Below are positions 1 to 34,011 of a stretch of 34,011 nt of DNA, piece by piece (within the stretch, counting starts at the first letter, position 1; each line of letters opens with the position of its first letter). The notes below the pieces were generated by a model. That model had not been told where the DNA came from and ran no database searches. It saw nothing but the letters and a program-made list of their open reading frames with translations. The position numbers and the translations under genes are program-made. Source of the stretch: a virus. The stretch covers positions 1-34,011 of IMG/VR virus record IMGVR_UViG_3300031857_000719. One strand, written 5' to 3'.

Positions 1-153
1 CACGCGCTCGGGGTTGCTATCGAGATCCCGCCTTGAGACGATAGCGCTCAGAGTGGCGAAGACCTACCGGGAAAAGTTACGAGAGGGCCTGGCGGAAGGC
101 CTCTCCAGGCCCGAAGCGCTCTCGGACGCCACGAACGAGAACCGCCTTCTCGT
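1..153. repeat. Terminal direct repeat, left copy
   Basis: These 153 bases match 33859-34011 except at positions 127, 130 and 145 (C, C, C here; T, G, G in the right copy). All three differences fall at third codon positions of the minor-head gene and are synonymous. The repeat lies inside that gene, so it is best read as overlap of a circular or permuted genome joined from two very close strains, not as a functional terminal repeat. Confidence 0.92.
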
Positions 154-403
154 GCAGCGCGTTCAAAACGCCATGGTCCGGGAAATCGCACGCGATATCA
201 AAGCCACGTACCGAGGCGAGTTCTTCGTGTGGCTTCCATCCGACGCGGTGACGCCGAACCCGCTCCACCAGCTGAACTATGGCCGGCGCTTTCAAATCGG
301 GCGCGGCGAAATGCCCGGCGACGACTACGGCTGCCAGTGCGGCATGCGCATCCTCGTGGCCCAGACCGAGCTTTTCGAAGAGGACGCGAAGATCGCGGCC
401 TAA
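1..403 (+). CDS. Minor head protein, Mu F/SPP1 gp7-like C-terminal part (continues from 33746)
   Basis: This is the 3' part of the gene that begins at 33746; the codon phase is continuous (first full codon at base 2). Joined across the repeat, the protein has about 171 residues. The C-terminal half carries the pattern of phage head morphogenesis proteins: a His in PLHQLNYG, then GRGEMPGDDYGCQCGMRI, which resembles the conserved H...PG...C.C block of Mu F/SPP1 gp7-type proteins. Such proteins are minor head components acting beside the portal. Position agrees: portal upstream, scaffold-like gene 12 bp downstream. At about 170 residues it is much shorter than Mu F, so it may represent only the C-terminal module. 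The family call is by motif and position. Confidence 0.8.
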   Translation, partial: TRSGLLSRSRLETIALRVAKTYREKLREGLAEGLSRPEALSDATNENRLLVQRVQNAMVREIARDIKATYRGEFFVWLPSDAVTPNPLHQLNYGRRFQIGRGEMPGDDYGCQCGMRILVAQTELFEEDAKIAA

Positions 404-415
404 AAGGAGAACGCT

Positions 416-1084
416 ATGGAAGAGAAAGAACTCGAAGCATTGAAAGCCTCGAACCCCAAGGCCTACGAATTCATCGTCAGCCAGAAGGGCGAGCTGGAGA
501 AGCTGAAAGCTGCGCCACCGAAGAAAGACGATCCGCCGGCGCCGCCCGCTCCGAAGAAAGACGATCCGGATCTCCTCGACAAGGTGCGGGCGAAGAACGA
601 GTCCGACGAAAAGGAAAAGGCGAAACTCAAGGGGATCGAGTCCGCGATGCGGTTCAATCTCTCGATTGGGGACTTCGTGAAGGCGAATGCGGACGTGCTC
701 CCCTCCGACGTGGAGAAGGTAATCAAGGAAGCGGAGAAGGAAAACTACGACTCCGCCGTCGAGCGAGCGCGCGCCTTGAAGGTGCCGATTATCAAGGCGT
801 TCTTCGATGTGCAGGCGAACCTGGAGCTTCTGACCGACACGCAGAAGACGCAGCTTGGGGACTATCAGAAGCTGACCAAAGCGGGCCGCGAGGAGCGCGC
901 GGACTACATCTACGAGAACCTTTTGGAGCCGGCGTTGGGTACCATGAAAAAGCTCAAAAAAGCCGAAGAGGTCGGTAGAGCGCGCTCGGGCTTGGCCCCG
1001 GGTGGCAAGGCCGAAGAGGATTACAGGAACCGCCTCGTCGAGGGTTCGCGGAAATTTTATCTCGGCGACAAGGGAGCGCAGTAA
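416..1084 (+). CDS. Putative capsid scaffold protein
   Basis: A 222-residue, very charged Lys/Glu-rich protein with a Pro/Lys-rich linker at about residues 33-52 (two PPKKDD/PKKDDP repeats) and predicted long helices elsewhere. There is no enzymatic motif. Scaffolding proteins of tailed phages typically are charged, helical, and encoded just upstream of decoration and major capsid genes, as here. The ATG has an AAGGAG site shortly upstream. I infer that it nucleates and shapes procapsid assembly in the cytoplasm; sequence similarity to a named scaffold family was not recognised. It could alternatively be another minor head component. Confidence 0.62.
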   Translation: MEEKELEALKASNPKAYEFIVSQKGELEKLKAAPPKKDDPPAPPAPKKDDPDLLDKVRAKNESDEKEKAKLKGIESAMRFNLSIGDFVKANADVLPSDVEKVIKEAEKENYDSAVERARALKVPIIKAFFDVQANLELLTDTQKTQLGDYQKLTKAGREERADYIYENLLEPALGTMKKLKKAEEVGRARSGLAPGGKAEEDYRNRLVEGSRKFYLGDKGAQ

Positions 1085-1113
1085 ATAGCCGCACAATCGT
1101 AGGATAAATTTTG

Positions 1114-1169
1114 CGAGTACGCGGGGGTTGCTCCCCGTGAGGCCCAAGGGCCGATAACTCACGTACTCG
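1114..1169 (+). ncRNA. Compact three-way-junction RNA element in the head operon
   Basis: Bases 1114-1121 (CGAGTACG) pair perfectly with 1162-1169 (CGTACTCG). Directly inside, 1122-1126 pair with 1133-1137 (CGGGG/CCCCG, loop about UUGC). Then 1138-1140 pair with 1159-1161 and GGCC at 1141-1144 pairs with GGCC at 1149-1152, with a GAUAAC bulge at 1153-1158. The three helices meet with no unpaired bases at the junction. It lies in the 179-bp gap between the scaffold-like and decoration genes, 18 bp upstream of an intrinsic terminator. I do not recognise it as a known RNA family. Function is unknown; expression control of capsid genes is one inference. Confidence 0.6.
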
Positions 1170-1187
1170 AACCGGGCCTTCAGAGTT

Positions 1188-1231
1188 AGAGGGCGCATCG
1201 CGAGAGATCGCGGGGCGCCCTCTTTTTTTTT
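1188..1231 (+). terminator. Intrinsic terminator between scaffold and decoration genes
   Basis: AGAGGGCGC (1188-1196) pairs with GCGCCCTCT (1215-1223), with a further CGCG/CGCG pairing inside, followed by a run of nine T from 1223 to 1231. In addition, 1172-1178 (CCGGGCC) can pair with 1234-1240 (GGCCCGG), enclosing the terminator. It would attenuate transcription between early head genes and the decoration/capsid genes. Confidence 0.85.
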
Positions 1232-1263
1232 GGGGCCCGGAAAACTTTCAAGGAGAAAGCGAA

Positions 1264-1710
1264 ATGCACGACGCGACAAAGCACGCTCTGGGAACGACGA
1301 AGGGACCCGGTAAGCCGACGGTCACGAACCACAAGGGAGCGGCCGTCATCACGGCAGGCCTCGCCGTTCGCCTGAAGAGCGACGATACGCCGGCCGTTGC
1401 GACGGGCTCCGGCGTGGGAGAGTTCCTCGGCATTTCCTTGGGCCGCGATCTCTCCGACACGGGCCGCACCGCCGTTTGCCGCGCGGGCTTGGGCGTGCCG
1501 CTCAAACTCGCTTCCGGCGTGACGCCGGCGCCAGGCGAGACGGTGTACATCGTCAACGCCACCGGCGAGGGCCACAACTCGGCGGACGCGGCTCGCACGG
1601 CGACGGCCGCCATCTACGCGTCCGCGAAGCTTACGACCGGCGGCATGGCGGAAGGCGAGAGCTCGGGCACCGTCGATTTCGCATACGTCGACATGGTCGG
1701 GGGGCTCTGA
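1264..1710 (+). CDS. Decoration-like head protein 1
   Basis: A 148-residue protein, Gly/Ala/Thr-rich with alternating hydrophobic residues that suggest beta structure and no membrane segment. It is paralogous to the next gene: both start with a HDA(T/S)K block, share GISLGRDLSD / GVSLGKALSD followed by TAVCR, and end in VDMVGGL / VDMGGGL. Pairs of this kind just upstream of the major capsid gene resemble DUF2190-type capsid-stabilising or decoration proteins. An AAGGAG site precedes the ATG. Its TGA overlaps the next ATG (TGATG). Role inferred from position and composition. Confidence 0.65.
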   Translation: MHDATKHALGTTKGPGKPTVTNHKGAAVITAGLAVRLKSDDTPAVATGSGVGEFLGISLGRDLSDTGRTAVCRAGLGVPLKLASGVTPAPGETVYIVNATGEGHNSADAARTATAAIYASAKLTTGGMAEGESSGTVDFAYVDMVGGL

Positions 1711-2519
1711 TGCCGCACGACGCAAGCAAAGTAGTTTTGGGAACGGTGCAAAGCTCCGAGCGGCTCGTCACGCCACATGTGGCAAGCCCCGTGACTTTTC
1801 CGGCCGGGATTGTCGTCCGGCAGAAGGGCGACGGCGCTCTCTCGGTCACAAAAGCCGACGGCCGTATTATCGGCGTGAGCCTGGGGAAAGCGCTCTCGGA
1901 CCACCTCGCGAAAACCGCGGTGTGCCGACAGGGCTACCAGGTGCCGGTGCTCCTCGAGCTCGCGCCCGCGCGGCTCGAAATCGAGATCACGAATTACGCG
2001 AACCTCGTGGCCTCCACCGAGGACACGCTGCAGTTCGAGCACGAGGACCTCTCGCTCGACGAGACCTTGACCTTCGCGGCCGATGCGGCCGGCGAGGACG
2101 AAGTACTCTGCGCGGCATCGGGGAGCTCGAACGCCGTAGTGGCTGCCGCCTTAGCGGCGGCTATCAACGCGCACTCGGTGCTCGGAACGCACTTCGTGGC
2201 CGTGGCTGTGGGCGCCGTTGTGACGGTGACCGCGAAGAACAACGCGCTGGAAGGTGCCGACTTCGACGTGACTTACACGGCGAACACGTCGGTCGGCCTC
2301 ACGCTCGATGACACCACGTTCACCGGCGGCGGCATCGCCGCCGACTACGTGGCGATTGGGCAGCGCATGTACGTGTCCGACACGACGGGCAAGGCGGACG
2401 ATCCGAATTCAGCGGCGACGGTGACGAACGGGATCTACCGATCCGGTGTGCTCACCGGAATCAAAGAGGACGGCACCGAAGCGGCCTGCGTTCTCGTCGA
2501 TATGGGAGGGGGCCTGTAA
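1710..2519 (+). CDS. Decoration-like head protein 2 with inserted domain
   Basis: A 269-residue paralogue of the preceding protein. The shared fold occupies about residues 1-90 and 210-269. Between them, about residues 105-207 form an extra Thr/Ala/Val-rich beta domain (containing DETLTFAADAAG, AALAAAINA, AVVTVTA and DTTFTGGG) absent from the shorter copy. This is consistent with tandem duplication followed by insertion of a surface-exposed domain, a known way in which virion proteins acquire weak binding modules. The start is the ATG overlapping the upstream TGA; longer upstream reading is antisense-like and lacks a ribosome site. Confidence 0.65.
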   Translation: MPHDASKVVLGTVQSSERLVTPHVASPVTFPAGIVVRQKGDGALSVTKADGRIIGVSLGKALSDHLAKTAVCRQGYQVPVLLELAPARLEIEITNYANLVASTEDTLQFEHEDLSLDETLTFAADAAGEDEVLCAASGSSNAVVAAALAAAINAHSVLGTHFVAVAVGAVVTVTAKNNALEGADFDVTYTANTSVGLTLDDTTFTGGGIAADYVAIGQRMYVSDTTGKADDPNSAATVTNGIYRSGVLTGIKEDGTEAACVLVDMGGGL

Positions 2520-2776
2520 TGAATGTCGCGGAATTGAAAGACAGAGCGAAAGAGCTCGGTATCAAGGGCGCCGACGGCATGAAGAAAGCCGAGCTCGAGG
2601 CGGCAATCGCCGCGGCGGAATCGGAGTCCGCGGGTTCGGGGCAGTCTCCTCCGCCATCACCGCCGGATGCGCCGCCGCCGCCGGCGGAAGATGAGTCCGC
2701 GGACAAGCCCCGGCGAAGCGAAGGCTCCCCCGATGGCTCGAAGCACGTTCCTCCGAAGCTGTACCGAATTTCCTAA
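2519..2776 (+). CDS. HeH/LEM-like domain head protein
   Basis: An 85-residue protein. Residues 1-36 resemble the HeH/SAP/Rho-N type helix-extended loop-helix (NVAELKDRAKELGIKG, then MKKAELEAAI). The rest is a Pro/Ser/Asp-rich tail with PPSPPDAPPPP. Small proteins with this domain are common beside capsid genes in tailed phages, where they may bind DNA or join head parts. The ATG overlaps the upstream TAA (TAATG) and has a strong GGAGGGGG site. The precise role is unknown. Confidence 0.7.
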   Translation: MNVAELKDRAKELGIKGADGMKKAELEAAIAAAESESAGSGQSPPPSPPDAPPPPAEDESADKPRRSEGSPDGSKHVPPKLYRIS

Positions 2777-2794
2777 CAGAAAGGACCAATAGAA

Positions 2795-3676
2795 ATGACG
2801 ACGCAAGCACCCGTTCTCCGGACCGCCGAAGAGTTCAACCGGACCTACGTCCCCATCTACAAAGCGATCTTCCCGCTTTTCATCAACGAGAAGGCCCAGC
2901 AGTACGCGGCCGAAGTGGGAAAGCTCAACTTCAACACCGTCGAAGCGGTGGGGGATCTCGACGCGAAGGAAATCACGCCGAAGGATTCGGACATTCAGAC
3001 CGTCTCGGTCGTCGAGGGGCTGAAGGCTTTCCGCAAGTACTTCCTGGCCAGGAAGTACCGGAACTCCTCGCTTCAGGATGCTTCCCGCATCGACCTCGTC
3101 ATCTCCCAGGTGCTCGACCACAACCTGAAGCTGCAAGACAAGCTTCTCCTTTTGGGCGGCGGCACGACTCCCTCGAACGTACTGAACAACGGGCTCTTCC
3201 TGTCCGGTGACCCGAACTTCACGCTCGAAGGGGAGACGGCGGAGATCGCGGTCTCGGGGGATCTCCCGGATCTCGCGGACTTCTGCCGCAAGGTCATGGC
3301 GACGGCCGACAAGGCCGACCAGGTCGCGGGCCGGAAGCTCATCATCTTCTACGGTGAGGAAGTGATCCCGTCGTTCACCTCACTCTTCGACACCGGTGTC
3401 CGATCGGTGCGAGGGGCGCTTCAGGAAACGCTCGGCGCCGAGTACTCGATGGCGAAGCTGCCGCAGGCGGTAACTCCGGACGGTGAATCGGGCTGGATCA
3501 TCGCGAACCTCGATCAGTGCAAGCTGCACTACACGGAGCTTCCGAAGCTTCTGGCGCAGGGCGTGAACGAGGAAGACCTCTACACCTGGCACAACGTGAT
3601 CATGGGTTCGATGATGCTCGAAGTGCTCGCGAAGGACGGCATCATCCGTCAGCCGGCGGAGCTCGAGAGCGAATAA
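2795..3676 (+). CDS. Major capsid protein
   Basis: A 293-residue protein with the size, position and texture of an HK97-fold major capsid protein: a helical N-terminus, an early beta region rich in charged residues (the expected E-loop area, about residues 45-95), then alternating helices and strands and a C-terminal half containing SVRGALQETLGAEY. It sits immediately upstream of a strong terminator, with its own AAAGGA ribosome site. No other gene in the head block is a better candidate. The assignment rests on gene order and overall character. Confidence 0.75.
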   Translation: MTTQAPVLRTAEEFNRTYVPIYKAIFPLFINEKAQQYAAEVGKLNFNTVEAVGDLDAKEITPKDSDIQTVSVVEGLKAFRKYFLARKYRNSSLQDASRIDLVISQVLDHNLKLQDKLLLLGGGTTPSNVLNNGLFLSGDPNFTLEGETAEIAVSGDLPDLADFCRKVMATADKADQVAGRKLIIFYGEEVIPSFTSLFDTGVRSVRGALQETLGAEYSMAKLPQAVTPDGESGWIIANLDQCKLHYTELPKLLAQGVNEEDLYTWHNVIMGSMMLEVLAKDGIIRQPAELESE

Positions 3677-3697
3677 CCGCAATTCTCCGATGAGTGT

Positions 3698-3733
3698 ACC
3701 CCCGCAGGTCCGAGAGAGCCTGCGGGGGTTTTT
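3698..3733 (+). terminator. Intrinsic terminator after the major capsid gene
   Basis: CCCCCGCAGG (3699-3708) pairs with CCTGCGGGGG (3719-3728), extended by A3698/T3729, with a 10-base loop and a TTTTT tail. It separates the highly expressed capsid gene from the connector and tail genes. The 3' arm (GGGGG) lies where the ribosome site of the next gene should be, so the hairpin may also mask translation initiation of that gene. Confidence 0.92.
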
Positions 3734-3739
3734 CCTACC

Positions 3740-4018
3740 ATGAGAGACTTCCTGGACGACATTCTGGGCTTCATCGGCTCGGACACGCTGACCGACGAAG
3801 AATTCGAGGGCATCGTATTGCCCGAGCCGCCGGCGTACTCGGCGGAAACGTACACGGCGCTGCGCGCCGCGCTCGAAGCGCGCGAATCGGTCTCGGACGC
3901 CACGACGCGTCTCCGCTATTACTTTCTCGCACGTGGGCTCTCCGTGGGCGACCCGTCCAACGCCGGCGCCGGCGCCACGACGCCGAAGTCGAACATCCTG
4001 ATTGGGGCGAAGCTGTGA
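3740..4018 (+). CDS. Putative head-tail connector protein
   Basis: A 92-residue acidic protein with a predominantly helical N-terminus (RDFLDDILGFIG, then TYTALRAALEARESV) and a flexible Gly/Ala/Thr C-terminus. It is the first gene after the capsid terminator and overlaps the next gene by 4 nt (GTGA), the usual place for a small head-completion adaptor. The only ribosome-site-like sequence is the GGGGG arm of the terminator, 11 bp before the ATG. The family was not recognised, so the role is by position. Confidence 0.55.
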   Translation: MRDFLDDILGFIGSDTLTDEEFEGIVLPEPPAYSAETYTALRAALEARESVSDATTRLRYYFLARGLSVGDPSNAGAGATTPKSNILIGAKL

Positions 4019-4509
4019 CGGGCGTCGTTCTCAAATTCGACCGCAGCTTCAAAGCGCAGGTCAGGCAGAAGATAGAGCGGCACCTCTTCGACGTGGGCGT
4101 TCTCGAAAACCGCCCGCACCGAGCGCCGGCACGGGGGGCCTTGAAGACCTTGGCCGGAGGCCCCGCCCGACGAACCTCGGGGAGAGTCGAAGGCACCACC
4201 GCGAGTGTTGCGAAGTTCGTCCAGGCGAGGCTTCACACCGACATCTTCCGCCGCGCCATTCGGCGGCCGAAAAACCGCGACATTGCGCGCTTCGCCGACG
4301 CGTTTTTCAAGACAGCGCTTCGCGGAGAAAACCCGAACCGCGCTGTGAACCTCATGCAGGCGATTGTGCGAAACCCGATTCTTCGCGGCGACTACGGCCC
4401 AAACAGCCGGAGTGCCGCGAAGGCAAAGGGCTTCAGCCGGCGATTCATCGATACGGGCCAGCTCTTTCGCGCCATCCGCGCGCGCATGAAGGTGAAGAAT
4501 GTTCCGTGA
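4015..4509 (+). CDS. HK97 gp10-like tail completion/neck protein
   Basis: A 164-residue basic protein starting at the GTG that overlaps the upstream TGA. Its C-terminus has the pattern FIDTGQLFRAIRARMK, which resembles the TG.L..SI block of HK97 gp10 and Mu gpG-like virion morphogenesis proteins. The N-terminus (FDRSFKAQVRQKIERHL) is helical and basic. Such proteins join the tail to the head or cap the tail. It overlaps the next gene by 11 nt. The call is reasonable but not certain. Confidence 0.65.
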   Translation: MTGVVLKFDRSFKAQVRQKIERHLFDVGVLENRPHRAPARGALKTLAGGPARRTSGRVEGTTASVAKFVQARLHTDIFRRAIRRPKNRDIARFADAFFKTALRGENPNRAVNLMQAIVRNPILRGDYGPNSRSAAKAKGFSRRFIDTGQLFRAIRARMKVKNVP

Positions 4510-4972
4510 GGAGCTCACAGAAAAGCTCAAAGCCATCTTCGGCTTCGAGAAAGTCAGCTTCGACGCGCCCGGCGAATCGTTCGAGCAAGACACGCTCTTT
4601 GTAGAAGTACACGAAGCGCCCGCGCGGGTGACCGGGAAGCTCATCACTGCGAAGGTCTCCGGTGCGCTCGTCATTCACTCGCAGCGGGAGAAGCTTCCCT
4701 ACGGATTCTTCACGAAGCGCATGGAGAAAGCCGAGAGCGCCTTGACCGCGGACCTATTCCTCTTCGACGTGGACCGCGACATAGCTACGAGCCCAGCGAA
4801 AACGGTGAACCTCTGCGAGCGGCGCTGCCGCTTCCTCTACCTTTTCTCAGCGCAGCACGATCCGAACAAGGGCGAGATTAGCGGCGTGGGCTTCGAGTTC
4901 ACTACGCCCGCGCTCGACGTCGGCGACGGAAGCGCGCTCGCCACGGGAGACGGCAACGTCGTCAAGCCATAG
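4499..4972 (+). CDS. Putative tail terminator protein
   Basis: A 157-residue mixed alpha/beta protein that follows the gp10-like gene, as tail terminators usually do. The N-terminal helix (EELTEKLKAIFGF) followed by strands carrying FVEVHEAPARV resembles small tail terminator/minor tail proteins, and there is no membrane segment. It would cap the finished tail tube and sheath before joining to the head. The assignment is by gene order; the family was not identified. Confidence 0.5.
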   Translation: MFREELTEKLKAIFGFEKVSFDAPGESFEQDTLFVEVHEAPARVTGKLITAKVSGALVIHSQREKLPYGFFTKRMEKAESALTADLFLFDVDRDIATSPAKTVNLCERRCRFLYLFSAQHDPNKGEISGVGFEFTTPALDVGDGSALATGDGNVVKP

Positions 4973-4978
4973 GACACC

Positions 4979-6112
4979 ATGAGAACGCTATCACTCATCG
5001 CACTTCTCTCACTCATCGCAGCACTTCTTTCTTTCTCCGCGTTCGGCGCGGCGCAGCCCGCGGTAAAGCCGAATCAACTTCCGGCAATCACCAACGGACA
5101 GCTTTCCGCGACGGACTTGTTTTTGCTTTTCGATAGCTCCGCCGGCACGACGAAGAAACTCGCCGTGTCCGAAATGGACACTCGCTACGGCGGGGGTAGC
5201 GTCGGAACCGGCGACGTCGTCGGCCCTTCATCGAGCGTCGCTTCCGAGTTCGCGCTCTTCGACGGAACGACCGGGAAGCTCATAAAGCGCGCTAGCGGTA
5301 CCGGCGTCTGTAAGGCAACGAGCGGCGTTGCGTCGTTCGCGGCACTACTGAATGCTGACGTAGACGCGGCGGCGGGAATAGCGTTCTCGAAGATGGCGGC
5401 GCTCACCGCGAGCCGCGTTGCCGTCACCGATGCGAGCGGCTTCGTCGTCGCCGGAACGCAGACGACAACGGAGCTCGCGTTATTGACGTCTGCGACGAAC
5501 GCGAACACCGCGAGCACGCTCGTCAAGCGGGACGGATCCGGGAACTTCTCAGCGGGGACGATTACCGGCGCGCTCGCCGGCAACGCTTCGACGGCGACGG
5601 CGTTCGCGTCGAACCCGACCGACTGTGGGGCGGGCGAATTCGCAAACGCGATTGCCGCGAACGGTAACCTGACGTGTGCGACGCCGAGTGCGTCGGCGAC
5701 TGCGGCGGCGGTGTACACCACAGCTACTGGATCATACGCGTCTGGTGGGGATACCGTCTTTACTGCGTCCACCGCCCGCGTCAACGTGGGCAACGCCTAC
5801 AACACGAGCACCGGCGTGTTCACCGCCCAGGAGACGCGCGTCCACTATATCTCGGCGAACTTCCAATCTGGAACGAACGCCGGTGGCGGCGGCGCGCTTC
5901 TTTCGATCACCCTATTTATAAACGGGACCACGAAAATTCTGCTCGGAGAGGCGAAGTTTGAGGCCGGGTACGCCGGGCCTTCTATTGCCGTCCACCGGCC
6001 CTGGCCACTGACCGCTGGGGACACGGCGGTTCTCCTTATTTATCAGTCGGGTTTTGGCGGCTCGATTTCTGGAGAGAACTTCCAAAGTGTCTCCTATCTC
6101 AGCTTCCTCTAG
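4979..6112 (+). CDS. Fibre protein with N-terminal signal peptide and C1q-like end
   Basis: A 377-residue protein. Residues 1-24 are a classical Sec signal peptide (MRTLSLIALLSLIAALLSFS, then AFGA|AQ). Residues 28-75 form an N-terminal tail-fibre type domain (NQLPAITNGQLSATDLFLLF). The middle has fibre repeats such as FDGTTGKLIKRAS, LVKRDGSGNFSAGTITGALAG and NASTATAFA. The last 140 residues (from VYTTATGSYASGGDTVF) look like a C1q/jelly-roll trimer domain. Fibre repeats and the jelly-roll end suggest receptor binding on capsid or tail, but a secretion signal is unexpected for a virion protein assembled in the cytoplasm. It lies between the tail terminator and sheath genes, an unusual place for a tail fibre. 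Confidence 0.7.
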   Translation: MRTLSLIALLSLIAALLSFSAFGAAQPAVKPNQLPAITNGQLSATDLFLLFDSSAGTTKKLAVSEMDTRYGGGSVGTGDVVGPSSSVASEFALFDGTTGKLIKRASGTGVCKATSGVASFAALLNADVDAAAGIAFSKMAALTASRVAVTDASGFVVAGTQTTTELALLTSATNANTASTLVKRDGSGNFSAGTITGALAGNASTATAFASNPTDCGAGEFANAIAANGNLTCATPSASATAAAVYTTATGSYASGGDTVFTASTARVNVGNAYNTSTGVFTAQETRVHYISANFQSGTNAGGGGALLSITLFINGTTKILLGEAKFEAGYAGPSIAVHRPWPLTAGDTAVLLIYQSGFGGSISGENFQSVSYLSFL

Positions 6113-6151
6113 CTGCGAGGCACGCGCTTTAAACGAAAGGAAACAGTTCCC

Positions 6152-7429
6152 ATGAGCAAAATTCTTCTCGATTACGTCTTCCCGATTTCCGTCATCACGC
6201 CGATTCCGCAGGCGTCCACCGCTTTCCTGAAGCAGGTCTGCGTCGTAGCAAAGCCGAAGGCGGGCCAGGAAGGAAACGTAGGGCAACTCTTTCTTTGCAC
6301 GAGCATGACGGCTGTCGGAGTTCGCACCGAAAACACCGAAGCGCAGCGGCTCTTCGACGCGGGCATGAGCCGGGTCTACGTACTTCTATCGGACGATCTG
6401 AGCCTCGCCGCCGCTCTCGACGCGAACCTGGGCCTGTTCTTCACGCTCCTGATTTCCAGCGACTTCGACAACACCGACTTCGAGGACGAGGGCGAGGCCG
6501 CTGAATCGGCGACGCTGACCGTTGGAGACCTCACGTTCACAGCACTCCCGGGTGCCGCGGGGAACGACCTCTCCGTCGAGCTCCTGGACGAAGTCGACGA
6601 CGCGGGCGAGGAAGTCGTCACCGTCTCGGACGATACCATCACCATCCGCATGAAGGACGGCGTGTCGACAGCGCAGCAAATCAAGGACGCCTGCGAGAAC
6701 TCGGTCCAGTTCGTCGCCACCGGCGTAACGGTGACCATCGCCGAAGGGGAGGAAGCGACAGCGCAGGCTGCGGCGGCGGAAGACGACCTCGAGGGTGGCT
6801 CGGACGCAACGGGCGCAGGCCTTCAGCTCGGCGGCTTCGACGGCGTTGTCGGCGTGTCCAGCACCGACGACGATTTTCTCGCAGAGCAAGCGGTCATCGA
6901 GAATCGCTCTGCGTTTCATACGACGGTTACCAACAAGGCGAAGAACATGTTCTTCGCCTTCGGAAAGCTCCTCTCGAATCAGGTCAACTGGACGAACCAG
7001 CAGTACATCCCGATGCCCGTCGAGGACGACGTCGACGAGCTGGGAGAGGCGAACGCGCTCTTCGACGCGAAGGTTAGCTTCGTGCTCACCGACGACGAAT
7101 TCTCAAATCGGCTGGCGCTATTCGCGTGCGGCGGAAAAGCTATCGTCGCGCCGTACATCTGGAAGAACCTGATGATCGACCTGCAGTCGCGGGCCGTTCA
7201 GTACATCGCGGCGAATCAGCCGCAGTACACGCTCACCGAGGCGGTGCTGCTCGAGGCGAGGCTTCAAGACGACGTCATCAACGAATACATCCGCACGAAA
7301 AAGTGGCTCTCGTCGGGAAAAATAGAAATCAGGCTCATTCAGCAGAACTTCGTCGCCGGCGGATTTATCGACGTGCCGGAGCCGACGGCCCTGTGGCGCG
7401 TCTTCTCCGAATTGCGATCGACGACCTAA
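6152..7429 (+). CDS. Tail sheath protein with inserted beta domain
   Basis: A 425-residue protein. The C-terminal half (NWTNQQYIPMPVEDDVDELG, then LFACGGKAIVAPYIWKN and AVLLEARLQDDVINEYIRTK) resembles DUF3383-type sheath proteins. The N-terminal segment (residues 1-112) and the part from GLQLGGFDGVVG onward would be contiguous without residues about 118-221, which form a separate domain (TLTVGDLTFTALPGAAGNDL, TVSDDTITIRMKDG, TAQQIKDA). Sheath subunits contract to drive the tube through the host envelope; the insert probably lies on the outside of the tail. A tube-like protein follows. A good AAAGGAAA site precedes the ATG. Confidence 0.82.
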   Translation: MSKILLDYVFPISVITPIPQASTAFLKQVCVVAKPKAGQEGNVGQLFLCTSMTAVGVRTENTEAQRLFDAGMSRVYVLLSDDLSLAAALDANLGLFFTLLISSDFDNTDFEDEGEAAESATLTVGDLTFTALPGAAGNDLSVELLDEVDDAGEEVVTVSDDTITIRMKDGVSTAQQIKDACENSVQFVATGVTVTIAEGEEATAQAAAAEDDLEGGSDATGAGLQLGGFDGVVGVSSTDDDFLAEQAVIENRSAFHTTVTNKAKNMFFAFGKLLSNQVNWTNQQYIPMPVEDDVDELGEANALFDAKVSFVLTDDEFSNRLALFACGGKAIVAPYIWKNLMIDLQSRAVQYIAANQPQYTLTEAVLLEARLQDDVINEYIRTKKWLSSGKIEIRLIQQNFVAGGFIDVPEPTALWRVFSELRSTT

Positions 7430-7447
7430 CGGGAAAGGAACTACTCC

Positions 7448-7873
7448 ATGCTTAAGCTCTACGATTGCGACTGCGTAATGACCATCCGAGGCGTGCGCTA
7501 CGACTTCGTGCACGTCGATTCGGTCACCGTCGAGGACCCGGAGACGATGGATCTCGTACGAGGCGCCAACGCGGGGAACAAAGAGGGCCTCGACTTCAAG
7601 TCCGGCACGAAAGAGCCAAAGACGCTCACCACGTCCGTAGTGGCGCTTCCTCCGGCGCTCCACACGCTTATCAAAGACGTGTACGACAACGGCGAGCGCG
7701 TGGAATTCAGCGCGATTTCGAGAAAGACCGGCAGCGGTAAGCACGCGAAGCGATGCCTCGTAAGCCAGCGCCCGCAACAGTTCACGCTCGATTCCTCGCC
7801 GGAGAGTTTGAACACGCCGATAATCCTGAAGAGCTTCGACGTCGAAGACGTGTTGAAAGAGCCCGAGGCGTGA
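7448..7873 (+). CDS. Tail tube protein
   Basis: A 141-residue protein encoded immediately after the sheath gene, the normal order in contractile-tailed phages. It is beta-rich (CDCVMTIRGVRYDFVHVDSV, VTVEDPETMDL), with a conserved-looking loop EGLDFKSGTKEPKT and a C-terminal strand pattern TPIILKSFDVEDV, as in tube subunits. It would polymerise into the inner tube. An AAAGGA site precedes the ATG, and the stop overlaps the next gene's GTG (GTGA). Family similarity is by position and architecture. Confidence 0.72.
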   Translation: MLKLYDCDCVMTIRGVRYDFVHVDSVTVEDPETMDLVRGANAGNKEGLDFKSGTKEPKTLTTSVVALPPALHTLIKDVYDNGERVEFSAISRKTGSGKHAKRCLVSQRPQQFTLDSSPESLNTPIILKSFDVEDVLKEPEA

Positions 7874-8256
7874 AGCTACTTCCGCTTACAGGCTACAAGT
7901 CGCTCAGGGCGCTGAACGCGTTTCACGCGCTTCTGTTGGGGCTCAAAATGCTCCCGGCGTATCGGGAGCTTCCCTACGAGAAGTTCTTCGCGGCGTTCGA
8001 CGAGAGGAGCGACCTCGAGAAGGAAGCGATGCTCCGGGAGGCTGCGGTCTTCGTGCAGCTTCAGCAAGACGAAGTCGAAGCGCTCATCTGCTTTGCGACC
8101 GACTCGAACGGTGTCCCGTACGAGGCGGTGAACCTTCGAAACCTCGAACCGAAGGAGATTCACGAAATCATCGTCGCCGTTTCCATGGCGATAGGGCGGA
8201 TGAAGGTCTCGCTCGTTACGTCCGAGGAAAAAAAAAGCTCGGTTTCTTCTCAGTAG
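7870..8256 (+). CDS. Tail assembly chaperone (short form)
   Basis: A 128-residue helical protein starting at the GTG overlapping the tube gene's TGA. It sits between the tube and tape-measure genes, the universal position of lambda G/GT-like tail assembly chaperones. Close to its 3' end (8228-8236) lies a run of nine A, read GAA AAA AAA AGC, allowing a -1 shift that yields a longer product (see next entry). Chaperones of this type coat the tape measure during tail assembly. An upstream start at 7753 would overlap the tube gene heavily and is not favoured. Confidence 0.8.
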   Translation: MKLLPLTGYKSLRALNAFHALLLGLKMLPAYRELPYEKFFAAFDERSDLEKEAMLREAAVFVQLQQDEVEALICFATDSNGVPYEAVNLRNLEPKEIHEIIVAVSMAIGRMKVSLVTSEEKKSSVSSQ

Positions 8257-8384
8257 ACGTGCGTCAAACGTTCATCCGGCACCCCGAGGCCCCGCTCGAG
8301 GAGCTAATCAACATCGCTTTCCTAGAGGCCCTGGACAGTGTTCACCGAGATTCTAAGAATCAAACCAGTCCTCGACTCCGGTAA
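8228..8384 (+). CDS. -1 frameshift extension of the tail assembly chaperone (GT-like)
   Basis: A -1 slip on the nine-A run (8228-8236) places codon AAG at 8235 and opens 49 further codons to a TAA at 8382-8384. The extension reads as a plausible protein (LGFFSVDVRQTFIRHPEAPL, then EELINIAFLEALDSVHRD), with codon usage like its neighbours. The long product would be about 171 residues and its coding end overlaps the start of the tape-measure gene by 47 bp. This matches the G/GT arrangement of lambda and many other tailed phages. Confidence 0.78.
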
Positions 8385-9465
8385 CGCGGCTCAGATGGAG
8401 CAGAGCCTCCACGCGCGCTTCTCGAGAGTGGCCCGTCGCTTTGGCGCGGGCCTGAAGGCGGTGATCAAGGGGTCGGTACTCGGTATCTCGCTCGGACTTC
8501 TCGCGAAGCTATTGAACCCGCTCGAGGTGCTCGAAGAGAAGCTGAAAAAGCTCATGGGCGAGGGCTCGGATCTTCGGGACCTCGCTGACCGGTTCAACAC
8601 GACGCCCGGAAAAATTCTCACGGTCCAATCGGTCGCAAAGAGCTTCGGCGTCAAAGAGGACGAGCTGCGCGACTCGATGACGAAGTACGCGGACGCAATT
8701 GAAGCGGCCCGGAAGGAAGTTGCGGAGCTGCCCGAGAAAGACCGCTCCGAGAAGACGCGCCTTCTCGAGAAGGCCGGGCTCCTCGATGAGACGGATCTCT
8801 CCCAGAGCTTTGTGAACTTCCTCGATTCGATGAAGCGCACAGGGAGCGGCCAGGGACACGACGTTTTTCTGACCGAGGCGGCGCAGCGCGAAGCGACCGA
8901 GCGTGCGGCGCGCGGGGAGACTTTCACCGACGCCGAGCGCGAGGCGATGATTGCCCGCCGCGAGCTCGTCCACCGCTCCGGAGCGCAGAGCCAGGCGGAG
9001 CTTGAGACCGATTTTCTGGGTGGGAGGCAGTTCGGTGCCATGAAGCGCTTCATAGGTGCGGACTTCATGAAGCGGGCCGCGGAGCTGGCGCTGCCGGACT
9101 CGGAAGTCTTGAGCGGCGCTGTGAACCGTGGCGCCGGGCTATCTGACGTCGCGGCTCCCGGTGCCGTGAAAGGCGAAGTCCGGGACTTCGTCGCGACGTC
9201 GAAGATAGCTCAGAGCTCCATGGTAACGGCGATGCAGAAGCTCGAGGACGACAAGGCCGCGAAAGAAAGAGAGCAGCTAAAGAACTTCGATACCTTCGTG
9301 AAGGCTGCCGAAGCTATCAACAACCTGAAAGGCGTTTTCGATAACCTGTCGCTCCAGCTCGCACGCCTCTTGAAGCTCGTGGAGCCAGCGCTCCAGTACG
9401 TGCAGAAGTTCACGAGTGATCAGTTTTGGGTGGGCATCTTCAAGCGCTCGAGAGGGGGACCGTAA
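8338..9465 (+). CDS. Tape measure protein (short)
   Basis: A 375-residue mostly helical protein downstream of the frameshifted chaperone. The N-terminus (AAQMEQSLHARFSRVARRFG) and a hydrophobic stretch (VIKGSVLGISLGLLAKLL, about residues 42-60) are typical of tape measures, followed by long charged helices. The C-terminus has another amphipathic helix (FDNLSLQLARLLKLVEPALQ). Tail length scales with this protein, so a short tail is expected: at about 0.15 nm per residue, some 50-60 nm. The GTG start at 8338 has AGAGG upstream and overlaps the chaperone extension. It is far smaller than the tape measures of most phages. Confidence 0.78.
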   Translation: MFTEILRIKPVLDSGNAAQMEQSLHARFSRVARRFGAGLKAVIKGSVLGISLGLLAKLLNPLEVLEEKLKKLMGEGSDLRDLADRFNTTPGKILTVQSVAKSFGVKEDELRDSMTKYADAIEAARKEVAELPEKDRSEKTRLLEKAGLLDETDLSQSFVNFLDSMKRTGSGQGHDVFLTEAAQREATERAARGETFTDAEREAMIARRELVHRSGAQSQAELETDFLGGRQFGAMKRFIGADFMKRAAELALPDSEVLSGAVNRGAGLSDVAAPGAVKGEVRDFVATSKIAQSSMVTAMQKLEDDKAAKEREQLKNFDTFVKAAEAINNLKGVFDNLSLQLARLLKLVEPALQYVQKFTSDQFWVGIFKRSRGGP

Positions 9466-10038
9466 ATGCTGGGCGGCATCGATCCCATTCTCATCTTCAC
9501 GTTCCCGAAAGCGCCTCCGCCGCCGCCTGCCGGCGGTGTCCCGGTCGCAACGAAATCGGCCTTCGATTGGCTCGCGCAGAATGTCGGCATTCCAATTCCC
9601 ATCTACCTCTCGGAGCGGGGAACTGGGATCTACGTGGAGAGCGAGTCGGGGGCGCTTGCGATAGATACCGTCGCCGAAAAGAAATACGACGAGACGTCGA
9701 AGGCGAACGTCACTTACCAGCGTGCGATTCAAAACGACGTCACGGTAAACCTCTTCGCCAAGCGCGACTCGATTCTTCTCTCGGTGCTGCTTGCGATGAC
9801 CGACATTATTTTCCAAAAGATAATCGGCACGAACTACAACGTCGCCTATATCAACGGCCCCACGGTGATTCTCAACGGGCTTCTGCAGGGCTTCTCCCGG
9901 AACACCGGCCTCGACGACAATCTGATCCGGCTCTCGCTTCATCTATCGAAGGCGAAAGAGCAGTCGAAGCTCGTAACGAGCACGCTCAACATTGCGAAGA
10001 ACACGGGAAGCATCCCGGTCGGCGGTAGCGCGCTATGA
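9466..10038 (+). CDS. Tail/baseplate protein of unknown family
   Basis: A 190-residue protein beginning directly after the tape-measure stop. It has a Pro-rich linker near residue 20 (PPPPPAGG), an Ile/Leu-rich helix (RDSILLSVLLAMTDIIFQKI) that is probably buried and not a clear membrane segment, and a C-terminal part NGLLQGFSRNTGLDDNLIRL. In myoviruses this position is usually taken by proteins joining tube and baseplate. I do not recognise the family. Its ATGA overlap with the next gene suggests coupled translation. Confidence 0.55.
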   Translation: MLGGIDPILIFTFPKAPPPPPAGGVPVATKSAFDWLAQNVGIPIPIYLSERGTGIYVESESGALAIDTVAEKKYDETSKANVTYQRAIQNDVTVNLFAKRDSILLSVLLAMTDIIFQKIIGTNYNVAYINGPTVILNGLLQGFSRNTGLDDNLIRLSLHLSKAKEQSKLVTSTLNIAKNTGSIPVGGSAL

Positions 10039-11240
10039 CCTTCGACTGGTACCGGCTCTTCTCTCTGCCCGACTTTCTCGCGACCGGGCTCGTCTCGCGC
10101 ACGCTCGCCGTATCGCTCGAAGGAATCGGCGAGAAGTCGATTCTCATCACTCGCGGCAACGCCGTCGGTATCACCTACGAAGACGAATTTCTCCCGATAG
10201 GTTCCATCGGGAAGAATCCGTACGTGCGCTCGTCGTACGCGGTGTACAAGGACGCGGAAGATTTCGTCTGGCTCGGCATCGAGGCGGAAGGTGGCTCGGA
10301 AACCCCGTCTGAGTCCCCTTCGGAGGATGACGAAGAAAGTCACACGAGCGTCGCGCGCTCCGTCATCGCGGCCGGTGTCGCGCACCACGTGGTCGTAAAC
10401 GACAGCCTTGGGCGCCTCTCGTCGGTGTCGAAGCTACCCGAGGAGCGTGGCGGGACGAACCAGTCGTCCTACGACCAGGGCGACCTGCTCTACGCTGTCG
10501 AGGACGACGAGCTCGGGAAACTTCCCAAGGGTACTGCGAACCGAAAGCTCGCCATGAACCCGGGAGCCACGGCCCCAGTTTGGGTGCCGGGCTTCACCTT
10601 GGGCTCGAAGCAGGTCTTTACGAGCCCAGGTACCACTGATTGGACGAAGCCCGCTGGCTGCGTCGCTGTCTTTGTCGAGGTGGTCGGATCGGGTGGCGCG
10701 GGCGGCGGGTGCGCCACGACCGTCGGCGGTGAGGCTAGTGACGCCGGCGGCGGCGGCGGCGGCGAGTACGCGAATAAGTGGATTACGTCCGGGCTCGGCG
10801 CTACCGAGACGGTGGTGGTCGGAGCGGGCGGCAGCCCGGGGTCGGCCGGGAACAATCCGGGCGGCAACGGGAACCCGTCTTCCTTCGGCTCTCATGTCTC
10901 GGCGAACGGCGGAAACGGCGGAAACGGATCTGCAGCGGCTTCCGGCAGCGGTTTGTCTGCGGGCGGTGCGGGCGGTACCGGCGGCAGCGGCGGCGATATC
11001 GCAATCCCTGGCAGCGATGGCGGTAACGGTCGAAACGCGGCGGGAATTCGCTACGCACTCGGATGGGGCGGCGCCTCTCATATGTCCGGTATGCGTCAGG
11101 CGCCTTCGTCCGCGGGCGCGGGAAACGCCGGTAAGGCCCACGGCGGCGGCGGATCGGGTGCGAGCCTTGCCGCAAGCACCTCCGCTGTTGCCGGTGGCGC
11201 CGGGAACAAGGGTGCGGTCATCGTCTGGGAGTTCTACTGA
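10035..11240 (+). CDS. Baseplate-linked glycine-rich adhesin
   Basis: A 401-residue protein with two parts. Residues 1-190 contain a structured domain (TFDWYRLFSLPDFLATGLVS, then TRGNAVGITYEDEFLPIG), an acidic Ser/Glu linker (about 90-105) and a fibre-like segment. Residues 195-401 form a glycine-rich domain that opens with FTSPGTTDWTKPAGCVAVFV and ends GNKGAVIVWEFY, with many GGNGG/GGAGG motifs between. This is the layout of phage glycine-rich receptor-binding domains, which fold as polyglycine II-like sandwiches at fibre tips (known for T4-like gp38 adhesins). It likely recognises a host surface receptor. Confidence 0.75.
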   Translation: MTFDWYRLFSLPDFLATGLVSRTLAVSLEGIGEKSILITRGNAVGITYEDEFLPIGSIGKNPYVRSSYAVYKDAEDFVWLGIEAEGGSETPSESPSEDDEESHTSVARSVIAAGVAHHVVVNDSLGRLSSVSKLPEERGGTNQSSYDQGDLLYAVEDDELGKLPKGTANRKLAMNPGATAPVWVPGFTLGSKQVFTSPGTTDWTKPAGCVAVFVEVVGSGGAGGGCATTVGGEASDAGGGGGGEYANKWITSGLGATETVVVGAGGSPGSAGNNPGGNGNPSSFGSHVSANGGNGGNGSAAASGSGLSAGGAGGTGGSGGDIAIPGSDGGNGRNAAGIRYALGWGGASHMSGMRQAPSSAGAGNAGKAHGGGGSGASLAASTSAVAGGAGNKGAVIVWEFY

Positions 11241-11683
11241 TGAGAGTCCTCTGCCGCCACGGACACTACGCTCTCTACCCGCGGCGCGCGAGCGATGCTG
11301 CCCGCTACTGCCAGTTCTTCGATACGGAACTAGAGCGCGTCGAGGACTTCTACACGTTCCCGGAGCTCGTGGCGGCTGAGCACTTCTCCATCGCCGGCCG
11401 GGAATACCTGGGGCTTCAGGCCACGGTTACCTTCGAAGGCCGGCCCTGGGACGTGATGCGCGAGAACGGTTTCGTCTTCGACGTATCGAATCGAAAGCTC
11501 GTGCTGCTCGGATCGGTGTCGCTCAGGGTGGAGCTTCCGCTCTCGAACCATTTCTACATCGCGCCGCCGCTCGTTCAGCCGGGAAGCCGGGACAGGTCCG
11601 GGAGAAGGATTCTTTCCTACGACGGTGAGTACGCGGACGGCGAGTTCACGCGGCTCTACGTCCGGGAGCTCGAATATGAGTAA
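11240..11683 (+). CDS. Baseplate-region protein of unknown function
   Basis: A 147-residue protein whose ATG overlaps the upstream TGA (TGATG). It starts with MRVLCRHGHYALYPRRASDA and is mainly beta-rich with Tyr/Phe-rich strands (DFYTFPELVAAEHFSIAGRE). There is no signal peptide or membrane segment. Its place between the adhesin and the gp25-like gene suggests a baseplate or spike component. I do not recognise the family. Confidence 0.6.
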   Translation: MRVLCRHGHYALYPRRASDAARYCQFFDTELERVEDFYTFPELVAAEHFSIAGREYLGLQATVTFEGRPWDVMRENGFVFDVSNRKLVLLGSVSLRVELPLSNHFYIAPPLVQPGSRDRSGRRILSYDGEYADGEFTRLYVRELEYE

Positions 11684-12047
11684 GGTGCTCAGGGCGACGT
11701 GCGAGGACGGAGTTGTCACCGCGCTCGAGACGGAAGTCGAATCCGCGCGCATTCTTTCGAAGGGCATAGGCCGGAGCGCTGGGATCCTCGTCATGGACGA
11801 AGAGCGCGCGGATTACCTGACGTCCAGCGCTTCGGATCTCGAGGAAAGCTTGGCCCAGGCAATCGCGGCGCTCGAGGCCGCGAGCTCAGGGCTCGACGCG
11901 GCGAAGACCGCGATCGACACGGTGGGAACGGCCGCCGGCGTGCCTTCGCTGGTGCTGATCCCGCTCCTCGCGCCCATCGGTTCCGCGGCGAGCTCTATTT
12001 CCGCCGCTGCTGATGCTCTCGCAGAAATCAAGGAGAGGCTCAAGTGA
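11676..12047 (+). CDS. Small baseplate-region protein with Ala-rich helical end
   Basis: A 123-residue protein starting at the ATG inside the last codons of the upstream gene (8-nt overlap). Residues 1-48 are mixed; residues 49-118 are an Ala/Ser-rich helical region (EESLAQAIAALEAASSGLDA, later SAASSISAAADALAEIKERL) interrupted by a hydrophobic stretch VPSLVLIPLLAPIG. Its stop overlaps the next GTG (GTGA). It may be a baseplate or puncturing-device accessory, but no family is recognised. Confidence 0.55.
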   Translation: MSKVLRATCEDGVVTALETEVESARILSKGIGRSAGILVMDEERADYLTSSASDLEESLAQAIAALEAASSGLDAAKTAIDTVGTAAGVPSLVLIPLLAPIGSAASSISAAADALAEIKERLK

Positions 12048-12361
12048 TCGACATCGTCGAAGTTCCGACAGACGGGCGCGACTTGGGCGTGGGCACCTCC
12101 ACCGCGCCGAGAGCTGCAAACGTCGTCGCGACACAATTGGGAAGCCTCGAATACGCGCCGGACTTCGGCGTCGACAAAAGGTTCTTTCTCGAATCGCCCA
12201 TTCGCTTTCAGACGGAGAGCTTCAAGGCGCACGTCATCGAGCGACTCACGCAAGCGCAGATAAACGTAGCGGAGGTCACGGACGTCGTCGAAGCGCTGTC
12301 GCAGCGGCTACGCTTACGCGTTGAAAATAGCGACACCACCGACGGAGGATTCATCCGATGA
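12044..12361 (+). CDS. gp25-like baseplate wedge protein
   Basis: A 105-residue protein with the size and position of T4 gp25/P2 W-like wedge subunits, immediately before a J-like gene. It contains a conserved-looking LGSLEYAPDFGVDKRFFLES block (gp25 proteins have a turn of this kind) and a helix with RFQTESFKAHVIERLTQAQI. The GTG start overlaps the previous TGA, and its stop overlaps the next ATG. It would stabilise the extended sheath at the baseplate. Confidence 0.7.
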   Translation: MIDIVEVPTDGRDLGVGTSTAPRAANVVATQLGSLEYAPDFGVDKRFFLESPIRFQTESFKAHVIERLTQAQINVAEVTDVVEALSQRLRLRVENSDTTDGGFIR

Positions 12362-13167
12362 GCTTTGCCCAAGACAACGGCTACACGCCGCGTTCCGTGC
12401 CCGCCATTCTCGATGACCTGCGCGTTCTCGTGAACGCGCAGTTCCAGACGAACTACACGGAAGAAAATTTCGTGGGAAGTAACCACTACAAGCACTGCTA
12501 CGCGCTGGCCCAAAAGATTCAGCAAAACGAGACGAAGGCGGCGGAGATTTTCCAGAAGCTCCAAGACTACATCGCGTCGACGAACGAAGCGATTCAGCGG
12601 CCGTCGGTATCGGCACCGGGCGTTCTCGATTCGCTAGCTTCCCAGGGCTTTGTCGCTTCGGTGAAGCCACCCATCGTCGAAGACGCTGGAACCGCTTCGG
12701 TCTGCGTTGATCTCGATGACGAGGCCGACGGCTACGCGCTAAAGAAGCTCGAAGTCTGCACGCTTTTATCCCAGTACTACGCGGCCGGCATCGTGACGCT
12801 CGGCGATGAGGAAGAGAGCATCGTACTCTCCAACGGCCAGAGCTTCGATTTCAAGTACACGCTTCCGAACCGCATTCCCGTGCTGCTCCGTCTCACCGCC
12901 ATCGAATCGGAGAATAACCTGCTCGTCGTTCCTTCCGACGAAGTCATTCGCGAAAAGATTTTCGACAACGCTCGGGCGAGCTACCGGCTGGGACTCAACT
13001 TCGAGCCACAGCGCTACTACACGCTAGCCGACGCGCCGTGGGCGGCGACGCTCCTTCTCGAATGGTCCGACGACGACGGCGAGACGTGGCACGACGAAGT
13101 GTACGACGCGGACTTTGACGACCTCTTCGAGTTCGCCCTCGAAGATATCGAGGTGGTAATCACGTGA
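12358..13167 (+). CDS. J-like baseplate wedge protein
   Basis: A 269-residue protein following the gp25-like gene, where P2 J/Mu gp47/T4 gp6-like subunits are encoded. The N-terminus (YTPRSVPAILDDLRVLVNAQ, then YALAQKIQQNETKAAEIFQK) is helical, as in baseplate J proteins; the middle is beta-rich. It appears shorter than many J proteins. It overlaps the genes on both sides by 4 nt. Assignment is by order plus N-terminal character. Confidence 0.68.
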   Translation: MSFAQDNGYTPRSVPAILDDLRVLVNAQFQTNYTEENFVGSNHYKHCYALAQKIQQNETKAAEIFQKLQDYIASTNEAIQRPSVSAPGVLDSLASQGFVASVKPPIVEDAGTASVCVDLDDEADGYALKKLEVCTLLSQYYAAGIVTLGDEEESIVLSNGQSFDFKYTLPNRIPVLLRLTAIESENNLLVVPSDEVIREKIFDNARASYRLGLNFEPQRYYTLADAPWAATLLLEWSDDDGETWHDEVYDADFDDLFEFALEDIEVVIT

Positions 13168-14060
13168 CTGTCGTTCTTCAGCCATTCAACGCCAACGATG
13201 CGCACGAAGCCAGATTTCGCGCGCTCGCTCCGGCGCTTGAGCCCACGTCCGCAGCACTCGACGCGTTCTACGCCGGGGCGTACACGGCGGAGCCCTTGGG
13301 TGTGGTGCTCCACCGGCTGAACAGAAGCCCGCTCACGCGGATTCTCACTGAGGAAACGTTCAGAAAGTCGTTCGCGTCCATCCATGAGTTCTTCACGCGG
13401 CCGGGGACCTTCGAGTTCTACCTTTCGCTTTTCCGCACGATCTTCGGCGAAGACGTCGAGGTCACCTTCACGGTGCCGGCACCGGGGCAGCTTGAAATCG
13501 AAATTGAAATCCTATCAGCGCTCCAAGAAGGATTTCTGGCCCGGGAAATTGTCGACAACGAGTACGTGAACAGTGAAGTCGTGACGACGGAGATAGAAAA
13601 CGTCCAGGCGACGCTCCTGGACCAGGACATCGGCTACACGGCGGTTCCGGCAGGTGTTGCCGGGAACTCCGTGGGTATCAAGCTCGTGGGCGGCGGCGAC
13701 GGAACCTCTGACCCGACCGTAGTTACATCGGTCGCAGGCGACGTCATCGAAATCTACCTCGGCGATACGCTCGACGGCGAGGGCACGGCCGCCAAGATCG
13801 TCGCGGCGCTGGACGCGTACGAACTTGCAAACGCTGGCGCGATTTCGAGCCTCGTCACCTACGCCGTCACAGGCTCTGGCTCCAATGTCCAAACGGCGCA
13901 CGACACGGAGCTGCTTTCCGGCGGCGTCGACGCCGACGATTCCGACGAAATCATGTTTCAAGGCACGACCGGCATCACGACGCAGCCCGAGCTCGATGCG
14001 CTCATGCGCGAGCTTCGGGTCGACGGCATCTTCACTACCGCGACACTCACACTGACCTAG
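13164..14060 (+). CDS. gpI/DUF2313-like baseplate protein with inserted beta domain
   Basis: A 298-residue protein in the position of P2 gpI-like tail/baseplate proteins. Residues 1-145 carry the helical part (LTEETFRKSFASIHEFFTRP, then GTFEFYLSLFRTIFGEDVEV). Residues about 147-257 are an inserted beta domain (YTAVPAGVAGNSVGIKLVGG, then VAGDVIEIYLGDTL and LLSGGVDA) resembling the one inserted in the tail sheath protein. The original C-terminus resumes with MFQGTTGITTQPELDALMRE. The GTG overlaps the upstream TGA. Confidence 0.62.
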   Translation: MTVVLQPFNANDAHEARFRALAPALEPTSAALDAFYAGAYTAEPLGVVLHRLNRSPLTRILTEETFRKSFASIHEFFTRPGTFEFYLSLFRTIFGEDVEVTFTVPAPGQLEIEIEILSALQEGFLAREIVDNEYVNSEVVTTEIENVQATLLDQDIGYTAVPAGVAGNSVGIKLVGGGDGTSDPTVVTSVAGDVIEIYLGDTLDGEGTAAKIVAALDAYELANAGAISSLVTYAVTGSGSNVQTAHDTELLSGGVDADDSDEIMFQGTTGITTQPELDALMRELRVDGIFTTATLTLT

Positions 14061-14069
14061 CGAGGCACT

Positions 14070-15125
14070 ATGAAAAAAGCACTTCTCTTTCTCCTTCTAC
14101 TTCCGCTTCTCTCGCACGCCGCACCGAAGACGATACCGCAGCTGAACGAAGCGACGACGGCGACCGGAAACGCCGTGGTTCCGATGGACACCGGCACGCA
14201 GTCCTACCGCATGAGCTTCACGAATCTCGCGAAGCTCATGCACTCGCTTTTTTTCCCGGTCGTTCAGACGAAAGCGGAAGACTACCAGATCCTCGCCACC
14301 GACAGCATCGTCAGGGGCTCCGGCGATCGAACCTTCACGATGCCGGACGCGACGACCTGCAGCGGGAAAGAGTTCGCCGTATACAAAACGGACGCGGTCG
14401 GAACGACCATCACCATCGCGTTCCAGTCGGGGCAGACGGCGGGCGGCGCCTCCACGCTTTCGCTCACCGAGCAATATGGCGTTTACCGGTTGAAGTCGAA
14501 CGGAACCGGCTTCGATATCGTCGGTACACCAAAGGTGCACGACGGCGCCGTGACGACGGCGAAGATCGTCGACAGCAACGTTACCACGGCGAAGATCGCC
14601 GACGGAGCGGTCACGCAAGCGAAGCGCGCGGCGCTAGGGCAACAGGTTAGCTCCACGTCTTCAGTCGGTAATACCACGAGCACCACCTACGTCGACGTCC
14701 CCAATTTAACAGTCACAATTACTACGACTGGCCGAATGGTTATGTTGATGCTTGTAGCCGACGGAACCAACAACGCCTGCAACCTTGGCTCGACTGCCAC
14801 TGGCGGGAACTCGAACGTTTCTTTTGTGCGAGGTTCTACTCGAATCAGCGAACACACACTAAACCCGAACAGCGTCGTCGCTGGCCCCGGTGGCTACAAC
14901 CACGTAGATGTCGTTGCGGCAGGAACGTACGTGTACAAGGTTCAGTTCAAGGCCGGCACCGGCGGCGGCGCCACCGCGTTTGTAAACCACGCAAAGCTCG
15001 TCGCGTTTGAACTGAGGGTGATTTGGCCGTTACTATTTTTCATTGGCGCGGTCGCAATCGGGGCGCGGCGGCGTTTCACTCCGGACAGTCTTGAAGGGCG
15101 TTGTGAGCCGTGGGCGATCTCGTAG
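14070..15125 (+). CDS. Fibre-like protein with signal peptide and C-terminal membrane anchor
   Basis: A 351-residue protein. Residues 1-18 are a signal peptide (MKKALLFLLLLPLLSHAA). Residues 19-50 form a fibre N-terminal segment like that of the 4979 gene (IPQLNEATTATGNAVVPMD). Near 155-190 are fibre repeats (DGAVTTAKIVDSNVTTAKI, DGAVTQAK). The C-terminal jelly-roll-like domain ends at about HAKLVAFEL. It is followed by an unusual extension: a hydrophobic segment (WPLLFFIGAVAIGA, about 319-332), Arg-Arg-Arg and 16 more residues. Signal peptide plus C-terminal hydrophobic segment and basic cluster is the topology of a cell-envelope-anchored protein. A CGAGG site precedes the ATG. Confidence 0.68.
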   Translation: MKKALLFLLLLPLLSHAAPKTIPQLNEATTATGNAVVPMDTGTQSYRMSFTNLAKLMHSLFFPVVQTKAEDYQILATDSIVRGSGDRTFTMPDATTCSGKEFAVYKTDAVGTTITIAFQSGQTAGGASTLSLTEQYGVYRLKSNGTGFDIVGTPKVHDGAVTTAKIVDSNVTTAKIADGAVTQAKRAALGQQVSSTSSVGNTTSTTYVDVPNLTVTITTTGRMVMLMLVADGTNNACNLGSTATGGNSNVSFVRGSTRISEHTLNPNSVVAGPGGYNHVDVVAAGTYVYKVQFKAGTGGGATAFVNHAKLVAFELRVIWPLLFFIGAVAIGARRRFTPDSLEGRCEPWAIS

Positions 15126-15205
15126 GCGCCTCGTTCGTCGCGTTCTTCGCGGGCTACGTCGTGGGATGGCTTCGCGCGCATGCGCAGCTGGATCGTCGCC
15201 GCTGA
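15110..15205 (+). CDS. Tiny single-membrane-segment protein
   Basis: A 31-residue frame starting at GTG 15110, inside the end of the fibre-like gene. It encodes one hydrophobic helix (VGASFVAFFAGYVVGWL) and a basic tail (RAHAQLDRRR). AAGGGCG lies upstream. Similar miniature membrane proteins are common at the end of phage operons and may be holin-like or regulatory. It is small and could be chance. Confidence 0.35.
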   Translation: MGDLVGASFVAFFAGYVVGWLRAHAQLDRRR

Positions 15206-15223
15206 TGCCGGGGGGCGTTGTAG

Positions 15224-15730
15224 TTAGGGTCGGAGTCTTGTTTCGGGGATCTGAATCCGTCGGGCTGGGGCTAACTCCAGCCCCGATCGTCTAATCTTCG
15301 CATCACCAATAGCAGCTTGCTCTTCCATCGGTGTGGCCGGCGATGAAGGGGGCGGACGCTTGGTATTTTGCGCTGTCTCCTCCGGGTAGGGAATGTGGCG
15401 GAGCTGCCAGCCATCAGATCGCATGCAAGCTTCATTGCAGGGCCAGTTGAGATCCTGATTCCGGCCCCCACTATCGGTCCAACGGGTTTCGATACAGCGG
15501 TTGAAGCACGTGGCCAGACGCCGCTCGAAAAACTCGCGCTGACGCTCATTAGCGGGCGAATACCCGTGCTCCCGAATTTCATGTTCCGTAATGAGCCCAA
15601 CGCCGTCGCCGTAGGGAACCGCAACCTTGTTAATCGAGTCGACGAACACCAGCTTCTGCGGCTTCGAGGTTTGGAGTAGTGCGCAGCCACAGAGCGACAG
15701 CGCCAAAGCAATCACACAATATTTCAGCAT
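15224..15730 (-). CDS. Predicted lipoprotein, possible lysogenic-conversion gene
   Basis: A 168-residue protein with a lipoprotein signal: MLKYCVIALALSLCGCALLQ, where LCGC is a possible lipobox and the last Cys the acylation site. The mature part contains several Cys (RRLATCFNRCIETRW, then WPCNEACMRSDG) that could form disulfides in the periplasm, and a Pro-rich C-terminus. It is the only minus-strand gene at the end of the late operon, isolated from other genes, which is typical of a moron-type cargo gene such as a superinfection-exclusion or envelope-modifying lipoprotein. No Shine-Dalgarno site is evident; a GATGAT six bases before the ATG could be a -10 element. Function is not recognised. 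Confidence 0.7.
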   Translation of the reverse strand: MLKYCVIALALSLCGCALLQTSKPQKLVFVDSINKVAVPYGDGVGLITEHEIREHGYSPANERQREFFERRLATCFNRCIETRWTDSGGRNQDLNWPCNEACMRSDGWQLRHIPYPEETAQNTKRPPPSSPATPMEEQAAIGDAKIRRSGLELAPARRIQIPETRLRP

Positions 15731-15930
15731 GGCGCGATCATCGCACGCTACGGGGTAGGAATTATGAAGGCCCGGGAGCGCTCCGCCCTCGCCGCCTGTA
15801 TCCTGAAGGTACCGCCGGTCCCCGCGCGCGGTGCGCTTCCCGGCGCGCCCGCGAAGGCCCCAAGCGCCCGCCGCCTCGTCGTTGGCTATTCAGTGCCGGG
15901 GGCGCGACGCGCGGCGCCCCCGGCGCGCCT

Positions 15931-15952
15931 TTATCCACAGGGCTGTGGATAG
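15931..15952. promoter_or_regulatory. Inverted pair of DnaA boxes
   Basis: TTATCCACA at 15931-15939 is a perfect match to the DnaA box consensus. It is followed by the inverted TGTGGATAG at 15944-15952. TATCCACAG and CTGTGGATA form a 9-bp inverted repeat around GG. Another exact TTATCCACA lies at 16934. Together they suggest DnaA-dependent replication or DnaA control of the adjacent gene. Confidence 0.75.
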
Positions 15953-16014
15953 TTCTGGAATGCCCACCTAACGCGCTAAACGGGCCTATACGGGGCGCGG
16001 AGGCTCGGGGAGGT

Positions 16015-16038
16015 TCCAGCTCCAGCTCCAGCTCCAGC
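16015..16038. repeat. TCCAGC tandem repeat
   Basis: Four perfect tandem copies of the hexamer TCCAGC lie between the DnaA-box pair and the rep promoter. It may be a protein-binding array or a slippage-prone microsatellite; the sequence alone does not decide. Confidence 0.8.
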
Positions 16039-16079
16039 TGCCGCGTGCTGCGGGCGATCCTATGCCCGAGATCTGCGCT

Positions 16080-16107
16080 TTGCGGACGCAACGGCAGGGG
16101 GTACAAA
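16080..16107 (+). promoter_or_regulatory. Possible promoter of the replication gene
   Basis: TTGCGG (16080-16085), a 16-bp spacer and TACAAA (16102-16107) form a moderate sigma-70-like promoter. It would give a leader of about 145 nt upstream of the gene at 16258, covering the antisense RNA region. Confidence 0.4.
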
Positions 16108-16118
16108 ATAGGAACGAC

Positions 16119-16197
16119 AAAAGAGAAAGCCCCGGGGGTTGTAGGCCCGGGGCTTCTCCAAAACGGACTTGCCCGTAGCAAGCCGCGCTCATCACCA
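16119..16197 (-). ncRNA. Putative antisense (countertranscript) RNA in the rep leader
   Basis: On the minus strand a promoter-like sequence (16232-16204) would start a transcript near 16197. The RNA would form a small hairpin (CTTGC/GCAAG) and then a very strong one: GAGAAGCCCCGGG pairs with CCCGGGGCTTTCTC (16158-16146 with 16136-16123, one bulged A), followed by TTTT (16122-16119), i.e. an intrinsic terminator in this orientation only. Two stem-loops, about 80 nt, antisense to the leader of a replication gene: this is the layout of plasmid copy-control antisense RNAs. Inferred from sequence only. Confidence 0.5.
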
Positions 16198-16203
16198 GAC
16201 CTC

Positions 16204-16232
16204 AATATCGTAGCGCGACTCGATCCGGTCAA
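16204..16232 (-). promoter_or_regulatory. Promoter of the putative antisense RNA
   Basis: Reading the minus strand, TTGACC (16232-16227), a 17-bp spacer and GATATT (16209-16204). The -35 is 5 of 6 to consensus and the -10 is 4 of 6. Its predicted start point is about 75-80 bases from a minus-strand terminator. Confidence 0.45.
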
Positions 16233-16257
16233 GACAGTTTCTCCGGGGGATCATCGA

Positions 16258-16896
16258 GTGAGCAGCAACGGGAAGCGGCAGGGCGGGCGACGGCCAAAGG
16301 GCGGCGACGAGAGCGCGATCATCGCGCAGCTGTCGAAGGAAGAGCGCTGGTGGCGTGCGCAGGAACGTTACGGTTCAAAGGGCACTCAGGCCCTTTTCAT
16401 TAACCCCCAGATTTTCAACCCTAGCTTCCTGCCCGGTTTCACGGCGAACGAGCTTTTTTGGATGCAAGCGGTTCACTTCGTTTGCCGGGATTGGAGATCG
16501 TGGCGCGTGATGATCGCAGAGCCGTTCCTGCGCGCTGGACTGAATGGCCGTGGGAACGACAGTCACGGCTTTCACGTCCGCTGTAAGGAAAAGTGGGAGC
16601 ACGCGGGTTTCATCCGGCCCGTCGAAAAATGCGGGAAGTCGAAGTTTCACATCGTTGCGCCGATTCTTAGCACTCCCTATGCGGCCGAGAAGCTCGCCCA
16701 TTATCACGCAGCGCAAACGCTCCTCACCCGAGCCCTGGATCAGGCAAGGCGTGAACGCCTAGCTGCCGAGCGAGAACGGCGCCGCCTTGAGGCCGAGAAG
16801 CGAAAAGCGATGCTCGACTGGGCGGCAGAAGCGCGAAAGGCCACGAAAGAGGGACGTGAAGTCCCGGAACCATGGAATTCGGCCCCTCGGCTGTGA
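16258..16896 (+). CDS. Putative replication initiator (Rep-like), winged-helix plus coiled coil
   Basis: A 212-residue protein starting at GTG 16258 with GGGGGA upstream. The N-terminus is basic (GKRQGGRRPKGG). Residues about 50-135 look like a helix-turn-helix/winged-helix region (FTANELFWMQAVHFVCRDWR, then GFIRPVEKCGKSKFHIVAPI). Residues about 150-195 form a Lys/Arg/Glu-rich coiled coil (ARRERLAAERERRRLEAEKR). It lies between DnaA boxes and the iteron cluster, with a possible antisense RNA in its leader, which is why I infer an initiator that binds the iterons and recruits DnaA and host helicase. No known Rep family was recognised; it could be another DNA-binding regulator. Confidence 0.5.
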   Translation: MSSNGKRQGGRRPKGGDESAIIAQLSKEERWWRAQERYGSKGTQALFINPQIFNPSFLPGFTANELFWMQAVHFVCRDWRSWRVMIAEPFLRAGLNGRGNDSHGFHVRCKEKWEHAGFIRPVEKCGKSKFHIVAPILSTPYAAEKLAHYHAAQTLLTRALDQARRERLAAERERRRLEAEKRKAMLDWAAEARKATKEGREVPEPWNSAPRL

Positions 16897-16933
16897 TGCC
16901 GCAGAACCTTTGTGGACGGGATTTACCGGAAAG

Positions 16934-17098
16934 TTATCCACAGCTCGGATCTTTAAGATCATCGAGTCCTGCCGCGTCGTGCGTGAAAGCGCCGCAATAA
17001 AAGGGGACTTCAACGACGATGATCTTAAAGGACCGAACGATGATCGTTAAGATCAGCGTGCTGCTCCGCGTCGTGCGGAGACGATGATCTTTAAGATC
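16934..17098. other. Candidate iteron-type replication origin
   Basis: A DnaA box TTATCCACA (16934-16942) is followed by four 17-bp repeats with consensus CGATGATCTTWAAGATC: 16948-16964 (inverted), 17017-17033, 17038-17054 and 17082-17098. Starts of the last three are 21 and 44 bp apart, close to whole helical turns. The repeats carry seven GATC sites within about 150 bp, which in a Dam-positive host would be methylation targets. A hairpin CTCCGC/GCGGAG lies at 17064-17080, and CCGCGTCGTGCG occurs twice. Repeats, DnaA box and adjacent initiator-like gene match iteron plasmid origins. Confidence 0.68.
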
Positions 17099-17366
17099 GC
17101 CACTCTCTTAGTTAGTATTTTGTCTTAGGCGGCGCACCGCGTTATACGCTTTTGCGTTGAACGCGGGCGGTGTTCACGAGCGACGTCCCGCTCTACGTCG
17201 GGCAGGAAAGTGGAACGCGCCCCGGGGCGCGTGAAAGGCGGGGAAAGCGGATTCAGTCACGAGCGACCCGTGCGTAGCATCGTCGGCGCTACTGCGATGT
17301 CCCTGATCCAAAGGCCGGTGGTTAGTACGGAGGAAGAGCACGAACCGTGCCGACTCGGATGAGCGA
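17099..17366. other. Hairpin-rich non-coding region
   Basis: No gene is seen in this 268-bp stretch. It holds a nested hairpin at 17135-17172 (CACCG/CGGTG, CGTT/AACG, ACGC/GCGT with a TTTT loop), CGACGT/ACGTCG at 17181-17200, a perfect 18-bp palindrome at 17215-17232 (ACGCGCCCC/GGGGCGCGT) and the direct repeat TCACGAGCGAC at 17174 and 17257. An AT-rich patch at 17106-17127 could be a melting element. It may be part of the origin or encode a structured RNA. Confidence 0.55.
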
Positions 17367-17609
17367 TCACCACGAGCAGAGACGCGTTACGGCTCGTTGA
17401 ACTGCGAGCCCGAAGTCGGCCCCCGAAGAACTCTGCGCCATCGCCGCTTGCTCAAAGCAACGATTGAAAAGCTCCTTTTTTTCGTCGGTCAGCTGGCCTT
17501 CCTCGACGGCGTCCCCGATCAGGCGAACGAGCTGCTCCGCGTGCCGCTCCATCGAAGAGTTCGCCGTAGGTACGACGCTCTTCTTTTTTTTGGGACGAAC
17601 GCCAATCAT
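17367..17609 (-). CDS. Small helical protein downstream of a winged-helix regulator
   Basis: An 80-residue protein with a basic N-terminus (GVRPKKKKS) and helical remainder (SMERHAEQLVRLIGDAVEEG, then KKELFNRCFEQAAMAQ). Its ATG overlaps the upstream gene's stop by 4 nt, so the two are translationally coupled. It could be a partner of that regulator or a replication control protein, given the adjacent origin. The family is not recognised. Confidence 0.6.
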   Translation of the reverse strand: MIGVRPKKKKSVVPTANSSMERHAEQLVRLIGDAVEEGQLTDEKKELFNRCFEQAAMAQSSSGADFGLAVQRAVTRLCSW

Positions 17610-17935
17610 GCCTTCCTCCTGCGTTTGACAAGAATTCCGGCTGCGAGACAGCGCTCGATCGCTCGGACCGCCGCCGTGGTCGAGACGCCGGAGTACTGCG
17701 CGATCTCCAAAACGCTGATCTCCGCGAACGACTTTTGCAGGCCGAAGGCGTGGTGCTTGAGAACGTCGAGCACACAGTGCGTGTGCTCCTCCATCGAACT
17801 TTCGGCGATGAGCCTCTCGAGCGAGCGAGCGTCCGATACGGCGGGCGAAAAATGGAAGACGCGACGGCTTTTCAGCCGCCGGAGTTCGTTTCGTCGCTCC
17901 CTTTCATCCATGCCCCGCGGCAGCTTCTCACCCAC
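17606..17935 (-). CDS. Winged-helix DNA-binding regulator
   Basis: A 109-residue protein. Residues about 65-105 form a clear helix-turn-helix/winged helix (SVLEIAQYSGVSTTAAVRAI, then ERCLAAGILVKRRRK), with a basic N-terminus. The GTG start at 17935 has GGAGG upstream with good spacing; the ATG at 17911 lacks such a site. It is divergent from the small gene at 17983 and coupled to the gene below it. It probably regulates lysogeny or replication. Confidence 0.68.
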   Translation of the reverse strand: MGEKLPRGMDERERRNELRRLKSRRVFHFSPAVSDARSLERLIAESSMEEHTHCVLDVLKHHAFGLQKSFAEISVLEIAQYSGVSTTAAVRAIERCLAAGILVKRRRKA

Positions 17936-17947
17936 GGCGCGCCTCCG

Positions 17948-17976
17948 TTGTCGCCGCCAAGGCCGCCGTGTAGATT
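17948..17976 (+). promoter_or_regulatory. Possible leaderless promoter of the 17983 gene
   Basis: TTGTCG (17948-17953), a 17-bp spacer and TAGATT (17971-17976), followed by six bases and the ATG at 17983. Transcription would start at the A of ATG. The same geometry occurs at 19979, 20259 and 25941. Confidence 0.42.
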
Positions 17977-17982
17977 TCCGGG

Positions 17983-18189
17983 ATGGATGAAAAAAGCGAG
18001 AAGCAGCGTTCCGACCTTGAGATTACTGCGGAACTGAGTCGAGTTAGGGAATCGTTGTGGGAACTCCTGCCTCGGTGCCGCGTGCTTTCACCGTGCGCGG
18101 CTTTGCAGTCGCGATGGGCCGCGAAAATGGCCGGTGTCATCGCTGGGATCGACGAGTTGCATTCAGACATTTCCGACAACCGGCGCTGA
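17983..18189 (+). CDS. Small hypothetical protein between regulator and attP
   Basis: A 68-residue protein (MDEKSEKQRSDLEITAELSR, then ESLWELLPRCRVLSP). It appears mostly helical with no membrane segment. No Shine-Dalgarno site precedes the ATG, but a leaderless promoter is possible. Its position divergent to the winged-helix gene and next to attP would suit a small immunity or excision factor, but nothing in the sequence proves that. Confidence 0.45.
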   Translation: MDEKSEKQRSDLEITAELSRVRESLWELLPRCRVLSPCAALQSRWAAKMAGVIAGIDELHSDISDNRR

Positions 18190-18248
18190 ATTTCCGATCG
18201 CTTCGCCATCGAGATCCCCCAATCCCTCTACCCATTCGGGTAAATTTC

Positions 18249-18300
18249 TGGTGGGTCCCACAGGGGTCGAACCTGTGACCTCTACCATGTCAAGGTAGAG
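18249..18300 (-). other. attP core: 3' half of a tRNA-Val(GAC) gene
   Basis: Read on the minus strand, these 52 bases give a complete anticodon arm CTCTACC-TTGACAT-GGTAGAG (anticodon GAC), a variable region, a T arm (CACAGG-TTCGACC-CCTGTG) and the 3' acceptor strand GGGACCCA with CCA. Upstream sequence does not form the D arm or 5' acceptor strand, so only the 3' half is present. Phages that integrate in tRNA genes carry exactly such a 3' half so that the host tRNA is restored. The integrase gene is adjacent. The host site should be tRNA-Val(GAC). Confidence 0.88.
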
Positions 18301-18360
18301 GTCTATTTCCGAAGGGTAGAGGGCCTACTGAGCGAGGCTCGTTTCGAGAGGTAGAGGTCT
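18293..18360. repeat. Possible integrase arm-binding repeats
   Basis: AGGTAGAGGTCT occurs at 18293-18304 and 18349-18360, with a variant AGGGTAGAGGG at 18313-18323 between them. They flank the core and reach into the end of the integrase gene. Direct repeats beside a tRNA-derived core fit arm-type sites of a tyrosine integrase. Confidence 0.5.
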
Positions 18361-19317
18361 GCGCGGCTTCGCCCGCGTGCGGCCGCGCCGCCGGCGATCG
18401 CGCATAGTCGCGCTCGCCCGGTGCAGGTCGCTCGGGCCGAGCCGCTCGTACCACTCGCGCACGATCTTCTCGCTGTTCCCGAGAATTTTCGCAGTCGCGG
18501 ACATGCTCGCACCACGGCGAAGCATCCAGGTGGCGCATGTGATCCTGAGGTCCGCCCACCGGCACCTCACCTTCGCCCGGCGCTTGCACGCTTGCCACGC
18601 CGTCTTGTGGTCGCGCTTCGCTTTGTTCAAGTCGTACCGACTCGGGAAAACCTGGTCCGATTGAGCGTTGAACATTCGCTTCCTGCACTTCGGGTAGAGG
18701 TCCGCGTTGAGCGGCACGTCGCGCGGCCGGCCGGTCTTCCTACTGACGATTCGAACCATCCGCCGTTCCCAATCGAAGTCGGTCCACTTGAGGCCCAGGA
18801 GCTCCCCGCGCCGAAGCCCCATCTTGAGCGCGAGCTCGATCATAAATTTGAGCTCGGCGCCCGCTGCGCGAAGAAGCTTCTTCACCTCGACGGGTAGGAT
18901 CTCTCGGCCGACCGATCCCTTTGCGTCGGGCATTCGTAGAAACGGCCGCCGGTCGATGTATCGACGCTGCTCGGCGAGGCGCAGGATCATCGTCATGTAC
19001 TTCTTGTCATCGAAGAACGTGCAGCCCGGAAGCTTCGCCTGACGGGCGACGATGTACGAGCTCCACTCGGCTTCCCCGATTTCGGTGATCCAGTAGCCAC
19101 CGAAGTGCGAGGTCAGTCGAGGAACGATATGCCGCGCGAGCGCGTAGGTGCCCGGCGCGCACTTCTTCTTCTTCTCGAGAACGTCACCTGCCAGTGCCGA
19201 AAAACGCGCGTTCGGTTTCCAGAACAGGGAACGGATCCACTTCCAAACGACGAGCAACATACCCGCGACAACATGTGCAAGCCTGCGACCGCCGGCAGCC
19301 GAGAAAAGAATCGACAC
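18325..19317 (-). CDS. int: Tyrosine integrase with substituted catalytic positions
   Basis: A 330-residue site-specific recombinase. The core-binding part spans about residues 38-130; the catalytic part follows. Visible motifs: KMGLRRGELLGLKW (Arg I, R169), VSRKTGRPRDVPL (Lys, K194), WADLRITCATWMLRRG (Arg II, R258) and ILGNSEKIVREWYERL (Tyr nucleophile, Y290). In the HxxR box the usual His is Ala255, and the later His/Trp position is Asn281, both departures from the family norm. attP with tRNA-Val sequence lies just beyond the stop. Two starts are possible, GTG 19317 and ATG 19260; neither has a strong ribosome site. The first about 30 residues are hydrophobic and may not be translated. Confidence 0.85.
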   Translation of the reverse strand: MSILFSAAGGRRLAHVVAGMLLVVWKWIRSLFWKPNARFSALAGDVLEKKKKCAPGTYALARHIVPRLTSHFGGYWITEIGEAEWSSYIVARQAKLPGCTFFDDKKYMTMILRLAEQRRYIDRRPFLRMPDAKGSVGREILPVEVKKLLRAAGAELKFMIELALKMGLRRGELLGLKWTDFDWERRMVRIVSRKTGRPRDVPLNADLYPKCRKRMFNAQSDQVFPSRYDLNKAKRDHKTAWQACKRRAKVRCRWADLRITCATWMLRRGASMSATAKILGNSEKIVREWYERLGPSDLHRASATMRDRRRRGRTRAKPRRPLPLETSLAQ

Positions 19318-19497
19318 CGGCGGGCGTATTCTGCACCCGCATCCTTTTGGTTTAGTAGCTGCGGCCGACTATGAATCGAACAGGTGGTTTCGCGTCGAAG
19401 AATCAGACGGCCTCAACCATTCAAACAAAACCCGGTTTACGCGTTGCGTCAACCGCGGAAAGCGGCTGCGCCAACGTTTTCGGAGGGGAGGTCCCCC

Positions 19498-19758
19498 TTA
19501 CCGGTTCTTCACGCGGACCCGCCGAATTCGCCCCGTCGCGGCCCACGCGCCGCCGCGGAGAGGCGTCAGCCGCTCCACCCGGTAGCGCGCGCCGACGTCG
19601 CGAAGCCGCTTCGGGAAGCGCACCCAGCCCGCACGGTCGACCGGGCGTACGCGGGCGCGGTCGCCGTCGAGCACCACTTCGACGACGACGCCGGCGGCCG
19701 CCGCGCGCTGGGGCTCGTCGCCCAGGAACGGAAGCTCGAGCTGCAGGGCCGCGGTCAT
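19498..19758 (-). CDS. Small basic protein downstream of a zinc-binding gene
   Basis: An 86-residue protein starting at the ATG that overlaps the upstream gene's TGA by 4 nt. The N-terminus (LQLELPFLGDEP) is followed by beta-like, Arg-rich segments (RARVRPVDRAGWVRFPKRLR) and a basic C-terminus (IRRVRVKNR). It might bind nucleic acid, but no family is recognised. The 180 bp between it and the integrase start contain no clear gene. Confidence 0.6.
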   Translation of the reverse strand: MTAALQLELPFLGDEPQRAAAAGVVVEVVLDGDRARVRPVDRAGWVRFPKRLRDVGARYRVERLTPLRGGAWAATGRIRRVRVKNR

Positions 19759-19979
19759 TGGACGAGGCGAAGGCCCGGCACGGCGGGCGGAATCGGAAGC
19801 GGCGCCGGCATTCTCCCCACGTACTCGACATGGTAGAGCCTCCGACAGTCGAGTTGCCGACACTCCGCGCTGACCTTCCCCGGTTGCCCGCGAAAATCGA
19901 GATATACTTCCTCGCCGCAAGCACAGCGAATTCCGGTTCGCTCCGCGTGCGTTTTATCGTCGACAAATGGCTTACTCAT
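19755..19979 (-). CDS. Zinc-ribbon-like small protein
   Basis: A 74-residue protein with Cys pairs arranged IRCACGEEVYLDFRG and SAECRQLDCRRLYH, suggesting a zinc-binding fold, and a Pro-rich C-terminus. No Shine-Dalgarno site is visible; a promoter with its -10 six bases before the ATG suggests a leaderless transcript. It is the first gene of a two-gene unit with the 19498 gene. Function unknown. Confidence 0.65.
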   Translation of the reverse strand: MSKPFVDDKTHAERTGIRCACGEEVYLDFRGQPGKVSAECRQLDCRRLYHVEYVGRMPAPLPIPPAVPGLRLVQ

Positions 19980-19985
19980 ACTTCG

Positions 19986-20013
19986 ACCATAGCACCAGCG
20001 GATCGGTGCGCAA
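19986..20013 (-). promoter_or_regulatory. Possible leaderless promoter of the 19979 gene
   Basis: On the minus strand TTGCGC (20013-20008), a 16-bp spacer, TATGGT (19991-19986), then six bases to the ATG at 19979. Confidence 0.42.
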
Positions 20014-20064
20014 GCGTTTTCAGACCTGCTTTATCGACGATAAAATATCAATCGTTTCGATCGA

Positions 20065-20259
20065 TTACGCCTTTGATTGGCGACGAGCCCACGCGACGTA
20101 GTCTTTCAGGATCTCGGAAACCAAGTGAGAGACGCTGCAGCCCTTTTTCTTCGCCGCCTCTTTGAGCCACTTGACCACGGATCGCGGAGGCGAGCCACAT
20201 ACCTGCTCCGTTGGTTCCGGTGCTGCGATGTCGTTCGGGCTGCGAAACGGTCCGTTCAT
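20065..20259 (-). CDS. Ribbon-helix-helix repressor-like protein
   Basis: A 64-residue protein. Residues 24-64 (SPPRSVVKWLKEAAKKKGCS, then VSHLVSEILKDYVAW) have the pattern of Arc/CopG-type ribbon-helix-helix proteins: a short strand, a Lys-rich helix, a Gly turn and a second helix. It is transcribed divergently from the early operon and probably represses that promoter and its own. The ATG at 20259 is chosen over a GTG at 20283 because a promoter would start transcription at this ATG. Confidence 0.7.
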   Translation of the reverse strand: MNGPFRSPNDIAAPEPTEQVCGSPPRSVVKWLKEAAKKKGCSVSHLVSEILKDYVAWARRQSKA

Positions 20260-20265
20260 ACTTAA

Positions 20266-20294
20266 GGTATACGTAATCAACACTTATATCTCAA
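20266..20294 (-). promoter_or_regulatory. Promoter of the ribbon-helix-helix gene, leaderless
   Basis: On the minus strand TTGAGA (20294-20289), a 17-bp spacer, TATACC (20271-20266), six bases, then the ATG. Expected start point is the A of ATG. It lies back to back with the early + promoter at 20306. Confidence 0.6.
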
Positions 20295-20305
20295 GTAAAT
20301 ATTAA

Positions 20306-20334
20306 TTGCCACGTTCGACACGCAGCGTTATAAT
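20306..20334 (+). promoter_or_regulatory. Strong early promoter
   Basis: TTGCCA (20306-20311), exactly 17 bp, and a perfect TATAAT (20329-20334). The two -35 elements of the divergent promoters are only 11 bp apart, a good place for shared repressor binding. The transcript leader contains a perfect 8-bp hairpin, GGGCCAGC/GCTGGCCC at 20346-20366, with no T run, so probably a 5' stabilising or regulatory hairpin and not a terminator. Confidence 0.82.
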
Positions 20335-20383
20335 GGGACTAGAACGGGCCAGCGAGGTGCTGGCCCAATACGGTAGGTGCTCC

Positions 20384-20695
20384 ATGTCCCAGGTTCTCCA
20401 ACGGTCCCCGGTCGAACTGGTCCCCAACATCGAGGAAGCAGCGCTCGAGTACATGCGCCTCAAAGCGCAGGCGGCGGAGCTCGATGCCGCAATGAAGCGG
20501 CTTCGCAACGTCATCGAGGTCGCGATCGCCGAAGAGCCTGAGAAGCGAGCGGTCATCGCGGGCTTTCGGTTCGCCCTCGTCACTGTCGAGCGCGACAACT
20601 TCAACCTGAAGAAGGCGCTCGAGAAGCTCGACGGCCGCGTGCTCCGTCCGTACATCACGACGAGCCGCTACACGATGCTCAAAGTCTCCGAGTGA
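20384..20695 (+). CDS. First gene of the early operon, helical protein
   Basis: A 103-residue protein with an N-terminal coiled coil (EAALEYMRLKAQAAELDAAM, then KRLRNVIEVAIAEE) and a C-terminal beta/alpha part (VIAGFRFALVTVERDNFNLK, then LEKLDGRVLRPYITTSRY). It resembles, distantly, small Gp157/nuclease-inhibitor-like proteins that accompany phage recombination genes, but I cannot confirm a family. The ATG after GGTAGGTGCTCC is preferred over upstream starts that lie inside the leader hairpin. Confidence 0.62.
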   Translation: MSQVLQRSPVELVPNIEEAALEYMRLKAQAAELDAAMKRLRNVIEVAIAEEPEKRAVIAGFRFALVTVERDNFNLKKALEKLDGRVLRPYITTSRYTMLKVSE

Positions 20696-20723
20696 GAAGG
20701 CCGATTGGAGTGATGGAGGTCGT

Positions 20724-21038
20724 ATGTACTGGGCTCACTGCAAGCACTGCCAAGACCACTTCGAGACGAAGAAGGGGGCCTGCCCTGGCTGCCGCTCCGA
20801 AGACACGATGAGTGTCGACAGCGGCGCGGAGAACGGCTGCGCCGAATGCATCGAGCTCTATCGCGTCGAGCTCGAGCTCAAGCGGCCGCGCGAGCTCGTG
20901 ACGGCGAACGAACGCGCTGAGCTCATCCGAACACTCCGCTGGGCGATCGCAACACTTCGTGCGCTCGACGTCGCGGCAAGCGACCCGGATCTCCAAACGG
21001 CGATGGCGACGCTTCGAAAGGCGGAGGACCGACGATGA
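20724..21038 (+). CDS. Zinc-ribbon early protein
   Basis: A 104-residue protein. The N-terminus has CKHC...CPGC pairs (MYWAHCKHCQDHFETKKGAC, then PGCRSED) typical of a zinc ribbon, plus CAEC near residue 40, followed by a helical region (ERAELIRTLRWAIATLRALD). A TGGAGG site precedes the ATG. It overlaps the exonuclease gene by 4 nt, so may be produced with it. Function unknown. Confidence 0.68.
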   Translation: MYWAHCKHCQDHFETKKGACPGCRSEDTMSVDSGAENGCAECIELYRVELELKRPRELVTANERAELIRTLRWAIATLRALDVAASDPDLQTAMATLRKAEDRR

Positions 21039-21640
21039 AAGCTCGTGAACACGCGGCGTGGCTGAGCTGGCGCGACCAGGGCGTAGGCTCCTCCGACGCT
21101 CCGATCATCATGAAGACGTCGCCGTGGACGACGCCGTTCGAGCTGTGGGCGAGGAAGACCGGAAGGCTTCTCCCGCAGCGGCAGAACGAAGCGATGCGCC
21201 GAGGGCTTCGGCTCGAGCCGCGGGCGCGGCGCATCTTCGAGGAGAAGACCGGCATCACGATGCCACCGGCGAAGGGCGAGCATCGGGTTCACAACTTCAT
21301 GCGGGCAACGTTCGACGGTATCAACCACGAGAAGAAGTGCCTCCTCGAGATGAAGTGCCCGGGACGCCAAGACCACGAGGTCGCGCTCGCCGGCCGCGTT
21401 CCCGAGAAGTACGTCTGGCAGACGGTCCACCAGCTCTTCGTCGCGGAGCTCCCGGTGCTCTACTACTGGTCCTACTACAACGACGACGACTGCGCGCTCG
21501 TCGTTGTCGAGCGAAACCGGAAGCTCGAAAACCAGCTCGTCCCCGAAGCGATGCGCTTCTGGAAGCACGTCGTCGACGACGTGCCGCCGCCTTTTGAGAT
21601 TCCTAAGGTCACAGCTTCAAAAACTCACGGAAGGAAGTAA
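21035..21640 (+). CDS. YqaJ-family recombination exonuclease
   Basis: A 201-residue protein with the family's motifs in order: GVGSSDAPIIMKTSPWTTPF (GxS/D.. start motif), a Glu in RRGLRLEPRARRIFEEKTG, then RATFDGINHEKKCLLEMKCP (catalytic D...ExK) and YVWQTVHQLFVAE (Q...H/Y helix). These are the residues of lambda Exo/YqaJ-type PD-(D/E)xK nucleases, which resect double-stranded ends for annealing-type recombination. No matching single-strand annealing protein was recognised nearby. It is slightly smaller than many YqaJ proteins but seems complete. Confidence 0.88.
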   Translation: MKAREHAAWLSWRDQGVGSSDAPIIMKTSPWTTPFELWARKTGRLLPQRQNEAMRRGLRLEPRARRIFEEKTGITMPPAKGEHRVHNFMRATFDGINHEKKCLLEMKCPGRQDHEVALAGRVPEKYVWQTVHQLFVAELPVLYYWSYYNDDDCALVVVERNRKLENQLVPEAMRFWKHVVDDVPPPFEIPKVTASKTHGRK

Positions 21641-21643
21641 CCG

Positions 21644-22033
21644 ATGAAAGCAGTACCGCCGTCCGCCGCCGCCCCACAGTATTCGGCAGCGGACATTGTG
21701 CAAATCCTCGAGCGCGCGAAAGCGCTCGGCGTGCGCCAGCTCAAGCTCGAAGGCTTCGAGGCCAGCTGGGACATCCCGCAGTTGCCGCCCGTGTCGGCCG
21801 CCGCTCCGCCGATGGTCGACGACGGCGCAGCCGGCGGGTACCGCGCGCCGGCGGCCGCGCCGCCGCCACCACGCGCGGACGGCCCGCGCGAGAACGTGCG
21901 TCTAGTCAAAGAGTGGTGCCCCGACTGCCGCAGCCAAATGGAGCTCGGCCGCTGGGACAAGCCCTACTGCAAGCGCTGCTACATGGAGAAGAAAGACCGC
22001 GAGCGGCAGAGCTATGGCGGAGGACGGCGATGA
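21644..22033 (+). CDS. Pro-rich protein with C-terminal zinc ribbon
   Basis: A 129-residue protein. N-terminal helix (ADIVQILERAKALGVRQLKL), an Ala/Pro-rich linker (residues 50-80) and a C-terminal zinc ribbon (EWCPDCRSQMELGRWDKPYC, then KRCYMEKKDRER). It starts 3 bp after the exonuclease gene. The domain layout suggests protein or nucleic-acid binding in recombination or replication, but no family is recognised. Confidence 0.62.
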   Translation: MKAVPPSAAAPQYSAADIVQILERAKALGVRQLKLEGFEASWDIPQLPPVSAAAPPMVDDGAAGGYRAPAAAPPPPRADGPRENVRLVKEWCPDCRSQMELGRWDKPYCKRCYMEKKDRERQSYGGGRR

Positions 22034-22203
22034 GAAATCGTGAAAGCCTCGAAGAGCGCGCCGAGAAGATCCGCGCCCGCGTTCGCCGTTCAATCGAGCG
22101 CACGCGCGCGGAAGCCGCGAAAGCGCACGCGGCGGCGCGGCGCCAGCGGGGCGAGCGGCCCAAGCTGCGGCTGGTGCGGGGCGGTCTCGAGGCGCGGAAG
22201 TGA
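22030..22203 (+). CDS. Arg/Ala-rich small helical protein
   Basis: A 57-residue protein starting at the ATG overlapping the previous stop (ATGA). It is a highly basic coiled-coil-like helix (SLEERAEKIRARVRRSIERT, then RAEAAKAHAAARRQRGER) and could bind DNA or RNA. It is linked by 4-nt overlap to the next gene. Function unknown. Confidence 0.55.
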   Translation: MRNRESLEERAEKIRARVRRSIERTRAEAAKAHAAARRQRGERPKLRLVRGGLEARK

Positions 22204-22382
22204 GTCTCTGCCACGAATGCGGCGACGCTCACTCGTGCTCGGACTGCCGGCACGACGACGAGGTGATGCGCGCGGAAGCGGCCTACGAGCGCGCCCGCTC
22301 GCGCGGCGAAGTCTGTCCCGGCTGCGACTGCACGAAAGCGCCAAGCCAAGAGCGCTGCGGCGCTTGCGACGGCGCAGGCTAA
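22200..22382 (+). CDS. Cys-rich microprotein at the end of the early operon
   Basis: A 60-residue protein with GTG start in a GTGA overlap. Cys residues group as CHECGDAHSCSDCRH and VCPGCDCTKAPSQERCGACD, suggesting two zinc-binding clusters around a short helix. Its stop codon overlaps that of the convergent minus-strand DUF5675 gene (CTAA at 22379-22382), leaving no room for a terminator between the converging units. Confidence 0.58.
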   Translation: MSLCHECGDAHSCSDCRHDDEVMRAEAAYERARSRGEVCPGCDCTKAPSQERCGACDGAG

Positions 22383-22831
22383 ACGATCGTGAGCTCGAAC
22401 GGGGCGCGCGCGAACGCTTCGGCGAGCTGCCGGAGCGCGTCGGCGCTGTTCTTAACCGCGGCCTGCCCCTTGATGTTGCCCACGTCGGTACCGACGGCGA
22501 TGCAGCCGCGGAGGTCTGAGAGGTAGCGCTTCCCGGTCGCAGGGTTCACGAGCTGCGTATCGCCGGCCCAGTTACCGGCGTGAATGAGAATCGCGGTCCT
22601 CCACGATGGATGCCACGGGACCGCGACGCCTTCGACGTGGTAGCAGTCGCCGAACTTCTCCGAGTGTCGAAAGTCGCATTGATAGCGGCCCGGCGGAATG
22701 CACGAGCGAAGCCGCGCATTGTCGCGCCAGGGCAGCTCCGCCGTGAAGAGCACGAGGCCCGTGTCGATAGCGAGCTTTCCGAAGGTCCCTTCGTCGCTGG
22801 ACGAGTAGCGCTTGAGTGTCGCGCTCCTCAC
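22379..22831 (-). CDS. DUF5675 family protein, last gene of the lysis cassette
   Basis: A 150-residue protein with the family's conserved segments: YSSSDEGTFGKL, TAELPWRDN, RSCIPPGRYQC, AILIHAGNWAGDTQ and RGCIAVGTDVG. DUF5675 proteins occur in phages near lysis genes, and an enzymatic role on the cell wall is suspected but unproven. The HAGN and GCIAVG blocks hold the best candidate functional residues (His, Cys). The GTG start has GGGAG upstream and overlaps the preceding stop by 4 nt. No recognisable lysozyme, amidase or transglycosylase is present elsewhere, so it is the best candidate for the missing lysis enzyme. Confidence 0.78.
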   Translation of the reverse strand: MRSATLKRYSSSDEGTFGKLAIDTGLVLFTAELPWRDNARLRSCIPPGRYQCDFRHSEKFGDCYHVEGVAVPWHPSWRTAILIHAGNWAGDTQLVNPATGKRYLSDLRGCIAVGTDVGNIKGQAAVKNSADALRQLAEAFARAPFELTIV

Positions 22832-23160
22832 CGGAACGCTCCCGCTGCCGCCGCGGTGACGACAGCGCCGGCGACGACGCCGAGAACGAAGACGAGCTCG
22901 CGGGAGAGCCACGGTGTCGGAGCACCCCTCGCGAGCTCCACCGCTTCGCCGTGTTGCCACTTCAAGCCCGCGATGTGCGCGCGCTGCTCCGCCGCGAGCT
23001 CGCCGCAGGCCTCCGCGTGGAGCTCACGCGCCGCGAGAGCCTCGAGCGCGGCCGAGAGCTTTCTCTCGCAGGGCTCAGCCGCCGTCGCCTGAACCGGGCT
23101 TATCGCCAGGATCGAGCAGATCGCGAAGCAGGTGAGTTTTCGTGAGAGCATCTTTTTCAC
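22828..23160 (-). CDS. Spanin-like protein with signal peptide and C-terminal membrane segment
   Basis: A 110-residue protein. Residues 1-28 are a signal peptide (LTCFAICSILAISPVQATA|A), the centre is a Cys-containing helix (ERKLSAALEALAARELHAEA), and residues 86-108 are a membrane segment (LVFVLGVVAGAVVTAAAAG). N-terminal export plus C-terminal anchor resembles the topology of unimolecular spanins, but no proper lipobox is present. It overlaps the upstream i-spanin-like gene by 86 bp in another frame, as Rz/Rz1 pairs do. Confidence 0.6.
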   Translation of the reverse strand: MKKMLSRKLTCFAICSILAISPVQATAAEPCERKLSAALEALAARELHAEACGELAAEQRAHIAGLKWQHGEAVELARGAPTPWLSRELVFVLGVVAGAVVTAAAAGAFR

Positions 23161-23362
23161 GGGCTTCCACCCTCTCCTCGAGCGCCGCGATCGCAGCCTC
23201 GCGTTTTTCGTTCGCTACCGCGTGCTTCGCCTCGAGCGCGTCGACGCGCGCGGCCCGAAGCTGTTCTCCTCGCCGTCGATACAACAGCGCCATGACGACG
23301 GCAGCCGCAGCCGCGGCGATCCCTGCGACGAGCTTTCCGGCGCGCTGAAATTTGTCGATCAT
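23075..23362 (-). CDS. Rz-like inner-membrane spanin candidate
   Basis: A 95-residue protein: one N-terminal membrane helix (GKLVAGIAAAAAAVVMALLY, about residues 9-28) followed by a long periplasmic coiled coil (DALEAKHAVANEKREAAIAA, then LEERVEAREKDAL). This is the typical i-spanin arrangement. The start is the ATG overlapping the upstream stop (ATGA). Its 3' end overlaps the start of the next gene in a different frame. It probably acts in outer-membrane disruption at lysis. Confidence 0.62.
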   Translation of the reverse strand: MIDKFQRAGKLVAGIAAAAAAVVMALLYRRRGEQLRAARVDALEAKHAVANEKREAAIAALEERVEAREKDALTKTHLLRDLLDPGDKPGSGDGG

Positions 23363-23757
23363 GCCGGCGTGTCCTTCGGCGGCTCCGGCACCGACTGCGT
23401 AGCTGCGTCGGGCGCCTTGGGCCTTCGCGGTTTCCTTCGCACCTGGGCGAAGTCGCTCTCTGCCATGGCGTTGCACACGCGCTCGGCGACGAGGCAGGCC
23501 GCCCCAACGAAGCGAAAGAAGTTCCGGAACAGAAAGAGCGTCGAGCGCTTCTTTCTCGTCGGCAGAAGCCGCGTCGCCGCTTCCGCTCCGAACCACGAAA
23601 GAAACGCCACGACGATGGGATTCTCGGCAATTGCCTGGAGCGCATCGGCCGCGCCGCCGAAGCCCGCGGGCGCAGCGTCTGCGCCGAACGCGCGCTGGGC
23701 GACGAAGCCGCCGGCGACGACGGCTGCGAAGTAGAAAAGGTCCGTGAGGCGTTTCAT
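23359..23757 (-). CDS. Holin-like membrane protein
   Basis: A 132-residue protein with two or three hydrophobic segments: LFYFAAVVAGGFVAQRAFGA near the start, NPIVVAFLSWFGAEAATRL in the centre and probably FRNFFRFVGAACLVAERV. The tail is basic and Pro-rich (VRRKPRRPKAPDAA). Small size, several membrane segments, a charged tail and 4-nt overlaps with lysis genes on both sides suggest a holin. No holin family was recognised. Confidence 0.6.
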   Translation of the reverse strand: MKRLTDLFYFAAVVAGGFVAQRAFGADAAPAGFGGAADALQAIAENPIVVAFLSWFGAEAATRLLPTRKKRSTLFLFRNFFRFVGAACLVAERVCNAMAESDFAQVRRKPRRPKAPDAATQSVPEPPKDTPA

Positions 23758-24002
23758 TTCTTTTCCTTCGGAATAATCCGCTCGACGAAGCCAAAGCCCA
23801 TGGCGCTGAGCACCGTCTGCGGCCGTTCCACTTTCGCTTCCGCGACGGGCTTTTTCTTCGGGCAGTCGAGCTCGCGCATCCGCTCCTCGAGGCGGACAAC
23901 GGTGACGGCGAGATTGAAGAGCGCGACGATTCCGCTCGCGGCGAGGCTCGTTACTACCGTCAGAACGAACGCCTGGAATTTTCCGTTGTCGCTCTTCGCC
24001 AC
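23754..24002 (-). CDS. Single-membrane-helix protein opening the lysis cassette
   Basis: An 82-residue protein. One membrane helix (AFVLTVVTSLAASGIVALFN, then LAVTVV) is followed by a short charged helix (RLEERMRELDCPKKKP) and a basic end. It resembles XhlA/holin-accessory proteins in size and layout. The GTG start has a GAGGGA site. It is the first gene of the minus-strand lysis unit; the 158 bp up to the divergent gene at 24161 contain no evident strong promoter. Confidence 0.6.
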   Translation of the reverse strand: MAKSDNGKFQAFVLTVVTSLAASGIVALFNLAVTVVRLEERMRELDCPKKKPVAEAKVERPQTVLSAMGFGFVERIIPKEKK

Positions 24003-24160
24003 GTGTCCCTCGAGGGGAGTGGGCGGCGTCGCTCCGAGGTTCGAGCGGCGCCGCCCTGCCTTCCACCAGTACCGTCGAATCTCTTATCGGAGCTACGCCG
24101 CGTCATAGTTACAACCTATAGCGTCATGAAGCCCGCGCGAGCTCGCGCCGAAAGAGAGGC

Positions 24161-24472
24161 ATGGCAAAGAAGAATCTCGAGAAGCAGGCGACCCGGGCGA
24201 AGGAAGTTCTGGACGGCATTGAGGCGAAGACGGCCGAGCGGAAGGGGCTCTACGAGGAGCTGGACACGCTCATCGTCGGTTTCGCCGCGGTCCCCGCTGA
24301 GGAGCTCGCGGCGCACGGCCTGGTCGTCACCGACGCTTTCGCGAAGGGCAACACGCAGTGGGGCCACGGGCCGGTGCGACGGCTTTCGCTCGAGCGCATC
24401 GAGGCGCCGGCGGCGGCCGCGACGGAGAAGCCCGCGAAGAAGCCGCGCGCGAGCGCCGATAAGAAGGCGTGA
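24161..24472 (+). CDS. Small protein coupled to a serine recombinase
   Basis: A 103-residue protein with a helical N-terminus (KKNLEKQATRAKEVLDGIEA, then KTAERKGLYEELD), a central mixed part and a Lys/Ala-rich basic tail (EKPAKKPRASADKKA) like those of DNA-binding accessory proteins. AGAGAGG precedes the ATG. Its stop overlaps the GTG of the recombinase (GTGA), so both are made together. The family is not recognised. Confidence 0.6.
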   Translation: MAKKNLEKQATRAKEVLDGIEAKTAERKGLYEELDTLIVGFAAVPAEELAAHGLVVTDAFAKGNTQWGHGPVRRLSLERIEAPAAAATEKPAKKPRASADKKA

Positions 24473-25053
24473 AGAAGCTCGCCATCTACTCCCGCACGTC
24501 GACCGACAAGCAAGACACCGGCCTCGAGGCGCAGCAACGGACGCTGCGCGACTGGTGCAATGCGAACGGGCACAAGAAGTATCTCGAGTTTTCGGACGCC
24601 GGCGTCTCGGGAATGAAATCGTCGCGGCCCGAGTTCAACCGCATGATGGCGGAGGTCCGCGCAGGCGAGATCGGGACCGTCCTCGTGTACTCGTTCTCTC
24701 GCTTCGCGCGCAGCACGAAGCATCTCATCGAGGCGCTCGAGGAGTTCAATCGGCTCGGCGTCGCGTTCATCTCGAAGACGGAGCAGATCGACACGTCGAC
24801 TCCGATCGGGAAAGCGATGTTCACGATCATCTCCGCGATGGCGCAGCTCGAGCGGGACCTCACCGCGGAGCGCGTGAAGAACGGGCTCAGGAACGCCGTC
24901 GCGAAGGGGAAGCGGCTCGGTCGCCCGAAGACCGCGGGCAAGAAGGCGCGGAAGGTACGGCTGCTGCGCGCCGGCGGCGCCGCGCCGGAAGCGATAGCCG
25001 CGGAACTCGGCGTGTCGCGCGCCAGCGTTTACCGGATGCTCAAAGCGGCGTAG
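24469..25053 (+). CDS. Small serine recombinase (resolvase/invertase)
   Basis: A 194-residue protein with the full layout: IYSRTSTDKQDTGLEAQQRT (catalytic Ser11), YSFSRFARSTKHL (conserved Arg block), then FTIISAMAQLERDLTAERVK (E helix), GKRLGRPKTAGKK linker and a C-terminal helix-turn-helix (APEAIAAELGVSRASVYRML). It could resolve multimers of a circular genome or invert a segment. The nearby inverted repeat cluster at 25282-25348 is a candidate recombination site. Together with a tyrosine integrase it gives the phage two recombination systems. Confidence 0.9.
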   Translation: MKKLAIYSRTSTDKQDTGLEAQQRTLRDWCNANGHKKYLEFSDAGVSGMKSSRPEFNRMMAEVRAGEIGTVLVYSFSRFARSTKHLIEALEEFNRLGVAFISKTEQIDTSTPIGKAMFTIISAMAQLERDLTAERVKNGLRNAVAKGKRLGRPKTAGKKARKVRLLRAGGAAPEAIAAELGVSRASVYRMLKAA

Positions 25054-25062
25054 CCTCGGGGC

Positions 25063-25302
25063 ATGACCGAAGACCGGCTGAAGCAGATCGAAGAGAACCT
25101 TGCGGACGAGAGCGACGCCGGGTGTCCCGAATGCGGCGTGAAGGTAAGCTCCGCGATGGCGACGGAGCTCGTTACCGAGGTCCGGCGGCTGCGGGATGCG
25201 CTCGGGCTCTACGCCGAACCTGCCTTTTGGGATTTCGGTAAAGCGAAACCCGAAGGTGGCTTCCTCGCCCGCGCCGCGCTGGCGTCTCAAAAACCCGGTT
25301 GA
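25063..25302 (+). CDS. Small hypothetical protein with one Cys pair
   Basis: A 79-residue protein following the recombinase by 9 bp. It has two helices (DRLKQIEENLADES and MATELVTEVRRLRDALGL) around CPECG, which could bind zinc with a partner. CGGGG precedes the ATG. Its end contains the first copy of the TCTCAAAA repeat. Function unknown. Confidence 0.55.
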   Translation: MTEDRLKQIEENLADESDAGCPECGVKVSSAMATELVTEVRRLRDALGLYAEPAFWDFGKAKPEGGFLARAALASQKPG

Positions 25303-25348
25303 AAGCGGCTCCGCGCCGCGATCTCAAAAACAGATGATTTTGAGACGC
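25282..25348. repeat. TCTCAAAA repeats, candidate recombinase site or operator
   Basis: GCGTCTCAAAA at 25282-25292 is repeated exactly in inverted orientation at 25338-25348 (TTTTGAGACGC). A third copy, TCTCAAAAAC, lies at 25322-25331 and forms an 8-bp stem with the inverted one. Copies straddle the end of the 25063 gene, 230 bp after the serine recombinase. The following 160 bp to 25510 show no gene. It could be a recombination site, an operator or a weak terminator. Confidence 0.55.
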
Positions 25349-25510
25349 GTGAGGTAATCCCCCGCCGCGCCACGCCGACGCCTCTCCCGGAACAGCGATA
25401 AAATCGAGCGGTCGTAGTTGCTGTCCGGTTACTTCACAAACCAAACGACAAACGTATGGCTGCGTGATTCGACCCGCCCGCGTGACGTTGTCTCGCGGGC
25501 GGTACCATTT

Positions 25511-25702
25511 CTACCGGCCGGATCCGGGGCACCGCTCGGCGATCCAGTCGCGGAGCTCGCGGCCGAACGCGTCCCGCCGCGATACTAGCCGCCGATGCCC
25601 CAGGAGCGTTCGGCGGAAGCGGTTCACGCGGACTTCCGCGCCACACTCGGGACACCGAGCGAACCAAACGAAGCCCTCGCCCTTCACCCTGCGCTGAACC
25701 AT
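25511..25702 (-). CDS. Possible small zinc-binding protein
   Basis: A 63-residue minus-strand frame (MVQRRVKGEGFVWFARCPEC, then GAEVRVNRFRRTLLGHRRLV) with a CPEC pair, a His and a later Cys. It is Arg-rich, has no strong ribosome site and stands alone between two + genes, so it may be real or a chance reading. The 238 bp between it and the toxin gene are GC-rich and hold no other gene. Confidence 0.4.
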   Translation of the reverse strand: MVQRRVKGEGFVWFARCPECGAEVRVNRFRRTLLGHRRLVSRRDAFGRELRDWIAERCPGSGR

Positions 25703-25906
25703 GCCGGATTCTACCGCACGCGCTTCCCCGCGCGCCGCGGCCGCGGTACGCTCCTCCGCTCAAGAGGGTTGGGGTGGGTGCCCCACGCGCGGCCGGCGGC
25801 GTGTATGCGTCGCCGCCGGCGACGTGCGCAGCCTGGGCCCCCTGCAAGCCGCAGGCCCGCCGATCCCCTGCGTGGCGACGGGTAGTTACGCACCGCCCTA
25901 TTCCTG

Positions 25907-25934
25907 TTGACAATGTATATACATTAGCTATAAT
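25907..25934 (+). promoter_or_regulatory. Toxin-antitoxin promoter with palindromic operator
   Basis: A perfect TTGACA (25907-25912), 16-bp spacer and perfect TATAAT (25929-25934). The spacer contains AATGTATATACATT (25912-25925), a perfect 14-bp palindrome, a typical operator for ribbon-helix-helix antitoxins. The ATG of the toxin follows the -10 by six bases, so the transcript should be leaderless. Confidence 0.88.
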
Positions 25935-25940
25935 AGTCTC

Positions 25941-26216
25941 ATGGGCGTGACGTTGAAATCCTGGGGCGAGCGGAAAGCGAGCTGGCTCGCGGAGAACGGA
26001 CGCCCGACCTTCGAGCAGGTCCTCGAAGCCATCGCCGAGGGCGGGCTTCTCGATATCCGAGACAACAACACGCACGCGGACCGCAAGATTTTCGTCGTTC
26101 GGATTGCGGGCAAGATCCACGCGGTGCCGGTGATTCCCCTTACGAATGGCGAGTACCAGGCGACGACGGTTTTCCCATCGAAGAAACTGGAAAAGGAATT
26201 TGGAGGTAAAACGTGA
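25941..26216 (+). CDS. BrnT/DUF4258-like toxin
   Basis: A 91-residue protein. The pattern FEQVLEAIAEGGLLDIRDNN, then RKIFVVRIAGKIHAVPVIPL and TTVFPSKKLEKEF matches a BrnT-like family of RNase-type toxins in which strands KIFVV and HAVPV and the terminal PSRKA/PSKK block are conserved. The toxin precedes its antitoxin, as in brnTA. The transcript appears leaderless and there is no ribosome site. It probably blocks translation when the antitoxin is lost and may help maintain the phage or exclude others. Confidence 0.8.
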   Translation: MGVTLKSWGERKASWLAENGRPTFEQVLEAIAEGGLLDIRDNNTHADRKIFVVRIAGKIHAVPVIPLTNGEYQATTVFPSKKLEKEFGGKT

Positions 26217-26536
26217 AAGCAAAATCGAAACTCTCGAAGGAAGAGCGCATCCTCGAAGCGTCGTTCGCGGAAGGAAACTGGAAGAGCGCCGGCAAAGCCG
26301 AAGTCGAGCGCGTCCGCCGGGGCGTGAAGGCTCAGCTCGAAAACGCGAAGAAGGATACGCAGGTCAACCTGCGGCTACCATCGGAGCTTGTCGAGCTTGC
26401 GCGCGCGGGAGCCGCAAAGCACGGCATGCCCTACCAGACACTCATCGCGAGCGTGATCCACAAGTTCTTCACCAACCAGTTCGTCGAGCGGGAGAAGTGG
26501 GAGGAGTTGCTTGATCGGGTGTCGAAGGCGTCGTAG
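26213..26536 (+). CDS. CopG/BrnA-like antitoxin
   Basis: A 107-residue protein. The N-terminal half (SKEERILEASFAEGNWKSAG) carries the toxin-binding WKS block seen in this antitoxin family; the C-terminal half is a ribbon-helix-helix domain (DTQVNLRLPSELVELARAGA, then HGMPYQTLIASVIHKF). It should neutralise the upstream toxin and repress the shared promoter by binding the palindrome at 25912. It overlaps the toxin gene by 4 nt. The next 201 bp contain no gene; an imperfect hairpin AAAGGGA/TCCCTTT near 26636-26667 could be a weak terminator. Confidence 0.85.
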   Translation: MKAKSKLSKEERILEASFAEGNWKSAGKAEVERVRRGVKAQLENAKKDTQVNLRLPSELVELARAGAAKHGMPYQTLIASVIHKFFTNQFVEREKWEELLDRVSKAS

Positions 26537-26737
26537 CCCCGCCCTTGAGCGGGCCAGCCACCGCGCCAGGAGTGCCAGGCCGTAGGACGGGGAGCGGAGT
26601 TTTGAGCGTGTCTTCATAGGATCGATGGTGCGGCCAAAGGGACAGACCGCACCGGGGACCTCCCTTTTTCTGCTACGGGCCGGCACTCGGCGGCCCCACC
26701 CCTGGTCGCGGTCCCTCCGCCGGGCGACAATGGGGGT

Positions 26738-27055
26738 ATGAGCGCTCATTGCCGCGGCTGCGGCCGCGAAGTATCGGGCCCGCACGACTGCCCCGGGCCG
26801 TTCGCCTCACAGCCGGCGTCGCCCGTCTGCGCGGGCTGCTGTCTTCCCACGCTGCGCTGCCAGTGCGTGACCCGGCCGGCGGATCCGTGCCGACACTCGT
26901 TCACCTTCCTGCGCTCGGTGCAGGAAGAGCTGCGAGGCCCCGGGTTGAACGCGTACACGCGCACCGATTACTTCTATTGCACCTCGTGCCTCGAGGAGCG
27001 CACGAAGACGGTCACGGAGAACGCTTACCGCCCGCCCGCCTGGTGGAACCCATAA
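26738..27055 (+). CDS. Cys-rich zinc-binding protein
   Basis: A 105-residue protein with about ten Cys in CxxC-type pairs: CRGCGREVSGPHDCPG, VCAGCCLPTLRCQC and YFYCTSCLEERTK, plus His residues. The central part (HSFTFLRSVQEELRGPGLNA) is helical. GGGGGT lies just before the ATG. It is probably a structural zinc protein; function unknown. Confidence 0.62.
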   Translation: MSAHCRGCGREVSGPHDCPGPFASQPASPVCAGCCLPTLRCQCVTRPADPCRHSFTFLRSVQEELRGPGLNAYTRTDYFYCTSCLEERTKTVTENAYRPPAWWNP

Positions 27056-27108
27056 CGGCGCCTTGGCGACCGCCGCGTTTCCCGGTAGAACGCGGGCCGG
27101 AGGTAACG

Positions 27109-27267
27109 ATGAGCACCACGACGAAGAACGTTGAGCCCTGCTGCGGGAAATGCGGGAGCAAAGAATGGAAGGCGCAGCAGACCGCTGTGTGGGGCACCGG
27201 CGGAAAGATGATCTACTGCGGTGGCTGCGGCGCCGTGGTGACTTTCCTTCGCGACGAGAAGCCGTGA
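27109..27267 (+). CDS. Zinc-ribbon microprotein
   Basis: A 52-residue protein with two well-formed Cys knuckles (CCGKCGSKEWKAQQ and IYCGGCGAVVTFLRDE), a classical zinc ribbon of the transcription-factor type. A strong CGGAGG site precedes the ATG. It overlaps the following small gene by 4 nt (GTGA). Confidence 0.7.
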   Translation: MSTTTKNVEPCCGKCGSKEWKAQQTAVWGTGGKMIYCGGCGAVVTFLRDEKP

Positions 27268-27383
27268 TCGAGGCGTTCCGTTTCCCCGGCTACGAGCTGG
27301 TGCTCGTGCGCGTCGACGGCGTTTCGGGCTACTGGTGCCGGCCCGACGAGGTTCCGCTGGGCGCGGTATGGAGGAACGCGTGA
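27264..27383 (+). CDS. 39-residue coupled microprotein
   Basis: Begins at the GTG overlapping the zinc-ribbon stop and ends overlapping the next GTG. It encodes a beta-like peptide (AFRFPGYELVLVRVDGVSGY, then WCRPDEVPL). The two 4-nt overlaps suggest real coupled translation. Function unknown. Confidence 0.5.
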   Translation: MIEAFRFPGYELVLVRVDGVSGYWCRPDEVPLGAVWRNA

Positions 27384-27721
27384 ACGACGGCCACGACGCG
27401 GACCAAATGGAACGTCTGGACCGCCTCGCGACGGTGTGGGGAGCGGAGCAGAAGGAACGCATCGAGCAACTCGCGGCCGCATGGATCAAGGCGAACCCGG
27501 GGCTTCATCCGGAGGAGACGGAGCTCGTGGAGGAGCGGAGCTCGGACGGACTCGCAGTGCGCTGGCGTTTTCGCCGCCGTGGTCGTTCGGCTCAGCGTCG
27601 CGCCCCCAAAGTTATCGAGTACGCGCTCGAGCGCGTGCGCCGGAGCAAGACGCCCGCAGAACGTGAGATGGCCGTGTCGGGGCTGTTGGTGCTCTGGGAA
27701 AAACTTCGGGATCCCGACTGA
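27380..27721 (+). CDS. Helical accessory protein
   Basis: A 113-residue protein starting at GTG 27380, chosen because GGAGG lies five bases upstream and the codon overlaps the previous stop (GTGA). It has an N-terminal coiled coil (DQMERLDRLATVWGAEQKER) and a basic central segment (RWRFRRRGRSAQRRAPK), followed by a helix (EREMAVSGLLVLWEKLRD). It converges on the minus-strand 27726 gene with a short GACT/AGTC inverted repeat between the two stops. Function unknown. Confidence 0.6.
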   Translation: MNDGHDADQMERLDRLATVWGAEQKERIEQLAAAWIKANPGLHPEETELVEERSSDGLAVRWRFRRRGRSAQRRAPKVIEYALERVRRSKTPAEREMAVSGLLVLWEKLRDPD

Positions 27722-27725
27722 ACAG

Positions 27726-28016
27726 TCACCCCACGGCGAGTTCGCGGAGCACGGCGCGTTCGTCGTCGTCCCCCGCATCTTCGACCGCCTCCACGGAAGG
27801 GTCCGCGCTGTTTTCGGGCGTGTACGTGGCCCTGTTTTTTCGCGGGCGGCCGCGCCGACGGACGACAGGCCCATTCGCAGCGGGACTCCCCGATTGGTTC
27901 GGGTCGTGGTTCCTGGAGAAGTACTGGGAGGGCTTTCCGGGGAGGCCGCGGTAGTGGAGCCCGCAGCCGCAGGGGCAGAACTTCTTTTCGAGGGTCACAA
28001 CGGTCGATTCTCGCAC
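27726..28016 (-). CDS. Zinc-finger protein with AT-hook motif
   Basis: A 96-residue protein. The N-terminus has a Cys cluster (KKFCPCGCGLHYRGLPGKPS, then QYFSRNHDPNQ) like small HNH/zinc-knuckle proteins, and the centre has RRRGRPRKNR, a good AT-hook for minor-groove binding. The C-terminus is acidic. It is the last gene of the long minus accessory unit, 9 bp after the preceding stop. No ribosome site stands before the GTG, so a later GTG may be the true start. It probably binds DNA. Confidence 0.6.
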   Translation of the reverse strand: MRESTVVTLEKKFCPCGCGLHYRGLPGKPSQYFSRNHDPNQSGSPAANGPVVRRRGRPRKNRATYTPENSADPSVEAVEDAGDDDERAVLRELAVG

Positions 28017-28025
28017 GCGAGGGGG

Positions 28026-28400
28026 CTAGCCGGGGCCCGGAGAATTCGAGGACTTCAACGCGCTGCTTTCTTCATTCGGCAGGTCGGACGGTAGTCCGCG
28101 GCCGACCAAGCTTTCGATGATTTCGAGGTCGCTTTCGAGGAGGTGCTTGTTGTCCGCCGCGCGGTATCGCCGAGTAGCCTGCGACTTTATTTCTCTCAGC
28201 GCTTTCTCGGCGCGCTCGAGCCGGTCGAGAAGCGCGAGGACGACAGAAGGCTGCGCCGCCAGCGTAAAGGCCTCCTCCGGTCGCGTGCACTCGTGACGAT
28301 GGCGGTAAAGCGTCTGGAAGCTGCAGTCCGAACAAAGGTGCGTCGAGTTAACGTCCTTCGCCGCTTTTGCCAGCTCCCGCAGCTTCGCGAGGTCGGTCAC
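28026..28400 (-). CDS. Ead/Ea22-like accessory protein
   Basis: A 124-residue protein starting at the GTG overlapping the upstream stop. The segment FTLAAQPSVVLALLDRLERA, then EKALREIKSQAT resembles the Ead/Ea22-type helix block found in accessory genes of lambdoid and other phages. A Cys/His cluster (HLCSDCSFQTLYRHRHEC) may bind zinc. Its function in other phages is unknown. The longer upstream reading overlaps the previous gene fully and is not favoured. Confidence 0.58.
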   Translation of the reverse strand: MTDLAKLRELAKAAKDVNSTHLCSDCSFQTLYRHRHECTRPEEAFTLAAQPSVVLALLDRLERAEKALREIKSQATRRYRAADNKHLLESDLEIIESLVGRGLPSDLPNEESSALKSSNSPGPG

Positions 28401-28618
28401 GGCTTTACTCCCTCGCGCCCCGGCATCGGGTTCGCGCGGCAGTAGTCGCGCGTCGAGATGCATCGCCACCACCCGCCTTTGCCTGCGCAGTCGTCACACG
28501 TCCGGTACACGATGTCGAAATCGTCGTCGTCGTACTCCGTTCGGCCCTCGCCCGCGCACGCAAGGCACTCCGGCCCGCACACCTTTTTCCACGGGTTGTA
28601 GGGCTTTTCGCTTTTCAC
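28397..28618 (-). CDS. DnaJ-type zinc-finger microprotein
   Basis: A 73-residue protein with two CxxCxGxG knuckles (CLACAGEGRTEYD and TCDDCAGKGGWWRC), the pattern of the DnaJ central zinc domain. GAAGGAT precedes the GTG, and 4-nt overlaps link it to both neighbours. It may act as a small co-chaperone or RNA-binding factor. Confidence 0.68.
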   Translation of the reverse strand: MKSEKPYNPWKKVCGPECLACAGEGRTEYDDDDFDIVYRTCDDCAGKGGWWRCISTRDYCRANPMPGREGVKP

Positions 28619-28968
28619 GGCCGATCCTTCGTTGAAAATTTCTCCAGCGCGGCGCGGGCCTCTGCTACCGCGAAATGAATCGGCATTCCCGTGCCGTTGT
28701 ACGCGCGAATGAGATTGTCGATTGCCTTGCGGTACTCGGTGAGTTCGGTGCGGAGGGACGCGGCGCGTTCCTCCCATGCGTCGTTCAGTTCGCGGATGGC
28801 GTTCTTCGCGTACTCGCAGGCGTCGCGGAGTCGGTCCCGCTCTTCGAGTATCGGGCGGAGGCGGGCGTTGGTGAGGTTCACGAGCGTGTGGACCATCACC
28901 TCATCGAGAACGGTGCCGGTGACTGGCCGGAAATGCTCCGCCGTGAACAGCTCGCTCTTCTCGCTCAT
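28615..28968 (-). CDS. Coiled-coil accessory protein
   Basis: A 117-residue protein, nearly all helical, with a long coiled coil (LEERDRLRDACEYAKNAIRE, then ELTEYRKAIDNLIRAYNG). The ATG overlaps the preceding stop (ATGA) and its own stop overlaps the next GTG. No family is recognised; Ead/Ea22-like helices are similar in character. Confidence 0.62.
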   Translation of the reverse strand: MSEKSELFTAEHFRPVTGTVLDEVMVHTLVNLTNARLRPILEERDRLRDACEYAKNAIRELNDAWEERAASLRTELTEYRKAIDNLIRAYNGTGMPIHFAVAEARAALEKFSTKDRP

Positions 28969-29300
28969 GGCAGCGCCTCGATTTCTTTCTTCGCGGTTTC
29001 GAAGGCGGCGAGCGCCCTTCTGACCGCTGTGAAGCCGTCGAGATTGAGGTCATCGTGCCAAGCCTTTATCTCTTCCAACGCCGGCCACAGCGCGAGAAGG
29101 GCGCGAGCCATTGCGGGGGCGGACTTTTCGAGTGTTTCAAGCGCCGGGAGGATGTCTTCTGTGCATCCGAACACAAAGCGAAACGTTGGCACCGAAGGCA
29201 CATCGCGAACAGCCGCACGAATAGTGTGCAGGCCGCTCAGCGGAGTAACCTTCTTCTCCGCCAGCTCCACCACGCGCTGTAACCGTTCAATCGGCGTCAC
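28965..29300 (-). CDS. Helical accessory protein
   Basis: A 111-residue protein with an N-terminal helix (IERLQRVVELAEKKVTPLSG) and a C-terminal helical part (SAPAMARALLALWPALEEIK, then AFETAKKEIEAL). Central FRFVFGCTEDILPA may be a strand-turn. GTG start in a GTGA overlap with the tiny upstream gene; AGGAGG lies upstream inside that gene. Function unknown. Confidence 0.6.
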   Translation of the reverse strand: MTPIERLQRVVELAEKKVTPLSGLHTIRAAVRDVPSVPTFRFVFGCTEDILPALETLEKSAPAMARALLALWPALEEIKAWHDDLNLDGFTAVRRALAAFETAKKEIEALP

Positions 29301-29374
29301 GGCAGCCTCCTGAGATACCAGCCGGCACCCAGGCCGAGATAGAACCCGGCCATGAAAATTACGGCCATCGTCAC
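29297..29374 (-). CDS. 25-residue membrane peptide
   Basis: A single hydrophobic helix (MAVIFMAGFYLGLGAGWYLR) with a basic end. It starts at a GTG overlapping the upstream stop and ends overlapping the next start, so it forms one link of an unbroken chain of 4-nt overlaps. That arrangement is the main reason to believe it is translated. Confidence 0.5.
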   Translation of the reverse strand: MTMAVIFMAGFYLGLGAGWYLRRLP

Positions 29375-29511
29375 CCCCGCGCCCTCCGCCGTAGCTGCAG
29401 GTAACTCTCGTCGACTTCCGCGACGATGCGCCGATGCCGGCGGAGCTCCACCGCGGCGAAGAGCACGGCCGCGCGCAGGACGCCGGCGGCGAGGACGAGC
29501 AGAGGGATCAC
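29371..29511 (-). CDS. 46-residue membrane protein
   Basis: Starts at the GTG in the GTGA overlap with the upstream gene. One membrane helix (VIPLLVLAAGVLRAAVLFAA) is followed by a basic amphipathic helix (ELRRHRRIVAEVDESYLQLR). Function unknown; may be a small holin-like or envelope protein. Confidence 0.5.
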   Translation of the reverse strand: MIPLLVLAAGVLRAAVLFAAVELRRHRRIVAEVDESYLQLRRRARG

Positions 29512-29699
29512 GCGACTCTCCCCGGCGCCGACGAAACCGCCGTCAGCCGCCGCGCCGGCGGGCAAGGGCGCGGCTCCGCGAAGGCCCACTCGATAACCCA
29601 AACCACGGCGAAAAAGCCCGCCGCGGCGGCAATGAAGGCGACGACGACGAGGCCGAGGATGACGTTGAGCGGGAGGCGGACGACGGCGCGCGCGATCAC
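29508..29699 (-). CDS. 63-residue membrane protein
   Basis: Starts at GTG 29699 in the overlap with the upstream gene. A long hydrophobic segment (LNVILGLVVVAFIAAAAGFF, then AVVWVIEWAF) can span the membrane once or twice, followed by a Pro/Arg-rich tail. Three consecutive membrane microproteins (29297, 29371, 29508) are encoded in a row here. Confidence 0.52.
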   Translation of the reverse strand: MIARAVVRLPLNVILGLVVVAFIAAAAGFFAVVWVIEWAFAEPRPCPPARRLTAVSSAPGRVA

Positions 29700-29965
29700 G
29701 GCGCGGCCCTCACGAGCTTCCGGAACTCCTCGAGGGCTTCGTCGAGAACCCTGGTGTCGTTCTCGCACCCAAGCGTGTCCCGATTTTCCTCGAGGATTGC
29801 TAGGGCAAGGAGGAGCGGTTGCAGGTGCGCGTTGTAAAAGTCCGCTATGAACCGTCCTACGTGCTCCGGCTGCGGACCGAAGCGGAACTCGAGGAGCAAC
29901 TGAGCGTCGCGTGCCAGAAACGGCTTCAACGGATCCGCGTGTTCCATTCGTTGCGCTTCGCTCAC
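29696..29965 (-). CDS. Helical accessory protein
   Basis: An 89-residue protein starting at GTG 29965 in a GTGA overlap. Sequence VSEAQRMEHADPLKPFLARD, then LQPLLLALAILEENRDTLGC and LDEALEEFRKLVRAA; predominantly helical, no membrane segment. The longer upstream reading is Arg-rich and out of character. Function unknown. Confidence 0.55.
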   Translation of the reverse strand: MSEAQRMEHADPLKPFLARDAQLLLEFRFGPQPEHVGRFIADFYNAHLQPLLLALAILEENRDTLGCENDTRVLDEALEEFRKLVRAAP

Positions 29966-30210
29966 GGCTTCGCCTCGAGGCGCGGCGCCGCTTCGAGCGC
30001 GACGGGAGGATGCACGCGGCCCATAACGCCGAGGCGCACCGGGCGGCCGAAGAAGAGAAGAACGCGCTCCCACAGGGTGGGCTTCCAATAGGAGTAGATG
30101 ATGCCTTCGCTACGGGCGACCGGAAGGGGCCGGCACTCGCCCTTCTCGTGGTCCCAGCTTCTCGGCGCTTGGAGCTCAAGGTTCGTTACCTGTGTCCGAA
30201 TCGGCCGCAT
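29962..30210 (-). CDS. First gene of the minus accessory unit, conserved-type small phage protein
   Basis: An 82-residue protein with a strikingly patterned core, SYWKPTLWERVLLFFGRPVR, then LGVMGRVHPPVALE, which I have seen in unnamed small proteins of many phages; no function is known. GGTAGG sits directly against the ATG, too close for a normal ribosome site, so the start or a leaderless transcript (TAGAAC six bases before the ATG) is uncertain. Confidence 0.62.
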   Translation of the reverse strand: MRPIRTQVTNLELQAPRSWDHEKGECRPLPVARSEGIIYSYWKPTLWERVLLFFGRPVRLGVMGRVHPPVALEAAPRLEAKP

Positions 30211-30456
30211 CCTACCGTTCTACCGCGCGAGAGATCCCGCGTCGATCCCCTGTCGCGGGCTGGCCACATCGGCAGAGACATCGGCAATAACGCGGCGCGA
30301 TTGTGACAGTGAAAGTACCGCCGGCCGCTACCGGCGCGGCTTTGCCAGAAAGTGGGGTACCGGCTGTTGCGAATCCCCGCATTCATGCTGACGCGACGCA
30401 TCCGTCGATAGAACAGCGAGGGGCTGCGTCACGCGCCCCCGCGTGCGGAGGGCACG
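30211..30456. other. Divergent intergenic region before the terminase operon
   Basis: A 246-bp stretch without a convincing gene. It must hold the promoters of both the minus accessory unit and the late + operon, but no near-consensus sigma-70 promoter is visible, which suits activator-dependent late transcription. A CCCGCG/CGCGGG hairpin lies near 30236-30260. A packaging recognition site could also lie here, as these are often next to the terminase gene. Confidence 0.5.
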
Positions 30457-32013
30457 GTGGCGAAGGGGGAGAAAACAGGGGGCCGCGACTTTCCGCCCGG
30501 CGTCAGCGGGAACCCCGCCGGCCGCCCGCCCGTGTCTGCGGAGCTACTGACCGCACGGCTACTCACCCACGCCGAGGTCCGGCGCATCGCGAACGAGCTC
30601 CTGGAGAAGTCGAAGGAGGAGCTTGCCGAGATCCTCAAAGACCGGCGCACGCCCGCGCGCGTCGCCATCTTCGCGAGGCTTATAAAGTCTGCCATGTGGT
30701 CCGCAGATCCCCGCCGCGTCGCCTTCCTCCTCGACCGCATTGTCGCTGCGAACGAAGCGGCGGGAGCGAGCGTCGCCGCGGCTGGCGCCCCGGAGGGCGA
30801 GAAAACCTTCGAGGCGTTCTGCGAAGCGGCGGGGTACCCAGCACCCTTCCCGAAGCAAGTCGAGATGATGCGCTTCGGGATGGAGGAGACGGTGCCGCGC
30901 TTGCTTCTCGGAGCGCCTGGCTACGGGAAGACCGACTACGTGGTGATTGCCGGCGTCGCCTACGACATCTACCGGAACTACCGCGAGGGACGCCACGCCG
31001 ACAAGGAGACGGCATCCACCACGCTGCTCATGTCGAAGTCGACGGAGCGGAACAAGGCGCTCCTCGGTGAAGTCGCCGAAGCGCTCGCGAAAAACGGTGT
31101 ACCCATCGGCGTGAACAACGCCGCGGCTGTGAGTGTCGCGGGGCTCGCCGGAAAGGAAGCGTCGCTCTCAGCTCTCACGATAAAGGCCGTCTCTCTTCGC
31201 GGCCGTCACCCGCGTCGCGCCGTCATGGAGGACGTCGTCACCGAGGACGACACGAGCGAGGCGACGAGAAAGCTCGTCGAGAAGAAATACTCGGAGCTGA
31301 TGAAACGCACCCAGAACGTTCTCGTCCTGGGACAGCCCGTGCACAAGTTCGACCTCTACGAGACGCTCCGGCCGATTCTGAAAAAGCTCGAGGTGCCGCA
31401 CGGGTCGATTCCCGAGCTCGACTGCGACCTGGAGGCGTTGAAGCTTGCCGGCGTTTCGTGGGAATCGATAAGTGCGAGCTATCACCTCAAAGTCGTCTCC
31501 CACAGCGGCTTTCCTTTCGAGGGCATCCAGCGGCTACCCACTTTTCTCCCCTGTGACTCGGCCACGGCCTTCATCGATCCGAGTTCCATGGGACGGGACA
31601 CGACGGCCCTTTCTTGCTTCAAGGGGCACTTCCACGGGATTGCTGTCGAGGGCCACGCATGGAAGCGCTCGTGGGATCAGTGCCTCGATGAAATGATCCC
31701 AATTCTCGTTCGGAACCGAGTCAAAAAGCTCTGCTTCGAATGCAACGCGTTGGGCGAGCAGCCGGTACTTCTACTGCGCCAGGCGCTGAAGGCTCACGGC
31801 ATTGGCGTCGTGGGAAGGTTCTCGTCAGGCCACAAACACTCTAGGATAATGGCAGCAGCTCCCTACGCCGCGAAAATCTTCATGACCGAAACCTCCAACG
31901 AAGCGTTCAAGACGCAGGTTCGAAAGTACGAGCACGGCTCTGAGCCTGACGACGGCCCCGATTCCATGGCGACCGGCATGGAGTGGATGGGCCTTATCCG
32001 AGGGAAACGCTGA
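30457..32013 (+). CDS. Terminase large subunit with fused DUF5681-like N-terminus
   Basis: A 518-residue packaging motor. Residues 12-30 (FPPGVSGNPAGRPPVSAEL) are the signature of DUF5681, and the following helices to about 100 complete that domain. The ATPase part has Walker A GAPGYGKT (152-159) and a Walker B-like RRAVMEDVVTEDD (253-265). The RNase H-like nuclease part has D374 in FIDPSSMGRDTTAL, E428 in KLCFECNALGEQ and D502 in PDDGPDSMATGMEW. It cuts and pumps DNA into the procapsid. No separate small terminase gene is evident, so the N-terminal domain may do DNA recognition. The GTG has GGAGG five bases upstream. Confidence 0.88.
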   Translation: MAKGEKTGGRDFPPGVSGNPAGRPPVSAELLTARLLTHAEVRRIANELLEKSKEELAEILKDRRTPARVAIFARLIKSAMWSADPRRVAFLLDRIVAANEAAGASVAAAGAPEGEKTFEAFCEAAGYPAPFPKQVEMMRFGMEETVPRLLLGAPGYGKTDYVVIAGVAYDIYRNYREGRHADKETASTTLLMSKSTERNKALLGEVAEALAKNGVPIGVNNAAAVSVAGLAGKEASLSALTIKAVSLRGRHPRRAVMEDVVTEDDTSEATRKLVEKKYSELMKRTQNVLVLGQPVHKFDLYETLRPILKKLEVPHGSIPELDCDLEALKLAGVSWESISASYHLKVVSHSGFPFEGIQRLPTFLPCDSATAFIDPSSMGRDTTALSCFKGHFHGIAVEGHAWKRSWDQCLDEMIPILVRNRVKKLCFECNALGEQPVLLLRQALKAHGIGVVGRFSSGHKHSRIMAAAPYAAKIFMTETSNEAFKTQVRKYEHGSEPDDGPDSMATGMEWMGLIRGKR

Positions 32014-32501
32014 TGCCGACGAAGCACGTCGTCCTTCTCGCCGGTGTCCCAGCGTCGGGGAAGTCGTGGGTGTGCGAGCAGCTGGCCTCGCGCTTCCTCT
32101 ACGTCCCGCACGACGACTTCATGGACGCGCCCGGTGACGCGTACGTGCGCCACATCTTTCACGCCGCGCGCACGCAAGACCGCCCGGTTCTCGCGGAGAC
32201 GCCCTTCTCCGTGTCCAAAATCCGAGAGCCCTTGGAAGCCCATGGCCTCTTCGTGACCGTCGTGTACCTTCGTGAATCGGAGCGCGTGCTCAGAGAGCGC
32301 TGGCACGCGCGCGGGCTTGTGAGCGCGCCCACCATCGCGGGCCACGTGAAGCGGCAAGAGACCTACCGCGTGCGCGCACTCGAAACGGGAGCGTTCATGG
32401 GGACTTCGGCCCAGGTGCTCACGCACTTGCAAAGCCTCGACGTCGGCGCCTTCGATGGTGCGGCGCTCGGGCGCTTGGCGAGCGGAAAGGTGCCGGAGTG
32501 A
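32013..32501 (+). CDS. P-loop kinase (polynucleotide kinase/zeta-toxin-like)
   Basis: A 162-residue protein. Walker A is LAGVPASGKSWVCEQL (residues 11-18 GVPASGKS), followed by YVPHDDFMDAPG (Asp pair expected to bind substrate) and PVLAETPFSVSKIREPLEAH. The lid region is ESERVLRERWHARG. This is the AAA_33-type kinase layout used for nucleotides, polynucleotide 5' ends or, in zeta toxins, UDP-sugars. The substrate cannot be told here. It starts at the ATG overlapping the terminase TGA (TGATG) and is therefore co-expressed with packaging genes, an uncommon neighbour. Confidence 0.72.
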   Translation: MPTKHVVLLAGVPASGKSWVCEQLASRFLYVPHDDFMDAPGDAYVRHIFHAARTQDRPVLAETPFSVSKIREPLEAHGLFVTVVYLRESERVLRERWHARGLVSAPTIAGHVKRQETYRVRALETGAFMGTSAQVLTHLQSLDVGAFDGAALGRLASGKVPE

Positions 32502-32653
32502 GCGAGGACATGGACATGCCGTGCTATTGCGACTGCGGCGAGTGGTTCGATCTTCACGACGGCAACGGCTGCCGCCGGTGCTCGAAAGTCTTCTGCACCA
32601 GCTGCGTCGCTGAGCCTCACGGCGTCTGCGCGAAGTGCCAGGGGGAAGTATGA
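32498..32653 (+). CDS. Zinc-finger microprotein between kinase and portal
   Basis: A 51-residue protein with about ten Cys: MPCYCDCGEWFDLHDGNGCR, then RCSKVFCTSCVAEPHGVC and AKCQGE. The spacing of CxC, CxxC and final CxxC pairs, with a His, resembles a RING/FYVE-like double zinc knuckle. It starts at GTG 32498 overlapping the kinase stop (GTGA) and ends overlapping the portal start (ATGA). Its location in a structural operon suggests a role in capsid or packaging assembly, which is inference. Confidence 0.65.
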   Translation: MSEDMDMPCYCDCGEWFDLHDGNGCRRCSKVFCTSCVAEPHGVCAKCQGEV

Positions 32654-33738
32654 ACCTCTTCTCGTTCTTCAGCGGCGCGGCCACGAGCGGCGACACGGAG
32701 CTGCCGGAGCTTTTCCCGCTCGCCATTCGGGCCGAAGCCTTCACCGGCGGGGACATCTTCACGACGTATCTGAAGATCCTCACCGACACGATGGAGCGAA
32801 CGCACGGGTTGCCGAAGGAATTGGAGCCGCTCCTCTGGGACAACTGCGTGCAGTCGGAGGCCGGCGAAGGGCTCGTGACGATGCTCGCGCGCGCGATGAG
32901 CGAGATGAGCGACCTCTTCGTCGTGTACCTACCCTCCGTCCAGGTCCTCCGTCACGCGACACGGGACGAGGAAGCGAAGATTCGCGCGGACTACAAAGAG
33001 TCGGGTGAGAGTTCGACGGGAGTCTGGATTTCTTTCAAGGGCTACCGGCGCACGGAGATGCTGCGGGTCTACTCGGCGCTCGAGTACTGCGTTCTGTCGT
33101 CACTCAATAAGTCCATGAACCTCGCGAAATCCGTTCAGGTGAAAATTCACGGCCTTCGCACCGACGTCGCGCTTTCGGACGTCACCATCGCCGCGGCTCA
33201 AGGCAAGGCCGTCGCGGGAGCGCTCTCCCGCGGGCGCGACGTGATGCTGGACAGCCAAGACGACGTCGTCGTGCCGACGGTGGACATGTCGCCTACGGAG
33301 AAGGCGATGGCGTTTCTGGACGCGAAGAAATCTTTCATCCTCTCGCTCCCGATGAGCTGGATTGCGGGCGAGCAGACCGCCGGCATCGGCTCCACCGGCG
33401 AAGCGGACATGCGCGCCGTCGAGCGCGGGCTGAAGCAGTACTGGGTATCCATCGTTCGCCCGGCACTCCAAAAGGTCTTCGGCGCCGAGACGAAGTTCAA
33501 GTCGCAAGACACGCGGCAAATCGCTTCCGCCTTGGAGGCCTTGAAGACCTTCGACCTCGTCTCCGATGATATCCTCCCGCGCGAGATGAAGATTCAGATC
33601 GTAGCCCGCATGTTCGACGTCGATCCCCAGGAGCTCGCCGCGATGCGCGAGGCGCAGGCGAAGCTCGCGCCGCCGGCGGCCCCGCCCGATCCCGGGCAGC
33701 GGCTCATCGAGGGCCTTCTCCACCAGGTGCGCGGGTGA
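32650..33738 (+). CDS. Portal protein
   Basis: A 363-residue protein in the position of the portal, between terminase and minor head genes. It has SWIAGEQTAGIGSTGEADMR, then AVERGLKQYWVSIVRPALQK (the portal-type wing/stem pattern seen in DUF1073-like portals), a Lys/Gly-rich early half with VQVKIHGLRTD, and a helical C-terminus with Pro-rich end. The portal dodecamer forms the DNA channel and the neck binding site. The ATG at 32650 overlaps the previous stop; an upstream in-frame ATG is inside the previous gene. Confidence 0.78.
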   Translation: MNLFSFFSGAATSGDTELPELFPLAIRAEAFTGGDIFTTYLKILTDTMERTHGLPKELEPLLWDNCVQSEAGEGLVTMLARAMSEMSDLFVVYLPSVQVLRHATRDEEAKIRADYKESGESSTGVWISFKGYRRTEMLRVYSALEYCVLSSLNKSMNLAKSVQVKIHGLRTDVALSDVTIAAAQGKAVAGALSRGRDVMLDSQDDVVVPTVDMSPTEKAMAFLDAKKSFILSLPMSWIAGEQTAGIGSTGEADMRAVERGLKQYWVSIVRPALQKVFGAETKFKSQDTRQIASALEALKTFDLVSDDILPREMKIQIVARMFDVDPQELAAMREAQAKLAPPAAPPDPGQRLIEGLLHQVRG

Positions 33739-33745
33739 GTACACG

Positions 33746-34011
33746 GTGAGCATCCGCTACCACCCGGCGGAGTTCCTGGCGCGTGCCGCACCGGAGCGCG
33801 TCATCGAGAAGCTCGTCACCGAGCGTCTGACCGTGAGCCGCGCCGCCGTCTCCATGCTCACGCGCTCGGGGTTGCTATCGAGATCCCGCCTTGAGACGAT
33901 AGCGCTCAGAGTGGCGAAGACCTACCGGGAAAAGTTACGAGAGGGCCTGGCGGAAGGCCTCTCCAGGCCCGAAGCGCTCTCGGATGCGACGAACGAGAAC
34001 CGGCTTCTCGT
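33746..34011 (+). CDS. Minor head protein, 5' part (continues at base 2)
   Basis: The reading frame begins at GTG 33746, 7 bp after the portal stop (MSIRYHPAEFLARAAPERVI, then EKLVTERLTVSRAAVSML), and runs to the end of the window, continuing in the same phase at base 2 and ending at 403. The N-terminal part is helical, as in F-like head morphogenesis proteins. The joined product is about 171 residues. Confidence 0.8.
   Translation, partial: MSIRYHPAEFLARAAPERVIEKLVTERLTVSRAAVSMLTRSGLLSRSRLETIALRVAKTYREKLREGLAEGLSRPEALSDATNENRLL
33859..34011. repeat. Terminal direct repeat, right copy
   Basis: Copy of bases 1-153 with three synonymous differences at 33985, 33988 and 34003. Removing one copy gives a circular unit of 33,858 bp. 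Confidence 0.92.

Follow-up and report, generated by a model that had tools for sequence, protein, structure and literature searches.

Why does a phage carry a strongly folded stretch of non-coding DNA, ending in a strong transcription terminator, between two head genes that abut in its relatives? The question is raised by the IMG/VR virus record IMGVR_UViG_3300031857_000719, of which a stretch of 34 kb with 63% G+C was analysed (positions 1 to 34,011, here called the window). It encodes a tyrosine integrase (18325-19317, minus strand), the terminase large subunit TerL (30457-32013) and a RecE-like exonuclease, and the phage is temperate and dwarf-myovirus-like. Its head genes are about 37-46% identical to those of the Bdellovibrio phages phi1402 and MAC3UK; several IMG/VR contigs and one contig from a metagenome-assembled genome (MAG) are closer, with up to 62% identity in the sheath-like protein.

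Two other parts of the window deserve mention. Besides the tyrosine integrase, a serine recombinase or DNA-invertase-like protein is encoded at 24469-25053 (PHROG 125 and 95, E about 1e-55). A consensus sigma70 promoter (TTGACA-N16-TATAAT, 25907-25934) heads a two-gene cassette (25907-26667), in which the gene for a 91-aa protein without known family (25941-26216) is followed by one for a CopG/BrnA-type antitoxin-like protein (26213-26536), and which is closed by a terminator-like hairpin (26636-26667). This cassette resembles a toxin-antitoxin moron, the toxin role being assigned from position only.

Gene order at the junction

Upstream of the non-coding stretch lies a scaffold-like gene (416-1084, plus strand), whose 222-aa product has homologues in 17 relatives, with 26% identity in Dulem virus 29 and 37-53% otherwise. 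The protein has no PHROGs or Pfam match and is called scaffold-like from its position and composition only. Downstream follow two decoration-like genes, so named from their position. The product of the first (1264-1710, plus strand; 148 aa) is 37-47% identical to its counterparts in relatives and about 42% identical, across the first 80 residues, to the product of the second (1710-2519). Judging by sequence, the pair is a tandem duplication, and most relatives likewise carry two copies in tandem. The major capsid protein (2795-3676, plus strand) is 42.5% identical, across 97% of its length, to the 'putative major capsid protein' of MAC3UK; among the head-gene names, it alone is backed by an annotated homologue. 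An earlier reading made from the sequence alone, hereafter the sequence-only reading, had placed the structured element between scaffold and capsid genes. The scaffold-like neighbour stands, whereas the gene directly downstream is decoration-like and the capsid gene begins only at 2795.

In all 16 relatives measured (phi1402, MAC3UK, 13 further IMG/VR contigs and the MAG contig) the gap between the scaffold-like gene and the gene downstream amounts to -8 to +3 bp, as opposed to 179 bp (1085-1263) in the phage studied here. The two genes are adjacent as well in the 17th relative, Dulem virus 29 (L004). Absence from the same junction in relatives, a criterion for morons, is thus what the comparison returned. 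No DNA similar to the insertion was present in the relatives' records tested, and inspection of the plus strand of the gap revealed no open reading frame of note. The downstream gene of most relatives has its ribosome-binding site within the last part of the scaffold-like gene. An SD-like AAGGGAG is retained before the stop codon of the scaffold-like gene in our phage, and a second ribosome-binding site, AAGGAG, is found within 1249-1263 on the plus strand, ahead of the start at 1264; the insertion has therefore left the downstream gene translatable. The insertion at positions 1085-1263 is real and private to this phage; it is non-coding, folds strongly and contains a strong terminator.

Two neighbouring reading frames were noted in passing. 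An 85-aa protein encoded between the decoration-like and capsid genes (2519-2776) carries an N-terminal domain of the Rho termination factor N-terminal type (PF07498, E 1.2e-7), and the short genes that relatives have at this place look different. A minus-strand open frame of 400 codons (77-1279) covers the scaffold-like gene and almost the whole insertion; judging by its G+C pattern across codon positions, it resembles an antisense shadow of the real gene.

Predicted RNA structure and terminators

The sequence-only reading had described three perfectly stacked helices without junction loops in a 56-base segment. Folding of this segment (1114-1169, plus strand) recovers the helices: P1 comprises 8 bp (1114-1121/1162-1169), P2, which abuts P1 directly, 6 bp with G-U as the last pair (1122-1127/1132-1137), and P3 4 bp formed by GGCC and closed by the loop CAAG (1141-1144/1149-1152). 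Perfect stacking was not recovered. The third-helix closing pairs of the loop-free version (UGA[G]/[C]UCA, 1138-1141/1158-1161) reach a probability of 1-6%, and the predicted junction contains linkers of 3 nt and 9 nt. Complementarity between the loops of P2 and P3 (UUG/CAA) extends over 3 bp only.

By itself, the 56-nt junction folds with -27.2 kcal/mol (z -3.40, 1 of 200 shuffles); once 29 nt of the native 5' flank are added, the z score is only -1.54. The complete 127 nt (1114-1240) attain -77.7 kcal/mol and a z score of -7.45, with none of 200 shuffles as good, and this value is owed mostly to the terminator and the outer helix. A descriptor of the three-helix shape matches exactly one site on both strands of the 34 kb, and order-1 Markov shuffles give 0.23 sites per strand, a rough guide only since the descriptor was fitted after the site had been seen. 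The shape by itself is therefore not rare genome-wide; what is rare is its place in a 179-bp gap beside a terminator. At 21772-21911 the minus strand, antisense to a predicted gene (21644-22033), gives the most stable 120-nt RNA fold anywhere in the window (-80 kcal/mol).

The terminator with nine T and the enclosing 7-bp pairing of the sequence-only reading are both borne out. The intrinsic terminator (1188-1231, plus strand) consists of an interrupted 15-bp stem with a GAGA loop, followed by T9 at 1223-1231, and its stem (1188-1223, -28.4 kcal/mol) is the strongest in the window. The outer pairing joins CCGGGCC (1172-1178) to GGCCCGG (1234-1240) on the plus strand; when 21-mers of this genome are paired at random, about 2% of the pairs attain 7 bp. 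Its 3' arm exists in read-through RNA only, in which a long interrupted duplex (1172-1240) is predicted just 5' of the ribosome-binding site. The 5' arm has a second possible partner in the P3 sequence, and the region is thus predicted to be bistable. In RNA ending at 1231, pairing of the P3 sequence with 1172-1178 is favoured by about 2 kcal/mol, a margin inside the error of the energy model, and P1 is predicted at about 7%. When the RNA extends to 1240, prediction favours the three-helix form as ground state. Co-transcriptional folding could trap this form, which would already be complete at 1169.

A second strong terminator (3698-3729, plus strand; -26.2 kcal/mol) is situated directly 3' of the capsid gene. 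Terminators occupy the same place in phi1402, L007 and L039 and are thus recurrent in this phage group; the MAC3UK sequence has the same post-capsid hairpin together with a run of T. Before the decoration-capsid block, no terminator occurs in any of the relatives.

A weak sigma70-like promoter box (TAAATA-N17-TAAATT, 1082-1110, plus strand) precedes the three-helix segment. It matches the consensus at 3/6 and 4/6 positions, ranks 16th among plus-strand hexamer combinations under an approximate weight matrix and is unreported by a stricter scan. The box sits in an A+T-rich stretch: positions 1085-1112 contain 64% A+T, a value that only 0.7% of the 28-mers of this genome reach.

Homologue searches

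The window yielded no Rfam match at the gathering threshold, self-cleaving ribozymes and phage pRNA included, and chance-level matches only at E up to 10. A blastn comparison of the insertion with phages and plasmids returned just 24-28-bp chance matches (E 2-7). In 193 genomes around the MAG of L011, only 19-44-bp pieces were found, each covering a short part of the query, with a best E of 1.2e-4 per genome. A covariance model, which has little reach as it was built from one sequence, found nothing in the same 193 genomes. The sequence-only reading had proposed that such a model be searched for in phages with similar head operons; among 25 sources it recognised no site but this one, apart from a weak match to its own reverse strand. 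Because no search produced a homologue, there is no sign of selection on the fold, and in the sequences searched a function of the fold has no evolutionary support so far.

Several candidates were set aside. The IMG/VR pattern GTGAGG-N-CCGATAACTCAC gave a single match, antisense to a coding gene and with a z score of -0.18, which was judged to be chance, and two further IMG/VR patterns gave no match. A hammerhead-like core suggested by eye was dropped on account of a misfitting linker and the lack of an Rfam match, and an integron attC site, likewise suggested by eye, because the box consensus did not fit. Phage phi29 pRNA, about 120 nt long, also contains a three-way junction. The RNA predicted here resembles it in this and in approximate length, and differs from it in having no Rfam match, in belonging to a phage with a TerL packaging system and in being located between head genes.

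Discussion

The best reading of the locus, with a little under an even chance of being right, is that of a non-coding, moron-like cassette which was inserted between abutting head genes and releases a terminated RNA of about 115 nt. Polymerase would stop at about 1231 and free a structured RNA that either was initiated near 1115-1117, at the foot of P1, from the weak promoter box or was processed out of the upstream transcript at its 3' end. Once released, the RNA would function as a small RNA, and the cassette would be a kind of moron with an RNA product in place of a protein; late transcription would continue past the terminator, allowing the decoration and capsid proteins to be made. As to the packaged small RNA of the sequence-only reading, the release of a terminated RNA is plausible, whereas its packaging would be speculative. 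The original definition of a moron was that of a complete transcription unit inserted in a phage genome (PMC6316719). Like them, the present element is inserted between genes that abut in relatives, in a temperate phage as marked by the integrase, and combines an intrinsic terminator with a weak promoter-like box; unlike them, it has no open reading frame of note on its plus strand, and its promoter is putative. Small RNAs at moron sites have a precedent in the lambdoid prophages of EHEC, where AsxR and AgvB, 51-60 nt long and Hfq-bound, are located near PR' (PMC4104026). Compared by features, the predicted RNA shares with these its shortness, an intrinsic terminator with U tail and a phage insertion site, whereas, if made, it would be about 115 nt long, more structured and encoded between head genes.

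Several observations argue for such a cassette: the insertion is private, it contains the phage's strongest terminator, which has a U9 tail, its plus strand lacks a notable open frame, the A+T-rich promoter-like box stops at 1110 just 5' of P1, and at least one further cassette of this phage has a consensus promoter of its own, along with a CopG-type antitoxin. Against it stand the lack of any homologue in the sequences searched and hence of a sign of selection on the fold, the weakness of the promoter box, from which transcription would start 1-3 nt within P1, and the low predicted share of the three-way fold in terminated RNA. A more far-reaching version, in which an RNA-only moron with its own promoter and terminator is expressed from the prophage as a self-contained three-way-junction small RNA with a fold outside the known RNA families, is rather unlikely.

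The released small RNA has a close rival in an element that acts in cis only, as a terminator or processing site, without any free small RNA that has a function; we regard this explanation as quite possible, though short of probable. The terminator would then trim transcription into the decoration/capsid block or end the terminase-portal-scaffold mRNA, whose 3' end the structure would shield. The duplex 1172-1240 of the read-through RNA would constitute a barrier or an RNase III site fixing the 5' end of the capsid mRNA. The model of the read-through RNA is compatible with the proposal of the sequence-only reading that this may be an RNA-processing site; the outer helix is confined to read-through RNA and the ribosome-binding site is free just 3' of it. 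Furthermore, the decoration-capsid block lies between the terminators at 1188-1231 and 3698-3729, which are stronger than all others of the phage, and terminators after the capsid gene occur repeatedly in relatives. In SPP1 the late gene clusters are bounded by terminators and late promoters have not been identified (PMC6316719). The element shares with SPP1 and with the post-capsid terminators of the relatives a strong intrinsic terminator in the head operon, but it is located before the capsid block and has structured RNA 5' of it. On the other hand, to place a strong terminator ahead of the protein that is most abundant in the virion appears costly, and the relatives lack one there. The distance from 1231 to 1264 is too short for a promoter, so that capsid expression must depend on read-through; no antiterminator protein was recognised among the open reading frames tested, most of the early genes being without known family.

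It is unlikely that the insertion is a terminator-bearing scrap, in which the three-helix part has no selected role and is tolerated since read-through suffices. Its confinement to one contig, the frequency of the shape in shuffled sequence and the modest z score with native 5' flank would all fit such an origin. They have to be set against the compactness of the gap, the fresh ribosome-binding site, the order of A+T-rich box, fold and terminator, and the difficulty of retaining a strong terminator by accident. Attenuation, with coat or scaffold protein, as the sequence-only reading had suggested, or another ligand toggling between terminator and antiterminator folds, is very improbable: the region is indeed bistable at 1172-1178, but this switch leaves the terminator untouched, the terminator stem has no upstream complement of at least 6 nt and its pairs form at a probability of 1.0 regardless of the upstream fold, so that mutually exclusive terminator and antiterminator structures, and with them the classical form of attenuation, are not supported.

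If a discrete RNA is made from the moron-like cassette, phage head operons can accept RNA-only cassettes besides protein-coding ones, and comparison of junctions among related phages, with abutting genes on one side and one large gap on the other, would be a simple way to find them. If the element acts in cis only, the phage offers a natural case of a strong terminator before capsid genes and prompts one to ask how transcription gets past it.
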